Shown piece after piece: positions 1 to 64,000 of a stretch of DNA of 64,000 nucleotides (its first letter is position 1; every line of letters starts with the position of its first letter). Made by a program: the position numbers and the translations under genes. The stretch comes from an uncultured Cytophagales bacterium (GTDB taxonomy: Bacteria > Bacteroidota > Bacteroidia > Cytophagales > Thermonemataceae), in contig CALLAC010000009.1 of assembly GCA_938002655.1 (NCBI GenBank), forward strand, positions 1 to 64,000, read 5' to 3'. The notes beneath the pieces were generated by a model. The model was given only the letters and a program-made list of their open reading frames with translations, searched no databases and was not told the DNA's origin.

Positions 1-134
1 AACTCGGCGTTCTCCGCTTGTAACGCAGCATTCTCTTTCCGAAGTCTATTTATCTCCTCTTCCTGAGCCGATAACTTGACTAGAACTTCTAAAAGCATTC
101 GCTGTAATTCCTCTATCGTGTTGGGTAGTTTCAT
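1..134 (-). CDS. N-terminal fragment of a coiled-coil protein, possibly IS66-type transposase
   Basis: A reading frame starts with ATG at 134 (minus strand) and runs off the left edge after about 44 codons. It begins MKLPNTIEELQRML and continues as a leucine/glutamate-rich heptad stretch (EEEINRLRKENAALQAEN). Short zipper-like N-termini of this kind are typical of IS66-family transposases, which read LxxEnaaLraE before their zinc-finger part. No catalytic part lies in the window, so the assignment rests on style only. Another coiled-coil protein is equally possible. Confidence 0.4.
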   Translation of the reverse strand, partial: MKLPNTIEELQRMLLEVLVKLSAQEEEINRLRKENAALQAENAE

Positions 135-208
135 GTCCGAATAATAAAAACTTTTTCGTAATTTCGCAAGTACCTAAATAGTTACTTGTATTTTATTTAG
201 TTTTTGCT

Positions 209-340
209 ATGCTGTTAGAAACTGCCCTATTTGCTCAATATGGCAACCTTTTTGAACGAGAATATGGATTAAACACTCTTGCCGAAAAAGCCGCTCATTT
301 AGGTAAACAGCAAAATGAAAGTGATGAAGAAGATTTTTAG
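209..340 (+). CDS. small ORF, 43 residues, probable gene remnant
   Basis: ATG at 209 opens a 43-residue frame ending in TAG at 338-340. The product starts MLLETALFAQYGNLF and ends in an acidic tail (NESDEEDF). The frame is open upstream to a stop at 179-181. I recognise no family. Its position between a cut-off transposase-like gene and a terminator hairpin suggests the 3' remnant of a disrupted gene, but a real short peptide cannot be excluded. Confidence 0.25.
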   Translation: MLLETALFAQYGNLFEREYGLNTLAEKAAHLGKQQNESDEEDF

Positions 341-366
341 TGTCCAAAGGATAGCGTAATATATCA

Positions 367-403
367 AAAAATCTATGAGTTTTTCAAAACCTCATAGATT
401 TTT
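367..403. terminator. bidirectional terminator hairpin
   Basis: A perfect 13-bp inverted repeat (AAAAATCTATGAG at 367-379, its complement at 391-403) carries A/T runs on both sides. It lies downstream of the small plus-strand ORF and contains the stop codon (392-394) of the minus-strand GIDE gene, so it can end transcription from both sides. Its core resembles the hairpins at 34680 and 60892. Confidence 0.75.
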
Positions 404-1213
404 ATACGTAATTATCAAAATAACTCCAATTATCAGCAGAGCAATCGCTCCTATCAAAGACTTCCTTGCCGAGCTTTCTACATCTTTTACAAGTTCTTCT
501 TCCGACTTTACCGAAACAATAAAATTGTGATTGTTATCGCTAGGTTTAGAAATAGCAAGTTCTCCATTTTTATCATTAGCTTCCCCATATACATACAGGC
601 GTGTATCAACAGGAATAGATTCTTCTATCAGTCGATAGCCAAGCGTTCTTGAACCATAAGTATCGGTATTGCTCAGAAAATTCACCAGCCGCATACCCCA
701 ACTCGTATTACGATGCTGATTGAGATAGCCCTGCGATAGTTCTTTTTCAAATCTATCCACGGTAGTAGTTGTGTGTTTTTCTGCCAAAGCAGGATTGACC
801 GCTATGGTTTTACCACTGCCGTCATCAATGTAAAAAGGAACATTTTGCTCATTGCACGAAATAGTTTCCGATTTGCGGTGAGTAACCCAACGAACACTGC
901 CGTTACTATCTCGTACTTGCTCTTGCACCTCATATTCGCGAATTACGTAGGCTTTGTAATAGACGACAGGCTTTCTGCTATGGTCGGCAAGGAGTGGATT
1001 ATTGCATTTAGCAATACCCTTGACTTCCACAATTTCTGTATAATGTCCTTTCCCTACGGTGCCTACAATATCCTCGTAATTTTCCCAAATATCTTTGGCA
1101 GTGGTAGTCTGCTGATAGCGAATATTCAACGACTTATCCAATTGCGATTTACGATAGAACCAAAGCCCAACTGCAATGATTATACAAACAATGCCTGCAA
1201 TAAGAAATACCAC
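392..1213 (-). CDS. GIDE/BAM-domain membrane protein (MUL1-like, no RING)
   Basis: The 273-residue protein has an N-terminal transmembrane helix (about 2-19), a soluble central region, and a second helix near the C-terminus (about 250-269). Between them lies the GIDE fold shared with the mitochondrial E3 ligase MUL1/MAPL. Visible hallmarks are a GxV...EVKGIAKC start, PVVYYKAYVIREYE, RKSETISCNEQNVPFYIDDGSG, and a late strand RLYVYGEA. Bacterial members are often labelled E3 ubiquitin ligase family, but no RING finger follows the second helix here, so ligase activity is not supported. Translation appears to start at GTG. The gene lies downstream of pspA and ybjN on the same strand, separated from ybjN by a hairpin. 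A role in membrane stress is inferred from this context. Confidence 0.75.
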   Translation of the reverse strand: MVFLIAGIVCIIIAVGLWFYRKSQLDKSLNIRYQQTTTAKDIWENYEDIVGTVGKGHYTEIVEVKGIAKCNNPLLADHSRKPVVYYKAYVIREYEVQEQVRDSNGSVRWVTHRKSETISCNEQNVPFYIDDGSGKTIAVNPALAEKHTTTTVDRFEKELSQGYLNQHRNTSWGMRLVNFLSNTDTYGSRTLGYRLIEESIPVDTRLYVYGEANDKNGELAISKPSDNNHNFIVSVKSEEELVKDVESSARKSLIGAIALLIIGVILIITYKNL

Positions 1214-1250
1214 TTGAATAGTAGAATTGTAGAGATGAAAAATATTTTGG

Positions 1251-1279
1251 AAAAACCTTCAAGCAGTATAACTTGAAGG
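1251..1279 (-). terminator. terminator/attenuator between ybjN-like and GIDE genes
   Basis: An 8-bp perfect stem (CCTTCAAG at 1256-1263 with CTTGAAGG at 1272-1279) is followed, on the minus strand, by a run of five T. It sits just after the YbjN-like stop codon and before the GIDE gene. It could separate the two transcripts or only reduce read-through. Confidence 0.6.
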
Positions 1280-1301
1280 GTTTGAATAAGAGCAAAAATG
1301 T

Positions 1302-1754
1302 TTAAGCAGTTTGTGGTTTTTGCTTAAACATTTCATCGTAGCTATCGGCTACGGTAGCCACGGTTTGTACAGCGGCAACAAACTCGTTGAGGTCTAAATT
1401 GGCACCTGCCAAAGCATAGCTATACACTATGGCTCTATCGAAGGTCAGACCAAAACTACCAAAGTGCATACTGGCATTGAGGCGAAGTAATTCTTCTGCC
1501 ATATCAGGCGTAAGATTTACGTCTTCGGCAAGATACGAATATACTTCTACCAGTACGTCTTCGCTATGCCAACCAATGACACGAATGTTCACGTTCACCG
1601 TACCAAAAGAAAAACTATATGTGTTTTCTATTTTAACTACTTCATAATCGTGAAATAGCTCTTGAATGTATTTTTCTACTTTGGCTTGCGTAGAGGCAAT
1701 CAGCTCTTCATTAACACCTTCTTTAATTACTTTGAATTTAGGCATAATCGGCAT
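1302..1754 (-). CDS. YbjN / type III secretion chaperone-like protein
   Basis: The 150-residue cytoplasmic protein matches the YbjN/CesT-like peptide-binding chaperone fold. It has an N-terminal helix (about 12-33), strands around NTYSFSFGTVNVNIRVIGW, then VLVEVYSYLAEDVNLTPDMAEELLRLNA, which is the characteristic strand-helix step, and a final helix rich in Ala/Val. There is no signal peptide. A second possible start lies three codons inside. It is 10 bp downstream of pspA and surely shares its transcript. YbjN-fold proteins bind client peptides in secretion systems; here the partner may be PspA or a membrane protein, which is inference from context. Confidence 0.75.
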   Translation of the reverse strand: MPIMPKFKVIKEGVNEELIASTQAKVEKYIQELFHDYEVVKIENTYSFSFGTVNVNIRVIGWHSEDVLVEVYSYLAEDVNLTPDMAEELLRLNASMHFGSFGLTFDRAIVYSYALAGANLDLNEFVAAVQTVATVADSYDEMFKQKPQTA

Positions 1755-1764
1755 AATTTAGGGG

Positions 1765-2439
1765 TTAATTATTTGTTTTACCTAATTTAGCTTTAAGTTT
1801 GGTAAGTTCGTCTTCTACCGCTGCATTTTTCTCCAAGGCTTTGAATTCGTCATCAAGGATGGTAGTACCCTCTGCAAGTTGTGTAAAGGCTTGTGCTTCG
1901 GCTTCTTCTTTAAGGATTTTCTCCTCAAATTTGGAGAATTTGGAAGAGATAGAAGAGCTATCAAAGGTGCCAATATTTTTAGCAATTTCTTTCTGAGCTT
2001 TTGCCGCTTGGCTACGAGCAATGAGCATAGATTCTTTCATTCTTGCCTCATCCAGTTTGGCTTTGAGTTGCTCTACTTGCGTTTTTAAGGTTGCGGCAGT
2101 TTGAGCGGCTTGCTCGTACATTTGTTTGTAGGTTGCGGCTTGCTGGTCTGCTTCTACTTTTTTGGCTAATGCCTTACGAGCCAAATCTTGGTTATCTGCT
2201 TGCAATGCCGCCATAGCTTTGTTTTCCCATTCTTTTGACATAGCCACAAACTTTTCATAATCTCTTTGCAACTTTTTTTCTTGTGCCATAGCCTGTGCCA
2301 AACCCGAGGTCGCTTTGGTTACAGCTTCTTGCATGTCTATAACCATTTGCTTAATCATTTTGACAGGGTCTTCTGCCTTGTCAAGCAAATCATTGATGTT
2401 GGCTCTTATGATATCGCCGATTCTACTGAAAATTCCCAT
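1765..2439 (-). CDS. pspA: PspA/IM30 family membrane-stress protein
   Basis: A 224-residue, almost wholly helical and highly charged protein. It opens with the amphipathic helix of the family (MGIFSRIGDIIRANINDLLD) followed by the signature EDPVKMIKQMVIDMQEAV (about 23-40), then long coiled coils rich in Ala, Gln and Lys. PspA is an ESCRT-III relative that forms rods on the inner membrane, stabilises damaged bilayers and limits proton leakage. No pspF, pspB or pspC is nearby, as is usual outside proteobacteria; the linked genes encode a YbjN-like and a GIDE-domain protein instead. It is the first gene of the cluster, with about 280 bp of non-coding DNA upstream in which I find no clean promoter. 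Confidence 0.93.
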   Translation of the reverse strand: MGIFSRIGDIIRANINDLLDKAEDPVKMIKQMVIDMQEAVTKATSGLAQAMAQEKKLQRDYEKFVAMSKEWENKAMAALQADNQDLARKALAKKVEADQQAATYKQMYEQAAQTAATLKTQVEQLKAKLDEARMKESMLIARSQAAKAQKEIAKNIGTFDSSSISSKFSKFEEKILKEEAEAQAFTQLAEGTTILDDEFKALEKNAAVEDELTKLKAKLGKTNN

Positions 2440-2718
2440 AAATTATGTGTTTTTAAGTGATACAAGTTTTACTTGCGAAATATTAGGCATTTTTTAGATA
2501 GAAATCAAATTTTTATAGTACTTTTTTGCAAAAACTTTATGAAAATAATGCATACATTGATGAGAACTTATTTTGAAGTAAGGTTATGCTTTGGAACATT
2601 TGTAAGGTTTATTTCGCTTTCAAGGAAAGTATTTTTTTGAGAAGTTGGTATGAAAAGTGTAATTCGCAAGTCGGAAACTTACAAGTTGTGTGCAGAAATT
2701 ATATAAATACAACTTTTC

Positions 2719-3375
2719 TTACAAATTACCTTTTCGGTAATCGGCAAGGAACTTTTCAAGCCCTATGTCGGTGAGTGGGTGTTTGAGCAAATCTGTGATT
2801 ACATTCAGGGGGCAAGTAGCTACATCAGCTCCAATTTCGGCACATTGTACAAGGTGCATTACGTGCCGAATAGAAGCGGCAAGCACTTGGGTTTTAAAGC
2901 CATAATTGTTGTAAATTTGTACAATTTGCTCTATGAGTTGCAAGCCATCGGTAGCTATATCATCCAAACGCCCAATGAAAGGGGAAACATAAGTAGCTCC
3001 GGCTTTGGCGGCTAAAAGAGCTTGCCCTGCGGAAAAAACTAAAGTACAGTTAGTTTTAATACCTTTTTGCGAAAAATACTTGATTGCCTTTACTCCATCT
3101 TTTATCATAGGTACTTTTACAACAATGTTTGGGTGTAGAGCGGCAAGTTCTTCTCCTTCACGGATAATGCCCTCGTAGTCGGTAGCTACTACTTCGGCAC
3201 TTACATCGCCATCGACAAGCTGACAAATTTTTACGTAATGCTCTAAAATATTTTGCTTACCCGTAATGCCTTCTTTTGCCATTAGCGAGGGGTTAGTGGT
3301 TACGCCATCAAGCACGCCTAAATCACTTGCTTTCTGAATTTCTTTCAAGTTGGCTGTATCAATAAAAAATTTCAT
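2719..3375 (-). CDS. fsa: small transaldolase / fructose-6-phosphate aldolase family
   Basis: A 218-residue single-domain protein of the compact transaldolase group (TalC/FSA-like), much shorter than classical TalB. It starts with the diagnostic [13 protein letters not shown], has DGVTTNPSL (about 24-31), the Schiff-base lysine in VVKVPM (Lys87), and the later strands TNCTLVFS and [11 protein letters not shown]. The reaction is either transaldolase in the non-oxidative pentose phosphate pathway or aldol cleavage of fructose 6-phosphate. Sequence alone does not separate the two, but in Bacteroidota this type usually serves as transaldolase. It is probably transcribed alone. Confidence 0.92.
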
Positions 3376-3525
3376 AAGCTATTTAGATTTTGAATGAAAA
3401 GCCTGTGCAATATGGGGATATTTTTTCCAAAACTCAAATATGTGATGCAAAATTTTACTCTGTAAGCCGAACATCTTGCTTTTCTGTTAATTAGACTAAA
3501 TCTTAATGAAAAAGTTGAGAATATT

Positions 3526-3556
3526 TTTGGTGTAGCTTCAAAAATTTTTAATTTTG
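3526..3556 (+). promoter_or_regulatory. Bacteroidota-type promoter for the PUR gene
   Basis: TTTG at 3526-3529, a 19-bp spacer, and TAATTTTG at 3549-3556 match the Bacteroidota consensus TTTG-N19-TAnnTTTG exactly. The predicted transcript start lies about 35 bases before the GTG start of the next gene. Confidence 0.7.
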
Positions 3557-3596
3557 CTCATTGAAAAAGAAGTTTAACATCTAAATTTCAAGGACT

Positions 3597-3947
3597 GTGG
3601 AAGAGTTCAAAGCAAACCGAGAACGTGCAACAGATATTTACTCTAAACGAGTAAAAGCAGGAAAAAGAACCTACTTCTTTGATGTAAAATCAACAAGAGG
3701 TAGCGATTTTTATTTAACTATCACGGAAAGCAAAAAACGTTTCCGCGACAATGGGTTTTATTATGAGAAGCACAAAATCTTTCTCTACAAAGAAGATTTC
3801 GGTAAATTTATTGAATCTTTGGAGGAAGCTATTGCCAAAATCAAGGAAATGATGCCCGACTATGACTCCAAACAAGTTTCAGAAGAAGTATTTGAGGATT
3901 ATGCCCTTGATGATGAAGAGAATAGCAGTGACCTCAAATGGGACTAA
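3597..3947 (+). CDS. PUR-domain nucleic-acid-binding protein (DUF3276)
   Basis: A 116-residue protein with the bacterial PUR-alpha-like repeat: RTYFFDVKSTRGSDFYLTITE followed by FYYEKHKIFLYKEDFGKFIESLEEAI, i.e. a four-stranded sheet and a helix. The C-terminus is acidic. Related bacterial PUR proteins (for example BpuR of Borrelia) bind single-stranded nucleic acids and modulate transcription or translation, so a regulatory RNA/DNA-binding role is likely but targets are unknown. GTG is the start; AAGGA just upstream may be the ribosome binding site. A perfect promoter precedes the gene and a strong terminator follows, so it is monocistronic. Confidence 0.85.
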   Translation: MEEFKANRERATDIYSKRVKAGKRTYFFDVKSTRGSDFYLTITESKKRFRDNGFYYEKHKIFLYKEDFGKFIESLEEAIAKIKEMMPDYDSKQVSEEVFEDYALDDEENSSDLKWD

Positions 3948-3959
3948 AAAGCCTTGCCA

Positions 3960-3981
3960 CCCTGCTCTAGCAGGGTTTTTT
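3960..3981 (+). terminator. rho-independent terminator
   Basis: CCCTGC (3960-3965), loop TCTA, GCAGGG (3970-3975), then six T. It lies 13 bp after the PUR gene stop. Confidence 0.85.
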
Positions 3982-4020
3982 AGTGTAAAAACAGAAAAAT
4001 GCTACAGAAAAATCTTGAAT

Positions 4021-5292
4021 ATGTCTACATTAGATAGAAGTATCCCACCCCAAGCTCAAAGAATTGCTCACATTCCTATTATTAGTCCTCGAAAAATACT
4101 TTTAAGCAATCAACTACCTATCTATGCTATACACGTACCCGAACAAGAAATTCTTCGGATTTCTTGGGTTTTCGATGTAGGAGCTTATGATAGTGATTTG
4201 CCTGCTCAGTCTTTGTATGCTATACAGATGCTTGCCGAAGGTACAAAACATAAAACAGCCCAAGAAATCAACGAAGCAATTGATGAGTTTGGAGCATTTT
4301 TAGACTTGCAATCTGATGCAGACCAAAGTTCTATTACACTTTACACTCCTGCACGTTATGCTCTAAATACTATTCCTATCGTTACAGAAATACTTTTTGA
4401 AGCCAGTTTTCCTGATGAGGCATGGCAGATCTTTCTTTCAAAAGAGCAAAAGAGCTTGCAAATCAATTTGCAAAAAACCACTTTTTTAGCCAGCAGAGCA
4501 TTTTCTAATACGCTTTTTCAAAATCACCCTTATGGTAAGATTCTCACCGCTGAATTGTTAGCTAATTATCCCAAAGCAGAAGTTATTCGTTTTTATCAAA
4601 ATCAGCTTTTGCAGAGTGCTTTTGCCATTTACCTTACAGGCAATTTTTCGGATAATACTTTACAAAGTTTGGAAAAATACTTTTCTAAACTCTCTTACAA
4701 GCCCCAACCCAAAAAGTACCAATTTCCTCAAACTTATTCTCAAAAAATTTTTGTAGAAAAAACAGATAGTTTACAAAATTCTTTGCGTATCGGGAAATTG
4801 GTAATTGGGCGAGCTCACGAAGACTATATAAATTTGAGTGTTTGTTCTACTATTTTAGGAGGATATTTTGGTTCAAGGCTCATGCAAAACATCCGTGAAG
4901 AAAAAGGGTTGACTTACGGCATTTATAGTGTATTGATAAATATGCGAATGGCTACCTATTTTGCTATCAGTGCTGATGTTCGAGCCGAAGCCTATCAAAT
5001 AGCTTTGCAGGAAATTTACAAAGAAATTCAGATTTTACAGCAAAAAAAAGTAAGCGAAACAGAATTGGAAAAAGTCAAAAATTACATGGCAGGTTCAATG
5101 GCAAATGAACTTACCAATGCCAATGCTCAGATGAACTTGCAGTCTATCATTCATTTGCATCATTTGCCTGACAACTATTATGAATGTTTTTTAGAGCATT
5201 TGTACGCAGTAACTACCACAGATGTATTAGAAGCGGCTCAAAAATATCTAGATTGTTCTGAAATGGTAGAAGTAGTTGCAGGAAGAAAATAG
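4021..5292 (+). CDS. M16 family peptidase homologue without the HxxEH zinc site
   Basis: A 423-residue protein with the two-lobed M16 (insulinase/processing peptidase) architecture. The family metal motif HxxEH should lie in the stretch that reads LYAIQMLAEGTKHKT (about 70-84); both histidines are gone. The C-terminal half keeps the R...Y motif typical of the non-catalytic subunit (IREEKGLTYGIYS). In M16B systems such a subunit pairs with an active one, often encoded next door; no partner is in this window. ATG at 4021 is preferred because the frame upstream crosses the PUR gene terminator. It has no signal peptide, so it may work in the cytoplasm or need a partner for export. It converges, 1 bp apart, with the response regulator gene. 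Confidence 0.85.
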   Translation: MSTLDRSIPPQAQRIAHIPIISPRKILLSNQLPIYAIHVPEQEILRISWVFDVGAYDSDLPAQSLYAIQMLAEGTKHKTAQEINEAIDEFGAFLDLQSDADQSSITLYTPARYALNTIPIVTEILFEASFPDEAWQIFLSKEQKSLQINLQKTTFLASRAFSNTLFQNHPYGKILTAELLANYPKAEVIRFYQNQLLQSAFAIYLTGNFSDNTLQSLEKYFSKLSYKPQPKKYQFPQTYSQKIFVEKTDSLQNSLRIGKLVIGRAHEDYINLSVCSTILGGYFGSRLMQNIREEKGLTYGIYSVLINMRMATYFAISADVRAEAYQIALQEIYKEIQILQQKKVSETELEKVKNYMAGSMANELTNANAQMNLQSIIHLHHLPDNYYECFLEHLYAVTTTDVLEAAQKYLDCSEMVEVVAGRK

Positions 5293-5293
5293 T

Positions 5294-5785
5294 TTATACG
5301 TTTCTGTATTTTCTCAGCTCTTCGGTGAGTTGTTCAATTTTTTCTTTTAAGACCTGATTTTCTTTTTCTAAAAGGGTTATTCTGATGTCTTTATCTTCAC
5401 GATACTGATACAAAGCTAATCCCTCGTCTATGATTTTTTTTAGTTCTTCTCTATCCCAAGGTTTGGTTACGTACCGATATACATTTGCTTTATTGATAGC
5501 TCTTACTACTGCTTCAATATCCGAAAAGCCAGTAAGAATAATACGAATAATATTCGGATGCTCGGGAATAGTTTTTTCTAGAAACTCTGTACCTGTCATT
5601 TCAGGCATTTTTTGGTCGGTGATAATGAGCTGAATAGCCTCTTGGTGCAAAATTCTGATAGCTTCCAGCCCTGAGGTAGCTGTAAATATATCATAGTATC
5701 GCTTAAAAGTCATTTTGAAAATACGCAGATTGCTTTCTTCATCATCTACGTACAAGATTTTGTAACGGCGTTGGTTTGTATCCAT
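5294..5785 (-). CDS. response regulator with C-terminal coiled coil
   Basis: The 163-residue protein is a receiver domain (residues 8-125) plus a short heptad helix (about 132-160). Phosphorylation residues are present: acidic pair Asp14/Asp15, phospho-acceptor Asp57 (IITDQKMPEM), Thr85 (ILTGF) and Lys108 (VTKPW). The KPW ending is typical of RpfG/HupR-type receivers. There is no DNA-binding or enzymatic output domain, so the coiled coil may dimerise or contact a partner. It starts 2 bp after lpxA on the same strand, so it is co-transcribed with the lipid A genes. No kinase is adjacent. Confidence 0.9.
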   Translation of the reverse strand: MDTNQRRYKILYVDDEESNLRIFKMTFKRYYDIFTATSGLEAIRILHQEAIQLIITDQKMPEMTGTEFLEKTIPEHPNIIRIILTGFSDIEAVVRAINKANVYRYVTKPWDREELKKIIDEGLALYQYREDKDIRITLLEKENQVLKEKIEQLTEELRKYRNV

Positions 5786-5787
5786 AA

Positions 5788-6591
5788 TTAGAGCTCGAAA
5801 GTATATTTATCGCTACTACTACTGCCTTTGATAATCCCTCTTTCGGAGGTTTCAATGAAGTTGATAATCAAATCACGCTCTTGCGAAGGCAGAAATTCTT
5901 CTTTGATTTTTCGAATAGCATCGGTGGTATTGTAGCCTTTTTGAAAGATAGTTCGATAAATATCCTGAATAAGCATAATTTGTTCGTTGGAAAATCCTCT
6001 ACGGCGTAAGCCCAAAGAATTGACGCCTGCATAGCTCAAAGGCTCTCTTCCTGCTTTTACAAAAGGCGGAACATCTTTGCGTACTAAGGAACCGCCTGCT
6101 ACCATTGTATGCATACCTATGCGTGTAAATTGGTGAATAGCGGCAGTACCTCCGACGATAGCGTAATCATCCATGATGACATGCCCTGCCATTTGTACAG
6201 CATTTACCAAAATGCAATTGTTACCAATAAAGCAATCGTGGGCTACGTGTACGTAAGCCATTACTAGTGTATTGCTCCCAATGACGGTTTTCCCGCTATG
6301 GGCTGTTCCGCGATTGATAGTTGCACACTCACGAATGGTAGTATTATCGCCAATTTCAGCAGTAGAGTATTCACCATTAAATTTGAGGTCTTGGGGAATA
6401 GCGGCAATTACTGCACCGGGAAAAATACGGCAGTTTTGCCCTATTCTTGCACCATTCATTATGGTAGCATTCGAGCCAATCCAAGTGTTATCGCCAATAA
6501 TTACATCTTCGTAGATAGTAGCAAAAGGCTCAATAGTTACGTTTTTGCCAATATTTGCTTTGGGGTGAATATAAGCTAAATTGCTAATCAT
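5788..6591 (-). CDS. lpxA: UDP-N-acetylglucosamine O-acyltransferase LpxA
   Basis: The 267-residue protein is built mainly of hexapeptide repeats forming a left-handed beta helix (about 4-185) and ends in the helical LpxA C-terminal domain. Diagnostic stretches include IHPKANIGKNVTIEPFA, FPGAVIAAIPQDLKF, INRGTAHSGKTVIGS, and the catalytic histidine region AYVHVAHDCFIGN. LpxA transfers a 3-hydroxyacyl chain from ACP to UDP-GlcNAc, the first step of lipid A synthesis in the cytosol. Its start codon overlaps the lpxC/fabZ stop by 4 bp, which gives translational coupling. The response regulator gene follows at once. Confidence 0.97.
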   Translation of the reverse strand: MISNLAYIHPKANIGKNVTIEPFATIYEDVIIGDNTWIGSNATIMNGARIGQNCRIFPGAVIAAIPQDLKFNGEYSTAEIGDNTTIRECATINRGTAHSGKTVIGSNTLVMAYVHVAHDCFIGNNCILVNAVQMAGHVIMDDYAIVGGTAAIHQFTRIGMHTMVAGGSLVRKDVPPFVKAGREPLSYAGVNSLGLRRRGFSNEQIMLIQDIYRTIFQKGYNTTDAIRKIKEEFLPSQERDLIINFIETSERGIIKGSSSSDKYTFEL

Positions 6592-7985
6592 TTATCTTTA
6601 CGAGTAATACTTGCTGTTAATTTGGCTTCGCAAACTAATTTACCATTCACATAGGCTCTGCCGTCCATTTTTACAATACCCCTGCGAATAGGAGTTGTAA
6701 GAATACAGTGGTAAATAATGGTATCGCCAGGAATAACTTTCTGATGAAAACGGCACTCATCTATGCGTAGAAAATAGGTCCAGTAGTTAGAAGGTTCTTC
6801 GGTAGTACTCAAAGCGAATATACCTCCTGTTTGGGCAAGTCCTTCCACTTGCAAAACCCCTGGCATCACAGGGTTGCCAGGAAAATGCCCTTGAAAATAC
6901 CACTCGTTCATAGAAACATTTTTCAAAGCAACTACGGACGTATCATCAAGGTACAAGATTTTATCGATAAGCAGAAAAGGAATACGGTGCGGTAGCATTG
7001 CCTCTATTTGTGCCGCATCTTTGATAGGAGGCAAATCAGTAGCATGTACCATTCCTTGCTTATCCTTATTTTTTTTGATAGAGGCTTTGATGCGTTTGGC
7101 AAGTTCTACATTGGCCGTATGTCCAGGTCGTAAAGCGTGTATATGTCCTATAAGCGGTCTGCCAACTAAAGCCAAATCGCCTATCAAATCTAGCAATTTA
7201 TGTCGAGCTGGTTCATTGCTGAAATGAAGTTCTACATTGTTGAGAATACCTTTCTGTGCATCTACTTTTACGGACTCTTTTCCTAAAAGTTGAGCGAGTT
7301 GGTTGAGTTCATTTTCAGGCATTTCTTTATCTACAATCACGATAGCGTTACTCAAATCGCCTCCTTTGATGAGTCCGCCTTTGTAGAGTAGTTCAAGTTC
7401 GTGAAGAAAACAAAAGGTTCGGCAGGGAGCTACTTCTGTTTCAAAATGCTCAATTTTAGAAAGTTCGGCTTTTTGTACACCTAGAACATCAGAATTATAA
7501 TCTACGGTAACTTGTAGTTCGTAATTGTAAGCAGGCTTGGCTATAAGCTCTATTCCTCTTGCCAAGTCGGTATAAATAATATTTTCGGGAATATAGTAAA
7601 AATTGCGTACAGCATCTTGTTGGCTGAGTTCTGCTTGTTTTAGTATGTTGATAAACTGAATAGAACTGCCGTCTAAAATAGGTGGCTCGGGTCCATCTAT
7701 TTCAATGATGACATTATCAATTTGCAAGCCTACAAGTGCAGCAAGAGTATGCTCTACGGTATAGATTCTTGCACCATTTTGCTCGATAGTAGTACCTCTT
7801 GAAGTATCTACTACATTATTTACATCTGCTTGTACAGTAGGTGAGCTCTCTAAATCAATTCTCTTAAACACAATTCCTGTACCAGCAGGAGCAGGTAAGA
7901 AAGTCATGCTTGCATTTTTACCTGTATGAAGCCCTACACCTGTCACACTGACTGATTTCGAGAGCGTGTGTTGTTTGTAAAACAT
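6588..7985 (-). CDS. lpxC/fabZ: bifunctional LpxC deacetylase / FabZ dehydratase
   Basis: A 465-residue fusion. Residues 1 to about 305 are LpxC, the zinc-dependent UDP-3-O-acyl-GlcNAc deacetylase and committed step of lipid A synthesis: TLSKSVSVTGVGLHTGK, VEHTLAALVGLQIDN with a zinc histidine, and HKLLDLIGDLALVG with the second zinc site. Residues from about 320 are FabZ, the 3-hydroxyacyl-ACP dehydratase hot-dog fold: MLPHRIPFLLIDKI and the catalytic FQGHFPGNPVMPGVLQVEGLAQ. The fusion is a hallmark of Bacteroidota and links fatty-acid elongation to lipid A supply. It heads the operon with lpxA and is preceded by a good promoter; lpxD is not adjacent. Confidence 0.97.
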   Translation of the reverse strand: MFYKQHTLSKSVSVTGVGLHTGKNASMTFLPAPAGTGIVFKRIDLESSPTVQADVNNVVDTSRGTTIEQNGARIYTVEHTLAALVGLQIDNVIIEIDGPEPPILDGSSIQFINILKQAELSQQDAVRNFYYIPENIIYTDLARGIELIAKPAYNYELQVTVDYNSDVLGVQKAELSKIEHFETEVAPCRTFCFLHELELLYKGGLIKGGDLSNAIVIVDKEMPENELNQLAQLLGKESVKVDAQKGILNNVELHFSNEPARHKLLDLIGDLALVGRPLIGHIHALRPGHTANVELAKRIKASIKKNKDKQGMVHATDLPPIKDAAQIEAMLPHRIPFLLIDKILYLDDTSVVALKNVSMNEWYFQGHFPGNPVMPGVLQVEGLAQTGGIFALSTTEEPSNYWTYFLRIDECRFHQKVIPGDTIIYHCILTTPIRRGIVKMDGRAYVNGKLVCEAKLTASITRKDK

Positions 7986-8032
7986 GTTTGAATATTTTTA
8001 ACAGGTAGCTAGGTTTGGCAACTGTAATGCGG

Positions 8033-8061
8033 CAAAGATATTACTTTTTTAGAATTTCAAA
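8033..8061 (-). promoter_or_regulatory. promoter of the lpxC/fabZ operon
   Basis: On the minus strand TTTG (8061-8058), a 17-bp spacer, and TATCTTTG (8040-8033) fit the Bacteroidota promoter. It lies about 50 bp ahead of the lpxC/fabZ start. Confidence 0.6.
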
Positions 8062-8144
8062 AAAGCAACAAGAAAAGAATTTTTTGAACTTTTTGTTCGC
8101 AGAAAAGGAATTTTTCTTAATTTCGCTCAAAATTTTGCAGAAAC

Positions 8145-8909
8145 TTGGTAACTTTTGAAATCAAACTCCCCATTTTTGAAGGACCTTTTGATTTACTCTT
8201 GTTTTTTATTGAGCGAGATGAACTGAATATCTACGATATTCCTATCTCTAAAATTACCCAAGATTTTTTAGACTATATTCATCATTTAGAAAAATTGAAC
8301 ATTGAAGTGGCTAGCGAGTTTATTTTGGTAGCAGGAACACTCGTGAGAATAAAAGCCAAAATGCTTTTACCTCGCCCTGAAACTGATGAAAAAGGCAATG
8401 AAATTGATCCTCGCGATGAGCTAGTCAAACATCTTTTAGAATATAAAAAGTACAAAAGTATTGCAGGGGAACTTGCAAAACTAGAAGAAGAACGTTTACA
8501 GAAAGAAGCTCGTGGAAATATTATTTCCGAATTAAAGAAAATTGCCGCCCTTAACAGTGTAGAAGCCGAATTGCAAGATATTGACCTTTATAAATTGCTC
8601 AAAGTTTATGAAAAAGTAACTCAACGCTTCAGAAATAATGCTCGTACAGGGCAACATACCGTTCTGCAATATCCTTACAGCATCGAAAGACAAAAAAAAT
8701 ATCTACTTGAACGTCTGCAAACTGAAAAAAGTCTTGATTTTGAAGACCTGACCAGCGAAAACCAAAGCAAAATATATTTTATTTACACGTTTTTAGCTAT
8801 TTTAGAAATGTTGCAAGAGGGAAGTATCAGCATACATGTCGGACTTGACTTCAACAGCTTTTGGATAAAACTCTACGAACCTCAAGAGCTTGTAGAGGTT
8901 CAGATCTGA
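8145..8909 (+). CDS. scpA: segregation and condensation protein A
   Basis: The 254-residue kleisin protein ScpA bridges SMC heads in the bacterial condensin. It opens with the family signature FEIKLPIFEGPFDLLLFFIE, then DIPISKITQDFLDYI and ASEFILVAGTLVRIKAKMLLP, and has a C-terminal winged-helix region (FEDLTSENQSKIYFIYTFLAILEML). The only plausible start is TTG at 8145, a few residues ahead of the conserved core; a TAATTTCG box upstream resembles a -7 element. scpB and smc are not in the window, so complex partners are encoded elsewhere. DedA follows 33 bp or more downstream and may be co-transcribed. Confidence 0.95.
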   Translation: MVTFEIKLPIFEGPFDLLLFFIERDELNIYDIPISKITQDFLDYIHHLEKLNIEVASEFILVAGTLVRIKAKMLLPRPETDEKGNEIDPRDELVKHLLEYKKYKSIAGELAKLEEERLQKEARGNIISELKKIAALNSVEAELQDIDLYKLLKVYEKVTQRFRNNARTGQHTVLQYPYSIERQKKYLLERLQTEKSLDFEDLTSENQSKIYFIYTFLAILEMLQEGSISIHVGLDFNSFWIKLYEPQELVEVQI

Positions 8910-8951
8910 AAATCAACGATTTAGTTTTTTACTCGATTTTACGTGTCTTCT

Positions 8952-9614
8952 ATGGAAACTATTTGGCAATACATACAAACGCTAACCAATTCCGAAGAGG
9001 TTATTAGCAAGGGCGGTTTGCTTTTAGTTTTTCTGATAGTATATCTAGAAACAGGTTGGTTTTTTGGGTTTTTCTTGCCAGGAGATTATCTTTTATTTCT
9101 AGCAGGTATGCTTTGCGATAAGTATTTGGGCGGAAATATATGGATAGTGTTCGGTGGAATTTTTGTCTCTGCGGTTTTGGGAAATTTTTCTGGTTATGGT
9201 TTTGGAAAATTGGTAGGCAGAAATTTTGAAAATCGTAAAGAAACTTGGTATTTCAAGCGTAAATATATTGAGCAAACTCGAACATTTTTTGATAAAAATG
9301 GAGGTAAAGCTCTTATCGTTGGGCGTTTTCTTCCTATTATTCGTACCTTTGCTCCCTTATTAGCAGGAATGGCAAGAATGCCGCTTGCGTATTTTGCTAT
9401 TTACAATATTATTGGGGCTCTGATGTGGTCAGGATTGCTGGTTTTGGGCGGTTACTACCTTGGGCACGCCTTCCCCACTATGGTCAATTATGTAGAATAT
9501 GTAATTTTATTTTTCCTTGCGATTACTACTTTTACGCTCGTCAGAGGATATTTGAAACTCAAAAAACAAAACAAAGAAAGTGAAAAAGAAGTTTTAGACA
9601 ACAATCAAGCATAA
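8952..9614 (+). CDS. DedA family membrane protein
   Basis: About 220 residues with several transmembrane segments and the DedA/SNARE-associated signature: YLETGWFFGFFLPGDYLLFLAGMLC near the N-terminus and GRFLPIIRTFAPLLAGMARM (about 117-136), where the arginine and proline essential in DedA proteins are kept. Members of this superfamily act as lipid flippases or scramblases, for example for undecaprenyl phosphate, and maintain membrane potential. The ATG at 8952 is taken as start; a GTG three codons upstream (8943) is possible. It is followed 6 bp later by the iron-sulfur protein gene. Confidence 0.9.
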   Translation: METIWQYIQTLTNSEEVISKGGLLLVFLIVYLETGWFFGFFLPGDYLLFLAGMLCDKYLGGNIWIVFGGIFVSAVLGNFSGYGFGKLVGRNFENRKETWYFKRKYIEQTRTFFDKNGGKALIVGRFLPIIRTFAPLLAGMARMPLAYFAIYNIIGALMWSGLLVLGGYYLGHAFPTMVNYVEYVILFFLAITTFTLVRGYLKLKKQNKESEKEVLDNNQA

Positions 9615-9620
9615 AACAAT

Positions 9621-10412
9621 ATGGCAAATACTCACAAAATTTTTACTGTGGCAGAACTTGCCGCACAAGGTAAAACCCCTGATATTCTGTTTTGGGTTGG
9701 CTGTGCAGGTAGCTTTGACTATCGCTACAAGCAAGTTACGATTGCTTTTGCTAAAATTCTCAACAAACTCAATATCAATTTCGCTGTGCTTGGTACAGAA
9801 GAAAATTGTACAGGTGACCCTGCCCGCAGAGCAGGAAATGAATTCCTTTTTCAGATGCAAGCCATTTCCAATATCCAAACCTTGAACAATTATGGTATCA
9901 ATAAAATTGTTACAGCTTGCCCACATTGCTTCAATACGCTAAAAAATGAATATCCCGAATTAGGCGGAAATTACGAAGTAATGCATCATTCTGAATTTTT
10001 GCAACAACTCATCAACGAAGGGCGTATCAAGCTCAAAGAAGGCGGTGAATTTAAGGGAAAACGCATCACCTACCACGACTCTTGCTATTTAGGCAGAGCA
10101 AATGATATCTACGAAGCTCCTCGGGCAGTGCTTGAAGCTCTAGACGTAGCACTTGTAGAAATGAAACGCAACCGAAACAAAGGTCTTTGCTGTGGGGCAG
10201 GCGGAGCTCAAATGTTCAAAGAACCTGAAAAAGGTAATAAAGATGTAAATATTGAACGCATTGAAGAGGCTCTGGAAACTAAGCCAAACGCTATTGCTGT
10301 GGCATGCCCTTTTTGTATGGTAATGATGACTGATGGCGTAAAAAACAAAGAAAAAGAAGCCGAAATCAAAGTCTATGATTTGGCTGAGCTTGTAGAAAAA
10401 TCTATGGAATGA
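9621..10412 (+). CDS. CCG-domain iron-sulfur protein (heterodisulfide reductase/LutA-like)
   Basis: The 263-residue protein carries cysteine-rich CCG-type motifs of heterodisulfide reductase subunit B and glycolate/lactate oxidase Fe-S subunits. Visible cysteine sets are VGCAGSFD, TACPHCFNTL, HDSCYLGR, GLCCGAGGAQMF and ACPFCMVMM, so cluster ligands look intact. Such domains bind a non-cubane or linear [4Fe-4S] cluster and pass electrons between a flavin dehydrogenase and a carrier. In many Bacteroidota a larger ferredoxin-type partner lies beside it; here the neighbours are DedA upstream and a small membrane protein overlapping by 4 bp downstream, so the redox partner is not visible. Confidence 0.85.
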   Translation: MANTHKIFTVAELAAQGKTPDILFWVGCAGSFDYRYKQVTIAFAKILNKLNINFAVLGTEENCTGDPARRAGNEFLFQMQAISNIQTLNNYGINKIVTACPHCFNTLKNEYPELGGNYEVMHHSEFLQQLINEGRIKLKEGGEFKGKRITYHDSCYLGRANDIYEAPRAVLEALDVALVEMKRNRNKGLCCGAGGAQMFKEPEKGNKDVNIERIEEALETKPNAIAVACPFCMVMMTDGVKNKEKEAEIKVYDLAELVEKSME

Positions 10413-10726
10413 AAAACTCTTTGCCAAGAGTGAATATTCTACAAAAACTTCAACAACGATGGAAAGTAAAAAGTGCTTGGCAAGTGCTTGCGATACTGGT
10501 AGTTTTTGCTTGCACGGGTTTTACTATTCTTTTTCTCAAAAAACCTATCTACAATGTACTAAACCTCAACGAACAAACACCTACCTGGCAGAAAGTTGTA
10601 ATGTGGATCGTGATTATCCTACCACTTTACAACATTCTTCTGCTGATGTACGGTTTTGTTTTTGGGCAATTCAGTTTTTTTTGGCTTTTTGTCAATAGAT
10701 TGTTCTTTTTTTGGCGAAAAAAGTAA
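10409..10726 (+). CDS. small two-TM membrane protein (DUF6787-like)
   Basis: The 105-residue protein has a basic N-terminus (LQQRWKVKSAWQ), a first membrane helix (about 25-43), a loop with KKPIYNVL, and a second helix (about 65-88), then an aromatic, basic tail (FFWLFVNRLFFFWRKK). The pattern fits the small conserved Bacteroidota family DUF6787, whose function is unknown. Its start overlaps the iron-sulfur gene stop by 4 bp, so the two are translated together. It converges with the DUF3467 gene with only 3 bp between the stops. Confidence 0.75.
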   Translation: MKNSLPRVNILQKLQQRWKVKSAWQVLAILVVFACTGFTILFLKKPIYNVLNLNEQTPTWQKVVMWIVIILPLYNILLLMYGFVFGQFSFFWLFVNRLFFFWRKK

Positions 10727-10729
10727 GAA

Positions 10730-11032
10730 TTATGCTTCCCCAATTTTTCCAAAGGGCAAGGTGATATTGCCTCCTTTTATTTTTCCAAAACTGCTTTCAT
10801 ACATTTCAACATTTTCTTTCAGAGCATTCAAAAAGTTTTGAACATGCTCGGGGCTCATCACTATTCGTGAAATTACACGAGGTTTCGGTAAACCAGGTAG
10901 CATTGTGATAAAATCTAAGACAAACTCGGTAGGCGAGTGAGAAATCATTACTAAATTAGAATATGCTCCCTCGGCAAGTTCCACAGGAAGTTCTACATCT
11001 ATTTGTTGTTCATAGGGGTTTTTCTTTGCCAT
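10730..11032 (-). CDS. DUF3467 family protein
   Basis: A 100-residue soluble protein of the DUF3467 family, recognised from YSNLVMISHSPTEFVLDF, then a conserved P-rich turn and ISRIVMSPEHVQNFLNALKENVEMYE. Homologues are small, widespread in Bacteroidota and other phyla, and have no known function. It follows the LUD-domain gene by 21 bp on the same strand and is probably co-transcribed with it. Confidence 0.88.
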   Translation of the reverse strand: MAKKNPYEQQIDVELPVELAEGAYSNLVMISHSPTEFVLDFITMLPGLPKPRVISRIVMSPEHVQNFLNALKENVEMYESSFGKIKGGNITLPFGKIGEA

Positions 11033-11053
11033 AAAATATTTTGTTTGAAAGTT

Positions 11054-11704
11054 TCAAGGGTTAAAATGGTTATCTTCTAGCAAAAAAACATGCAATTCTC
11101 TGGGTCCGTGAGCACCTAAAACAAGGGTTTTTTCTATATCGGCAGTGCGGCTGGGTCCTGTGATAAAAGAAAGCATTGAAGGAAAGACTTTGTATTTTTC
11201 TCGTATTTGGGTGAGAGCTGTTTCTATATCATATACTATTTGCGAAGCAAATGCTACAACAATATGAATAGGCGGGTAAATACTGAGACTTCTGCCCAAG
11301 TTTTGCCTGCTACTCACCAAAACGCTTCCTGTACGAGCTATAAGATATTCACAAGAAGTTATGCCGATTTCAGCGTTTTTCAGATTTTGGATTCCTTTTT
11401 GAAAAGGAACATCTGTAATTTCCAAAAAAATTTGCAGTTCCTTTTCCCAAACGAAAATTTCATTTGCTTTTTTATGCTTGATAAGTCCGAGTAAATTTGC
11501 GATCAGATCCTTTTCATTGCTACAATAGCAAAACTCTCCCTGAACTTTTTTTAGGTTTTGAGCAAAAAGAATAGTCCAATCTTCATTCTTTTCATCAGGA
11601 TTGTAAATAGAAGCACTGAAATCAGGGCGAGAAGGCTTGTTAGAAGGCTGTTGTTGTAAAGCCGTTTGAATAGCTTGTAAAATTTTTTCTCGGTCTTTAT
11701 TCAT
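11054..11704 (-). CDS. LUD-domain protein (LutC/YkgG family)
   Basis: The 216-residue protein has the LUD fold: an N-terminal helix MNKDREKILQAIQTALQQ, then ANEIFVWEKEL, AEIGITSCEYLIARTGSVLVSS (the best conserved stretch, about 110-131), and a C-terminal ITGPSRTADIEKTLVLGAHGPREL. LutC proteins support lactate oxidation to pyruvate with the Fe-S proteins LutA and LutB. A LutA-like CCG protein lies about 0.6 kb away on the opposite strand, but LutB is missing, so lactate use is not established. It follows pnp by 74 bp. Confidence 0.88.
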   Translation of the reverse strand: MNKDREKILQAIQTALQQQPSNKPSRPDFSASIYNPDEKNEDWTILFAQNLKKVQGEFCYCSNEKDLIANLLGLIKHKKANEIFVWEKELQIFLEITDVPFQKGIQNLKNAEIGITSCEYLIARTGSVLVSSRQNLGRSLSIYPPIHIVVAFASQIVYDIETALTQIREKYKVFPSMLSFITGPSRTADIEKTLVLGAHGPRELHVFLLEDNHFNP

Positions 11705-11778
11705 TACAGAAGTGGCTATTTTTGAATTTTTTGAAGGTTTAAGAGTAAAATCAGAGCTCTTAAACCGTATTTTCGAAA

Positions 11779-13911
11779 CTAATTTTTAGCATTTTTAGGT
11801 TTGGGTAAAAGAGCTTTACGCGATAGTTTGTACTTACCTGTTTTTTTATCAATTTCAATTAGCTTTACAGGTATCTCTTCACCAATTTCTAGAACTCCGT
11901 CAATAGTTTCTAATCGTTCCCATTTGATTTCAGAAATATGCAGAAAGCCATCTTTGTTTGGCAAAAATTCTACAAACGCTCCGTAAGGTTGTATAGCTTT
12001 CACTTTCCCTGTATAAACTTCTCCTACTTCGGGAATTGCTACAATCATTTTGATACGATGTGAGGCTTTGTGCAAAGATTCTTCGTTGCTGGCATAAATA
12101 TTTACAATACCAATGCCGTCTTTTTCTTCTAATACTACCGTAGCACCTGTTTCTTTTTGAATTTCTTGTACAACTTTGCCACCTGGACCGATCACAGCTC
12201 CAATCTGCTCTCTATCAATTTTGATAACTTCGATGCGTGGAGTATGAGGTTTGAGGTGGGGACGTGGCTCGGCAATGCACTGCTTCATTACTTCCAAGAT
12301 ATGTAAGCGACCTTTGCGAGCTTGCTCTAAGGCTTCGGCAAGTACTTCATAAGAAAGCCCATCTACTTTCATATCCATTTGGCAAGCTGTGATCCCTTTT
12401 TCAGTGCCTATTACTTTGAAGTCCATATCTCCCAAGTGGTCTTCATCTCCTAAAATATCTGAAAGCACAATGTATCTTCCTGTTTGGCTATCGGAAATCA
12501 TACCCATTGCAATACCTGCAACAGGAGCTTTGATTTGAATACCTGCATCCATAAGAGCAAGTGTTCCTGCACATACAGTTGCCATTGATGAAGAACCATT
12601 AGATTCTAAAATATCCGAAACGATACGAATCACGTAAGGGTTTTCATCTTCGGGAGGAAGAACCGCTTTCAGACCTCTTTGGGCGAGATTTCCGTGTCCT
12701 ATCTCTCTTCTGCCTGGTCCACGATTGGGCTTGATTTCTCCTGTGGAAAAAGCTGGGAAATTGTAGTGTAAAATGAAACGCTCAAATCCTTGCTGAGTAG
12801 TGAGATCGATTTGTTTTTCATCAAGTTTGGTACCTAGAGTAACTGTGGTAAGCGATTGTGTTTCGCCACGTGTAAAAATAGCTGATCCGTGAGCCATAGG
12901 CAAATAATCTATTTCGCACCAAATAGGGCGTATTTCATCAGCCTTTCTGCCATCGAGACGCAGTTTTTCGTCAAGAGCTAAATTACGAGCCGCCGCTTTT
13001 TGAATTTCGTGGAAATATTTATCAGCAAGATACAAATCGATGGTATGGTCTTCGGGGAGGCTATTATAAAACTCTTCTTCTACGGCTTTGAAGGCTTGTT
13101 TACGAAGTTCTTTATTGGCTTGAAGCAAACGAGCCGCCGCATACATTTTAGGATAATACTCTGTAAAGAGCTTTTTGCGAAGTTCAGGGTCTTGTTTTGC
13201 CTGAATGGGTCTTTTTTGGGTTTTACCTACTTTGGCTTCCAGTTCTTTTTGGGCTTGGCAAAGCAATTTGATGGTTTCATGGGCAAATTTAAGGGCTTCT
13301 AACATTTCTGCCTCCGAAATTTCTTTCATTTCTCCTTCTACCATTACGATATCTTTTTCTGAAGCTCCGACCATTATATCTAGGGTACTCTGCTCCAACT
13401 CTTCGGGGCTAGGGTTAATAACCAGCTTTCCGTTGATTTTAGCTACACGCACTTCAGCCATTGGTCCATTGAAAGGAATATCAGAGACCATAATTGCTGC
13501 TGAGGCCGCTAGCCCTGCTAAAGCATCGGGAATAACTTTGGGGTCGTGTGAAATAAGAAAGATATTTACTTGGGTTTCGTTGTAATAATCCTCAGGGAAA
13601 AGAGGTCGTAAGGCTCTATCTACCAAGCGGCTAACCAAGATTTCTTGGTCTGAAAGTTTACCTTCTCTTTTAGTAAAACCACCAGGTATTCTACCTGCGG
13701 CGGCAAATTTTTCCTGATAATCCACAGAAAGAGGGAAAAAGGAAGGGTTTTCATCGGCTTTTTCAGCAGAAACTACTGTGGCAAGCAACATAGTACCGCC
13801 CATTCGTACTACTACCGAGCCACAGGCTTGTTTGGCTAACTTCCCTGTTTCAATGCTAATTTCTCTGCCATCGGAAAGGGTAATCTTCTGAATAATTGGT
13901 TCGGGAATCAT
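11779..13911 (-). CDS. pnp: polyribonucleotide nucleotidyltransferase
   Basis: A full-length 710-residue PNPase. It carries two RNase PH-like domains: residues 1 to about 210 contain [23 protein letters not shown] and [22 protein letters not shown], and about 300-540 contain [16 protein letters not shown] and [20 protein letters not shown] with active-site aspartates. Then come a KH domain ([20 protein letters not shown]) and an S1 domain ([18 protein letters not shown]). The enzyme degrades RNA 3' to 5' with phosphate, releasing nucleoside diphosphates. A TATATTTG -7 box lies 38 bp upstream on the minus strand. rpsO, the common neighbour, is absent. Confidence 0.97.
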
Positions 13912-13964
13912 TGTTTTTCAATTATTGTTAAAATGTCTAAAATCTTCGCAAATATAATAAAAAT

Positions 13965-14864
13965 TTAGTGCGTATTTTTCTTTTTGTTTTCAGGTTCATA
14001 AATTAGGCGAAAAAAAGTACTCAAACGCTCATTGGCTCTGCTGATAGGTATTCCTGTTACGATACCTACCAGAAAATTGTGGGCAATGCCTACACGCATC
14101 TGAGGCCGAAGTGCCACATCTACTTGCTTGTTATAGAAATCTTTATTGATTTCCAAACCAATGAAATTACGTGTTCCAGAAATCATGTAGTGGAAGTTTG
14201 TATTTAGTTCGAAGCGAGTAAATAGGCTACGCATTTCAAAATTTTGCTCAGTTTGCATGCCTGTATAAATGAGTGTATGAAAGTTATTCCCCCAGCGTTT
14301 GGCGGCAATAAAAAAAGGATTGTAAAGATTGCCTTTATAGAAAGACTTGCGTCCGTATTCTATAAAAGGTACAAATTCAAATTCATGTAAATAAGCTATT
14401 GCCATTGAAGTTTTGTATTTTTCTGAAACCCAAAAGCTATATTGGGCGGCAAGTTTGAGACTATTCAGAGAGCTTTTGGGAGTATTATAAAGATTATTGG
14501 TTGGTAAATAAAACGAAAAAGGAAACTCAATTTCCAGACCTAATCGATGAATAGGGGCAAACTCATACTCAATAAGAGCTAAGTATTTATCATAATTGAC
14601 GTTATCTACCAAACCGAAACCTATATTCCATTCGTGTTCGCCTTTTCTTGCTCCTAAATCGCGAATTAAATCGATGTACAGAGGCTCTGCATGAAGCACT
14701 TTATCAGGCACATTTTTTCCTTTGGGATTTTCAACTTCTTCAATGAATAAACTATCTAGCACTCGGTTTTCTTCTTTTTCTTTCTCTTTATCATCTACTT
14801 GTCCGTACAAGAAAGATGAAAAACTCACTAAAAGAAACAAGTATAAAAATATGTACAACTTCAT
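13965..14864 (-). CDS. outer-membrane beta-barrel-like protein, unknown function
   Basis: The 299-residue protein has a cleavable signal peptide (MKLYIFLYLFLLVSFSSFLYGQ). A charged linker precedes a conserved block beginning HAEPLYIDLIRDLGARKGE, then alternating aromatic/polar strands (IEFPFSFYLP, AQYSFWVSEKY, GLEINKDFY, RPQMRVGIAHN) typical of a beta barrel. The block is familiar from Cytophagales hypothetical proteins, but I know no function. Its own promoter lies 29 bp or more upstream, divergent from that of the small basic protein. Confidence 0.65.
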   Translation of the reverse strand: MKLYIFLYLFLLVSFSSFLYGQVDDKEKEKEENRVLDSLFIEEVENPKGKNVPDKVLHAEPLYIDLIRDLGARKGEHEWNIGFGLVDNVNYDKYLALIEYEFAPIHRLGLEIEFPFSFYLPTNNLYNTPKSSLNSLKLAAQYSFWVSEKYKTSMAIAYLHEFEFVPFIEYGRKSFYKGNLYNPFFIAAKRWGNNFHTLIYTGMQTEQNFEMRSLFTRFELNTNFHYMISGTRNFIGLEINKDFYNKQVDVALRPQMRVGIAHNFLVGIVTGIPISRANERLSTFFRLIYEPENKKKNTH

Positions 14865-14892
14865 TATTGTGAATGAATTAAGGCGGCAGATG

Positions 14893-14924
14893 CAAAATTA
14901 GCCTTTTTATTGTTGTAGGACAAA
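14893..14924 (-). promoter_or_regulatory. promoter of the barrel protein gene
   Basis: Minus strand TTTG (14924-14921), 20-bp spacer, TAATTTTG (14900-14893): a full match to the Bacteroidota consensus. Confidence 0.65.
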
Positions 14925-14942
14925 TAAAAATTTATAGAATGT

Positions 14943-14974
14943 TTTGGAAAACTCGAGAAGGAAATTTAACTTTG
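14943..14974 (+). promoter_or_regulatory. promoter of the 53-residue basic protein
   Basis: TTTG at 14943-14946, a 20-bp spacer, and TAACTTTG at 14967-14974. A second box (TAAATTTG, 14996-15003) with TTTG 21 bp earlier could act as a tandem promoter, but it is only 7 bp from the start codon. Confidence 0.65.
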
Positions 14975-15010
14975 TGCCCTGTTTGAAGAAAGAGTTAAAT
15001 TTGTACAGCA

Positions 15011-15172
15011 ATGGCAGTTACCAGATTACAAAGAAAAAATCGCAAAAACATAGCTCGTGCCAAAGCACGCAATAAAGCTATTAGCCGTTTGATTGCTCTG
15101 CCTCCTATGAGAAAAGTAGATGTAGAAGCTATCAAGAAAGAATTTGCCGAAAAAAAAGGGCAAAAAAGCTAA
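15011..15172 (+). CDS. conserved small basic protein, 53 residues
   Basis: ATG at 15011 to TAA at 15170-15172 encodes 53 residues. The N-terminal half is very basic (MAVTRLQRKNRKNIARAKAR), followed by a hydrophobic/Pro stretch ISRLIALPPMRKVDVEAIKKEF and a Lys-rich tail. The start MAVTRLxRKxRxN and the VDVEAIKxEFA motif recur, to my knowledge, in Bacteroidota small hypothetical proteins. The composition is that of a ribosome- or RNA-associated protein, but that is inference. The gene has a perfect promoter and a terminator, which argues strongly for a real single-gene unit. Confidence 0.75.
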   Translation: MAVTRLQRKNRKNIARAKARNKAISRLIALPPMRKVDVEAIKKEFAEKKGQKS

Positions 15173-15216
15173 TTTAAAGCATTTTACTCAATAGCATATC
15201 AATAGCATATTTTTGG

Positions 15217-15275
15217 TTTGCTGAAAATACATTTGCCTTCATTTTTTGAAGGTATTTTTTTAGTTTTTCAGCAAA
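15217..15275 (+). terminator. nested terminator hairpin
   Basis: An inner hairpin CCTTC (15236-15240) / GAAGG (15248-15252) is followed by a seven-T run. It sits inside a longer inverted repeat, TTTGCTGAAAA (15217-15227) with its complement at 15265-15275. The inner part is a normal terminator for the small basic protein gene; the outer stem may fold as an alternative. Just before it, CAATAGCATAT occurs twice in tandem (15189-15210). Confidence 0.65.
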
Positions 15276-15357
15276 TACTTTTTTTGTTTCATTTTTTTTC
15301 GTAACTTGCCAAAACTTCATACTATTGCAGGCAAGTAATCAATTAAATCAAACAAGT

Positions 15358-15693
15358 ATGGAAAATTTTAACGATACTTCCGCTTCATCAAGCAGCAAGC
15401 TAGAGGAAATCAAGCGAATTATTTTTGGTGAAGAAATTCGTACCTACAACGGTGAAATAGAAAATTTGCGTAAAACTGTTGAGAATTACCGAACTCAAAT
15501 TTCGGTAAAAGTTGATGAAGTAAAAATAGAACTACTCAAATCTATTGAAGCCGTTGAAACTCGCCTCATTGAAAAAATTATTGCTACGCAAAATGCTTTA
15601 CGTGCAGAACTAGAACAACACCGCCGTAATGCTATCTATAAAAGTACTTTGGGTAATATCTTTGAAGATATCTCTAAAACTTTAGCTCAATAA
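15358..15693 (+). CDS. coiled-coil protein, unknown (first of a pair)
   Basis: A 111-residue hydrophilic protein, mostly helical, with no signal peptide or membrane segment. It begins with a Ser-rich lead (NFNDTSASSSSK) and a short motif KLEEIKRIIFGEEIRTYNGE, followed by about 70 residues of heptad-like coiled coil (VENYRTQISVKVDEVKIELL). The next gene repeats the same order with KLGAIKEFIIGKDAKELRNK, so the two may be distant paralogues. A similar IRxIIxGxE motif before a coiled coil occurs in some OmpA-linked proteins of other phyla; I cannot confirm homology. ATG at 15358 is preferred over a TTG 33 bp upstream. The next gene starts 4 bp after the stop. Confidence 0.65.
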   Translation: MENFNDTSASSSSKLEEIKRIIFGEEIRTYNGEIENLRKTVENYRTQISVKVDEVKIELLKSIEAVETRLIEKIIATQNALRAELEQHRRNAIYKSTLGNIFEDISKTLAQ

Positions 15694-15697
15694 AACT

Positions 15698-16387
15698 ATG
15701 GAAGATATCAACAAAAGCGATAGTTTCAAAAAATCAGATGTGTTTCCTACCGAAGAGGTAAATAGCTTTAAAGAAGCTGTTATCAATCCTGATAGGCAAG
15801 AATTGGAAGTAAAATTCCAAGGAATGAAAGACCTTTTTACGTCTATTATTTCTGAAAATCGGAAAGACTACGAAAAGCAACTTGCAGAGGTAAAGTCGCT
15901 GTTTTCTACTGTAATTGAAGAAAATCGCCGACAAATGCAACTGCAAATGCAAGATATTTACAAAGCTCTGCCTCGTTTGCTTGCCGAAGCCGAAAAACTC
16001 CGCAGACAAGAAGAGTATATTACTATCAATGACGAAGATAGCATTTCGGGTGCTACTAAAATGAAAATGACTAAACTCGGAGCCATCAAAGAATTCATTA
16101 TTGGCAAAGATGCCAAAGAACTCCGAAACAAAGTAGAAAAACTCTACGAAGAAATTGATGAAGCTATTTCCAACGACCAAAACCACCTCAATGCTGTGGT
16201 AGAAGAAGTATACGCTCGGCTCAATAAAATGGAAAAGCGTATCAACGATGAATTAGAAAAAGCTCAAAATGAATTCAAAGCAGAAATGAATGAAGTAGCT
16301 TCCTTGCAAGCCAATAAAGCTGAAACTTATCGCATTTTACGTCAGACTTCCGAACAATTGCGTTTAGGAAAGTTAGAAAATAAATGA
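15698..16387 (+). CDS. coiled-coil protein, unknown (second of a pair)
   Basis: A 229-residue, highly charged, almost wholly helical protein. An N-terminal coiled region (about 20-105: EVKFQGMKDLFTSIISEN, AEVKSLFSTVIEEN, an internal repeat of about 22 residues) leads to the motif MTKLGAIKEFIIGKDAKEL (about 124-142) and a second coiled coil of about 80 residues. There is no signal peptide and no membrane helix. The shared motif links it to the preceding 111-residue protein, and its stop overlaps the comF start by 4 bp. The pair could form hetero-oligomeric filaments or scaffolds, which is inference. Confidence 0.65.
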   Translation: MEDINKSDSFKKSDVFPTEEVNSFKEAVINPDRQELEVKFQGMKDLFTSIISENRKDYEKQLAEVKSLFSTVIEENRRQMQLQMQDIYKALPRLLAEAEKLRRQEEYITINDEDSISGATKMKMTKLGAIKEFIIGKDAKELRNKVEKLYEEIDEAISNDQNHLNAVVEEVYARLNKMEKRINDELEKAQNEFKAEMNEVASLQANKAETYRILRQTSEQLRLGKLENK

Positions 16388-17076
16388 AAACACTGTGGAT
16401 AGATTTTCTTAATCTTTTTTTCCCTGATTGCTGTGCTAGTTGTCAGGGAATTTTGCTTTCAGGTGAAAAGAAAATCTGTACTACCTGCCGAGCTAATTTG
16501 CCTTTCACACATTTTCATAAACTCAATCCGCAGGAAAATCTTGTTTGCCAAAAGTTTTACGGAAAAATGCCTGTTCGTTTTGGTTTAGCTTTTTTCAAAT
16601 TCACCAAATCAGGGAAGGTGCAAAGGCTATTACACCTTATCAAATACCAAAATAAACCCGAATTGGCTCAAATATTGGGCGAATGGTACAGTTCAGAACT
16701 CGCAAATTCAAATCTCAATACAGCTTTTGATGTAATTGTGCCTGTCCCTCTTCATCCTAAAAAACTCAAAATCAGAGGTTACAATCAAAGCGAATATTTT
16801 GGTAAAGGGCTTGCTAAGTATCTGCAAAGTAATTTTGCCCCATCTGCCCTTATTCGTAATATTGCAACCGAAACACAAACAAAAAAAAGCCGCTGGGAGC
16901 GTTGGGAAAATGTAGCTCAGGTTTTTGAGGTGCAAAAACCTGAAATTATCCAAAACAAACATATTCTTTTGGTTGATGATGTTATTACTACGGGTGCTAC
17001 TTTGGAGGCTTGCGGCAAAGCTCTTCTAAAAGCCGAAGCTCTTTCGGTAAGTGTAGCCGCAATTGCAATGGCTTGA
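16384..17076 (+). CDS. comF: ComF family phosphoribosyltransferase-like protein
   Basis: The 230-residue protein begins with a zinc-finger-like cysteine set (CCASC ... CTTC, about 17-38). The PRTase domain has VPVPLHPKKLKIRGYNQSE (about 118-136) and the PRPP-binding loop HILLVDDVITTGATLEACG (about 194-212). ComF proteins are needed for DNA uptake during transformation in several bacteria and interact with the competence helicase, although many homologues have no proven role. Its start overlaps the coiled-coil gene by 4 bp, so these three genes form one unit. Imperfect AAAACTAAAAACCT direct repeats follow the stop (about 17084-17110). Confidence 0.92.
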   Translation: MKTLWIDFLNLFFPDCCASCQGILLSGEKKICTTCRANLPFTHFHKLNPQENLVCQKFYGKMPVRFGLAFFKFTKSGKVQRLLHLIKYQNKPELAQILGEWYSSELANSNLNTAFDVIVPVPLHPKKLKIRGYNQSEYFGKGLAKYLQSNFAPSALIRNIATETQTKKSRWERWENVAQVFEVQKPEIIQNKHILLVDDVITTGATLEACGKALLKAEALSVSVAAIAMA

Positions 17077-17149
17077 TTGCAGAAAACTAAAAACCTAAAA
17101 CTAAAAACCTCATAGGTTTGGTACTTACTGGCCAAAATCTCTTAAAAAT

Positions 17150-17180
17150 TTTGTAAAACATGCATTTTTTCTTACCTTTG
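17150..17180 (+). promoter_or_regulatory. promoter of kdsB
   Basis: TTTG at 17150-17153, 19-bp spacer, TACCTTTG at 17173-17180: exact Bacteroidota consensus, with the ATG 26 bp further on. Confidence 0.7.
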
Positions 17181-17205
17181 AAAGCAAACCAACTCTTTGC
17201 GGTAT

Positions 17206-17967
17206 ATGACTTCCATACTCGGAATTATTCCTGCTCGCTATGCTTCTACACGTTTTCCTGCGAAAGCTCTACATGAAATTAAAGGTAAATCTATGATTCA
17301 ACGTGTATATGAGCAAGCGGTAAAATCCAATTCGCTTTCTAAGCTTGTTGTAGCTACCGACCATAGAAAAATTTACGAACATGTACTTGATTTTGGCGGT
17401 CAGGCAATTATGACCTCCATCAAGCACCCCAGCGGTACAGACCGCTGTTTTGAAGCTCTACAAAAAATTGAAGGTAGCTTCGATTATGTGATGAATATTC
17501 AAGGCGATGAGCCTTTTATTCAGCCCGAGCAAATTGATACCCTCGCCAAAGTACTTCTGGATAGAAAAGGCGTAGAACTCGCTACGCTTATCAAAAAAAT
17601 TGACGACGAAGAAACCCTCTTTGACCCCAACGAGGTAAAAGTTGTTTTTGATGCCGAAATGGAAGCTGTCTATTTCAGCAGGCACCCTATTCCTTATTTG
17701 CATCAAGTTCCTCAAAAAGAATGGTTACAAAAATTTGATTACTACAAACATATCGGCATGTATGCTTATCGCAGTGATGTTTTAGAGAAAATTACACAAT
17801 TAGAACCTTCCAATTTGGAGCAAGCCGAAGGCTTGGAGCAGTTGCGTTGGTTAGAAAATGGCTTTAATATTCGTATCGCTATCACAGATATTGAAAGCTA
17901 TTGCATTGATGTTCCCGAAGATTTGGAACATCCAGCTATCAGAGCGTTTGTTAAGCATCTGAAGTAA
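17206..17967 (+). CDS. kdsB: 3-deoxy-manno-octulosonate cytidylyltransferase
   Basis: A 253-residue CMP-Kdo synthetase. It activates Kdo with CTP so that it can be added to lipid A. Family motifs: LGIIPARYASTRFPAKAL at the N-terminus, HPSGTDRCFEAL, VMNIQGDEPFIQPEQI, VYFSRHPIPY, HIGMYAYRSDVLEKIT and LEQAEGLEQLRWLENG, all in the usual order and length. ATG at 17206 fits the family start; a TTG three codons earlier gives only MRY ahead of it. It is monocistronic with its own promoter. Together with lpxA/lpxC and an LptF/G permease it shows that the cell makes Kdo-containing LPS. Confidence 0.96.
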   Translation: MTSILGIIPARYASTRFPAKALHEIKGKSMIQRVYEQAVKSNSLSKLVVATDHRKIYEHVLDFGGQAIMTSIKHPSGTDRCFEALQKIEGSFDYVMNIQGDEPFIQPEQIDTLAKVLLDRKGVELATLIKKIDDEETLFDPNEVKVVFDAEMEAVYFSRHPIPYLHQVPQKEWLQKFDYYKHIGMYAYRSDVLEKITQLEPSNLEQAEGLEQLRWLENGFNIRIAITDIESYCIDVPEDLEHPAIRAFVKHLK

Positions 17968-18012
17968 ATTCTTATTTTAGAAATTCAGGTTGCTTCTATC
18001 AGAAAAAAACTC

Positions 18013-18780
18013 TTATTTGTCTGAATGTATGAGCGGATAAATAATGGGCTTGCTTGGTGAGGCATCTGTTTCCAAACTAATAATCTGTAAGTTTAGCAAG
18101 TAAGTACCATCGGGGATATGATTTTCTACAAAAATTAGTTCTGTAATAGTTGCTTCTTTTCGAATGCAATGAGGATATTGCCAAAATGCCTTGTGCATAG
18201 CAAGTCTACCGCCATCTATCTCTTTATCTACCGAAGGTAAATCTACAAGCAAGTGCTGAATATTTCTTTCGGCAAGTTTTTTGCCTACAAGGCTATGCAA
18301 GTAAGGTGGATTGCTTTGGTTGTAATTACGAGTTTTTTTGTCTTCCTCATTGGGTAAAGTACGAATAATGAGAGCTTCAATAGGAATATTTGGGAGTAAA
18401 AGAGCCTCAATTTGTTCCCAAAATATGACTTTATCTTCGCCATGCCTATGTGGCAATATGCTAATCAATTGTGCTAATGAAAAAAAATTTTTATGTAAAC
18501 TATTGATAGTGACATTATCTGCCGAAATATGTGCATAGCACTCTGTATGCGTACCATTGCCATGAGGGGTAAGTGTGATTTTCTGATAATTGCAAGGTCC
18601 TCCTAGCGATACGCTACCCACAAAATCACCTGCTTGTATAGTTTGGAAGTAAGGTGGCTCTGCCCAGTAGCAATTCGGGTTATGCTTACCTTCTTGAATA
18701 GGAACGGATAAATCGTAGGGTTGGGAGAGGTCAAATATAAAGAGTTTATTTGCAAATTGAACAGTAGCTTGCTTTATCAT
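18013..18780 (-). CDS. cyclase family protein (kynurenine formamidase-like metal hydrolase)
   Basis: The 255-residue protein belongs to the putative cyclase superfamily (PF04199). The metal motif HGNGTHTECYAHIS (HxxGTHxD/E type, about 89-102) is present, preceded by YDLSVPIQEGK and followed by ALIIRTLPN, HLLVDLPSVDKEIDGG and TELIFVENHIP. Members hydrolyse N-formylkynurenine, isatin or related amides; which substrate applies here is unknown. ATG at 18780 is taken as start. Longer starts would run into the SRP RNA gene immediately upstream, on the same strand. Confidence 0.85.
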   Translation of the reverse strand: MIKQATVQFANKLFIFDLSQPYDLSVPIQEGKHNPNCYWAEPPYFQTIQAGDFVGSVSLGGPCNYQKITLTPHGNGTHTECYAHISADNVTINSLHKNFFSLAQLISILPHRHGEDKVIFWEQIEALLLPNIPIEALIIRTLPNEEDKKTRNYNQSNPPYLHSLVGKKLAERNIQHLLVDLPSVDKEIDGGRLAMHKAFWQYPHCIRKEATITELIFVENHIPDGTYLLNLQIISLETDASPSKPIIYPLIHSDK

Positions 18781-18797
18781 TCTAAACAAGAAAAAAA

Positions 18798-18876
18798 CCC
18801 ACCGCCGCTCAACCACCTACCCTTGCTGTATATTTCAACCCTGGGGGAGTTCAGCAGGAGCTGGTCGTGGGCGGTG
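18798..18876 (-). ncRNA. ffs: signal recognition particle RNA (4.5S type)
   Basis: A GC-rich island of about 80 bp between two minus-strand genes. Its minus strand reads CACCGCC at the 5' side and GGCGGTG at the 3' side (perfect 7-bp closing stem), then TTTTTTT as terminator. The middle holds the conserved SRP helix 8 core: TGAACTCCCCCAGGG and then ACAGCAAGGGTA, i.e. the CAGG / AGCA internal loop bound by Ffh. The apical part between those strands is 12 nt and does not contain the usual GGAA tetraloop. SRP RNA with Ffh targets membrane proteins co-translationally. Ends are approximate; the promoter position suggests the mature 5' end may lie a few bases inside. Confidence 0.85.
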
Positions 18877-18907
18877 CAAAAATACAAAAAAACGAATAGT
18901 CTTCAAA
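18877..18907 (-). promoter_or_regulatory. promoter of the SRP RNA gene
   Basis: Minus strand TTTG (18907-18904), 19-bp spacer, TATTTTTG (18884-18877): a perfect Bacteroidota promoter directly abutting the RNA. It may also drive the cyclase gene by read-through. Confidence 0.7.
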
Positions 18908-18929
18908 TTTTTTGAGCATTTTTTTGAAA

Positions 18930-19679
18930 TTATCCCTCGAAGCGAAATTCAAGGTTTTCAGGTTTGATTTTTTCATCATCAAGACTTAAAAACTCCTGCC
19001 AAAAAGGTTCATTAGGCAAGAGTGCCACACAAACCATTTTCTGTTTTTTGATGGGGTGTTCAAAATACAGACGACGGGAGTGTAGGTTGATACTTTGGTC
19101 TTTGTTGGGGTTGGGATAACCATATTTGATATCCCCTCGTATCGGTGAGCCAATTTTAGCAAGTTGTGTACGAATTTGGTGCGGTCTGCCTGTAAGTAGT
19201 TCTATTTCTAACAAAGTATAACCATTCAGATAGCCCAAAGTTCGGTAGCGTAGCTCGGCTTTTTGGGCTTTGGGGTGTGGGTAGTCGTAAGCTGTTACAC
19301 TATTTTTTTGTTCATCTTTCAAAAGCCAATGAGTGAGTTTATCGCGTTTTTTAGGAGGTTTTTGGCGTGTAATCGCCCAATAAATTTTTTGTACTTTTCG
19401 CTCTCGGAATAGTTGATTCATTCGCTCTAAGCCTTTGGAAGTACGAGCCAGTACTACCAAGCCACTGACGGGACGGTCAATTCGATGAACTGCTTCCAAA
19501 AAAACTGCCCCTGGTTTTTCGTATTTTACTTTAATGTATTCTTTGGCATAATCTAAAAGAGCCTTGTCGCCTGTTTCGTCGGGCTGTACGAGCATTCCTG
19601 CTGGTTTATTGACAATAAGCAAATGATTGTCTTCGTAAATTACATCAAAGGGGAATTTGTGAATACGTTCTGATTTCAT
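18930..19679 (-). CDS. RluA family pseudouridine synthase
   Basis: A 249-residue RNA pseudouridine synthase of the RluA group with no S4 domain. It shows VIYEDNHLLIVNKPAGMLVQ, the catalytic-aspartate motif EAVHRIDRPVSGLVVLART (HRID in place of the common HRLD), and ELLTGRPHQIRTQLAKIG. It isomerises uridines in rRNA or tRNA; the target cannot be told. The start overlaps the preceding gene by 4 bp (ATGA), making it the last member of a five-gene minus-strand run. The SRP RNA promoter begins 23 bp after its stop. Confidence 0.93.
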   Translation of the reverse strand: MKSERIHKFPFDVIYEDNHLLIVNKPAGMLVQPDETGDKALLDYAKEYIKVKYEKPGAVFLEAVHRIDRPVSGLVVLARTSKGLERMNQLFRERKVQKIYWAITRQKPPKKRDKLTHWLLKDEQKNSVTAYDYPHPKAQKAELRYRTLGYLNGYTLLEIELLTGRPHQIRTQLAKIGSPIRGDIKYGYPNPNKDQSINLHSRRLYFEHPIKKQKMVCVALLPNEPFWQEFLSLDDEKIKPENLEFRFEG

Positions 19680-20068
19680 TTTACAGCCTTGTAAGAATAG
19701 ATTTCTTTATCATCTTTTTCACCGAGGCTCAAAATTAACTCTTTTTTGGAGATTTTTTCAATTTTGAATTTTTGTTTGATTTTTCCGCCAAACTCATTTT
19801 CAGCTTCAATAAGTAAAAACCAAGAGTTTTCTTCCTGTACTACACTCCATTTATTTTCTTTGGGAGGGGCTTGTGCGGGTTGGAAGGTTATTACACATTT
19901 CCCATTTTCAAAAAACTCCATATGCACCACTCTACGCCGCTGGGGTACTGCTTGCATTATCATTTTATTTTTGCCCATAGTTACTTCTTGTAGCTCCCAC
20001 TTACGCACAAGCAACTTTTGAGGTTCTGTTTGCAATAGTATTGTCAGTAAAATTTGGAGTAAAGCCAT
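19676..20068 (-). CDS. small secreted lipocalin-like protein
   Basis: A 130-residue protein with a hydrophobic N-terminus (MALLQILLTILLQ), then RKWELQEVTMG, the opening strand pattern of lipocalin-like domains in Bacteroidota (KWxLxxxxxxG), and a series of short strands (VHMEFFENGKCVITF, WFLLIEAEN, LILSLGEKDD). Function is unknown; such proteins often sit in the periplasm. It overlaps the RluA gene by 4 bp and starts 7 bp after the lipoprotein gene, so it is part of the same transcript. Confidence 0.6.
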   Translation of the reverse strand: MALLQILLTILLQTEPQKLLVRKWELQEVTMGKNKMIMQAVPQRRRVVHMEFFENGKCVITFQPAQAPPKENKWSVVQEENSWFLLIEAENEFGGKIKQKFKIEKISKKELILSLGEKDDKEIYSYKAVK

Positions 20069-20075
20069 AACAAAT

Positions 20076-20846
20076 CTATCTATTGCCCAAAATGAGCATA
20101 CGTGTATATCTGCGTTGTATTTGTGAAGGATTGTTATTGGGATAAAAATCTACGAATGCCCAAGCAAAATAACTATTTTGCAAAGGTTGGGGCAAAGTAA
20201 CCGTAGGCAGAGGAACATTGGCTTTGGCATATTTATGAAAAAACTGACTCATGCCCTCAAACATGAAATTCGTTTCAACGATACTGATACCTTTGGTAGA
20301 ATCGGGCTCCGAGGCAAGTAAGGTTCCGTATTGTGTAACCGTAACAGGAAATAAAAATTCTATTCTTTCTTTATTGACAATTCCTTTCAGGTAAATTGTA
20401 TCTTTGGCGTTGATAGAATTGGTGATGGTAATTATTACATCTTCGGGACGCATATTGCGAGTACGAACTTTTTGAGGTAAACTGTATTTGATATTTCCAT
20501 CTACTATCAAAAATGACCGGAAATAATAGTCGGTACTAGGAAGCAATCTTTCAATTGTAGCACTAAAAAGTTGGTCTTCATTGGCTTTTTCACCAAGCAA
20601 AAGGCTATCTACCCCTACCATACCGAGTTCGGGTACAGCACCCATAGCCCAACAAAATCCGTGTTGCGAAGCTGTTTTTTTCTTATCGGTATCAATTACT
20701 TCGCTTGAAATATTCACTGAAAGCCCATCACCAATGAAATTGATTTCGGTGATACGCAAAGCATTTATTCGCTCAATGGGTGAACAAGCATTGAAAGCAA
20801 ACAAGCCTATCATAAATAAAAAAATCAAAAAGTAAAGTTTTTTCAT
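20076..20846 (-). CDS. lipoprotein, unknown function
   Basis: The 256-residue protein has a lipoprotein signal peptide (MKKLYFLIFLFMIGLFAFNAC, lipid-modified Cys at 21). The remainder reads like fibronectin-III or similar beta-sandwich domains: LRITEINFIGDGLSVNISSEV, QHGFCWAM, LPSTDYYFRSFLIVDG. The phrase pattern of questions about a value for a given period (GFCW, STDYYFRSF) is common in Bacteroidota surface lipoproteins. No catalytic motif. It lies 6 bp after the DUF5683-like gene and 7 bp before the lipocalin-like gene. Confidence 0.6.
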   Translation of the reverse strand: MKKLYFLIFLFMIGLFAFNACSPIERINALRITEINFIGDGLSVNISSEVIDTDKKKTASQHGFCWAMGAVPELGMVGVDSLLLGEKANEDQLFSATIERLLPSTDYYFRSFLIVDGNIKYSLPQKVRTRNMRPEDVIITITNSINAKDTIYLKGIVNKERIEFLFPVTVTQYGTLLASEPDSTKGISIVETNFMFEGMSQFFHKYAKANVPLPTVTLPQPLQNSYFAWAFVDFYPNNNPSQIQRRYTRMLILGNR

Positions 20847-20852
20847 AGTTTT

Positions 20853-21650
20853 TCAGAATTTAAGTTGAAAATGCAGTTGTGGATAAAAAGTTTGATTAAC
20901 ACCAATGCCTATTTCAGCATCTTTTTCTTTATTTTTTTTCAGAATACGCTTTTTTTCAATAGCATTTTTCGTGCCTCTTGTACCAACCAAAACAATATCG
21001 GTAGCCCATACTGCCGCAGAGGCAAAAGCCATACCAAAAGAAATAACCTCTTGTCTTTTTGCTTCAGAAAAACGACTTTGGGCTTCACTACGTGTTTGAG
21101 AGGCGAGGTATTGGTCATAGGTTTGATGAGCTTTGATGTTCATCCAGATGCTTCCACCTATCAAGCCGTATACGGTTAATGTAGTAAGTATCCAACGATT
21201 TTTCCACGCACCTGGATATTTGACCTTGTTTTGTCCTAGCCCAGGAAGCAAAGCTGAATATTTCATTGCTTCAGCATTCATAAGGTTAAAAACACTAGGT
21301 TTGTAATCAGCTTTTACTTTAATTTTCAGATTGAGCCCATCAAAATCGGGATTTTCTTCTTCGTAAAACCACCAAATTTGCTTTTCTCCTGCCAAAATAT
21401 CTTTGCCGTAGTGCCCTTTAATTTTTTCAAGTTCTTTGTAGGTTTTGCCACTATCTTGCGAAGCAAAAACTTTCACATTATATTCGTATTTGAAATCACT
21501 ATTATCATTCAAAAAATACGGAATGATAATTTTTTTTTGTTCTTTGAATAATTGAATAGGTCGTTGCTTCAATGATGGCATCTGCTGTGAGAAAGCAAAT
21601 GTGCATATATTTGCGACACAAAAATAAAATAAGCCGAAACGAATAAACAT
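20853..21650 (-). CDS. envelope protein with DUF5683-like C-terminal part
   Basis: The 265-residue protein has a signal peptide ending in AFSQQ. An N-terminal beta-rich part (about 35-115: IIIPYFLNDN, VKVFASQDSGKTYKEL, KQIWWFYEEENPDF) is followed by AEAMKYSALLPGLGQNKVKYPG and two hydrophobic segments (about 155-172 and 200-218). The ALLPGLGQ motif plus hydrophobic helices is the DUF5683 style often found in envelope proteins of this phylum. The end is beta-like (FYPQLHFQLKF). Function unknown. It follows the T9SS cargo gene by 15 bp. Confidence 0.6.
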   Translation of the reverse strand: MFIRFGLFYFCVANICTFAFSQQMPSLKQRPIQLFKEQKKIIIPYFLNDNSDFKYEYNVKVFASQDSGKTYKELEKIKGHYGKDILAGEKQIWWFYEEENPDFDGLNLKIKVKADYKPSVFNLMNAEAMKYSALLPGLGQNKVKYPGAWKNRWILTTLTVYGLIGGSIWMNIKAHQTYDQYLASQTRSEAQSRFSEAKRQEVISFGMAFASAAVWATDIVLVGTRGTKNAIEKKRILKKNKEKDAEIGIGVNQTFYPQLHFQLKF

Positions 21651-21665
21651 ATTACAATTTTTGTT

Positions 21666-23708
21666 TCAGTTTTTAATCAATTTCTGCTTAGTTACTCCTT
21701 TATTAGTGCGAATGTGTAGGTAATACATACCTTTGCTTATATGCCCGATATGATATTGCTTATCTTGTAACAAAAAGACTATTTTTCTGCCAAACATATC
21801 AAAAATTTCTGTACTTTCTATCCAAATATTATCATTTTTCTTTTCTATCCAGAAATAATCACTTACAGGATTGGGTACAATGTATAGCTGATTTGCCAAA
21901 TCATCTTGTAAATAGTTGATTAATGAGTAGCTATTTACTTTTGTTATAACTACCGTATCAGTAGGCAGATACAAGCTATTTCCCAAATGATATGCTTTAA
22001 TGAGAGCCTCTTCATCGTTGAATGTTGGAATGATAGTTAGGAGGTTATTTTCATCTATTTGGGCTACATTAGTATTAGTAGAAAAGAATTTAACATTAGG
22101 CAAACCGACATTAGTTTGAGCCGAAAGTTGTATTCTTCCATCGGGCAATGATATTGTCTGGAATGTGCTAATATCTACTTCCTGTGGTAATTTAAATTGG
22201 TATTTGTTGTAGAAAATAGGACCTGCACTTGCCTGTAAGGTATTAGTGGCATCAGGTTCAAAGTTGAAGTCTACACTTCCTTGAAATTCACCGCACACAT
22301 ACACATACCAATTTCCATTATCGTTGAATAAAGAAAGTGAGCGAATTTTATCTATGCTACTTCCTGAAATGGTGTGATACCATAGCAAATTACCATTTTG
22401 AGCATTTATTTTTAACAATGTTCCATCAAAATCATTTCCTGGAATATTGGTAAGGGCATCTGAATTGATAGTACTTGTTTTTCTATTGTAGGTAGCATTT
22501 CCTAAGTGAGAACAAGCTACAATTAAATGATTATCTTGTAAAGCGATTGCTCCTAGTTCGTCTGACGAAGAGTTACTGCCTCCTCCTACACGTGCCACCC
22601 ACAAAAGACTAAAAGGTGATTTTGCATATTTGGCAATAAATACATCTCGGCCTCCTGTGGCTGTTAAATTTATTGTTGTACTGCTTGGAACAAATTCTGT
22701 GTTTCCACCGAATGTACCTGCTACAAATATTGCATCACTGTTTAATACTACCCGAAGAGCATCTGAACCTAAATTTGTTTTTGCAATTATCAAAAAGTTA
22801 GTTACAGTTCCATCATTTGTGTTCAACACAGCTAAAAAAGCATTTCCGCTAGAACTTGGGCTTATAATAGCTACATTAAAACTACCTATAGTTGCACCAT
22901 TGCTAACATAGCCTACTACGTAACAGTTGGCATTATCGACAGCTATGCTATACACGTTATCGTTACTATCCATTGCTCCTACTCGCATGCTCCATTGGTG
23001 AGTAAATGAAGAAGAGATAGGGTTGTATTGATATTTAGCAAGCCATCCTTCGTATCCAGTACCTGGATTAGGTAAGGTAGTAGCAGGTAGAGTTTCCACT
23101 GTACAATCAATCTGATAGAAGCCTCCGACGTAAATATTTCCTGCATTGTCTATTTCCAGTGCATAAATAGTCTGAAAACCCACTCCACTAATTACCTTAG
23201 CTCCAATAGCGAAACCCGCATCATTGTAATTTTTATTCAAGTCGTATACTGCAAAGAAAGCATCTTCATTGAATGGTGAGTAAGAAGAGATCGTTATACT
23301 AGCAACATTCGGGGCAACAGAAACATTATTTCCTGCAAATTGTCCCGCAACAAATAGTCTATTGTTAGTTCTATCCACTTTAATAGCATTAGCTCTATCT
23401 GTTGAGTCTATTCCTCCTATCCGAAATGCCCAATGAAAATTTCCTGATTTATCAATTTTCATTACAAAAATGTCTCTGGCACCAAGTGCCTCCAAAGAGG
23501 TAGTAGGTGAAGTAGGAATAGAGACAGTCCCATTGAAAAAACCAGTAACATACAAATTTCCATCACTATCCGTATCTGTGGCTTGTACAGTCAGATTGGG
23601 TGTTTGTTTGAGCCATTCTAAACGCAAGCGGCTATAATTATTTTGAGCAGAGCTTTCTATGCTTACAAGAACAAGTAATACGCAAAAAAAATAGAATATC
23701 TTGTTCAT
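21666..23708 (-). CDS. T9SS-exported protein with SBBP-like beta-propeller repeats
   Basis: About 680 residues. A signal peptide (MNKIFYFFCVLLVLVSIESSAQ) is followed by repeated blades of the SBBP kind (DGNLYVTGFFNG, NNRLFVAGQFAGN, AGNIYVGGFY, NCYVVGYVSN, DAIFVAGTFGGN, WYVYVCGEFQG; about one per 60 residues to residue 500). A linker leads to a type A sorting domain (LYIVPNPVSDYFWI ... TEIFDMFGRKIVF ... GMYYLHIRTNKGVTKQKLIKN). Such proteins leave through the type IX system and are anchored or released at the surface. ATG at 23708 is chosen because the upstream eight codons precede the signal peptide. It heads the run of five minus-strand genes. Confidence 0.88.
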   Translation of the reverse strand: MNKIFYFFCVLLVLVSIESSAQNNYSRLRLEWLKQTPNLTVQATDTDSDGNLYVTGFFNGTVSIPTSPTTSLEALGARDIFVMKIDKSGNFHWAFRIGGIDSTDRANAIKVDRTNNRLFVAGQFAGNNVSVAPNVASITISSYSPFNEDAFFAVYDLNKNYNDAGFAIGAKVISGVGFQTIYALEIDNAGNIYVGGFYQIDCTVETLPATTLPNPGTGYEGWLAKYQYNPISSSFTHQWSMRVGAMDSNDNVYSIAVDNANCYVVGYVSNGATIGSFNVAIISPSSSGNAFLAVLNTNDGTVTNFLIIAKTNLGSDALRVVLNSDAIFVAGTFGGNTEFVPSSTTINLTATGGRDVFIAKYAKSPFSLLWVARVGGGSNSSSDELGAIALQDNHLIVACSHLGNATYNRKTSTINSDALTNIPGNDFDGTLLKINAQNGNLLWYHTISGSSIDKIRSLSLFNDNGNWYVYVCGEFQGSVDFNFEPDATNTLQASAGPIFYNKYQFKLPQEVDISTFQTISLPDGRIQLSAQTNVGLPNVKFFSTNTNVAQIDENNLLTIIPTFNDEEALIKAYHLGNSLYLPTDTVVITKVNSYSLINYLQDDLANQLYIVPNPVSDYFWIEKKNDNIWIESTEIFDMFGRKIVFLLQDKQYHIGHISKGMYYLHIRTNKGVTKQKLIKN

Positions 23709-24031
23709 ACCGATTTCAAGAAGTTTAGCCACAAATTTTTTATACTTTTTACTTTAACGCTTTTTTTGAAAGCACAAAAATTATACCATTTTCCATTGAT
23801 ACGTACAGGAGAAATTAGGTAACTCAAATACAGGGCTTTTTTATTTTCTTGTAAGGGGAAATACATTTTTGTAGGAATAAAAACCGTCTATGCTGTTTGT
23901 TAGTTAATTTGTTTTGAAATAAAGCAAAAAACTGATTTTAAGCAAAACTGCGTCAGATTTAATGTTTTTTGAAAGGAAAAATATTGAACCCAAAATTTTT
24001 TGTATCTTTGCCAAGTATTTTTTAAAAAGAA
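23709..24031. other. intergenic region between divergent genes
   Basis: About 320 bp of AT-rich DNA between the T9SS cargo (minus) and gcvP (plus). The only signal I can defend is TATCTTTG at 24003-24010, a -7 box for gcvP, but without a well-spaced TTTG partner. I see no riboswitch-like conserved helices (a glycine riboswitch would be the natural candidate), no RNA gene and no convincing ORF. Confidence 0.5.
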
Positions 24032-26956
24032 ATGTCAAGAACTCTTTTCAAAGCAATGAAAATCAACATCCTGCAAACCGAGAAATTTGAAAATCGCCAT
24101 CATGGCTATTTTGGTGATGATTTTGCGGCAATGCTTCAAGCCGTTGGAGTAAACTCATTAGAAGAACTTGTAGAACAAACCCTTCCTGCCTCTATTCGTA
24201 TCAGAAAGCCTTTACAGCTTCCCCAAGCCTTGTCGGAATCTGAATTTTTAGCTCATTTCAAAAAAATAGCTCAAAAAAATAAAATCTTCAAGTCTTATAT
24301 CGGAATGGGCTACTACGATACCCATACGCCTACTGTAATATTGAGAAATATTCTGGAAAATCCTGCTTGGTACACCGCTTACACACCTTACCAAGCCGAA
24401 ATTGCACAAGGCCGTTTGGAGGCTCTTATCAATTTCCAAACTATGGTAATAGACCTTACAGGTATGGAAATTGCTAATGCCTCTTTACTAGATGAAGCAA
24501 CTGCTGCCGCCGAAGCTATGACTATGCTTTTAGCTCAACGAAAAAATGAAAAGAAAAACGCTACTACTTTCTTTGTTTCCAAAGATGTATTTCCACAAAC
24601 TCTCGATGTGCTTTATACCCGAGCTACCCCCCTCAATATCCGAATTGAGGTAGGGGATGTGTTGAATTTAGACCTTACGCGTCCTGATTTATATGCAGTG
24701 CTTTTACAATATCCCGACCAAAACGGCGAAGTCTATGACTACACGCATTTTATAGCTTCTGCCAAAGAGCAAAATGTAATGGTGGCAGTTGCTACAGATT
24801 TGCTGGCGCTTACGCTGCTCAAACCTCCTGGCGAAATGGGGGCAGATGTCGTAGTAGGTAGTTCTCAACGTTTTGGTGTACCAATGGGCTATGGTGGACC
24901 CCACGCCGCATTTTTTGCTACCAAAGATGAGTACAAACGCAGTATTCCAGGCAGAATTATCGGTGTTTCCGTAGATGCACAAGGCAACAAAGCCTATCGT
25001 ATGGCTTTGCAAACTCGTGAGCAACATATTCGCCGCGAAAAAGCAACTTCCAACATCTGTACGGCTCAGGTTTTGCTTGCTGTCATGGCAGGAATGTACG
25101 CTGTTTATCATGGACCGAGAGGGCTCAAGCAAATTGCTGAAAGAATTTTCGGACTTACCGAACTGCTGAAATTATCTTTGCAAAAAGCAGGGCTTGAAGT
25201 TATCAATCGCAATCATTTTGATACACTCAAAGTCAAAGTACAAAACAAAGAAGCTATCCGCCAAGAAGCTGAAAAACACGAAGTAAATTTCCGCTACTTC
25301 ATTGATAACCACATCGGAATTTCCCTAAATGAAACCACGACGCTGGCTGATGTAGAGCAAATCATTGCAATTTTAGCCAATGCCGAAGGAAAAAATATAG
25401 TTTTGGATAAAAACTTGATAGAAAATATCATACTTGCTTTGCCTGAAAATCTTATTCGTAAGACATCTTACCTGACCCACCCTGTTTTCAATAGTTATCA
25501 TACCGAGCACGAAATGCTTCGGTACATAAAACGATTAGAAAACAAAGACCTTTCCTTAGTTCATTCTATGATTTCACTCGGTAGTTGTACAATGAAACTT
25601 AACGCCACTACCGAAATGATACCTATCACTTGGGCCGAACTTAGCAAAATTCACCCTTTTGTACCCCAAGAGCAGGCTTTGGGTTATAAAGAAATAATTG
25701 ATACGCTTGCGGCTTGGCTAGCTGAAATTACAGGCTTTGATGCCGTAAGTATGCAACCCAATTCGGGTGCCCAAGGTGAATATGCAGGGCTAATGGTGAT
25801 TCGGGCTTACCACGAAAGTAGAGGCGAAGGGCACAGAAATATAGCTCTTATTCCTGCATCGGCTCATGGTACCAATCCTGCCTCGGCAGTGATGGCGGGT
25901 ATGCAGGTAATTGTAGTAAAAACTGACGAAAAAGGAAATATCGATGTAGCAGATTTGAAAGCCAAAGCCGAGCAATACAAAGATAACCTTGCTTGTCTGA
26001 TGGTAACTTACCCTTCTACTCATGGGGTTTTTGAAGAAAGTATTCAAGAAATTTGTGACATAATTCATCGCTTTGGGGGGCAAGTATACATGGATGGAGC
26101 CAATATGAATGCCCAAGTAGGTCTTACTTCACCTGCCGCAATTGGGGCAGATGTATGCCATTTGAATTTGCATAAAACCTTCACTATTCCTCATGGTGGT
26201 GGTGGACCAGGAATGGGACCTATCTGTATGAAAGCTCATTTGGCTCCTTTCATGGCAAAACATTTTATAAGTTCTCGAAAAGAGGGAGCTAATGGAGCAG
26301 TTTCAGCCGCACCCTTTGGCAGTGCTTCTATTCTAGCAATTTCTTATGCTTACATCGCTATGATGGGAGCAGATGGGCTTACACGAGCTACACAAATGGC
26401 AATCTTGAATGCCAACTATATCAAAGAACGTCTCAAAGGGCATTATGAGGTACTATATTCGGGAAAAAATGGCAGAGCCGCTCATGAAATGATTTTGGAT
26501 TGTCGTCCTTTCAAGGCTTTTGGAGTAGAGGCTGAAGATATTGCCAAACGTCTGATGGATTATGGTTTTCACGCTCCTACGCTTTCTTTCCCTGTGGCAG
26601 GTACGCTTATGGTTGAACCTACTGAAAGCGAAAGTAAAGCCGAACTCGATCGCTTCTGCGAGGCTATGATTGCCATTCGCAACGAAATTCGCGAAATTGA
26701 ACAAGGCAAGTACGATTCTAAAAATAATGTTCTTAAAAATGCCCCTCACACTGCACAAGTCGCTTTGGCTGATATTTGGAACTATCCTTATTCGCGTGAA
26801 AAAGCGGTTTATCCTTTGCCTTTTGTGAAAAAAGCAAAATTCTGGCCTTCTGTAAGTCGTATTGATAGTGCTTATGGAGATAGAAATCTTGTTTGTAGTT
26901 GTATCCCCATAGAAGCTTATAGCCAAGAAAGCCAAAATGTTGAGGCTACAGCTTAA
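24032..26956 (+). CDS. gcvP: glycine dehydrogenase (decarboxylating), P-protein
   Basis: A single-chain 974-residue P-protein, the fused homodimeric form (alpha plus beta halves). The N-terminal half has [17 protein letters not shown] and [22 protein letters not shown]; the C-terminal half has the PLP lysine motif [21 protein letters not shown] and [15 protein letters not shown]. It decarboxylates glycine and transfers the aminomethyl group to the lipoyl H-protein, feeding one-carbon metabolism. gcvH and gcvT are elsewhere. ATG at 24032 has AAAAAGAA before it; an ATG at 24056 is the alternative. The transcript probably ends at the hairpin 50 bp downstream. Confidence 0.97.
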
Positions 26957-27005
26957 ACTACTTGCTTTTCGAAGTTTTTAGAAAGAAAAGATACTCCCAT
27001 GCTTC

Positions 27006-27036
27006 AATCTGATAGGTCTTTAAAACCTATCAGATT
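27006..27036 (+). terminator. hairpin terminator after gcvP
   Basis: A perfect 12-bp stem: AATCTGATAGGT (27006-27017) with its complement at 27025-27036, loop of 7. Only a short T stretch follows, so termination is likely but may be partial. The ACCTAT core is shared with other hairpins of this window. Confidence 0.55.
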
Positions 27037-27220
27037 TGGTGCATTGGTTTGCAAATCATCACATGAACGTCTCATAGTCAATTTGCTAATTTGAAGATAG
27101 CAATGGATTTTTTGAGAAGTAGTAGCAGAAAAAATAAAAATGTATAGGCTAAACCCGAAAAAATCTGCACGAAAATGTTTAATTTTTGTGTAATTTGCAC
27201 ACCTAAATTTTTTAATAGTA

Positions 27221-28498
27221 ATGAAAGCAGATGTACTTTTAGGTTTGCAATGGGGCGATGAAGGCAAAGGCAAAGTAGTAGATTTTTTAGCTCGTGAATA
27301 TCAGGTAGTTGCTCGCTTCCAGGGCGGTCCGAATGCGGGGCATACTCTCGAATTTGATGGCTTCAAATATGTGCTACATCAAATTCCTTCGGGGATATTT
27401 CACCCCAATACTTTCAACATCATTGGCAATGGCGTAGTACTTGATGCAATTGTTTTTCGTAAAGAAGTGCTGGCTCTTGGTAAAGAAATTTCAGAAATTG
27501 CCTCTAAAATTCTTATTTCCAAGAAAACGCAACTTATTATTCCTACGCATAGGCTTTTAGATGCCGCCTCCGAAGCCGCCAAAGGCAATGAAAAAATCGG
27601 CTCTACGCTCAAAGGCATTACTCCAAGTTATATGGATAAAATCGGACGCAATGGCTTGCGAGTAGGTGATATTCTAAATTCCGATTTTCAGAGTAAATAT
27701 GAAAAATTGCGTAATAAACATTTGGGCTTGCTCAAGCAATACAACTTTACAGATTTTGATTTAGCCGATTTAGAAGAAGAGTTTCAACAAGCCATAGCCT
27801 TCCTAAAAACACAATTCCATTTGGCTGATACCGAATATTGGCTCAACGAAGCATTGCAGTCAGGAAAAAAAGTTCTTGCCGAAGGAGCCCAAGGTTCGCT
27901 CCTAGATATAGATTTCGGCTCGTACCCTTTTGTAACAAGTTCTAATACGCTTACAGCAGGAGCTTGTGTGGGATTAGGGCTTGCCCCTCACAAAATTGGT
28001 AAAGTAATAGGAATTTTCAAAGCTTATTGTACACGCGTAGGTGCAGGACCTTTCCCAACTGAATTGCACGATGAGATAGGCGAAGCCATTCGTAAAGAAG
28101 GTAGAGAGTTTGGTGCTACCACAGGCAGACCTCGCCGCTGTGGTTGGCTAGATTTGCCTGCCCTCAAATACGCTATTATGCTCAATGGCGTTGATGAGCT
28201 ATTTATGATGAAGGCAGATGTTTTGAGTATTGTAGACGAAATTCAGGTTTGTACGCAGTACAAACTCGCTGATGGCACTATTACCGACAAAATGCCTTAT
28301 TGTTTAATTTCGGAACCCGTTGAGCCTGTTTACAAAACTTTTGTGGGATGGAAAGATAAACTTCGTGAAGCCAAAAATTTTAACGACTTGCCCGAAAGCC
28401 TGAAACAATATGTGAAATTTATTGAAAACGAAGTAAAAGTTCCTATTACACTTATTTCGGTGGGTCCTGATAGGTCGCAGACGATACGAAAGGCATAA
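27221..28498 (+). CDS. purA: adenylosuccinate synthase
   Basis: A 425-residue PurA that joins IMP and aspartate with GTP in the first step from IMP to AMP. It begins KADVLLGLQWGDEGKGKVVDFLA, containing the GDEGKGK catalytic loop (about 12-18). Further motifs are GGPNAGHTLEFDG, GSTLKGITPSYMDKIGRNGLR, AEGAQGSLLDIDFGSYPFVTSSN, and FGATTGRPRRCGWLD with GPDR near the end. Length and order are normal. Just upstream a TAATTTGC box resembles a -7 element with one base fewer than consensus. The FtsL-like gene follows about 50 bp later. Confidence 0.97.
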   Translation: MKADVLLGLQWGDEGKGKVVDFLAREYQVVARFQGGPNAGHTLEFDGFKYVLHQIPSGIFHPNTFNIIGNGVVLDAIVFRKEVLALGKEISEIASKILISKKTQLIIPTHRLLDAASEAAKGNEKIGSTLKGITPSYMDKIGRNGLRVGDILNSDFQSKYEKLRNKHLGLLKQYNFTDFDLADLEEEFQQAIAFLKTQFHLADTEYWLNEALQSGKKVLAEGAQGSLLDIDFGSYPFVTSSNTLTAGACVGLGLAPHKIGKVIGIFKAYCTRVGAGPFPTELHDEIGEAIRKEGREFGATTGRPRRCGWLDLPALKYAIMLNGVDELFMMKADVLSIVDEIQVCTQYKLADGTITDKMPYCLISEPVEPVYKTFVGWKDKLREAKNFNDLPESLKQYVKFIENEVKVPITLISVGPDRSQTIRKA

Positions 28499-28547
28499 AT
28501 GAGGATTTGTTCAAAAAAATTACTATCTTTGCTTCAAACCTACAACA

Positions 28548-28928
28548 ATGTTTTTCCCTGAAAATCGTTATCAAGATACTATTTCCGAACGCTCCGAGGC
28601 CAAACGTAGTATATTTTCTTGGATTGATAGTTGGGCAAACCTTACGTTTATTTTGCCTCGTCGCAAGCCAACAAACTACATACCTTATGTGCTATTCCTT
28701 ACTTTTTTGGGAATTTTGTACATCAGCAATGCTCATTTGGCAAGAAAAATACAACGCGAAACAATGAACCTAGAAAAAGAAGTTATCAATTTACGTACCG
28801 ACTACACCCATACGCAAGCCAAATATATGAACAGTATCAAATATTCCGAAGTGGAAAAAAAGGCTAAACAATTTGGTTTGGAACGCGTAGAAAAAGTACC
28901 TTATCAGATTATAGTGAGTAAAAAGTGA
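28548..28928 (+). CDS. FtsL-like putative cell division protein
   Basis: The 126-residue bitopic membrane protein has a basic cytoplasmic lead of about 45 residues, one transmembrane helix (about 46-64, YIPYVLFLTFLGILYISNA) and a periplasmic coiled coil (MNLEKEVINLRTDYTHTQAKYM). The late VEKKAKQFGLERVEKVPYQIIV matches Bacteroidota FtsL-like proteins. FtsL holds the divisome FtsQLB complex together. The usual neighbours (mraW, ftsI) are not here, which is a little unusual. A TATCTTTG box at 28524-28531 lies just upstream and suggests its own promoter. Confidence 0.8.
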   Translation: MFFPENRYQDTISERSEAKRSIFSWIDSWANLTFILPRRKPTNYIPYVLFLTFLGILYISNAHLARKIQRETMNLEKEVINLRTDYTHTQAKYMNSIKYSEVEKKAKQFGLERVEKVPYQIIVSKK

Positions 28929-28991
28929 GGAGCAAAAGGAGCAAGTTTTCAAGTTCAAAGTAGTTTAAAAATTTGAAAAGAGTATAACGTG

Positions 28992-29993
28992 ATGTCTAAA
29001 AAATTTACTATGAAAAAAATCTGGATTTTAGTACTTGTTTTTGGGGCAGTGTACCATGCAGAAGCTCAAAAAACGAAAAAGAAAGAGAAAAACCCAAAAA
29101 ATTCCGAAGTTTCGTTAAATTTAGCAGATGAAAAATACGTTTTTTTAGAAAATTCGGTATTTTGGGAAATTTCGGGAAATGGACTTAGCACCCCATCTTA
29201 CTTATTTGGTACGCATCATCTTTATCCTGCTGATAGCATCAAGAAAAATGATTTTATTAAAGAAAAAATAAAAGCCTGCCAGGTGGTGGTCGGAGAGCTT
29301 GCTATGGATAATCTGATGGCTCTTACAATGGCCACGATGAAGTATTCTATGATGAAAGATACTACTTTGCAAGATTTGTTGGGCGAAAAGAACTATCAAC
29401 GAGTTGATGAATATATGAAAAAAAATTTGGGTATGGGAGTGGCGATGTTCAATCGTATGCGTCCTATGGTAATTGTGCAAGCCATTTCGGCTCAGAAAGT
29501 AGCCCAAGCACTCGGTAAAGATAGCAAAATAGAAGGAATGAACACTATATCAGATAATATTGACTACTATTTCCAAGAATACGGAAAAAGCCTCGGCAAA
29601 GAAATTGCAGGGCTTGAAACCGTAGAGTTTCAGGCAAAAACGCTCTTGCATAGCATACCGCTCAATCGCCAAGCAGAAATGCTGATGGAAGCCATAGAAG
29701 ATAAAGACGCCCAATCTGCTGAAACTTACAAGAAATTAAATCAATACTATAAAGAGCAAAACCTTAACGAACTTGGCAAGTTGAGCTTTGATGAAAAAAT
29801 GATGAAAAAAGATGAATATGATAATTTGCTCAAAAAACGCAATAACGCTTGGCTTCCTCAGATAGAAAAAATTATCCGAGAAAAATCGGCTTTCTTTGCC
29901 GTAGGGGCACTGCATTTGGTAGGCACCGATGGCATTATTTATCAACTCCGTCAGAAAGGATACATTGTTAAACCCTTAAAAATTCGCTTGTAG
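28992..29993 (+). CDS. TraB/GumN family protein
   Basis: A 333-residue secreted protein (start at ATG 28992, or at ATG 29010 just before MKKIWILVLVFGAVYHAEAQ, the signal peptide). The TraB/GumN domain is evident: LFWEIS-like start, SYLFGTHHLYPAD with the GTxH motif (about 74-86), a central helical part, and AVGALHLVGTDGIIYQLRQKGY at the C-terminus with the second conserved histidine. The family resembles Tiki-type metalloproteases; activity in bacteria is not established. It is preceded by its own short leader and is followed 1 bp later by a small membrane protein gene. Confidence 0.85.
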   Translation: MSKKFTMKKIWILVLVFGAVYHAEAQKTKKKEKNPKNSEVSLNLADEKYVFLENSVFWEISGNGLSTPSYLFGTHHLYPADSIKKNDFIKEKIKACQVVVGELAMDNLMALTMATMKYSMMKDTTLQDLLGEKNYQRVDEYMKKNLGMGVAMFNRMRPMVIVQAISAQKVAQALGKDSKIEGMNTISDNIDYYFQEYGKSLGKEIAGLETVEFQAKTLLHSIPLNRQAEMLMEAIEDKDAQSAETYKKLNQYYKEQNLNELGKLSFDEKMMKKDEYDNLLKKRNNAWLPQIEKIIREKSAFFAVGALHLVGTDGIIYQLRQKGYIVKPLKIRL

Positions 29994-29994
29994 A

Positions 29995-30360
29995 ATGGTT
30001 TTTGTTCTGATAGCTTTGGCAGTTTTTGCTTCACAATACTTTTTACATTGGCAAATATGGACAATTAGCCTGATTAGCTTTGTAGTGGGTGCTATTTTGG
30101 GACGTACCGCTTGGGGAGCTTTTTTTTCGGCTTTTTTTGCTGTTTTTTTGGTATGGTCGGCAATGGCTTTTTGGAAAGATATTCAAAACGACCAAATACT
30201 TTCAGCACGGATTGCCCTAATGTTTGGCTTACCTGCTGCAAGCGAGTGGTTTTTCGTAATTACAGGAATTGTAGGCGGAGTATTGGCCTCCTTTTCTTGT
30301 CTTTCAGGTTATTATTTAAAGAGAATTTTCATTCAACCCTTGCCCCAGACAACTATTTAG
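29995..30360 (+). CDS. small membrane protein, unknown function
   Basis: A 121-residue protein of four predicted membrane helices (about 2-14, 17-37, 42-60, 80-103) separated by short charged loops (FWKDIQNDQILSAR). It starts with ATG 1 bp after the TraB/GumN stop and is surely co-transcribed with it. I recognise no named family and no functional residues. The downstream sequence has a degenerate AACCTTATGGGTT palindrome that may help termination. Confidence 0.7.
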   Translation: MVFVLIALAVFASQYFLHWQIWTISLISFVVGAILGRTAWGAFFSAFFAVFLVWSAMAFWKDIQNDQILSARIALMFGLPAASEWFFVITGIVGGVLASFSCLSGYYLKRIFIQPLPQTTI

Positions 30361-30399
30361 ATTTTTAAAACCTTATGGGTTGAATACTGCATTTGAAAG

Positions 30400-31716
30400 T
30401 TATCCAATCAATGCTCCTGCGATGGTAGCACTCATAAAAGTTGCCAAACTGCCTCCTAGTAAAGCTCTCAATCCTAATCTGGAAAGGTCTGACTGACGAT
30501 TGGGTGCCATTCCTCCGATGCCACCAATTTGTATGGCAATAGACGAAAAATTAGCAAAGCCACAAAGAGCAAAAGTGGCAATAACAATTGATTTCGTATC
30601 TAAAAGCCCTGCTACTTGTCTGAATTTGACAAGCTGGTCGTAAGCAATATACTCGTTGATAGCTGTTTTTTGCCCAATCAGGCTACCTATTACCAACGAT
30701 TTATCCCAATCAGTTCCCATTAGCCAAGCGACGGGTTGTCCTATCAATCCGAAAAGGTATTGCAAGGAAAGCTCTGTGAAAACACCGTTTGTATTTGTTT
30801 TTATCCAAAGGTTTAAGTCGGTAATTTTCCCGATCCAGCCCAAAAGTCCATTGAGTAAAGCTACAATTGCGATAAAGGCAATTAGCATACCACCTACATT
30901 CAAGGCAAGTTTCAAGCCATCGGCGGCACCTGTTGCGATGGCATCAATAATGTTCACTCCTAAACTTTCCTTGGAAACTTGCAAGCGAGTATCAATTTCT
31001 TCGGTTTCAGGATAAAGAATTTTAGACATTACAAGAGCGGCAGGAGCATTCATGATTGAAGCAGTAAGAAAATAAGAAGCAAATTGAGCCTCTACTTCGG
31101 GATTACCCCCTCCTAACATACTGATATACGAAGCCATTACGCTACCTGCTAGGGTTGCCATTCCGCCTGTCATTAAGCAATTGAGCTCAGAGTTGGTCAT
31201 ATGAGCAACAAAAGGTTTGACAAGCAAAGGTGCTTCTGTTTGCCCTAAAAAAATGTTTCCTGCCGCTGAAAGACTCTCTGCTCCTGATAGACGCATTGTC
31301 TTGGACATTATCCAAGCAATGGCATACACTATTTTTTGCAAAATTCCTAAATAGTATAAACCTGCCGTAACTGCCGAAAAAAATACAATGATAGGAAGTA
31401 CCTGAAAGGCAAAAACAAAACCTATAGGTTCAGTAATAAGACCCAACTTGCCAAATAGAAATTGTGTCCCTTCGCGTGTATAGCTAATAAAAACAGTAAA
31501 ACCCACACCCATAATTCTGAAAATATCAGCAAACCAAGATACTTTTAGCACCAGTATGCCAATAATAAGCTGTAATATGATACCCTTTAGTACCAATTTT
31601 TTATCTATTGCTTTACGATTTTTGGAAAGAATCCAAGCAACTCCTACAAAAACCGAAATTCCTAAAACAGCTCGCAAATACTCCATTTGAAGTTTTATTT
31701 GCTCAAAGGTAAGCAA
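30400..31716 (-). CDS. concentrative nucleoside transporter (NupC/CNT family)
   Basis: The 438-residue inner-membrane protein has about ten transmembrane segments with CNT-family blocks: LFGKLGLITEPIGFVFAFQVLPIIVFFSAVTAGLYYLG (as in CNT), FLGQTEAPLLVKPF, GGMATLAGSVMASYISML, and YLFGLIGQPVAWLMG plus ALCGFANFSSIAIQIGG near the C-terminus. These transporters import nucleosides with Na+ or H+. The full QTEAP substrate motif is present. It is transcribed alone, away from the tmRNA gene. Confidence 0.93.
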   Translation of the reverse strand: MLTFEQIKLQMEYLRAVLGISVFVGVAWILSKNRKAIDKKLVLKGIILQLIIGILVLKVSWFADIFRIMGVGFTVFISYTREGTQFLFGKLGLITEPIGFVFAFQVLPIIVFFSAVTAGLYYLGILQKIVYAIAWIMSKTMRLSGAESLSAAGNIFLGQTEAPLLVKPFVAHMTNSELNCLMTGGMATLAGSVMASYISMLGGGNPEVEAQFASYFLTASIMNAPAALVMSKILYPETEEIDTRLQVSKESLGVNIIDAIATGAADGLKLALNVGGMLIAFIAIVALLNGLLGWIGKITDLNLWIKTNTNGVFTELSLQYLFGLIGQPVAWLMGTDWDKSLVIGSLIGQKTAINEYIAYDQLVKFRQVAGLLDTKSIVIATFALCGFANFSSIAIQIGGIGGMAPNRQSDLSRLGLRALLGGSLATFMSATIAGALIG

Positions 31717-31796
31717 GAAAATACAAATGCAAAAATTTTGAAAAAAATTAAATTCAACAAACTTTTTTTCTTGTAAAATGGTTATTAAAGCAAGTT

Positions 31797-32162
31797 GGGG
31801 ATGACCGGTCTTGACAGGCTGAGTTGCTGGGTTGTGTAAGCACGCCGAGAAATGGAAGTGTTCTCGTCAAAACTCCTTCCGAACAATAACTGGCGAATCT
31901 AACTTCGCTCTTGCTGCTTAATCTGGATAGATAAGTAGCTTGCACCCCTGCCGCAATCTGCTCTGCTTTGTGGCGTACAGGGGTGTCGAAACCGCAGAGC
32001 TGGTGTGTGTAAGCTACGATACACACACGAGAACGCAAGTAGCTAAGAAGTAGGCACAGGTGGGTGTTGTACCTACCTACTTCCGAAAACTAAACAACAC
32101 TAAGCGTGTAGAAGACAACCGAGAACCTTCTCTGGACGAGGGTTCGAATCCCTCCATCTCCA
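31797..32162 (+). ncRNA. ssrA: transfer-messenger RNA (tmRNA)
   Basis: The 5' end GGGGATGACCGGTCTTGACA and the 3' end with the T arm GGTTCGAATCCC are those of tmRNA; GGGGATG pairs with CATCTCC over 7 bp (one G-U) to close the tRNA-like domain. CCA is not encoded (CAA follows). The tag frame is 31892-31921 and encodes GESNFALAA then TAA, so the peptide is (A)GESNFALAA, close to Bacteroidota tags such as GEESYAMAA. With SmpB it rescues stalled ribosomes and marks products for proteolysis. The transcript ends at a strong terminator 7 bp downstream. Minus-strand reading frames over this stretch are spurious. Confidence 0.97.
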
Positions 32163-32168
32163 CAAAAT

Positions 32169-32192
32169 GCCTCAAAATTTGAGGCTTTTTTA
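32169..32192 (+). terminator. tmRNA terminator
   Basis: GCCTCAAA (32169-32176) and TTTGAGGC (32178-32185) form the stem, followed by seven T. Confidence 0.9.
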
Positions 32193-32688
32193 TTTCGTAT
32201 TTGAACAACTTTCAAGTTACTAGCGAAACTTTGGAATTGCCCAATAGTTTTTCCTGATTTACCTAATAGTTTTGAAAAGCTAGTTTACAAGCAAAATCAA
32301 TAATAGAAATATCGTAAGCCGATTTTTTCTAGTTTTGATAGATTTTGTATTCTTTGAGGCTGATCGTAAGAAAAACCCTGCCGAATGAAACTTCATTCTT
32401 TAAATCAAATGGCAAGCGTATGCTAATTTATTTCAGTTTAAAATTAGTTTAAAAACTGACAGAAAGTGAAAAATTGTCAGTTTTTTTTGACATATTGTTT
32501 TGTCAAATCCAAAGCCTTATTGTAACGATAGTGAGCTCAAAACCTTTGAAAATGACGTATTTTATGCACTTTTAATGAGTTTTGCTTTGCATCTGTTTGT
32601 CTTAAAAATTACATTGGCACATAAAATGCTATTTTATGATTGCAACCTTTCAAAAAGCATTTCCTTAAACTTAAAATTCATAATTAGT
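32193..32688. other. long groESL leader and intergenic region
   Basis: About 500 bp with no gene I can support. It contains a small hairpin GAATG / CATTC at 32383-32398, the 11-bp inverted repeat listed next, and a palindrome-like stretch (CACATAAAATGCTATTTTATG, about 32618-32638). There is no CIRCE element (TTAGCACTC-N9-GAGTGCTAA) and no clear TTTG/TAnnTTTG pair. A long upstream frame that would extend GroES by about 60 residues has no sequence support. Confidence 0.6.
32451..32485 (+). repeat. 11-bp inverted repeat in groESL leader
   Basis: AAAAACTGACA (32451-32461) and its perfect complement (32475-32485) are separated by 13 bases; three more T follow. In RNA it would form a hairpin with a U-rich 3' side, similar to a terminator; in DNA it could be an operator. 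No gene upstream on this strand needs a terminator, since ssrA already has one. Confidence 0.6.
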
Positions 32689-32973
32689 ATGGGAAAAAAT
32701 AAATTGAAAATCACTCCGCTTGCCGACAGAGTTCTGGTAGAACCTGCCGAGGCTGAAACTAAAACCGCTTCTGGTATTATTATTCCAGACAATGCCAAAG
32801 AAAAACCCCAAAGAGGCGTAGTAGTTGCCGTAGGCAAAGGTAAAAAAGATGAACCAATGACTGTAAAAGAAGGTGATACCGTACTTTATGGCAAATATGC
32901 AGGTACCGAAATCACTATTGATGGTAAAGAGTACCTTATTATGCGTGAGTCCGATATTTTCGCAATTCTCTAA
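32689..32973 (+). CDS. groES: co-chaperonin GroES
   Basis: A 94-residue GroES. Sequence from ATG at 32689: [19 protein letters not shown], then the mobile loop [19 protein letters not shown] (about 21-40, with the GIII GroEL contact), and [23 protein letters not shown]. The heptameric lid closes the GroEL cage. Length and start agree with the family. It precedes groEL by 53 bp in the usual order. Confidence 0.98.
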
Positions 32974-32987
32974 ATTTTTTGCTTTAA

Positions 32988-34655
<1,668 letters not shown>

Positions 34656-34679
34656 GCCGTACTTCAATCCAGTAGCACT

Positions 34680-34717
34680 AAACCTATGAGGTTTTCAAAA
34701 CCTCATAGGTTTTTTTC
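34680..34717 (+). terminator. groEL terminator
   Basis: AAACCTATGAGGTTTT (34680-34695) and its perfect complement (34697-34712) form a 14-16 bp stem, followed by further T. This is the most complete member of the hairpin family also seen at 367, 27006 and 60892. Confidence 0.85.
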
Positions 34718-34719
34718 TG

Positions 34720-34750
34720 TTGTTAAATACTAGCCTATTTTGTATTTTTG
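34720..34750 (+). promoter_or_regulatory. promoter of the DUF2520 gene
   Basis: TTG at 34720-34722, a 20-bp spacer, and TATTTTTG at 34743-34750. The -7 box is exact; the -33 box is GTTG instead of TTTG. Confidence 0.55.
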
Positions 34751-34801
34751 TAACAGTAAAATGTTTGCTTTCAGAGTATTTTTTGAGAAATTATCAAGAT
34801 T

Positions 34802-35596
34802 GTGGAAGATAAACCTTTAAAGATAGCTCTTGTTGGTACAGGAAACGTAGCTTGGTACCTTGCCAATGCTTTTATGCAAACCGCTCATCAAATTGTAGAA
34901 ATATATGGTAGGAATAGTACAAAAGCCAATGAATTAGCGGCTAACTCAAATGCTTTTGCCAAAGAAAACCTTAATTTTAAGGAAAGCCAAGCAGAAATTA
35001 TTTTGCTTGCTGTTTCAGATAATGCTTTGCCTGAAATTACTGCACAGATACAACTCAACCGTAATCAAATCGTTGCTCATACGTCGGGAAGTACTTCTAT
35101 GAGAATTTTTGAAAATTTACAAAGCCAAGCAAAATTTGGAGTTTTTTATCCTTTGCAAACTTTTTCCAAAGATAGAAAAGTTGCAAGGCAGGAAGTACCT
35201 CTTTGTATAGAAGGAAATACTACTGAAACGGCCATTCGTTTAGAAGTGTTAGCAAAAACAATTAGTCGCAAGGTGTATTTGATTAGTTCAGAAAAGAGGC
35301 TTAAATTGCATTTAGCGGCAGTTTTTGCAAACAATTTTGTCAATCATCTGCTTGGTATTGCACAAGAAATTCTCCAAAACGAAAATTTACCATTTGAATT
35401 GCTCGGTCCGCTTATTCAAGAAACTTTTTCTAAGGTAATAGAAGCAGAAAATATTTATGCCATTCAAACAGGCCCAGCTCGCCGCAACGACCAAATCATC
35501 ATTCAAAAACACTTACAACTACTTCAAAACGATACGCAAAAGCTAAAAATCTACGAAATTATTTCGGAAAGCATCAGAAGCAAGTATCAATTTTAA
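34802..35596 (+). CDS. Rossmann-like and DUF2520 protein (putative dehydrogenase)
   Basis: The 264-residue protein has an NAD(P)-binding Rossmann domain (KIALVGTGNVAWYLANAF at about 6-23) and a helical DUF2520 domain with VAHTSGSTSMRIFENL, GVFYPLQTFSKDRKV and a final helical bundle ending QKHLQLLQND. The organisation resembles F420-dependent NADP reductase/6-phosphogluconate-type dehydrogenases; the substrate is unknown. It starts with GTG. Its stop shares a TTAA with the phoH stop (4 bp convergent overlap). Confidence 0.88.
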   Translation: MEDKPLKIALVGTGNVAWYLANAFMQTAHQIVEIYGRNSTKANELAANSNAFAKENLNFKESQAEIILLAVSDNALPEITAQIQLNRNQIVAHTSGSTSMRIFENLQSQAKFGVFYPLQTFSKDRKVARQEVPLCIEGNTTETAIRLEVLAKTISRKVYLISSEKRLKLHLAAVFANNFVNHLLGIAQEILQNENLPFELLGPLIQETFSKVIEAENIYAIQTGPARRNDQIIIQKHLQLLQNDTQKLKIYEIISESIRSKYQF

Positions 35597-36561
35597 CTTT
35601 CTCTACTATTTTCTACTTTATCGTAGGCTTGGATAATGGCTTTTACGAGACGGTGCCGAACTACATCGCGAGCATCAAGTTCTACTACGGCAATTCCTTC
35701 AATATTTTGAAGTACTCGAAGAGCATCGGTAAGCCCTGAACGTTGTTTGCTGGGTAAATCAATTTGCGATTGGTCGCCTGTTATGATTACTTTGGAGTTT
35801 GTTCCCATACGTGTCAGGAACATTTTCATTTGCATGGGAGTAGTGTTTTGTGCTTCGTCAAGCAAGATAAAAGCATCGCTGAGGGTTCGCCCACGCATAT
35901 ATGCAAGAGGAGCAATTTCAATGATACGATTTTCAAGATAAAATTTGAGTTTTTCGGCTTGAATCATATCGTCGAGAGCGTCATAAATAGGACGCAAGTA
36001 GGGATCTACTTTTTCTTTCAAATCACCAGGCAAAAAGCCTAAATTTTCGCCTGCCTCTACTGCAGGACGAGTGATGATAATTTTTTTGACTTGCTTGTTT
36101 TTGAGAGCTTGTACCGCCAGAGCTACTGCAATATAGGTTTTACCTGTGCCTGCGGGTCCTAATGCAAAAACTAAATCGTTTTCCATAGAAGCTTTTACCA
36201 TCAGAGCTTGGTTTTGAGTACGCGGTTTGATACCAAAGCCCTTTGTTCCGTATAAAATGACTTCTTCACGAATTCTTTCAAGACTACTACCCTCTTTCTG
36301 CTCTTTATCATTCTGAACGATAAGCTCTTCGATATTCTGTGGTGTAATTTTACCAAATTTATGGTAATGCGTCAGAAGGGCATTGATAATGGCATTGATT
36401 TTCAGAATTTCGGGAGTTTGTCCTTGTATGCGAATTTCATTGCCACGTGAAAGAATTTTACTTGTTGGGAAAGCCGCCGCTATTTGCTTGATGTGGCTAT
36501 TTTCTGCCCCCAAGAAATCTACCAAAGATATGTTTTCCAGTGTGATAATTTTTTCTATCAA
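35593..36561 (-). CDS. phoH: PhoH family ATPase
   Basis: The 322-residue protein has an N-terminal KH-like part (EKIITLENISLVDFLGAEN, ILSRGNEIRIQG) and a P-loop ATPase domain: Walker A FALGPAGTGKTYIAVALA (about 131-148), DAFILLDEAQNTTPMQMKMFLTRMG (Walker B DEAQN, about 228-252) and ITGDQSQIDLP. PhoH proteins are RNA-binding ATPases linked to YbeY and RNA maturation. Translation starts at TTG, since an in-frame stop lies two codons upstream. Convergent overlap with the DUF2520 gene. Confidence 0.95.
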   Translation of the reverse strand: MIEKIITLENISLVDFLGAENSHIKQIAAAFPTSKILSRGNEIRIQGQTPEILKINAIINALLTHYHKFGKITPQNIEELIVQNDKEQKEGSSLERIREEVILYGTKGFGIKPRTQNQALMVKASMENDLVFALGPAGTGKTYIAVALAVQALKNKQVKKIIITRPAVEAGENLGFLPGDLKEKVDPYLRPIYDALDDMIQAEKLKFYLENRIIEIAPLAYMRGRTLSDAFILLDEAQNTTPMQMKMFLTRMGTNSKVIITGDQSQIDLPSKQRSGLTDALRVLQNIEGIAVVELDARDVVRHRLVKAIIQAYDKVENSRES

Positions 36562-36722
36562 AGATTACAGATTTTTAAGTGAAACCATTGAGATACAATA
36601 AACTAAAATATGTAAACTTTGAACTTTAAGTCCAACTTTTCAATAAATTCTCAAACTTTGGTGCTAAAATAAAGAAATTTTTGCTTACTTGCTTACAAAT
36701 TTTTGCATAAAATTACGACATA

Positions 36723-37598
36723 ATGTACGTAGCTATTCATGGAAAAGTTTTTCATAAAGAAATACGCAAGTATATCCAAGATTTGTTTGTATATTTAACA
36801 AAGCACAATCTTGAGGCTTGTATTTCTGCAAGTTTTTACAAAATTTTGAAGAAATCTTTGATAAAGCACATTCCTGAAAATATTTATGAAAAGCCGAATG
36901 AGCTAAAAAATTGTCAATTTTTTTTCAGTTTGGGTGGAGATGGAACACTTTTGGAAGCGGTTACTCACGTGGGGGCTTGGGAAATTCCGATTGTGGGTAT
37001 CAATACGGGCAGATTAGGCTTTTTAGCCACGCATGCTCCTTCGCAAATCAAAAGTTTATTAAAAAACCTTATGGAAGGTTTTTATAGTATTGAAGAAAGG
37101 ACACTGCTACACTTAGAAAGCAATAAAGATATTTTTGAAGGTTCTCCTTTTGCTCTTAACGATTTTACTATCACCAAACGCGATACAGCCTCAATGATTA
37201 CGGTGCATACCTACATAGACGGTGAGTATCTCAATTCTTACTGGGCAGATGGTTTGATTATAGCTACGCCTACGGGTTCTACGGGTTATTCTTTAAGTTG
37301 TGGGGGACCCTTGATTTTACCACGTTCTAACAATTTCGTGATTACGCCTGTAAGTCCGCACAATCTTACGGTGCGTCCGATGGTAATTTCTGATGAAAGT
37401 GTTATTTCTTTTGAAATAGAGGGCAGAAGTAAAAATTTTTTAATTTCCTTAGATTCTCGCTCGCGTGTGATAGATGCCTCGGTTCAGCTTGCTATTAGCA
37501 AAGAAAAATTCAAAGCAAAACTCGTAAAAGCCAACGATACCAATTTTTTAGATACTTTACGAAGCAAACTCAATTGGGGTTGGGACGCAAGAAATTAG
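36723..37598 (+). CDS. nadK: NAD kinase
   Basis: A 291-residue NAD(+) kinase that phosphorylates NAD to NADP. Key motifs: FFSLGGDGTLLEAVTHV with the catalytic GGDGT (about 64-80), PIVGINTGRLGFLA, PFALNDFTI, YWADGLIIATPTGSTGYSLSCGGP (about 171-194), and VRPMVISDESVI. Length is normal. It converges with the M28 peptidase gene, 3 bp apart. No promoter with both boxes is visible, only AT-rich sequence between it and phoH, which diverges. Confidence 0.96.
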   Translation: MYVAIHGKVFHKEIRKYIQDLFVYLTKHNLEACISASFYKILKKSLIKHIPENIYEKPNELKNCQFFFSLGGDGTLLEAVTHVGAWEIPIVGINTGRLGFLATHAPSQIKSLLKNLMEGFYSIEERTLLHLESNKDIFEGSPFALNDFTITKRDTASMITVHTYIDGEYLNSYWADGLIIATPTGSTGYSLSCGGPLILPRSNNFVITPVSPHNLTVRPMVISDESVISFEIEGRSKNFLISLDSRSRVIDASVQLAISKEKFKAKLVKANDTNFLDTLRSKLNWGWDARN

Positions 37599-37601
37599 AC
37601 G

Positions 37602-38630
37602 CTACTGCAAAGTCTGGTTATACAATACTTGCAAAAGTGTTTGTCCTACGGCTTTGAGAGTAGTTTTATCAATAATTTGGATGTTATCTGCCTGCGTATG
37701 ATGATGAGCAGGAAAAGAGTTTTCATAATTGATAATATCAATCATCGGAATTTTGGCATCACGATTTACGTAGAAGTGGTCATCCATAATACCACCTTGC
37801 ATAGATGTTCTTTGATTGATAAAAAAGTTTCCGTATCCCAAGCGTTGAGCAGTTTGCCATACTTCTTGTACAATTCCTTCGGCATATTGCAGTGAAAAAG
37901 GTTCGTGGTAAAATTTCGCACCTTTTGCTCCAACCATATCTAGTAGAATGCCAAAATAAGCCGAATAATTTGGAACATGCTTATTCTTCGACCAATATTG
38001 CGAACCCAGACACCAAGTAGAATTGCTGTGGTCTTCTTCTTTGTAACCTTCGGGGATGCCGTCGTCTTCTAAATCAAAAAAAATCACATCGATACCTACC
38101 GAAGGCTTTTCAGGAGCGTTTTGAATAGTTCGTAAAATTTCTAAAATAACAGCTACGCCACTGGCACCATCATCAGCGGCATCAATAGGTTTTTTATGAA
38201 GCGTGGTATCTTTTTCTTTGTCCGAAAAGCGTCGGCTATCCCAATGAGCCGCCAGTAGTATGCGTTTGCTTGCTTGTGGGTTGATACTACCTATGATATT
38301 TTTGCCGTTCCAAGTTTTTTTATCGAAAGAAGTTGCCTGAAACTCTTGTATTTGAGTAGTAGCACCTAATTTTTGCAAAGTTTTTACCAAATAATCGGCA
38401 CATTGACGGTGAGCTTGCGAATTGGGTACTCGCGGACCGAAAGCTAATTGCTTTTCAATATAAGCAAAAGCACTATCCGCATTAAATTCGGGAGCTTTTA
38501 CCAAGGGTTTGGTGTTTGGGGGAGGGTTGTCTGTATTGTTTTCGTTAGGATTTTCGGTGTAGGTATTGTTAGTAGTACAAGACCACAAAGCTATCAGTAA
38601 AAGGAAAGCAGAAAAATTTTTTTTTAGCAT
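37602..38630 (-). CDS. M28 family metallopeptidase lipoprotein (glutaminyl cyclase-like)
   Basis: The 342-residue protein has a lipoprotein signal (MLKKNFSAFLLLIALWSCTT, Cys18) and a Pro/Asn-rich linker to about residue 45. The M28 zinc aminopeptidase fold follows with the metal residues in order: LLAAHWDSRRF, IDAADDGASGVAV, FFDLEDDGIPEGY, GGIMDDHFYVN, and the last His in FPAHHHTQADN. The DDH and LDMVGA motifs resemble glutaminyl-peptide cyclotransferases of Bacteroidota, so it may form N-terminal pyroglutamate rather than cleave peptides. It is periplasmic or outer-membrane anchored. The LolA-like gene lies upstream on the same strand, 75 bp away. Confidence 0.88.
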   Translation of the reverse strand: MLKKNFSAFLLLIALWSCTTNNTYTENPNENNTDNPPPNTKPLVKAPEFNADSAFAYIEKQLAFGPRVPNSQAHRQCADYLVKTLQKLGATTQIQEFQATSFDKKTWNGKNIIGSINPQASKRILLAAHWDSRRFSDKEKDTTLHKKPIDAADDGASGVAVILEILRTIQNAPEKPSVGIDVIFFDLEDDGIPEGYKEEDHSNSTWCLGSQYWSKNKHVPNYSAYFGILLDMVGAKGAKFYHEPFSLQYAEGIVQEVWQTAQRLGYGNFFINQRTSMQGGIMDDHFYVNRDAKIPMIDIINYENSFPAHHHTQADNIQIIDKTTLKAVGQTLLQVLYNQTLQ

Positions 38631-38705
38631 ATGGATAGCGTTTCAAAAGAAAACAAAACCTCATAGACTTACATGAGCCCATAAGATTTGTAAGAAAGTA
38701 TATTT

Positions 38706-39368
38706 TTAGTCTCTCAAATCTACTTCGTTCACATTAGGGTACTTGCGTTTGTCAAAGTTGAAATAATTATCATCTACTTGCACATCATATGCAATAGTAT
38801 CGATGATATATTTGGAGCGATTTTGATTTTTTTCAAAGATTTCCCAACTTTTGATAGTACGTGTTTTTTTATTCACCACCAAGCGAATTTTAAAGACTTT
38901 TTTGCTTCTATCGGTAGGTTGAAGGTCAATTTCTTCGTAAACTTTTCCATTTTCGGTAAATTCACGAATGAAAATGTACTTATAGTCTTTTTTGTAAAGT
39001 TTGATAACTTTTTCAGGCGTTATGAAAGAGTCATCATCAGGAGTATACTCTGAAATACTGACTTCATTGGCATCTTTGAGGTAAGTCCAAACAGTTTTAC
39101 CATTGCTATAAATTTCTTGATTGGCGAGTTTGAGTTTGAATTTGTTTTTTTTCATAACAAAGGTACCTTTGACTTCGTCTTTGGTTTTGTTGGCTTCATT
39201 ACGAAATTCGTACGTAAAATCGGCTTGTAAGGCTGAGGCAGATAAGAACTTATTTTCTACTTCTGCTAGTATTTGGCGAGCCCTATGTTCGGGAGGGGTC
39301 ATCTGCTTATGCTGTGCAATTGCCTCACAAATTCCTAAAAAAGCAATTATTGCGAAGGTCTTTTTCAT
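38706..39368 (-). CDS. LolA-like outer-membrane lipoprotein carrier protein
   Basis: The 220-residue periplasmic protein has a signal peptide (MKKTFAIIAFLGICEAIAQ) and a LolA fold: ALQADFTYEFRNEANKTKDEVKGTFVMKKNKFKLKLANQEIYSNGKTVWTYL in the first half, then IDTIAYDVQVDDNYFNF at the end. LolA shuttles lipoproteins from the inner to the outer membrane; Bacteroidota carry several homologues, so the precise client is open. It has its own promoter upstream and lies 75 bp before the M28 gene. Confidence 0.9.
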   Translation of the reverse strand: MKKTFAIIAFLGICEAIAQHKQMTPPEHRARQILAEVENKFLSASALQADFTYEFRNEANKTKDEVKGTFVMKKNKFKLKLANQEIYSNGKTVWTYLKDANEVSISEYTPDDDSFITPEKVIKLYKKDYKYIFIREFTENGKVYEEIDLQPTDRSKKVFKIRLVVNKKTRTIKSWEIFEKNQNRSKYIIDTIAYDVQVDDNYFNFDKRKYPNVNEVDLRD

Positions 39369-39393
39369 TGTTTTTTACGTTAAAAAATTTTTA

Positions 39394-39424
39394 CAAACTT
39401 ACTACCTTAATAGACGCAATTCAA
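39394..39424 (-). promoter_or_regulatory. promoter of the LolA-like gene
   Basis: Minus strand TTG (39424-39422), 20-bp spacer, TAAGTTTG (39401-39394). Confidence 0.5.
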
Positions 39425-39450
39425 GTAAAAAAGTTTAATAAAACTTACCT

Positions 39451-40266
39451 TTATTTCCAAACAATGCCTACTTTCCGCAATTGTGCTTTGAGGAAGTTCT
39501 TGATTTTTTCTTTGGTGTTGGTGGCAATTTTTTTGGTAAGAGCGTCATCAGGGCGAGGTTTGAATACCGTATCGTGATATTTTACGGCATCGGCTCGTTC
39601 TTTGGTATAAAAATAGGTATAAATGGATTTTCTTGTCATTCCCGCAGGAACATTGATTTTACTATACCCATGATAAGAAATTTCGTTGGTTTCAAAAATA
39701 ACAGCTCTGTTGAACAGAGGGGCTATTTTTTTCTCACAGGCAGTCATATCGGCATTCCACATTTCTAAATCACCACCGTATTCGGGCTTCCAATTTTTGT
39801 TCATATAAATGAGCATGTTGAGCCTACGATGTACATTTTGAGAGGGGTGAATGTTGAAATCAATATGGATATCTAGAAAACTGCCATTCTTACCTTCGTG
39901 CAAGCCACAGCCCAGGTGGTCGTTGGTAACGAAAACATCTGCAATGCCTGTAACTTTGGAAAGCCATTCAGCAACTTCTTGGCTCATCAACACTTTACGA
40001 ATTTCATTGAAGGCAGGGTGAAAATCATCAAAATTTGCTCCTTCCGATTTGTTTTCGTTGATGCCGTCGTAATGTTTGGCTAATTTTTCGGTAGGCGGGA
40101 AATTATCGTGCAGAATATTAGCAAATTCTTCTTTCAGGAAATTATCCATTACCAGATGCTTGTAAGGCTTGGCATTTTGGAAGGATTTTTGCAACTCGGC
40201 AATTTTTTCTGCCGAAAAATATTCGTTATTCAAATAATATAAAGCCGAAACAAGAGTAGTTTGCAT
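39451..40266 (-). CDS. 2-oxoglutarate/Fe(II)-dependent oxygenase (prolyl 4-hydroxylase-like)
   Basis: A 271-residue oxygenase. The iron triad is visible: FLDIHIDFNIHPSQN (HxD, about 131-145) and NEISYHGYSKI with the distal His, followed by the 2OG-binding MTRKSIYTYFY (Arg). Between them RLNMLIYMNKNWKPEYGGDLEMWN is the typical strand-turn of P4H-type enzymes. It hydroxylates a protein, sugar or small-molecule substrate that the sequence does not reveal. TATATTTG at 40292-40285 (minus) suggests a promoter; no clean -33 box. Confidence 0.88.
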   Translation of the reverse strand: MQTTLVSALYYLNNEYFSAEKIAELQKSFQNAKPYKHLVMDNFLKEEFANILHDNFPPTEKLAKHYDGINENKSEGANFDDFHPAFNEIRKVLMSQEVAEWLSKVTGIADVFVTNDHLGCGLHEGKNGSFLDIHIDFNIHPSQNVHRRLNMLIYMNKNWKPEYGGDLEMWNADMTACEKKIAPLFNRAVIFETNEISYHGYSKINVPAGMTRKSIYTYFYTKERADAVKYHDTVFKPRPDDALTKKIATNTKEKIKNFLKAQLRKVGIVWK

Positions 40267-40324
40267 AGAAAAACAAAATTTTTACAAATATAAACGTTTT
40301 TTGCAGAAAAAACATAGAAAAAAA

Positions 40325-40354
40325 TTGTGAAAAATTAGAAATGCTTTATATTTG
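40325..40354 (+). promoter_or_regulatory. promoter of the START-like gene
   Basis: TTG at 40325-40327, 19-bp spacer, TATATTTG at 40347-40354. Because transcription would start near 40360, a coding start at 40341 is impossible, which supports the ATG at 40452. Confidence 0.6.
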
Positions 40355-40451
40355 CTTTTGGAGCTATGGGTTTTTACTGATAGCTGTTGGGGAGTTTTCC
40401 TTCCAAATCTTTGAAAATCATTTTCATCTTGGTATCTTTTTGTGTTTGCTT

Positions 40452-40841
40452 ATGAAAAAACATAAATTTACAAAGGAGTACGAGCTAAAGGCATCGGTGA
40501 AAATGCTTTATCCTTATTTTTCTACTGCTATTGGTTTGCAAGAATGGTTTGCTGATGAGGTACAAAATATAGATGCACATACCTACCGCTTTCACTGGGA
40601 TAATGAAGACCATATCGGTACGATTACTTCACAAAGAATAGGAAAATCTATCAAATTTGAATTTGATAAAGATAAAAATCCTAAAAATCCATCATATATT
40701 GAATTTCGTTTAGACCACAATGACCTTACCAATTCCACATTTATTCGCATTGTTGATTATTCTGAAGAAACAGACGAAGAAGAACTAAATGAACTTTGGG
40801 ACGGACTGATTCATAAACTAAAAGAAATTGTTGGCGGTTAG
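40452..40841 (+). CDS. START-like domain protein
   Basis: A 129-residue soluble protein with the helix-grip START/AHSA1-like fold: MKKHKFTKEYELKASVKMLY, TAIGLQEWFADEVQNI, YRFHWDNEDHIGTI, FEFDKDKNPKNPSYIEFRLDHNDLTNSTFIRIVDYSEETDEEE, and the closing helix LNELWDGLIHKLKEIV. Family members bind hydrophobic ligands; nothing more can be said of this one. A longer start at 40341 is rejected because it overlaps the promoter and adds only hydrophobic, unconserved residues. The LptF/G gene follows 41 bp later. Confidence 0.88.
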   Translation: MKKHKFTKEYELKASVKMLYPYFSTAIGLQEWFADEVQNIDAHTYRFHWDNEDHIGTITSQRIGKSIKFEFDKDKNPKNPSYIEFRLDHNDLTNSTFIRIVDYSEETDEEELNELWDGLIHKLKEIVGG

Positions 40842-40882
40842 TTTCAGACTTTTCTTGTAAATTTGCAGAAAAACTTGCTTGA

Positions 40883-42364
40883 ATGCCACTCCTTCGCATC
40901 AAAAAAATAGATTGGCTCATCTTGAAGGCATTTGTACCTTCGTTTTTTCTTACGTATTGCGTGGTAGTTTTCTTGCTTCTCATACAAATGGTAATGAGCT
41001 ACCTCGATGAATTTGTGGGTAAAGATATAGGGGTTTTCACTTTTTCTAAAATGCTGTATTACTTTGCTTTGAGCCTAACACCAATGGCTTTACCCTTAGC
41101 TATTCTGCTTTCGGCTCTTATGGCTTATGGCAATTTAGGAGAACATTTTGAACTTACTGCTATCAAGAGTGCAGGTGTTTCTCTTACACGCACTTTACGA
41201 CCTATCGGTATTTTTGCTCTTTTGGTCTCAGTGGTTTCTTTTTGGTTTAGCAACAAAGTGGTACCTTATGCCAATATCAAAGCATATAGTACGCTTTACA
41301 ACGTAAAGCAAACTAAAGCTACACTTGATTTAAAGGAAGGTATTTTTTATGATGGCATACCGAATTATAGTATCAAAGTAAGCAAAAAATATCCCGATGG
41401 CAAAAGCCTCAAAAATGTAATTATTTACTCTCATCAAGATTTTAGAGGCAATAAAGATGTAGTAATCGCTGACTCGGGCAGAATGTACACGATTTTAGAT
41501 GGATCATATCTGGTAATGGAACTTTTCAATGGAAATGCTTACAGCGAATACAACGATGGTACGGGGCAAAGCAATTTCAAATTTGTTCGAAATCAGTACA
41601 AAAAGACAAAACTAGTTCTGAGCCTTGCCGCTTTTCGGAAAAGTAATATTTCCGATTCGCTTTTTCGTTATCATCGTTTAATGAAAAACGTTGTTGAGCT
41701 TCGCAAAGAGATAGATTCTTTCAAAAGAGAAATGGTTAAAACCAAAGAAAAAAGCAAATCCGAAGTGTCTTCGTATTATGTTCATCATCAAAAACCGCTT
41801 CCACAAGATAGTTTTTCCAAACTTACTTTCAACTATAACCTTCATTTTTCGCCCGAACAAGTAGATTCTTTTTGGCAAAAACGTTTTGATAGCATCACTA
41901 CAACGTTTATTTTGCAAAGAGCATTAAACCAAGCTCGTAGTGTGAAAGGTTTTCTAGAATTTCGTAGGAGTAATCTATTCCACAGAATAAATGAAATTCG
42001 TGAGCATTACGTAGAGTTGCACAAAAAATTCACTTTTGCCCTTGCTTGTTTTATGATGTTTCTGATAGGGGCACCTTTGGGCTCTATTATCAAAAAAGGT
42101 GGTTTGGGCGTGCCTATTTTGGTGTCTGTGTTTTTCTTTATTTTGTACTATGTGGTAAATATGCTTTTTGAAAAATGGGTGAAAGAAGGAGTTGTAGAGA
42201 CTTGGGGAATGTGGATGCCCAATCTTATTTTTTTATTTTTTGGGATATTCTTTTTCAATCAGGCTCGTAAAGATTCCCGCCTTTTTGAGTTTGAAATGTA
42301 TCGGATTTGGTTTGAAAGATTTTCAGAAAAATTCAGGAAAAATAAAACCCATACAACGCAATGA
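40883..42364 (+). CDS. LptF/LptG family LPS transport permease
   Basis: A 493-residue YjgP/YjgQ permease. Helices 1-3 (about 12-32, 55-78, 98-118) open with KKIDWLILKAFVPSFFLTYCVVVFLLLIQ. A beta-jellyroll periplasmic part (about 130-260) and a coiled region (about 270-380) follow, and three C-terminal helices include FALACFMMFLIGAPLGSIIKKGGLGVPILVSV. It belongs to the transenvelope LPS export machine with LptB. The other permease subunit is not here. It overlaps the following MDR reductase by 4 bp and is longer than proteobacterial LptF/G (about 360), as usual in Bacteroidota. Confidence 0.9.
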   Translation: MPLLRIKKIDWLILKAFVPSFFLTYCVVVFLLLIQMVMSYLDEFVGKDIGVFTFSKMLYYFALSLTPMALPLAILLSALMAYGNLGEHFELTAIKSAGVSLTRTLRPIGIFALLVSVVSFWFSNKVVPYANIKAYSTLYNVKQTKATLDLKEGIFYDGIPNYSIKVSKKYPDGKSLKNVIIYSHQDFRGNKDVVIADSGRMYTILDGSYLVMELFNGNAYSEYNDGTGQSNFKFVRNQYKKTKLVLSLAAFRKSNISDSLFRYHRLMKNVVELRKEIDSFKREMVKTKEKSKSEVSSYYVHHQKPLPQDSFSKLTFNYNLHFSPEQVDSFWQKRFDSITTTFILQRALNQARSVKGFLEFRRSNLFHRINEIREHYVELHKKFTFALACFMMFLIGAPLGSIIKKGGLGVPILVSVFFFILYYVVNMLFEKWVKEGVVETWGMWMPNLIFLFFGIFFFNQARKDSRLFEFEMYRIWFERFSEKFRKNKTHTTQ

Positions 42365-43356
42365 AAGCATTAGTTCTTACTGAAAATGAAGTAGAAATTC
42401 GCAATGTAGCTATACCCGAGCCCCAAGAAGGGGAAGTTTTGGTGAAAGTTTTGTATGCGGCACTTAATCGTCGTGACCAGTGGATACGTGTAGGCTTGTA
42501 TCCAGGCATTCGGCAAGGGTCAATTTTAGGCTCTGATGCTTGCGGTATTGTGGAAAAAGTTGGTTCTGCCAAACATATTGCTTGGATAGGCAAAAAAGTT
42601 ATTATCAATCCGAATGTAAATTGGGGGGAAGATGCTCGCCACCCACAGCTTTCTTACACTATTTTAGGAATGCCTAGCCATGGTACTTTTGCCGAGTACG
42701 TATGTGTGCCTGTACACAGATTGCACGAAAAGCCTGCTCATCTATCGGATAGTGAAGCGGCGGCTTTACCACTAGCGGCTCTTACGGCATATAGAGCTTG
42801 CTTTTACAAAGGAGAAATTTCGGCAGGTAAAAATGTGCTTGTAACAGGTGCAGGAGGAGGAGTAGCTCAATTTGCCACTCAATTTGCCTCGGCAGCAGGG
42901 GCAAATGTATGGGTAACTTCCAGCAGTGAGGCTCAAATCCAGTTATTGCAAGCAAAGGCAAATATCAAAGGAGGAGTACTTTATACAAAAGCAGATTGGC
43001 ACAAAGATTTATTCAAATTTACCGAAAAAGAAGGCTTTGACGTAATTATTGATAGTGCAGGCGGAAACGATTTTAATTTGCTGATTAAACTTTGTAAAAT
43101 GTCGGGCGTAATTGTTACTTATGGGGCAACTCTCGGCACGGCTAAAATTGATATACCAAGTCTTTTTTTCCGTCAGGCTACTATTAAAGGCTCGACCATG
43201 GGCAATGACCAAGAATTTGCCGATATGGTAGAATTTGTAAGCAAACATCAAATTTCTCCTATAATAGATTCAGTACGACCTTTTTCGGCTATTGTAGAGG
43301 CTCTGAACGATATGGCTATGGGAAAAGTAAAAGGAAAAATTGTTGTTGAAATGTAG
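42361..43356 (+). CDS. zinc-type/quinone oxidoreductase of the MDR superfamily
   Basis: A 331-residue alcohol dehydrogenase-like protein. It has the N-terminal GroES-like domain (EVLVKVLYAALNRRDQWIRVG, LGSDACGIVEKVG) and a Rossmann domain with LVTGAGGGVAQFATQFASAAGANVWVTSSSEA (NADPH site, about 160-192). The end is FSAIVEALNDMAMGKVKGKIVVEM. It reduces quinones or activated alkenes with NAD(P)H; the true substrate is unknown. It is translationally coupled to the LptF/G gene. Confidence 0.92.
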   Translation: MKALVLTENEVEIRNVAIPEPQEGEVLVKVLYAALNRRDQWIRVGLYPGIRQGSILGSDACGIVEKVGSAKHIAWIGKKVIINPNVNWGEDARHPQLSYTILGMPSHGTFAEYVCVPVHRLHEKPAHLSDSEAAALPLAALTAYRACFYKGEISAGKNVLVTGAGGGVAQFATQFASAAGANVWVTSSSEAQIQLLQAKANIKGGVLYTKADWHKDLFKFTEKEGFDVIIDSAGGNDFNLLIKLCKMSGVIVTYGATLGTAKIDIPSLFFRQATIKGSTMGNDQEFADMVEFVSKHQISPIIDSVRPFSAIVEALNDMAMGKVKGKIVVEM

Positions 43357-43512
43357 AATTGATGATGTGATATATGTTTCCCTGAAAAGAATAAAACGAA
43401 CCTTCTACAAAAGAATAAACCCAAAACAATTTTGTACGATTGACAACACCTTCTGAAAAAAAATTGTAAAACTATCAGAAAAAATTTTTATTTTAGGTAA
43501 AATTGTCTGTGT

Positions 43513-44343
43513 ATGTTAGAACAGGAAATAGAAATCAGCGAAATTCGTCTGATAACTGACTTGATACGACAAAAGTATAATTACGATTTTACGAATTATG
43601 CGATGTCTTCGTTCAAAAGAAGAGTAGCAAGAGTGTTAGAAGTTTATAAGATGGATAGTGTAGCTACTTTAATTCGCCGTTTAGATGCAGATGCCAAGTT
43701 TTTCAAAGAATTTCTGACCGAAATCACAGTGAATGTGACAGAAATGTTTCGCGACCCAACATGCTGGATAGCTATACGCGACCAAATTATTCCGCATATC
43801 TTGCAAAACAATAATCACTTTTCCATATGGCATGCAGGTTGCTCTTCGGGGGAAGAAGTCTATTCAATGGCAATTTTGCTAGAAGAAATGGGAATTTTGG
43901 ACAACGTTCGTATTGTAGCTACCGATATAGATCACGTAATTTTGGATAAAGCTCGCGAAGCTCGGTATCATCTTAAAAGCATGGAAGTAAACAAAAAAAA
44001 TTATACTACTTTCGGTGGAAAGTTTTCTTTGGAAAAATATTATCGTGAGGAAAATGGCAAAGCTGTAATGGATAAAAGCCTTGTGAGAAATGTAGAGTTC
44101 AAAGAGCAAAATTTAGTTACAGGTACACCATTTGGTAAGTTTGATTTGATACTCTGCCGAAACGTAATGATTTACTTCAACCAAACCCTGCAAAATCAGG
44201 TCTTGAAACTCTTTCACGAGAGTTTGTTTAAATATGGCTATCTGGTGATAGGCTCAAAAGAATCTTTAATTTGGTGTGAGCTAGCAAACAAATTTATTGT
44301 GGTGAATAATGAGGATAAAATCTACAAAAAAATAAGAGATTAA
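43513..44343 (+). CDS. CheR-type protein glutamate methyltransferase
   Basis: The 276-residue protein shows the CheR N-terminal helical domain (YNYDFTNYAMSSFKRRVARVLE) and the SAM-binding methyltransferase domain: FSIWHAGCSSGEEVYSMAILLEE (motif I, about 96-118), IVATDIDHVILDKAREARY, and DLILCRNVMIYFNQTLQNQVL. It methylates receptor glutamates in chemotaxis, or other proteins in non-chemotaxis systems. It has only CheB beside it (the start codon follows the CheR stop directly), and no receptor, CheA or CheW. Confidence 0.93.
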   Translation: MLEQEIEISEIRLITDLIRQKYNYDFTNYAMSSFKRRVARVLEVYKMDSVATLIRRLDADAKFFKEFLTEITVNVTEMFRDPTCWIAIRDQIIPHILQNNNHFSIWHAGCSSGEEVYSMAILLEEMGILDNVRIVATDIDHVILDKAREARYHLKSMEVNKKNYTTFGGKFSLEKYYREENGKAVMDKSLVRNVEFKEQNLVTGTPFGKFDLILCRNVMIYFNQTLQNQVLKLFHESLFKYGYLVIGSKESLIWCELANKFIVVNNEDKIYKKIRD

Positions 44344-44967
44344 ATGGCAGTTGTTTTAGAGAAAAATAAATACAATCTGCACAATCAGTACAAAGCGATT
44401 GTAATAGGAGGCTCGGCAGGCAGTTTTCAGGTGATAAGCAAGATTTTGCAACATCTGCCCGAAGACTTCCAAATTCCTATTATCATGTGCTTGCATAGGC
44501 TCAAAGATGTACGCAATGGTTTTGCAGAAGCTCTCAATATTAAAAGTAGCAAAATTATCACCGAACCCGAAGATAAAGAGCACATCCGTAAAGGCTCTAT
44601 CTATCTTGCCCCAGCCAACTATCATTTAGGCATAGAATTAGGCAACACCTTTACCCTTTCTACCGAAGAGATGGTCAATAACTCTCGTCCTGCTATTGAT
44701 ATTACTTTTACAACTGCTTCTTATGTTTTTCGTAATAAACTGATTGGCATTTTGCTTTCAGGAGCAAATCGCGATGGGGGGCTTGGGATGAAACGAATTA
44801 GCCAAAGAGGTGGGCTCACCATTGTCCAAGAACCCAAAGAATGCTTGATTGATACAATGCCCAATGCCGCCATAGAGCTTGCCCCTCGTATAGACTACAT
44901 TCTTACCACAGAAGGTATTATTGATATACTTCTGCACCTACACAAACTATACGTTGCACAAGTCTGA
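44344..44967 (+). CDS. CheB-type methylesterase domain protein, no receiver
   Basis: The 207-residue protein consists of the CheB esterase domain only. The catalytic serine lies in IVIGGSAGSFQVISK (about 19-33), the histidine in IIMCLHRLKDVRNGF, and the aspartate near LLSGANRDGGLGMKR (family SGMGSDGA). The usual N-terminal receiver domain of CheB is absent, so activation by CheA phosphorylation is not possible. The start immediately follows the CheR stop, so the two act as a pair, perhaps toward another signalling protein. Confidence 0.92.
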   Translation: MAVVLEKNKYNLHNQYKAIVIGGSAGSFQVISKILQHLPEDFQIPIIMCLHRLKDVRNGFAEALNIKSSKIITEPEDKEHIRKGSIYLAPANYHLGIELGNTFTLSTEEMVNNSRPAIDITFTTASYVFRNKLIGILLSGANRDGGLGMKRISQRGGLTIVQEPKECLIDTMPNAAIELAPRIDYILTTEGIIDILLHLHKLYVAQV

Positions 44968-44971
44968 AAAT

Positions 44972-45400
44972 TTAGATGCAGATTTTTTTAACTCGTTTTT
45001 CGTGCCTTCCTCCTTCAAAATCATTTTTTAGGAATGTTTCTACCATGTTGAGGGCTTCGTCTATACTTACAAAACGAGCAGGTAAGCAGATAATATTGGC
45101 ATCGTTGTGCAAACGAGCCAATTGGGCAATTTCTGCGTTCCAACATAGAGCGGCACGAATTTGAGCGTGCTTGTTGGCAGTCATGGCTACCCCATTACCA
45201 CTGCCACAAATCAGAATACCTCTTTTACATTCGCCATTTTCTACGGCAAAAGCAACAGGATGAGCAAAGTCAGGGTAATCTACAGAATCGGTACTATGCG
45301 TGCCAAAATCTTTTACTTGAAATCCATTTCGTAAAAGCCATTCTTTTGTGGCTTCTTTATACGCAAAGCCTGCATGGTCTGCACCAATAGCAATGAGCAT
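44972..45400 (-). CDS. rpiB: ribose-5-phosphate isomerase B
   Basis: A 142-residue RpiB. Family markers: IGADHAGFAYKEATKEWL, DFGTHSTDSVDYPDFAHPVA, the catalytic cysteine region GILICGSGNGVAMTANKH, RAALCWNAEIAQLARLHNDANIICLPARF. It interconverts ribose and ribulose 5-phosphates. A weak TAATTTTA box lies upstream on the minus strand. Convergent with the CheB gene, 4 bp apart. With the small transaldolase at 2719 it covers part of the pentose phosphate pathway. Confidence 0.96.
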   Translation of the reverse strand: MLIAIGADHAGFAYKEATKEWLLRNGFQVKDFGTHSTDSVDYPDFAHPVAFAVENGECKRGILICGSGNGVAMTANKHAQIRAALCWNAEIAQLARLHNDANIICLPARFVSIDEALNMVETFLKNDFEGGRHEKRVKKICI

Positions 45401-45449
45401 ATTATTTCTATTTTTTGCGTAAAATTAGTGATTTTAACGAAACCAAAAA

Positions 45450-45480
45450 TTTGGGCTTTCCAACTTTTTTCTTAATTTTG
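45450..45480 (+). promoter_or_regulatory. promoter of the FG-GAP T9SS protein gene
   Basis: TTTG at 45450-45453, 19-bp spacer, TAATTTTG at 45473-45480: exact consensus, with the start codon 22 bp further on. Confidence 0.7.
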
Positions 45481-45502
45481 ATGTTATCTCAAAAAAGTTT
45501 TT

Positions 45503-47713
45503 ATGAAAACACGATTACTCTGGTTTATATGCTTTTTTTTCGTCGAGAGTTTGCAAGCTCAAAATTTCACTTTTACCCAAAAAACGCTACACCAAATACA
45601 AGGAGGAAATCTTGAAAATGCTTGGGCTGGAGGCTTAAATTCGCCTCAAATATCTCCCATAGACCTCAACCAAGACGGTACTGATGACCTTTTCATCTAC
45701 GATAGAGCTAATCAAAAAATTTATACATTTATTGCCCATTCTTCTGAAAAAAAATATTTTTATGCCCCCGAATATGAAAAATTTTTCCCTGATTTTGAAG
45801 ATGCAGGCTGGATACTTCTACATGATTACAACTCTGATGGCAAAAAAGATATTTTTGTAGGTTACAACTTCGGAGTACAAGCCTATCGCAACGTTTCTGC
45901 TGATGAGCTTACTTTTCAAAAAACTTATGACCTACTAATGACCGAAAGCACTAATATCGCCTTCCCTTACAATTTGGCTATTTTTTCAACGGATATTCCT
46001 GCTTTCTATGATGTAGATAACGACGGCGACCTTGATGCTCTTTTTCTTGACTTCCATAACGGACTTATTGAACTGCACCTGAATCGAAGCCAAGAACGCT
46101 ACAACAATGCCAATTTTTTAGAGTTTGAGCGTATCAATTATTGCTGGGGCGATTTTCTTATCAATGAGCTTAACTGCGATGATATTGTATTTGATGTGGC
46201 TTGTCCCTTCAATAATTTACGCACCTCTGATGGCAGAAAAAAAGTTTTACATACAGGTTCGGCTGTTTTACTTACCGATTTAAACAACGACAACTTGCTG
46301 GATATAATGCTTTCGGGAGTAAGTTGTAATAAAACCTATGTAATGCTCAACCAAGGCACTAACAAAGGGGCTATCTTCCGTAGTTTTACAACCAATTTCC
46401 CTCAAAGTAAACCTATTGATATTGGGATTTTCTCCGCCTTGTATGCTTTGGATGTAACTTTTGACGGCAAAAAAGACCTCATAGTCTCCTCTAATCTCAA
46501 AGAAGATGAAAATGGCAATGCCGATTTCGCTAATTCGGTTTGGCTCTATGAAAATAAACATACTAATGCCCTTCCCGATTGGCAATTTGTTCGAAAAAAC
46601 TTTTTACAGAATACAATGCTTGATGTAGGACAAGATGCCGCTCCTGCTTTTATAGATTACGATAGCGATGGTGATTTGGATATGTTTGTAGGAAATAGTT
46701 TTTATACCTCTACTACTATTCCTACTTCTAAACAGAAATTTGCAACTATTTATTTTTATCGCAATCAGGGTACACCTGAAAAAGCAAATTTTGTATTAGA
46801 AAATGCTGATTTCCTTTCACTTTCGCAAAAAAAGTTTATTCAAATTGTGCCGCAGTGGGTAGATATCAATCAAGATGGAAGTTTGGATTTGGTTTTTTCT
46901 GCTTTGGAAAGCGAAACACTAAAAAATAGTGTGTATTTCTTTGCTAATCAAGCTCCCCGCAACAATGCCGTTCAACTCAGCGAAAATCTTATTCCTTTTC
47001 CTTGGACAGTAGAACCAGGTGACAAAATTTATTTTTACGATCTGGACAAAGACGGAGACTTAGATATTATTCTTGCCAAGCCATTGGGCAACTTGGTTTT
47101 TGTAGAAAATTGGAAAGGAAACTTCATAGAAAGAAATAGAAATTTTTTGCAAACCAATATTTCTGCCACTGCTCGCAATCCAAGCATTGCTATTGCCGAT
47201 TTTGACCAAGATGGCAAAGACGATTTAGCTCTTGCCAATAACGAAGGTAAACTCAAGTTTGTGAGTAATTTGCAAGAAATCTATCAAAATAGTACTATAA
47301 ATTGGCAAAATTTATTTTTAGAAACACAAGAGAGCAGTAAAAAGTGGGGAAAAAATTTGATTCTGGTAAGTGCCGACCTGAATACTGATAGAAAGCCTGA
47401 TATCATAATTGGCTCTGTGGCAGGTGGCTTACAAATTTTACAAAATGAAAACCCTAATACAGCTCCCTTAGCAGAATCTAGCTTTTGGCTGATACCTAAT
47501 CCTGCGAAAAAATATGTGTATATCCGTACTACGCATGCAGGTGAAGTGGTGTTCTTCAATAGTATAGGGCAAAAAATAGCCGAAAGTAAGGTCTCTGCCA
47601 TTGCCCAAGAAGTGGCTTTTAGAGTAGAAAATTGGGCAAATGGCATATATTTTGTGCATTTTGTCTCTCAATCAGGTGAGAAAAAAATCGCAAAATTCTT
47701 GAAGTTTGATTAA
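45503..47713 (+). CDS. T9SS-exported FG-GAP/VCBS repeat protein
   Basis: A 736-residue protein. Signal peptide (ending FFVESLQAQ). The body is a seven-bladed-type FG-GAP/VCBS propeller with about nine calcium-binding Asp-rich loops: DLNQDGTDDLFIYD, DYNSDGKKDIFVGY, DVDNDGDLDALF, DLNNDNLLDIML, DYDSDGDLDMFVG, DINQDGSLDLVF, DLDKDGDLDIIL, DFDQDGKDDLAL, DLNTDRKPDIIIG. The C-terminal type A T9SS domain (FWLIPNPAKKYVYI ... IYFVHFVSQSGEKKIAKFLKF) marks it for export and surface release or anchoring. It probably binds ligands such as sugars or proteins. Confidence 0.92.
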   Translation: MKTRLLWFICFFFVESLQAQNFTFTQKTLHQIQGGNLENAWAGGLNSPQISPIDLNQDGTDDLFIYDRANQKIYTFIAHSSEKKYFYAPEYEKFFPDFEDAGWILLHDYNSDGKKDIFVGYNFGVQAYRNVSADELTFQKTYDLLMTESTNIAFPYNLAIFSTDIPAFYDVDNDGDLDALFLDFHNGLIELHLNRSQERYNNANFLEFERINYCWGDFLINELNCDDIVFDVACPFNNLRTSDGRKKVLHTGSAVLLTDLNNDNLLDIMLSGVSCNKTYVMLNQGTNKGAIFRSFTTNFPQSKPIDIGIFSALYALDVTFDGKKDLIVSSNLKEDENGNADFANSVWLYENKHTNALPDWQFVRKNFLQNTMLDVGQDAAPAFIDYDSDGDLDMFVGNSFYTSTTIPTSKQKFATIYFYRNQGTPEKANFVLENADFLSLSQKKFIQIVPQWVDINQDGSLDLVFSALESETLKNSVYFFANQAPRNNAVQLSENLIPFPWTVEPGDKIYFYDLDKDGDLDIILAKPLGNLVFVENWKGNFIERNRNFLQTNISATARNPSIAIADFDQDGKDDLALANNEGKLKFVSNLQEIYQNSTINWQNLFLETQESSKKWGKNLILVSADLNTDRKPDIIIGSVAGGLQILQNENPNTAPLAESSFWLIPNPAKKYVYIRTTHAGEVVFFNSIGQKIAESKVSAIAQEVAFRVENWANGIYFVHFVSQSGEKKIAKFLKFD

Positions 47714-47794
47714 ATTACCCGCTTTCTGCTGAAAAAGAAAGCAAATATATGCAAAAACTCAACGCTTTGAAACAATATCTAAACTTTGTAAAAT

Positions 47795-50671
47795 ATGAAA
47801 ATCTTTCGCTTTATTGCTATTTTACTGTTTTTGCTTACAAATGCTCTTGAAGTTTGGGCTACGCATTTGCAAGCAGGGCAAATTACACTTACACGTTTAG
47901 ACCCTATTTCGCTTACCTATCGCATTACACTGATAGTGTATCGAGACAAAGTGAATTTTTTTGGTAATGGGGCTACTGCTGAACTCTCAGACAGAGCCAC
48001 CATTATAATCTATGGCTCAAATAATCAAGTAATTGCAAGATTAGAGAATGTACCTCTTGTCAATTTAGATACCAGTGACCCAAACGTAGATGTCGGACGC
48101 TACGAAACTACTTATACATTCTCTGGGCAAGGTTCGTTCAGAGTTGCTTTTTCAGAAAGTTTTCGTAACGCCTGTGTGGTAAATATGCTTTCGCCCGACC
48201 AAACCGATTTGTACGTAGAAACACAAATTGTAATTAATCAGTTTTTAGGGATAAATAATTCACCTGTATTACTTTCTCGACCTGTAGATTATGCAGGTTT
48301 GGGGCAAAAATTTTTACACAATCCTGGTGCCTACGACCCCGATGGTGATAGCCTTGCTTTCAAACTTGTAACTCCCCAAAGCGGCTTGAATACCAACGTA
48401 AGAGGCTACCGAGACCCTAGCAATTTTTTAGGACCTGCCGAAGCCGGTGGGCCAGGCTCTTTTGGCATTAATGCTACGCAAGGAACTGTCACTTGGGATA
48501 CTCCCAATACAATCGGCTGTTTTAATATTGCTATTCGAGTGGAAGAGTGGCGTAAAACTCCCAATGGCAATTACGTATTGTTAGGCTATGTAATTCGCGA
48601 TATGCAAATCATTGTTCGCAATTCCAACAATCGACGCCCGATTGTGAGTGTTCCTAATAACATTTGCATTGCCGCCAATGAAAACCTGACTGTCCCAGTT
48701 ACTGCTTCCGACCCCGATGGGCATTGTATGCGTTACGAATTTACAGGGCAAATGTTTGATGCTTCTGCTCCAAATCCCAAACCTTTTATTACGTTCAGTG
48801 CTGGAAATTATACCAATCAATGTTTAGTAACCCCTGCTGCGGTTACTTTTAACTGGAATCCTTCTTGTGCATACATACGCGAAAGACCCTACCAAGTTAT
48901 TGTAAAAGTTACCGATAATCCGCCCCCTGCCTTACAGCCTGCTCTTGTGGATATAAAAGTTTGGGAAATTACAGTAGTAGGTCCCAAGCCGCAGAATTTA
49001 CTGGCTACCGTAGATAATGTAAATGATTTCATCAACCTGACTTGGTCGCCTTATGTATGTGCTTCACAGGCACAAGAAATTATCATTTGGCGAAGAGAAG
49101 GTTGTCCAACAAATGACCCCGCCGTTTGTGATGTAGGTGCCCCCGACGGAGAAGGCTACTACGAAATTGGGAGAGTACCTGCCACTGCTACTGCCTTTAC
49201 TGACCGCACTGCACGAATAGGCGTTGTATATTCATATCGGATTTCTGCCGTGTTCCCTCGCCCGAAAGGTGGTGAAAGTTATGCCTCTGACGAAGTGTGT
49301 GTGGCTCTTGCCATTGATGTACCTATTTTTACCAAAGTAGATATAACCGAAACTTCTACAACCACAGGAAAAGTACAAGTAGAATTTGCTCAACCTTTTC
49401 AATTCCCTAATGGTATACCTCCAGGACCTTTCGGTTACAAAGTATATCGTGGTGAAGGTATTCGCCCTGCTTCTAATACTACCTATACCGAAGTTTTTAG
49501 TATCTTGAACGTCAATCCAACACCCTCAATTATTAGTTTTGTCGATAATAATCTCAATACTCAAGAAAGACAATATCACTATCGAATAGCCTTCTTTGCT
49601 AATGCTACAAACGAAACAAGCAAAATCTTTCGCGATTCTTCCGATGCCGCCTCTACGGTACGTCTGGATATTCAGTTTGTAAGTAGTTGTCTGCGTTTGA
49701 TTTGGAAATATGATGTACCTTGGGGCAATAACCGCCGTTTCAATCACGATATTTTCCGAACTGATAATACAACTACTACTTTTGTAGATATAGGTGATTT
49801 CTTTCCTACCTTTCAAGACAGCGGCATTTTTGATGATAGCAATGTTTTGTTGCAAAATAACTACTCTTACTATGTTACCACACGTGGATGGTATTTCAAT
49901 CCTGCTATTACTGCTACATACCCAAGCCTTAATGTTCCTTTGGAAAATAATTCGCAAATCAACTCAGCTTCGCCTCGCGATGTTATTAAGCCCTGCCCAC
50001 CGATTTTGAGTGTTGCTGAAATAGATTGTAACAATTTCCGACAGACACCGCCTTTTTTCAATAGACTTACCTGGGTAAATGATGATACAGATAACCCCGC
50101 ACCTGCTTTTTGTGGGAATATCGGTGATGGTTGTGAGTTTGAACCCAATAATATTGCCTTTTTCAAGATTTACTACAAACCCAATCTGAAAGCCGATTAT
50201 ACCGAAATTGCACAGGTACCAGGTAATGTATTCACCTTTGACCATACTAATTTGCTTTCTTTGGCTGGTTGTTATTCGATTTCGGCAGTAGATAAAGCAG
50301 GCAATGAGGGTGAGAAAAGTAATGAGGTTTGTGTGGATAATTGTGTCACATTCTATTTGCCTAATGCTTTTACACCTAATGGCGATTTAATTAATGATGT
50401 GTTCAAACCTTACGAAAATGATGCTTATTCGGTGGCTTTCGTAGAAAAAGTTGAGTTTGAAGTGTATAATCGTTGGGGCAAGCGAGTATTTTTTAGAGAT
50501 AACGATATTCGTATCAACTGGGCAGGTAATGCTACTTTTGCAGGAGATAACGACGTAAGCGGTAAGTTGCCTGCGGGTTTGTATTATTATGTAGCAAGAG
50601 TTCGGTTTATCCGCCTCAATCCTGATGAAGCTGAGCAAGTCTATAAAGGTTGGGTGCAGATATTACGATAA
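47795..50671 (+). CDS. gliding-motility-type C-terminal domain protein (T9SS type B cargo)
   Basis: A 958-residue secreted protein. Signal peptide of about 23 residues, then beta-sandwich domains of fibronectin III/Ig style (for example PSIISFVDNNLNTQERQYHYRIAFF) and DxDxD-like loops such as GAYDPDGDSLAFKL and ASDPDGHCMRYEF, typical of cadherin-type modules. The final 90 residues read as the type B sorting domain: YLPNAFTPNGDLINDVFKP, EFEVYNRWGKRVFFRDN, GLYYYVARVRF, KGWVQILR. It is secreted through T9SS and attached to the surface, where it may act in adhesion. It starts 81 bp after the previous cargo gene and may share its transcript. Confidence 0.9.
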   Translation: MKIFRFIAILLFLLTNALEVWATHLQAGQITLTRLDPISLTYRITLIVYRDKVNFFGNGATAELSDRATIIIYGSNNQVIARLENVPLVNLDTSDPNVDVGRYETTYTFSGQGSFRVAFSESFRNACVVNMLSPDQTDLYVETQIVINQFLGINNSPVLLSRPVDYAGLGQKFLHNPGAYDPDGDSLAFKLVTPQSGLNTNVRGYRDPSNFLGPAEAGGPGSFGINATQGTVTWDTPNTIGCFNIAIRVEEWRKTPNGNYVLLGYVIRDMQIIVRNSNNRRPIVSVPNNICIAANENLTVPVTASDPDGHCMRYEFTGQMFDASAPNPKPFITFSAGNYTNQCLVTPAAVTFNWNPSCAYIRERPYQVIVKVTDNPPPALQPALVDIKVWEITVVGPKPQNLLATVDNVNDFINLTWSPYVCASQAQEIIIWRREGCPTNDPAVCDVGAPDGEGYYEIGRVPATATAFTDRTARIGVVYSYRISAVFPRPKGGESYASDEVCVALAIDVPIFTKVDITETSTTTGKVQVEFAQPFQFPNGIPPGPFGYKVYRGEGIRPASNTTYTEVFSILNVNPTPSIISFVDNNLNTQERQYHYRIAFFANATNETSKIFRDSSDAASTVRLDIQFVSSCLRLIWKYDVPWGNNRRFNHDIFRTDNTTTTFVDIGDFFPTFQDSGIFDDSNVLLQNNYSYYVTTRGWYFNPAITATYPSLNVPLENNSQINSASPRDVIKPCPPILSVAEIDCNNFRQTPPFFNRLTWVNDDTDNPAPAFCGNIGDGCEFEPNNIAFFKIYYKPNLKADYTEIAQVPGNVFTFDHTNLLSLAGCYSISAVDKAGNEGEKSNEVCVDNCVTFYLPNAFTPNGDLINDVFKPYENDAYSVAFVEKVEFEVYNRWGKRVFFRDNDIRINWAGNATFAGDNDVSGKLPAGLYYYVARVRFIRLNPDEAEQVYKGWVQILR

Positions 50672-50840
50672 AGTTTTGAAAATACAATGCCGTAATTACC
50701 TGGTACTCCTTCGAGAAAGATATCTTGGTAAGAGCGAAAGTTTGAGCAGTAATATGAGGCTTAAAAACATTTTAGGCAACATAAAGCCATAATCTCAAAA
50801 ACTTTTTCCTCTACCAAATCGTTACTTTGCAAAAAACGCT

Positions 50841-51689
50841 ATGAAACGCTCGATTTTTCGCCTGTGGCAATTTCAGTTTTGGGCTCTGATGCTTCTTTCA
50901 GCTTGTAACCTGGAACGAGATATTGACTTGAAACTGCCCAAATACGAAAAAAAAATGGTAGTAGAATGCTATTTGGAGCGAGGAAAGCCTATTCGTTTGC
51001 TTCTTACTGAAAGTCAAGATTTTTTGGATAATAGCTTTCAGATTCCCGAAGTGAAAGATGCTCAAATTCTGGTGAAAAACGAAAACATGGTTTATCCATT
51101 ACACTACGAGTTGCAATTAGATACCAGCCATCGTAAAATCTACAATTATGTTTCAGATGTATCTTTACCTGTGAATCCTACGGGAGAGTTCAGCTTGGAA
51201 ATCATAGATGGCAAAGGCAGAAAAGTAACAGGGAAAACACGATTTTTGGAAGAATTACCCATCAAGGAGTTGATTTGGCAGTTTGAAGATGCCGACAAAG
51301 AACCTAAAATTGATACAGCCAAGGCTTATGTGCTTATTCGGCACAATGTTTCACCCAGCGGGAACTTTTATCGTTTTATTATCAACAAAAAGAAAGGCAA
51401 TGAACTAAGCAATCAATTGGATTTCATTTACAGAGGTATTACAGCTACTAATGGCGAAGTAAGTATAGGTACTTCTTATCGTTTCAAAGATAAAGATACT
51501 TTGCAGGTATTACTCTTTCATATAGAAAAGCAGTTTTATACATACTTACGAAGCGTAGAAGATGCTCGCGATGCAGCAGGTAATCCTTTTGCACAGCCTT
51601 CGCCAATTATTTCAGCAGTGCAAGGAGGAATCGGTATTTTTACAACTATTCAAAAAGATGAACAGTGGGTTGTAATCAAGAAAAATTGA
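50841..51689 (+). CDS. DUF4249 family lipoprotein
   Basis: The 282-residue protein has a lipoprotein signal (LMLLSAC, Cys at about 22), then RDIDLKLPKYEKKMVVECYLERGKPIRLLLTESQDF, the opening of DUF4249. The rest is beta-rich with VKDAQILVKNEN and a terminal GIGIFTTIQKDEQW. In Bacteroidota DUF4249 genes usually stand next to TonB-dependent receptors, but no receptor is adjacent here; the nearest genes are the T9SS cargo and ctaA. Function unknown. Confidence 0.88.
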   Translation: MKRSIFRLWQFQFWALMLLSACNLERDIDLKLPKYEKKMVVECYLERGKPIRLLLTESQDFLDNSFQIPEVKDAQILVKNENMVYPLHYELQLDTSHRKIYNYVSDVSLPVNPTGEFSLEIIDGKGRKVTGKTRFLEELPIKELIWQFEDADKEPKIDTAKAYVLIRHNVSPSGNFYRFIINKKKGNELSNQLDFIYRGITATNGEVSIGTSYRFKDKDTLQVLLFHIEKQFYTYLRSVEDARDAAGNPFAQPSPIISAVQGGIGIFTTIQKDEQWVVIKKN

Positions 51690-51723
51690 ATTTTTCGTAA
51701 ATTGCAAGTCAAAATTTCTGCAA

Positions 51724-52776
51724 ATGCAAAAAAATTTCATTCAGTTTAGCTGGATAACCATTCTAGCTGTATATCTGCTCATTTTGGCCGGAGGTATTGT
51801 ACGAAGCACAGGTTCGGGTATGGGTTGCCCCGATTGGCCCAAATGTTTCGGAAAAATTGTACCTCCTACCGATATAAGTGAACTTCCCGAAAATTACAAA
51901 GAAATTTACGCCCAAAAACGCAAAGAAAAAAACTTGCGTTTGGTCGGTTTTCTGAAATCTGTTGGCATGAAGAACGCCGCCCAAAGAGTTCAAAATGATG
52001 AAACGATTTATATTGAAGAGGATTTTAATGTCCAAAAAACCTGGATTGAATACCTCAATCGGCTCTTGGGTGTTCTGATTGGCTTACTTATTTTTGTTAC
52101 TTTTATCACCTCTTTAAGTTATCTTAAAACTAAACCTATTGTAAGCATTTTATCTTTTGTAGCTTTGCTACTAGTGGGTTTTCAGGGCTGGATTGGTTCT
52201 ATTGTAGTTTCTACCAACCTTTTGGAGGGAATGATAACACTGCATATGTTTTTAGCGGTAGTGCAAGTGCTTCTGATGGCATACACCGTGCATTTTGCTC
52301 AAAGTACTTTACAGATAAAAAATTTTAAACGTTTTTCTGTAAGCAATTTTACAAAATTACTACTTATTCTGAATTTGGTTTTTTCTTTGGGGCAAGTGCT
52401 TTTGGGTACGCAGGTACGTGAGCAAATAGATGCCCTTGCCCGAGAAATTGCCAATCGGGCTTATTGGATTGAAAAATTAGATATTCGTTTTTACATTCAT
52501 CGTTCTTATTCGCTTTTTTTGCTAGCTCTGAACGTTTTTCTGCTGTATAAGCTCAAAAAGGAAAATGCCTTTCCACTTATCCAAAAACCTTATTTTTTGC
52601 TTTTAGGTGTACTTGTTTTTTCTATAATTACAGGGGCAATTATGGCATATTTTGCCTTGCCTGCGTTCTTACAACCCATTCATTTGTTTTTGGCAGTAGC
52701 AATGATGGGTTTGGAATGGGAAATTTGGTTGCGTTTGAAATCGAAAAGAAATTTCTTTGTTCAAGCTACTTCCTAA
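51724..52776 (+). CDS. ctaA: heme A synthase (COX15/CtaA)
   Basis: A 350-residue eight-helix membrane protein. It opens with LLILAGGIVRSTGSGMGCPDWPKCFGKIVPP, the COX15/CtaA signature with the Cys pair, has a loop of about 70 residues, then RLLGVLIGLLIFVTF and LQGWIGSIVVSTNLLEGMITLHM with a heme His. It ends FYIHRSYSLFLLAL and PIHLFLAVAMMGLEWEIWL. It converts heme O to heme A for cytochrome aa3-type oxidases, implying aerobic respiration. ctaB and the oxidase genes are not here. It follows DUF4249 by 34 bp. Confidence 0.94.
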   Translation: MQKNFIQFSWITILAVYLLILAGGIVRSTGSGMGCPDWPKCFGKIVPPTDISELPENYKEIYAQKRKEKNLRLVGFLKSVGMKNAAQRVQNDETIYIEEDFNVQKTWIEYLNRLLGVLIGLLIFVTFITSLSYLKTKPIVSILSFVALLLVGFQGWIGSIVVSTNLLEGMITLHMFLAVVQVLLMAYTVHFAQSTLQIKNFKRFSVSNFTKLLLILNLVFSLGQVLLGTQVREQIDALAREIANRAYWIEKLDIRFYIHRSYSLFLLALNVFLLYKLKKENAFPLIQKPYFLLLGVLVFSIITGAIMAYFALPAFLQPIHLFLAVAMMGLEWEIWLRLKSKRNFFVQATS

Positions 52777-53004
52777 TGCTTGCCTATCAGCTAAGCCTAT
52801 TTTCTCGAATGTCTTTTGAGCATACTCTGAAATCAGTATAGCTTACTTTTGAGGCTAAAAAATAATGAGCCGAAAAGAAGTAGCAAAAATCTTACAAATT
52901 TTACTCATAAAAAATGTGATTTTTAATATTTTGTGAAAAAATCTGTACATTTCTAGATAGATAGGAAATTTTTTTTATTTTTGCACAGTAACTATTGTAG
53001 AGAA

Positions 53005-56000
53005 ATGCTTGCATGGGTACGATATTGTGTAGCAAGTTTTAATTTGTTTTTTGGAGCAATTTCTATGACTTTTGCCCAACAATATCGTTTTGTAACCTAC
53101 GGCATAGAAAATGGCTTACCTCATTCGGAAGTTACAGATATTTTACAGGATAGTCGTGGGGTAATCTGGTTAGCTACCAATGGTGGGGGAGTAGCTCGCT
53201 TCAATGGCAAATTTTTCAAAGTTATCAACAAAAGCAACGGTCTGCTGAACGATAGAGTAAAAAAAATTTATGAAGATAAAAACAAAAACCTGTGGTTTTT
53301 CACTGAAAAAGAAATTACCGTTTACAATGGCAGATCTTTTCGTAAAATAGGTGATGCCGAAGGGTTTGTAAGCGGAGAAAAATACGAAGTAGTAGAAACA
53401 AGCGAAGCACATCTTTGGATACTTGTAAAAACTTTTCAGGGAAGAAAAAAAATCTTATACTGGAATGGAGAACGATTTATAGATTTTACCGCCCAAAACC
53501 TCAAACTTTTACAAAACAATGAAGTATGGGCCATAGCAGTGGACAAGCAAAATACTCTTTTCATTCAGACAGAGCAAGGTTTTTTTGAATATGCTCACGA
53601 CAAACTAAAAATCTCGGAAATCAATCAACTTTTGCCCCCTCATTCTCAAATACTATTACTGAATAGTAGTTTGCACAAAGAACCTCGCTTTTTGATAGAG
53701 CAAAATAATCAGCTTTTCTTATTTGCTTTTAGAAATAAAAAATTTGAAATCTTACATAAACTTGCAAGCGTTCCGCTCAACGATTTTCTCTACCTGACTG
53801 AAGATGAGCAAGGCAACGTTTTCTTTTCAATACAGAAAAGAGGTTTTTCTATTATCGAAAGCAATGGAAAGATAACCAACTTCAATACTTTTAATGGGTT
53901 GCCTTCGGCAAATGTACATGTAATTTTCAAAGATAGCCGAAATAATATTTGGTTAAGTTCTTATGGAAAAGGACTTATTCGGTATGTTGGCGAGGATTTC
54001 ATTCGGTTTTATACCGAAGCAGGCTTCGAAACAGGCATTATTTGGGCAATACAACAAGATAAAGAAGGTAAGCTATGGATTGCCGAAAATGGTGATAAAC
54101 CACTTGGCTTTTTCGAAGATAAAAATTTTAGAACTATTTCCGTAGCATCTGAAAAATATTTGAAACGAGGTTGTGGCATTGCAGTTAATGAAAATAATGA
54201 AGTATTTATGAGTAGCACCAGAGGCTTGTGGCAAGTACAGGCAGGCCAACTCGTAAATATTTCTAAAAAATTTGGCTTACCCGAAGATATTTATATCAAT
54301 GCCATTCGACATACTACCAAAGGGCTGTGGATAGCTACTTACCAAGATGGTGTGTATTTTTATGATTATCAAAGTAAAAAAACTACATGGTTCAACTCTC
54401 AAAATAGCAATTTGGTAAGCAATTTGGTCAATGATATCTTTGAAGACTCCGAGCGTAACATTTGGATTTGTACCAATCATGGCATATCAGTTTACAATGG
54501 CAAACAAATGCTTAATTATGATAAAAAACATAGATTACAACTAGATTATGTTATTTCTGCTGTTGAAGATAGACAAAAAAACTTGTGGTTTGCAACTTTA
54601 AGCGGATTAGTAAAGTTTGATAAAAGTACCAAAACATTTATCGTCTATGATGAAAAAGTGGGAATTAGCTCATCTTCTATCTATTCGATTTTAGTTGATA
54701 AGCGAAACTGGATTTGGTTGGGTACGCAAAATGGTATCAATATTTTACAACTAAATGAAAAAGGTGAAATCCAAAAAATTAAAATTTACAGCCAAGACAA
54801 CAGCTTTGCTAGTATCGAAGCCAACGAAAGAGCAATTTTTGAAGATAAAGATGGAAATATTTGGATAGGTACTGTGAAAGGGCTAATCAAGTGCCAACCC
54901 CATTTTATAAATTTTAATGCTCAAATTCCTGATGCTCATCTTATAGATTTAGAACTTAATTTTCAAGAAACTGATTGGCTCTCCGAAGATTTACAAAAAT
55001 TTCATCAGGGTTTACAAGAGTGGGAGTTTGTACCAAGAAATCTGAAATTGCCCCATAATTACAATTATCTGACTTTTCGTTTTGAAACATTAGATTATTC
55101 TGACGAAAATCTTTTTTTTCAGTGGAAACTTGAAGGTATTGAAAACGAATGGAGCAAGCCATCTCGTAAAAATGAAGCCGTTTATACCAATCTACCACCT
55201 CAAAATTACCGCTTTCTCGTAAGAACCTGTTTGCCCAATGGCGAATGTAGTAAACAAGTTGCTTCGTATAGTTTTACCATCATGCCTGCTTTTTGGAAAA
55301 CTTGGTGGTTTTCGTCGCTAATAGCCATTTTTATCATCGCTTTTATTGCTTTTGTCATACTGCAACGTATCAGGGCTATTGAAGCACAAAAAAGACTTTT
55401 AGAAGAAAAAATACAAGAAGCTCGTAAGGCTTTACTTTTGCAAAATGAAGACCTGCTGAAAAAAAACGAAGAAATCGAAAAACAAAAAGCAGAGCTACAA
55501 CAACTCAATGCAACCAAAGATAAATTCTTTTCTATTTTAGCCCACGATATCAAAGGACCACTCAACTCGCTTACAGCTTTCTTGAACATAATGACTAATC
55601 ATTTAGATGAAATGAGCCGCGAAGATATTTTATTTATGAGCGAAAATTTGAGTAAATCAGTCAAAAATCTTTACAGTTTGCTGGAAAATATCCTTTCTTG
55701 GTCGCGTTCGCAAATGGGAGTATTGAAGTACAAGCCTGAAAAATTATGTTTGCATTCCTTAACCGAAGAAAATATACAGCTACTTTCTATTTCAGCTCAA
55801 AATAAAGGCATAGAGCTTGTCAATTTGATAGAAAAGGGAATTTTTGCTTACGCCGATGCTGATTCTATCAAGGCAGTTTTGCGAAATCTTATCTCTAATG
55901 CTATCAAATTTACTTCTACTGATGGAAAAGTACTAATTTCTGCAAAAATAGATAAAAACGAAGTGGTGGTAAGTGTAGAAGACACAGGTATAGGAATGGA

Positions 56001-56244
56001 TGAAATTGCAATAAGCAAAATCTTTGATATTTCAGCACGCTACTCTACCAAGGGTACTGCCAATGAATCTGGAACAGGTTTGGGGCTTGTTCTTGTAAAA
56101 GAATTTGTTGAAAAAAACAACGGAAAAATTTTTGTAACAACTAAGAAAGGTGTAGGCACTTGCTTTTCTTTCACTTTACCAAAATTTGAAGAAAAAGAAA
56201 ATAATGTTTCTCAACCAACTATTCAAATAGATATGAAGCAATGA
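53005..56244 (+). CDS. two-component propeller sensor histidine kinase
   Basis: About 1080 residues. Signal peptide or N-terminal helix, then roughly ten Reg_prop-type blades (DSRGVIWLATNGGGVARFNG, EDKNKNLWFFTEK, DSRNNIWLSSYGKGLIRY, DSERNIWICTNHGISVYNG, DKRNWIWLGTQNGINIL, EDKDGNIWIGTVKGLIK) in the periplasm to about residue 660. A Y_Y_Y domain (NYLTFRFETLDYSDENLFFQWKLEG) follows, one transmembrane helix (about 765-785), a coiled coil, HisKA (FFSILAHDIKGPLNS, His about 848) and HATPase (NLISNAIKFTSTDGK, GTGLGLVLVKEF). It has no receiver and no DNA-binding domain, unlike the hybrid kinases of the phylum. ATG at 53005 is preferred; the TATTTTTG box at 52976 overlaps a TTG alternative. The ligand is unknown. 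It overlaps the next kinase by 4 bp. Confidence 0.88.
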   Translation: MLAWVRYCVASFNLFFGAISMTFAQQYRFVTYGIENGLPHSEVTDILQDSRGVIWLATNGGGVARFNGKFFKVINKSNGLLNDRVKKIYEDKNKNLWFFTEKEITVYNGRSFRKIGDAEGFVSGEKYEVVETSEAHLWILVKTFQGRKKILYWNGERFIDFTAQNLKLLQNNEVWAIAVDKQNTLFIQTEQGFFEYAHDKLKISEINQLLPPHSQILLLNSSLHKEPRFLIEQNNQLFLFAFRNKKFEILHKLASVPLNDFLYLTEDEQGNVFFSIQKRGFSIIESNGKITNFNTFNGLPSANVHVIFKDSRNNIWLSSYGKGLIRYVGEDFIRFYTEAGFETGIIWAIQQDKEGKLWIAENGDKPLGFFEDKNFRTISVASEKYLKRGCGIAVNENNEVFMSSTRGLWQVQAGQLVNISKKFGLPEDIYINAIRHTTKGLWIATYQDGVYFYDYQSKKTTWFNSQNSNLVSNLVNDIFEDSERNIWICTNHGISVYNGKQMLNYDKKHRLQLDYVISAVEDRQKNLWFATLSGLVKFDKSTKTFIVYDEKVGISSSSIYSILVDKRNWIWLGTQNGINILQLNEKGEIQKIKIYSQDNSFASIEANERAIFEDKDGNIWIGTVKGLIKCQPHFINFNAQIPDAHLIDLELNFQETDWLSEDLQKFHQGLQEWEFVPRNLKLPHNYNYLTFRFETLDYSDENLFFQWKLEGIENEWSKPSRKNEAVYTNLPPQNYRFLVRTCLPNGECSKQVASYSFTIMPAFWKTWWFSSLIAIFIIAFIAFVILQRIRAIEAQKRLLEEKIQEARKALLLQNEDLLKKNEEIEKQKAELQQLNATKDKFFSILAHDIKGPLNSLTAFLNIMTNHLDEMSREDILFMSENLSKSVKNLYSLLENILSWSRSQMGVLKYKPEKLCLHSLTEENIQLLSISAQNKGIELVNLIEKGIFAYADADSIKAVLRNLISNAIKFTSTDGKVLISAKIDKNEVVVSVEDTGIGMDEIAISKIFDISARYSTKGTANESGTGLGLVLVKEFVEKNNGKIFVTTKKGVGTCFSFTLPKFEEKENNVSQPTIQIDMKQ

Positions 56245-58259
56245 AATTTTTTACTCTGTGCCTTGTTTTGGCTTGTAATTTAGCTTGGGCAAATAACGAT
56301 ATGCTTGTTTTAGATAAAAAGAATGATAAAAAATTGATTACTTCTTGTTTTCTGATTTTTGAAGATGAGAGCAGTACACTTTCTTTGCAAAAAATTTTCG
56401 AGGAAAATGTAAAATTTAAGCCTATACAAACAAAAAATCACTTACATTTAGGTGTTTCAAATTCAACTTTTTGGCTAAAAAGTAATTTGCACGTGCCTCA
56501 AACACACGAAACTTCCACCAACTATTTTCTAACCATTACCGACCCTTCGATTAATTTCGTGGAGTTTTTCATGATTGATAGCAATGGCAAAATTATATCT
56601 CATCAGACGAGTGGTTCGGCTATCAGGCCCACCGAACGTTCTATCAGCAATAATCAAATTGCTTTTAGTCTGAAAAATCTCAAAGAAGGTAGATATTGGT
56701 TGGTTTTAAAGATTCGTTCAAGAGCATTTCTCAATATTCCTATCCAACTAAAACTTGATGAAACTTTTCAGAAAGAAAGTTTGATTATTTACTTGCTCTT
56801 GGGTGGATTTTATTCTATTATGCTTCTAGTGATATTCTACAACCTAGCCGCCTTCTTAATAACCCAAGAGAAAATTTTGTTTTACTCTTTTGCAAGTTCT
56901 TTACTTTTTACGTTTGCTTTGTCTACGTATGATGGTATTTTAGGCTTTTATACACCTTTGGTGAGAGTTTTACAACCTTATATTTCAATAGAAGCCTTAT
57001 TTCTAAGCTCAGGAATGGTATTTCTATTGCTTTTCAATATAAGTTTTCTCAAAATTTCTGCTAAAACAGCTCTTACAAAACTGCTGAAAGTGTGTATTTT
57101 CGTCTTTCTTATCAATTTTATTCTTTCTTTCATAGATAATGTTTCTGCAATTTATTTACTGGTAACAATGGTGCCTTTGTGTCTTGTGCTTATTTTGTGG
57201 GGTTTCATTTGGGCATACGAGAATCAAGTACCGATGTCCTCGTATTTGCTCACTGCTAATATATTTCTAACTATTGGTGTAATTATTAGTCTTTTGCCTT
57301 CTTTTTCACATATTATTCCTGCGTGGTGGGCGGTTTATGGATTGCATATTGGCTATATTTTGTATGTAATTACTATTTCTTTGGGTCTTTTGGTACGTTT
57401 TCATAAAACACGTTTGGAAGTAGTACGCAAAGAAACCCAAATTTTGAAAGAAAAAGATAAAAAAAGAATGGAGGCTGAAAAAAATGCCGCTCTGCAACGC
57501 ATTATGGAAGAAAAAACAGCTGACTTATTGAGGCAAAACGAAGAATTGAAAAAGCTGAATGAAGAACTAGATAGATTTGTGTACAGCATTTCTCACGAAT
57601 TAAGCTCGCCGCTAAAATCGCTCATTGGACTCATACAACTAATGAAACAAGATAAAAATCAAGAGAACCTGATGATGTATTTGGAAATGCAAGAGCAAAG
57701 TATTAGAAAATTAGACCTTTATACCAAAGAACTCACCGATTTACTCAGAAATGCCCGTGTAGATGTTTCAAAAACTCGTATTTCTTTCAGAGAACTGATC
57801 AATGAAGTGCTGAACCAGCGAAAAACCGATATAGGCTACGATAAAGTCAAGAAAATCATCAGTATTCGTCAGGATTTACCTTTTGTTTCCGACAGAAACA
57901 GGATTGCCATTATACTCAACAATATCATTAGCAATAGCATACAATATCATCGCGAAAATGTGCAGGCACACGTAAAAATTCAGGTGGAAGTAAGCAGAGA
58001 AAAAGCAACTATCATCATCTCCGATAATGGGCAAGGTATCGGCAAAGAACATCTGAACAAAGTATTCAATATGTTTTATAGAGCTAATGAAAAAAGTCAA
58101 GGAGTAGGTTTAGGGCTTTTTATCGTAAAAGAAACAATTGCAAAACTACAAGGTACCATGGATATGCACTCTGAAATAGATGTTGGTACAATTTTCAAGA
58201 TTGAAATTCCTAATTTACTTGATGAAACAGAACTGAATACCGATAGATACTCTGCTTGA
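56241..58259 (+). CDS. 7TM-DISM sensor histidine kinase
   Basis: A 672-residue kinase. After a signal peptide comes a DISMED2-type periplasmic beta domain (about 30-170; NSTFWLKSNLHVPQTHETSTNYFLTI, EGRYWLVLKIRSRAFLNIP), then the seven-helix DISM region (about 180-385), a coiled coil (about 390-440), HisKA with the phospho-acceptor in VYSISHELSSPLKSLIGL (His about 452), and HATPase (IAIILNNIISNSIQYHREN, SQGVGLGLFIVKETIAKLQG). DISM sensors detect carbohydrate or other ligands. Its start overlaps the stop of the preceding kinase by 4 bp, an arrangement that ties both to one output. No response regulator is next to it. Confidence 0.9.
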   Translation: MKFFTLCLVLACNLAWANNDMLVLDKKNDKKLITSCFLIFEDESSTLSLQKIFEENVKFKPIQTKNHLHLGVSNSTFWLKSNLHVPQTHETSTNYFLTITDPSINFVEFFMIDSNGKIISHQTSGSAIRPTERSISNNQIAFSLKNLKEGRYWLVLKIRSRAFLNIPIQLKLDETFQKESLIIYLLLGGFYSIMLLVIFYNLAAFLITQEKILFYSFASSLLFTFALSTYDGILGFYTPLVRVLQPYISIEALFLSSGMVFLLLFNISFLKISAKTALTKLLKVCIFVFLINFILSFIDNVSAIYLLVTMVPLCLVLILWGFIWAYENQVPMSSYLLTANIFLTIGVIISLLPSFSHIIPAWWAVYGLHIGYILYVITISLGLLVRFHKTRLEVVRKETQILKEKDKKRMEAEKNAALQRIMEEKTADLLRQNEELKKLNEELDRFVYSISHELSSPLKSLIGLIQLMKQDKNQENLMMYLEMQEQSIRKLDLYTKELTDLLRNARVDVSKTRISFRELINEVLNQRKTDIGYDKVKKIISIRQDLPFVSDRNRIAIILNNIISNSIQYHRENVQAHVKIQVEVSREKATIIISDNGQGIGKEHLNKVFNMFYRANEKSQGVGLGLFIVKETIAKLQGTMDMHSEIDVGTIFKIEIPNLLDETELNTDRYSA

Positions 58260-58295
58260 CATTTTTACGTTCAGCACTTAAATTGCTTAAATTGT

Positions 58296-59261
58296 ATGCT
58301 TTCTTTCTTGCAAAAGATCATTCGAAATACTTTTGGCTTTTCGCAAAAAGAAACTAATGGCACCATATTACTTTTTGCAATTATAGGAATTTTGCTCTTT
58401 TTACCCTTTCTGCAAAATTTGCTCATCAAGCAAAAATTTGAAAATTCAGCTGATAAAGTTTTTCAGGATAGCATAGTGGCTTTTTTAGAAAATTTACAGC
58501 CTACCAACGAACCCATTTTCCCTGAAATTGAACTATCCGTTTTTGATCCTAACAAAATTTCAAAAGAGGAGTGGCTCAAATTGGGTTTGAACGAAAAGGT
58601 TGCCCAACGCATTGAAAATTACCGAAAAAAAGGCGGTAAATTTCGTAAAAAAGAAGATTTGCTTCGCATATATGATTTCCCCGAAGACCTCTACCAAACC
58701 CTTGAACCTTTCATAGCTATTGAAAACGCAAATTGGCAGAAAAAAAGCTCAAAAAAATCATTCGGGCAATACATGCCCAAAGAAAATAAGCAGGAATTTT
58801 CTGAAAGAAAATTTGCCTACAACGATACCAACCAGAGCCGAAAGAAGTTTCAACAAAAACTCTCCAAATTTGATTTGAACCAAGCCGATACTGCCCGCCT
58901 GAAAAAACTACGAGGCATCGGCGAAAAAAGAGCAATGAATATCATCAAATACAGAGAAAAATTAGGTGGTTTTGCAAATATAGAGCAAATTGATGAAATC
59001 TGGGGGCTAGATAGCATCTCTATCAATAGCTTGAAAAAGTATGCTTATATCTTACCTAATTCGTGGAAAAAAATTCCTATCAATACTGCCACTATTGATG
59101 ATTTGAAAAATCACCCTTACATTAGTTCTCGTTTGGCAAACACCATTGTCAATTACCGATTGCAACATGGAAAATTCAAAAATGAGGCGGATTTTGCAAA
59201 AATTAAAGCCATAGACGAAACTACGCTACAAAAACTTAAACCCTACTTACTTTTTGATTGA
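58296..59261 (+). CDS. helix-hairpin-helix protein (ComEA-like)
   Basis: The 321-residue protein has one N-terminal membrane helix (about 24-40, ILLFAIIGILLFLPFL) and three helix-hairpin-helix modules: LKLGLNEKVAQRIENYRKKGG (about 102-122), LKKLRGIGEKRAMNIIKYREKLGGF (about 205-230) and HPYISSRLANTIVNYRLQHGKF (about 270-292). The GxG-type turns bind DNA backbone. ComEA is the periplasmic DNA receptor in natural transformation, and ComF is encoded in this window, but homologues may have other DNA-linked roles. It follows the kinases by 36 bp. Confidence 0.85.
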   Translation: MLSFLQKIIRNTFGFSQKETNGTILLFAIIGILLFLPFLQNLLIKQKFENSADKVFQDSIVAFLENLQPTNEPIFPEIELSVFDPNKISKEEWLKLGLNEKVAQRIENYRKKGGKFRKKEDLLRIYDFPEDLYQTLEPFIAIENANWQKKSSKKSFGQYMPKENKQEFSERKFAYNDTNQSRKKFQQKLSKFDLNQADTARLKKLRGIGEKRAMNIIKYREKLGGFANIEQIDEIWGLDSISINSLKKYAYILPNSWKKIPINTATIDDLKNHPYISSRLANTIVNYRLQHGKFKNEADFAKIKAIDETTLQKLKPYLLFD

Positions 59262-59286
59262 TTTTCAGAAAGTTTTTTTAACTTTG
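59258..59286 (+). promoter_or_regulatory. promoter of the M48 lipoprotein gene
   Basis: TTG at 59258-59260, an 18-bp spacer, and TAACTTTG at 59279-59286. The -33 box overlaps the stop region of the preceding gene. Confidence 0.55.
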
Positions 59287-59342
59287 CCGCATAGCACTAA
59301 AACGCATAAAGCTAACAACGTCAACTTAAAATTCAACTAACC

Positions 59343-60134
59343 ATGAAACGTGCTATTTTCTTGTCTATCTCTTGGAGCCTCACTTTACTCATCATTCAAT
59401 CTTGTAAGCAACCGCTGATTTTTAATGTAGAATACCAAAAAAATTTAGGCTTGCAAGTAAGAGACCAAATCTTATCAGACCCAGAAAACTATCCTATTCT
59501 TGATGAAAAACGTTATCCCGAAGCTTATAGGCATATCAATCGCATTACAAAGAATATTCTCAATTCAGGAAAAGTAGAATTAAAAGACCGCTTCAATTGG
59601 GAGGTGAGAATTATCCGAGATGATAAAACGCTGAATGCCTTTTGTACACCTGGTGGGTATATTTTTGTTTACACAGGGCTTATCAAATATCTAGAAACCG
59701 AAGACCAACTTGCCGGTGTAATGGGACACGAAATCGCTCATGCCGACCGCCAACACTCTGCAAGGCAACTCGAAAAACAATTTGGTGTAGCTCTTCTGAT
59801 AGAAATTGCCTTAGGAAAAAAAGCAGGACAAGAACTGAAAGACTTGGCCAATGCTCTTGTAGGTTTGCGTTTCAGCCGCGACCACGAGTACGAAGCTGAT
59901 GCCTTTTCGGTAGAATACTTATCGGCTACTCAATATCGTTGTAATGGTGCCGCCGATTTCTTTGAAAAACTCATGCAAAGCGGAGCTCAAACTCCCCCCG
60001 AATTTTTAAGCACACACCCCAATCCAGGCAATCGAGTAGAAGCTATCAATCAGAAAGCTCGATCTATCAATTGCTCTACCAACAAACCTGATAGTAAAAC
60101 AGAATATCAAAAATTTAAAGCCAGTTTGCCATAA
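59343..60134 (+). CDS. M48 family metallopeptidase lipoprotein
   Basis: A 263-residue lipoprotein (lipobox LLIIQSC, Cys about 21). The zinc motif is VMGHEIAHADRQHSARQLEKQ (HExxH at about 129-133), preceded by NAFCTPGGYIFVYTGLI, the usual M48 block, and followed by DHEYEADAFSVEYL with the third ligand Glu. The end is HPNPGNRVEAINQ. Such Bacteroidota proteins resemble BepA/LoiP, which degrade misfolded outer-membrane proteins. It is followed 3 bp later by a nucleotidase-domain lipoprotein. Confidence 0.92.
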   Translation: MKRAIFLSISWSLTLLIIQSCKQPLIFNVEYQKNLGLQVRDQILSDPENYPILDEKRYPEAYRHINRITKNILNSGKVELKDRFNWEVRIIRDDKTLNAFCTPGGYIFVYTGLIKYLETEDQLAGVMGHEIAHADRQHSARQLEKQFGVALLIEIALGKKAGQELKDLANALVGLRFSRDHEYEADAFSVEYLSATQYRCNGAADFFEKLMQSGAQTPPEFLSTHPNPGNRVEAINQKARSINCSTNKPDSKTEYQKFKASLP

Positions 60135-60137
60135 GCT

Positions 60138-60884
60138 ATGAAAAAGTTTGCTTTTCTTTTCTGGATTTTTCTTGCATTTGCTTGTAAGCCCTCTTTTTAT
60201 CAAATTTCACAGAGAAATGTTCACTTTACTGAAATAAATGCTTCGCTAAAAGAAGATGCCCAAGCTCTGCAAACAATTGAGCCCTATAAAAAGCACATAG
60301 ACGCTCAAATGCAAAGAATTATTGGCTACGCTGAAACAGAAATTGCTAATGGCAGAAAAACGAATGAAACCCCTTTGGGTAATCTTGTGGCAGATATGTG
60401 CCAACAACGTGCTAGCCGTGAATTAGGTAAAAATGTAGATTTAGGTTTCATAACTTTTGGAGGTCTGCGAACGAGTATACCCGCAGGAGCTATCAGAGTC
60501 AGCGATATTTTCGAGCTAATGCCCTTTGAAAATGAACTTGTTGTTCTAGAAATAGATGGTAAAACAATACGAAAGCTCTTTGAATATTTGGTTGCAGTTC
60601 GCAATATTGCTATTTCTAATTCAAAAGTGCTTATTCAAGCTGGAAAGCTTAAAGACGTACTTATCAATAACGAGCCGATTGAAGATGATAAAATTTACCG
60701 AGTAGCTACTTCAGATTATCTGGCAAATGGTGGTGATAATATGAGCTTTCTGAAAGAAGCCAAAAATATGTATTTTACACATGTAAAGTACAGAGATATG
60801 ATCATCCAAGAAATAGAAAACTTACACAAGCAAGGAAAGAAAATAACAGCAAGCGTAGGAGGACGAGTAGAAGAAAGACCTTGA
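60138..60884 (+). CDS. 5'-nucleotidase C-terminal domain lipoprotein
   Basis: A 248-residue lipoprotein (FLAFAC, Cys about 16). It carries only the substrate-binding C-terminal domain of the UshA/5'-nucleotidase family: ETPLGNLVADMCQQRASRELGKNVDLGFITFGGLRTSIPAG, ISDIFELMPFENELVVLEIDGKTIRKLFEYLV, and RVATSDYLANGGDNMSFL. The metallophosphoesterase domain that holds the metals is missing, so it needs a partner protein; in Bacteroidota the two halves are often separate adjacent genes, but no partner lies in this window. It starts 3 bp after the M48 gene. Confidence 0.88.
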   Translation: MKKFAFLFWIFLAFACKPSFYQISQRNVHFTEINASLKEDAQALQTIEPYKKHIDAQMQRIIGYAETEIANGRKTNETPLGNLVADMCQQRASRELGKNVDLGFITFGGLRTSIPAGAIRVSDIFELMPFENELVVLEIDGKTIRKLFEYLVAVRNIAISNSKVLIQAGKLKDVLINNEPIEDDKIYRVATSDYLANGGDNMSFLKEAKNMYFTHVKYRDMIIQEIENLHKQGKKITASVGGRVEERP

Positions 60885-60891
60885 TTCATCC

Positions 60892-60926
60892 AAAAAACCT
60901 ATAAGAGTTTCCCTTATAGGTTTTTT
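60892..60926. terminator. bidirectional terminator hairpin
   Basis: A perfect 14-bp stem AAAAAACCTATAAG (60892-60905) with its complement at 60913-60926, loop of 7. It serves the convergent nucleotidase-domain (+) and 89-residue (-) genes. Its core AACCTAT is shared with hairpins at 34680 and 27006. Confidence 0.85.
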
Positions 60927-60931
60927 CTTGC

Positions 60932-61201
60932 CTAATCCTTGCCTTTGGTTGCCGCCCATTTACGAATTTCAGTACGGAACCACTCATCAGCTTCTTCTGT
61001 CCATTTGAAATTTTCGCGAATGTACGCCATTGTGTCTTTTTCAATGTCGGTATAAGAATTACCATCTTTCACTTTTTCCAAGAGTAATTGAGCATCTTTT
61101 AGGGAAATACGTCCATCGCCCTGACCTTTTACGGCTTCTTCGGCGGCTCTGAGAAGCTCGTCATCATACTTTTTGCCATCAATAATTCTGTAATAAGACA
61201 T
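60932..61201 (-). CDS. conserved small protein, 89 residues, unknown
   Basis: The 89-residue acidic protein begins MSYYRIIDGKKYDDELLRAAEEAVKGQGDGRISLKDAQLLLE and continues with an EKDTMAYIRENFKWTEEADEWF motif. A short Gly-Asp-Gly stretch (GQGDGRISLKDAQ) looks like half an EF-hand. Similar small proteins are known, to my memory, from Bacteroidota and cyanobacteria, but no function is established. It ends at the shared hairpin. Confidence 0.75.
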   Translation of the reverse strand: MSYYRIIDGKKYDDELLRAAEEAVKGQGDGRISLKDAQLLLEKVKDGNSYTDIEKDTMAYIRENFKWTEEADEWFRTEIRKWAATKGKD

Positions 61202-61325
61202 AATTGTAAAGAGTTTGTTTGAGCATAAATCTAATTATAATTTTTCAAGCAAGCAAATTTTTTACCCAAAATCTTACACATCGAATGAATTAAAATAAAA
61301 AATGAAACATTTTTTTCCGCAAATG

Positions 61326-61355
61326 TTGTTTTACAAAAAAAACTCTGTATTTTTG
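61326..61355 (+). promoter_or_regulatory. promoter of mreB
   Basis: TTG at 61326-61328 (GTTG), a 19-bp spacer, and TATTTTTG at 61348-61355. A leader of about 100 bases precedes the mreB start. Confidence 0.6.
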
Positions 61356-61462
61356 CACGAATTTAAGCCTTTTAAGATTTTCTTATCCTGCTTTTGGGTA
61401 AACATAGAAACTTTTTCCACGAAACTTCGTAATTCTAAATAATAAAAGCCTTTTTTGTAACA

Positions 61463-62488
61463 ATGGGAATTTTTGATTTTTTTTCAGGCGATATCGCCAT
61501 AGATTTGGGCACCGCCAATACCCTTATCATTTACAAAGATAAAATCGTAGTAGATGAGCCTTCTATTATCGCCATAGACCGTAAGACAGGCAAAGTCCTT
61601 GCCATCGGTAGAATGGCTATGCAAATGCACGAAAAAACACATAGCGAAATAAAAACCATTCGCCCACTGAAAGATGGGGTTATTGCCGATTTTACTGCCG
61701 CCGAACAAATGATTCGCGGTATGATTAAAATGGTAGATTCTCGCCGAAAACTTTTTCAGCCTTCGTACCGAATGGTAATTTGTATCCCTTCGGGTATTAC
61801 AGAGGTAGAAAAAAGAGCTGTAAAAGACTCTGCCGAACATGCAGGAGCCAAAGAAGTATACATGATTTACGAACCTATTGCCGCCGCTATTGGTATAGGT
61901 ATCGATATCGAACAGCCCGTAGGCTCAATGATTGTAGACATTGGCGGAGGTACTACCGAAATTGCCGTGATTGCTCTTTCCGGTATTGTTTGCGACCAAT
62001 CTATCCGAGTAGCAGGTGATGTATTTACACGTGATATTGCCGATTACATGCGTAGGCAACATAACTTACTTGTAGGAGAAAGAACTGCCGAAAAAATTAA
62101 AATGGAAGTAGGTTCGGCACTTGCCGAGCTGGATAACCCCCCACCCGAATACGAAGTAAGAGGTAGAGATTTGATGACGGGCATTCCCAAAGTAATCAAA
62201 GTTAGCTACCAGGAAATTGCTTTTTGCTTGGATAAGTCTATTTCCAAAATTGAAGACGCTGTGCTCAATGCTTTGGAAATGTCACCACCTGAACTTTCTT
62301 CAGATATTTATCAAAATGGTATTCATCTGACGGGCGGAGGAGCTTTGCTTAAAGGCCTAGATAAGCGACTTTCTCAAAAAACTAAATTAGCCGTACACGT
62401 TGCCGAAGACCCTTTGAGAGCCGTAGTAAGAGGCACGGGCATTGCCCTGAAAAATCTACAAGCCTATAAAAAGGTATTGATGACCTAA
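61463..62488 (+). CDS. mreB: rod-shape determining actin-like protein MreB
   Basis: A 341-residue MreB. Actin-fold motifs: DIAIDLGTANTLIIYKDKIVVDEPSIIAI (phosphate 1), MVICIPSGITEVEKRAVKDSAEHAGAKEVYMIYEPIAAAIG, MIVDIGGGTTEIAVIALSGIV (phosphate 2), and NGIHLTGGGALLKGLDKRLSQ (adenosine). It forms membrane-bound filaments that guide lateral wall synthesis. The N-terminus has the MGIFDFF amphipathic start. mreC follows 31 bp later, so they share a transcript. Confidence 0.97.
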   Translation: MGIFDFFSGDIAIDLGTANTLIIYKDKIVVDEPSIIAIDRKTGKVLAIGRMAMQMHEKTHSEIKTIRPLKDGVIADFTAAEQMIRGMIKMVDSRRKLFQPSYRMVICIPSGITEVEKRAVKDSAEHAGAKEVYMIYEPIAAAIGIGIDIEQPVGSMIVDIGGGTTEIAVIALSGIVCDQSIRVAGDVFTRDIADYMRRQHNLLVGERTAEKIKMEVGSALAELDNPPPEYEVRGRDLMTGIPKVIKVSYQEIAFCLDKSISKIEDAVLNALEMSPPELSSDIYQNGIHLTGGGALLKGLDKRLSQKTKLAVHVAEDPLRAVVRGTGIALKNLQAYKKVLMT

Positions 62489-62519
62489 AAAACTTTCAGA
62501 GCTACTTCAAATCTGAGCA

Positions 62520-63389
62520 ATGCAAGCTATTTTTGATTTCATTTATCGCTTTCGGGCAACCTTCTTATTTCTGTTTCTGCAAATCCTTTGCTTTCTGATG
62601 ATTATTAGTTTCAACAATTATCAGAAAGCACATTTTTTGAATACTGCTTCTGCTTTTTCAGGAAAACTCAATGCCTGGGCAAATGAATTAAATAGCTATT
62701 TCCATTTGCGGCAGGTCAATCAGGCTTTGAGTAAAGAAAATGCCCGTCTGAATACCGAACTGATGCGTCTGAAACAAAGTCGTTTTGAAAATCTTACGCC
62801 CATTCATAATGAAGCTATTATTTCTAAATATCAATTTGAACCTGCAAAGGTGGTCAATAAAACTATTCATAAACTGCGTAATTTCATAACTATTGAAAAA
62901 GGTACTGCCGATGGCATTCAGAAAGATATGGGTGTTATCGCTTCGGAAGGTGTTGTGGGAAGAGTGGTAGAGGTTTCAGAACATTATGCAGTGGTTTCTA
63001 CTATTCTGCACAACCAAAGTACTTTCTCTGTAAAGGTGAAACTCAAAAATTTGCAAGGCGAACCTTATTTGAGCTATATTCAGTGGGATAGTCGCGATTT
63101 TCGTTATACCAAGCTCAAAGATATTCCGCTTTCAATTCCTGTAGCAGTAGGGGATACTGTAATTACCTCAGGATATAATATGTTTTTCCCTGAAAAAGTT
63201 ATGGTAGGTATAGTAGAACGCATCAATCCACAAAAAACTTCTACTTTTCACGATATTGATGTACGCCTTTCTACGGACTTCAACACTCTGAGCTATGTAT
63301 ATGTAGTAAAAAACAAGTTGCAACAAGAACAAGCCGAGTTAGAAAAAGACACAACCCATATTCTTCGAAATACCAGAGGGGTCAAGTAG
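62520..63389 (+). CDS. mreC: rod-shape determining protein MreC
   Basis: A 289-residue MreC: short cytoplasmic lead, transmembrane helix (about 12-32, FLFLFLQILCFLMIISF), coiled coil (about 60-85, ALSKENARLNTELMRLKQ), and two beta domains (AKVVNKTIHKLRNFITIEKG, DMGVIASEGVVGRVVEVSEHYAVVSTILH, SGYNMFFPEKVMVGIVERIN). It links MreB filaments to the periplasmic wall machinery. mreD, expected next, is absent; a convergent bshA gene follows instead. Confidence 0.95.
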   Translation: MQAIFDFIYRFRATFLFLFLQILCFLMIISFNNYQKAHFLNTASAFSGKLNAWANELNSYFHLRQVNQALSKENARLNTELMRLKQSRFENLTPIHNEAIISKYQFEPAKVVNKTIHKLRNFITIEKGTADGIQKDMGVIASEGVVGRVVEVSEHYAVVSTILHNQSTFSVKVKLKNLQGEPYLSYIQWDSRDFRYTKLKDIPLSIPVAVGDTVITSGYNMFFPEKVMVGIVERINPQKTSTFHDIDVRLSTDFNTLSYVYVVKNKLQQEQAELEKDTTHILRNTRGVK

Positions 63390-63393
63390 GTTT

Positions 63394-64000
63394 TTACAAA
63401 CTACTTTCGGCGTGTATTCTTTCTAAAACTTTTTCGTAAAAATTTTCGTACAAAGGTACGATTTTAGAAATTTCAAATTCTTTGGCACGAGCCAGAGCAT
63501 TGGCACGGAAAAGAGGCAAGTTTTCATCTTTCAAAACATAGAGTGTTTTTTCTACCATATCTTTTACATCGCCTACATTGCTTAGAAAGCCTGTAACTCC
63601 TTGAATATTCAGTTCGGGTAAGCCCCCAGCATTAGAAGAGATGACAGGCACTTCGCAAGCCATTGCTTCCAGTGCCGCCAGCCCAAAACTTTCAGTTTCC
63701 GAAGGCATTAGAAAAATATCAGCTACCGAAAGTACCTCTTCTACGGCATCTAATTTTCCTAAGAAATGTACACATCGGCTAATCTCCAAGTCACGGCAAA
63801 GTTGTTCTATTTTGGGTCTTTCAGGGCCATCGCCTATTAAAAGCAGTTTGGCACGGATTTGCTTTCTTACTTCTGCAAAAACAGCAATTACATCTTCAAT
63901 TCGTTTGACTTTACGAAAATTAGACGTATGAATAAGCAGTTTTTCGTTGTTAGGGCAAATAGCTTTTTTAAAATGCTCTTTTTTCTGCCTTTTGAACTTG
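63394..64000 (-). CDS. bshA: BshA glycosyltransferase, C-terminal part (runs off the window)
   Basis: The frame reads from the right edge to a stop at 63394-63396, giving the last 200 or so residues of a GT4 glycosyltransferase. The near-diagnostic BshA stretches are HTSNFRKVKRIEDVIAVF, KLLLIGDGPERPKIEQLC, HFLGKLDAVEEVLSVADIFL, and SETESFGLAALEAMACEVPV, SSNAGGLPELNIQG. BshA transfers GlcNAc to L-malate in the first step of bacillithiol synthesis, a thiol made by many Bacteroidota. The N-terminus is outside the window. It converges with mreC, 4 bp apart. Confidence 0.93.
   Translation of the reverse strand, partial: KFKRQKKEHFKKAICPNNEKLLIHTSNFRKVKRIEDVIAVFAEVRKQIRAKLLLIGDGPERPKIEQLCRDLEISRCVHFLGKLDAVEEVLSVADIFLMPSETESFGLAALEAMACEVPVISSNAGGLPELNIQGVTGFLSNVGDVKDMVEKTLYVLKDENLPLFRANALARAKEFEISKIVPLYENFYEKVLERIHAESSL

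What the first reader, a model, noticed from the sequence alone, without database searches (positions are those of the whole stretch)
392..2439. PspA - YbjN chaperone-like - GIDE/BAM membrane protein cluster
A PspA (ESCRT-III relative), a YbjN/T3SS-chaperone-like protein 10 bp after it, and, beyond a hairpin, a two-helix protein with the GIDE fold of mitochondrial MUL1 but no RING. No classical psp partners are present. The grouping of a membrane-remodelling filament, a peptide-binding chaperone fold and a membrane-anchored GIDE protein suggests an envelope-stress module of a kind that, as far as I know, is not functionally described. Order and strand are seen; the shared function is inference.
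Basis: partly seen in the sequence, partly recalled or inferred. Interest (0 to 1): 0.6.

Follow-up and report, generated by a model that had tools for sequence, protein, structure and literature searches.

The report
PspA–chaperone–GIDE membrane-stress gene trio
Three neighbouring genes in a Raineya bacterium (a membrane-repair filament protein, a chaperone-like partner, and a membrane-anchored cousin of a human mitochondrial protein) stay together across a whole group of related bacteria, so they very probably work together, and the third partner was not reported for this system in the two published surveys read here.

Summary
On the minus strand of a Raineya contig (Cytophagales) lie pspA (1765-2439), a TY-chaperone/YbjN-CesT-fold gene 10 bp later (1302-1754), and, beyond a terminator-like hairpin, a two-TM GIDE/BAM gene without RING (392-1213). 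In 390 genomes of the order, 22 carry GIDE over cut-off; 21 of these carry this class of chaperone, adjacent in all 21 (20 complete triads, one cut by a contig end). Only 1 of 365 genomes without that chaperone has GIDE. Flanking genes differ between most lineages; in Thermonema the chaperone and GIDE genes overlap by 4 bp. The pspA-CesT/Tir dyad itself is published (Ravi 2024; Pseudomonas BacA-BacB). GIDE as its third partner is not mentioned in the two Psp surveys searched: a new variant of a known kind. The GIDE model (pLDDT 95) is a two-TM protein with an OB-fold-like soluble part (weak scores); charge bias puts it in the cytoplasm, facing PspA. Best model: the chaperone holds or regulates PspA, and GIDE is a low-copy membrane anchor, analogous to YdjH or the YqiJ-like proteins of other pspA operons. 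Linkage is shown; mechanism is inferred.

The parts
1765..2439 (-). pspA (PspA/IM30/Vipp1 family, 224 aa)
   Evidence: PF04012 E 1.2e-55; PDB matches to Vipp1/PspA down to 6e-40 over residues 1-219
1302..1754 (-). TY-chaperone (YbjN / CesT-Tir / T3SS class-I chaperone fold), 150 aa, 10 bp after pspA
   Evidence: PF22551 1.3e-15; AlphaFold2 pLDDT 88; Foldseek best hits 2plg (YbjN-like), 3kxy (ExsC-ExsE), 8q8o (BacA); VIA-align Z 14.3, 13.5, 12.5
392..1213 (-). GIDE/BAM-domain protein, 273 aa, GTG start, TM helices at both ends, soluble OB-fold-like middle, no RING
   Evidence: PF12483 2.2e-31; AlphaFold2 pLDDT 94.9; charge-bias topology; OB-fold-type matches to residues 34-235, Z about 6-8
1256..1279 (-). 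terminator-like hairpin (9 pairs + T5) between chaperone and GIDE genes
   Evidence: a hairpin plus T-run at the same position with different sequence in the other three genus members
2440..2560 (-). pspA upstream region: conserved TTTG-N20-TAATATTTCG element and an imperfect inverted repeat just upstream (decayed in the window, clean in two relatives)
   Evidence: alignment of three genus members; the promoter reading is inference from the known Bacteroidota consensus

Best explanation
This is a conserved three-gene PspA module: an ESCRT-III-like membrane-repair filament (PspA), a dedicated small chaperone (TY-chaperone) and a membrane anchor (GIDE). Proposed mechanism: the chaperone, made from the same message, binds a segment of newly made or free PspA, keeping it soluble and/or restraining it, as class-I T3SS chaperones hold their clients and as BacA restrains the bac operon. 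GIDE sits in the inner membrane with its OB-fold-like domain in the cytoplasm and serves as the low-copy docking site that recruits or nucleates PspA at damaged or fluidised membrane, the job done by YdjG/YdjH in Bacillus and PspB/PspC in E. coli. The terminator-like hairpin before GIDE in some genomes would give much filament and chaperone and little anchor. Shown: gene order, families, folds (as models), linkage, hairpins, charge bias. Inferred: who binds whom, direction of regulation, stress role.
For: Linkage: 20 complete triads plus one contig-truncated one among 22 GIDE-positive genomes in a 390-genome sample of the order; Fisher table 21/4 vs 1/364, p about 1e-29, which treats related genomes as independent. 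Also one triad-like locus in an Ignavibacteriales MAG. Flanking 4 kb shows no shared proteins except between close relatives. Chaperone and GIDE genes overlap by 4 bp in two Thermonema-genus genomes. Phylum-wide, 41 of 45 chaperone hits lie within 351 bp of pspA on the same strand, and 40 of 43 strong PspA genes (E<1e-30) have the chaperone next door. The chaperone model matches T3SS chaperones and BacA. GIDE loop flanks are rich in K/R (189 and 155 vs 29 and 25 in the tails; loop exceeds tails in 54 of 56). Precedents: CesT/Tir-PspA dyads (PMC11237479); BacA loss raises BacB 7.2-fold, and a BacA-BacB interaction is quoted as unpublished (PMC10948618); YdjH binds PspA in two-hybrid tests and YdjG/YdjH are needed for its membrane foci (PMC8581546).
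Against: No interaction data and no complex prediction (the tool folds single chains). Most bacterial GIDE genes found (Spirochaetes, Actinomycetes, Crocinitomicaceae) are not near pspA, so GIDE has other uses; the one in Thermochlorobacteriaceae G187 belongs to the triad clade by tree yet stands apart from pspA. Four order genomes have this chaperone class without GIDE (G011, G015, G348, G365), so GIDE is dispensable. The triad clade is mostly one inheritance, so the 21 genomes are not 21 independent events. Tail K/R counts are low partly because the tails are only a few residues long.
Confidence: 0.5

Rival explanations
1. The chaperone is mainly a regulator of the operon (BacA/YbjN-like negative regulator, perhaps post-transcriptional), not a PspA-holding chaperone; GIDE is an effector of separate mechanism in the same regulon.
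For: BacA loss raises the other Bac proteins 6- to 13-fold (PMC10948618); ExsC and CesT, both fold matches, also act in regulation.
Against: Immediate adjacency to pspA in two gene orders whose chaperones form two separate clades points to a direct PspA partner; in many genomes nothing else is shared.
Confidence: 0.22
2. GIDE is a separate membrane scaffold (lipid-domain or NfeD/flotillin-like role) that shares stress regulation with the dyad but does not touch PspA.
For: Terminator-like hairpin between dyad and GIDE in all nine genomes with a long gap; GIDE stands alone or beside LemA in other lineages.
Against: Chaperone and GIDE genes are 27 bp or less apart, or overlap, in 11 of 20 full triads; near-exclusive co-occurrence within the order.
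Confidence: 0.22
3. Chance or neutral neighbourhood inherited from a recent ancestor.
For: The triad is mostly one clade.
Against: Flanks are reshuffled between most lineages while the three genes stay in order, and an Ignavibacteriales genome has the same three families in the same order.
Confidence: 0.03

Closest known systems
CesT/Tir-PspA dyad operons (Ravi et al. 2024, PMC11237479), including YjfI-YjfJ of E. coli and BacA-BacB of Pseudomonas
   Same: A PspA paired with an adjacent TY-chaperone-fold protein; membrane proteins encoded in the same operon
   Different: Here pspA comes first and its chaperone forms its own clade; the membrane partner is GIDE, not flotillin/YqiJ-type, spermidine-synthase-type or ATP-grasp polyamine genes; GIDE is not mentioned in the main text of the two Psp surveys searched
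B. subtilis pspA-ydjGHI
   Same: PspA with dedicated membrane proteins that localise it (PMC8581546)
   Different: YdjG/YdjH are unrelated families (NTF2-like and TPM per Ravi et al.); no TY-chaperone
MUL1/MAPL (GIDE/BAM family)
   Same: BAM/GIDE domain between two transmembrane helices
   Different: No RING, so no E3 ligase; bacterial domain predicted cytoplasmic; MAPL's domain lies in the intermembrane space (PMC4457424)
NfeD/YuaF/YqiJ-like proteins in TY-chaperone-pspA-flotillin operons of other Bacteroidota
   Same: Small membrane protein next to a PspA-chaperone pair; OB-fold soluble domain in YuaF (from general knowledge) and an OB-like one in the GIDE model
   Different: Different TM number and position, no sequence similarity; the OB-fold of GIDE rests on middling structural matches only

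Membership tests
PspA/IM30/Vipp1 | Full-length PspA_IM30 domain | tested here: met
   PF04012 positions 1-219 of 220, E 1.2e-55; Vipp1/PspA PDB matches
PspA/IM30/Vipp1 | Forms rods/rings and remodels membranes | not testable with these tools
   needs purified protein
TY-chaperone superfamily (YbjN/CesT/Tir) | alpha-beta(3-4)-alpha-beta-beta-alpha chaperone fold | tested here: met
   model pLDDT 88 with that order of elements; matches to many T3SS chaperones, YbjN and BacA; over cut-off for three related Pfam models
TY-chaperone superfamily (YbjN/CesT/Tir) | Binds a client peptide | not testable with these tools
   client unknown; PspA is the guess
CesT/Tir-PspA dyad operon | Adjacent same-strand pspA and CesT/Tir-superfamily gene | tested here: met
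   10 bp apart; conserved phylum-wide
CesT/Tir-PspA dyad operon | Flotillin/YqiJ, AAA+ or polyamine genes in the same operon (the published larger groups) | tested here: inconclusive
   no recurring neighbour beside the triads; the Band_7 gene of this genome is on another contig; AAA+ and polyamine families were not searched by name, and the window's downstream side is cut by the contig end
Classical psp operon (pspABC/F) | PspC beside pspA | tested here: not met
   the single PspC hit is on contig C3; pspA is on C9
Classical psp operon (pspABC/F) | PspB and PspF present | not tested
   no search made
GIDE/BAM family | GIDE domain between two TM helices | tested here: met
   PF12483 in 56 of 56 aligned members; TM segments and model
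GIDE/BAM E3 ligases (MUL1/MAPL) | C-terminal RING finger | tested here: not met
   protein ends right after TM2; no RING hit
OB-fold proteins | beta1-3, helix, beta4-5 barrel | tested here: inconclusive
   strand order fits; LysRS, RPA, MCM and Teb1 OB domains recur at Z about 6-8, but Foldseek alone has no significant hit

The most novel reading that the evidence does not exclude
The ancestral job of the GIDE/BAM domain is to dock ESCRT-III-like PspA filaments on membranes. If so, this bacterial trio would give a testable origin for the unexplained conserved function of mitochondrial MAPL/MUL1 in membrane dynamics and vesicle formation.
Probability: 0.12. Interest if true: 0.8.

Novelty: new variant of a known kind. 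Interest (0 to 1): 0.5.

Why it matters
It gives bacterial GIDE/BAM proteins, for which no function was found in the papers read here, a concrete partner hypothesis, and it gives the PspA-chaperone dyad a candidate membrane receptor. Thermonema and Raineya carry a compact three-gene version that could be rebuilt in laboratory E. coli and tested with PspA localisation assays. It also offers a route to the open question about the conserved role of MAPL's BAM domain (PMC4457424).

Tried and rejected
(1) Chance neighbourhood: rejected by order-wide linkage and reshuffled flanks. (2) E3-ligase activity implied by the Pfam name 'E3 Ubiquitin ligase': rejected, no RING. (3) GIDE matches in PDB by sequence: none meaningful. 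(4) Foldseek on the whole GIDE model: no significant match; the OB-fold idea rests on the second aligner, two weak PF01336 hits and strand order. (5) Attempt to show that the YqiJ-like protein of the other operon class is OB-fold: only a weak YuaF (2k14) hit, E 0.1, and weak YqiJ_N hits; left as a literature statement. (6) GIDE scan beyond the order: apart from one Ignavibacteriales MAG and the Cytophagales-type loci, no pspA within about 5 kb of GIDE in Spirochaetes, Actinomycetes or others. (8) Literature searches for GIDE with PspA, MUL1 with OB-fold, and PF12483 found no prior report of this trio.

Full report
What is there. The window is the first 64 kb of a contig of a 2.64-Mb genome. 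The nearest named relative is Raineya orbicola (82-84% identity of the GIDE protein), so this is a Raineya, order Cytophagales. Reading the minus strand, pspA (2439-1765) is followed after 10 bp by a 150-aa gene (1754-1302) and after 88 bp by a 273-aa gene (1213-392). Pfam gives PspA_IM30 (1.2e-55), TY-Chap1/CesT_Tir_1/YbjN (1.3e-15 / 3.6e-7 / 6.2e-7) and GIDE (2.2e-31), all over their cut-offs.

The PspA is ordinary. It matches cyanobacterial Vipp1 and other PspA structures over residues 1-219 and starts with the usual amphipathic stretch (MGIFSRIGDIIRANINDLLDKAEDP).

The chaperone-like protein has a true TY-chaperone fold. The AlphaFold2 model (pLDDT 88) matches YbjN-like 2plg, ExsC of the ExsC-ExsE complex, DR1245, and BacA (8q8o), the partner of a PspA-like protein in Pseudomonas. 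A profile search of the PDB by sequence alone also finds 2plg (E 3.5e-4).

The GIDE protein has a TM helix at each end, with tails of only a few residues, and no RING. The model is very confident (pLDDT 94.9). Its middle part (residues 34-235) recurs among OB-folds (LysRS, RPA, MCM, Teb1) at Z about 6-8. Those scores are in the range where unrelated folds also occur, and Foldseek by itself found nothing significant, so an OB-fold is likely but not proven. Lysine and arginine crowd the loop next to both TM helices (189 and 155 residues over 56 proteins against 29 and 25 in the tails). By the positive-inside rule this puts the domain in the cytoplasm, where PspA is.

Linkage. In 59 relatives, 11 have GIDE and 10 of these have pspA-chaperone-GIDE in that order on one strand. 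In a 390-genome sample of the order, 22 genomes have GIDE over cut-off. Class-defining chaperone hits (E below 1e-44, plus one split by contig ends) occur in 25 genomes. The overlap is 21 genomes, and in each the genes are adjacent; 20 are complete triads. One GIDE genome (G023) lacks this chaperone class; four chaperone genomes lack GIDE (G011, G015, G348, G365). Fisher's test gives p about 1e-29, to be read with the caution that related genomes are not independent. Flanking proteins are shared only between close relatives, so the trio has stayed together while its surroundings changed. An Ignavibacteriales MAG has pspA, chaperone, a 475-aa gene and GIDE in a row.

Evolution. In a tree of 56 GIDE proteins, 14 of 15 trio members plus one from Thermochlorobacteriaceae form a supported clade (99/99); the Ignavibacteriales one is placed nearby but unresolved. 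GIDE proteins of Spirochaetes, Actinomycetes, Crocinitomicaceae and others are not within about 5 kb of pspA; in one Bacteroidota genome a divergent GIDE sits beside LemA. So GIDE probably joined the dyad mainly once, in one lineage, and perhaps a second time.

The dyad is broader and known. In 296 genomes across the phylum, 41 of 45 chaperone hits are within 351 bp of pspA on the same strand, 23 as pspA-chaperone and 18 as chaperone-pspA. The two orders correspond to two fully separated chaperone clades (100/100). The chaperone-first class often continues into a YqiJ-like gene and a further membrane protein, matching the flotillin-type operons that Ravi et al. reported (PMC11237479). Forty of 43 strong PspA genes have the chaperone next door.

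Expression layout. The gap between chaperone and GIDE is bimodal: 27 bp or less (down to a 4-bp overlap) in 11 of the 20 full order-level triads, and 78-171 bp in the other nine, each of those nine with a stable hairpin; in the four Raineya genomes the hairpin is followed by a run of T at the same place with different sequence. This looks like an attenuator that keeps GIDE low relative to PspA. Upstream of pspA, three Raineya genomes share TTTG-N20-TAATATTTCG, resembling the known Bacteroidota promoter, with an inverted repeat just before it that is clean in two genomes and decayed in the window.

Mechanism. Shown: families, order, folds by model, linkage, hairpins, charge bias. Inferred: GIDE anchors or nucleates PspA at the membrane; the chaperone holds PspA or restrains the operon. 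Supporting precedents are YdjG/YdjH for PspA foci in B. subtilis (PMC8581546), BacA loss raising BacB 7.2-fold (PMC10948618), and the strong up-regulation of yjfIJKL by a promoter mutation in heat-evolved E. coli (PMC12492005). Probability estimates: real functional module 0.95; GIDE directly serves PspA 0.5; chaperone directly binds PspA 0.5.

Novelty. Two surveys of Psp contexts (PMC11237479, PMC9239133) do not mention GIDE in their main text; supplementary tables could not be read, so a listing there cannot be excluded. The trio is therefore a new variant of a known kind.

Noticed in passing
window 3-134 (-): The contig starts inside an open reading frame of at least 44 codons (MKLPNTIEELQRMLLEVLVKLSAQEEEINRLRKENAALQ...) that from memory resembles the start of an IS66-type transposase; a repeat there would explain the contig break.
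   Followed up: no
L026 2347-2904, also L016 and L033: In other families of the order pspA is followed by a TerD-domain gene instead of the chaperone (PF02342 1.8e-65 for L026).
   Followed up: partly
L139 1009-1485: In Thermochlorobacteriaceae G187 a small DnaJ-domain gene precedes the chaperone-pspA pair.
   Followed up: no
L054 4971-6624: A divergent GIDE gene lies directly beside a LemA-family gene (PF04011 8.8e-49).
   Followed up: partly
L069 3531-4958: The Ignavibacteriales trio holds an extra 475-aa gene with a weak AbiEi-like winged-helix hit between chaperone and GIDE; a possible dedicated regulator.
   Followed up: partly
L039 4636-5073: In one genus member (G002) a gene that looks like a small heat-shock protein sits directly upstream of pspA.
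   Followed up: no
L072, L074, L081, L117: In Spirochaetales GIDE is repeatedly preceded by a gene of the rhomboid family (PF01694 3e-26 in L072) and an unknown gene of about 225-236 aa.
   Followed up: partly
window 2484-2512: Imperfect inverted repeat next to the presumed pspA promoter; the clean versions in two relatives differ by matched changes in both arms.
   Followed up: partly
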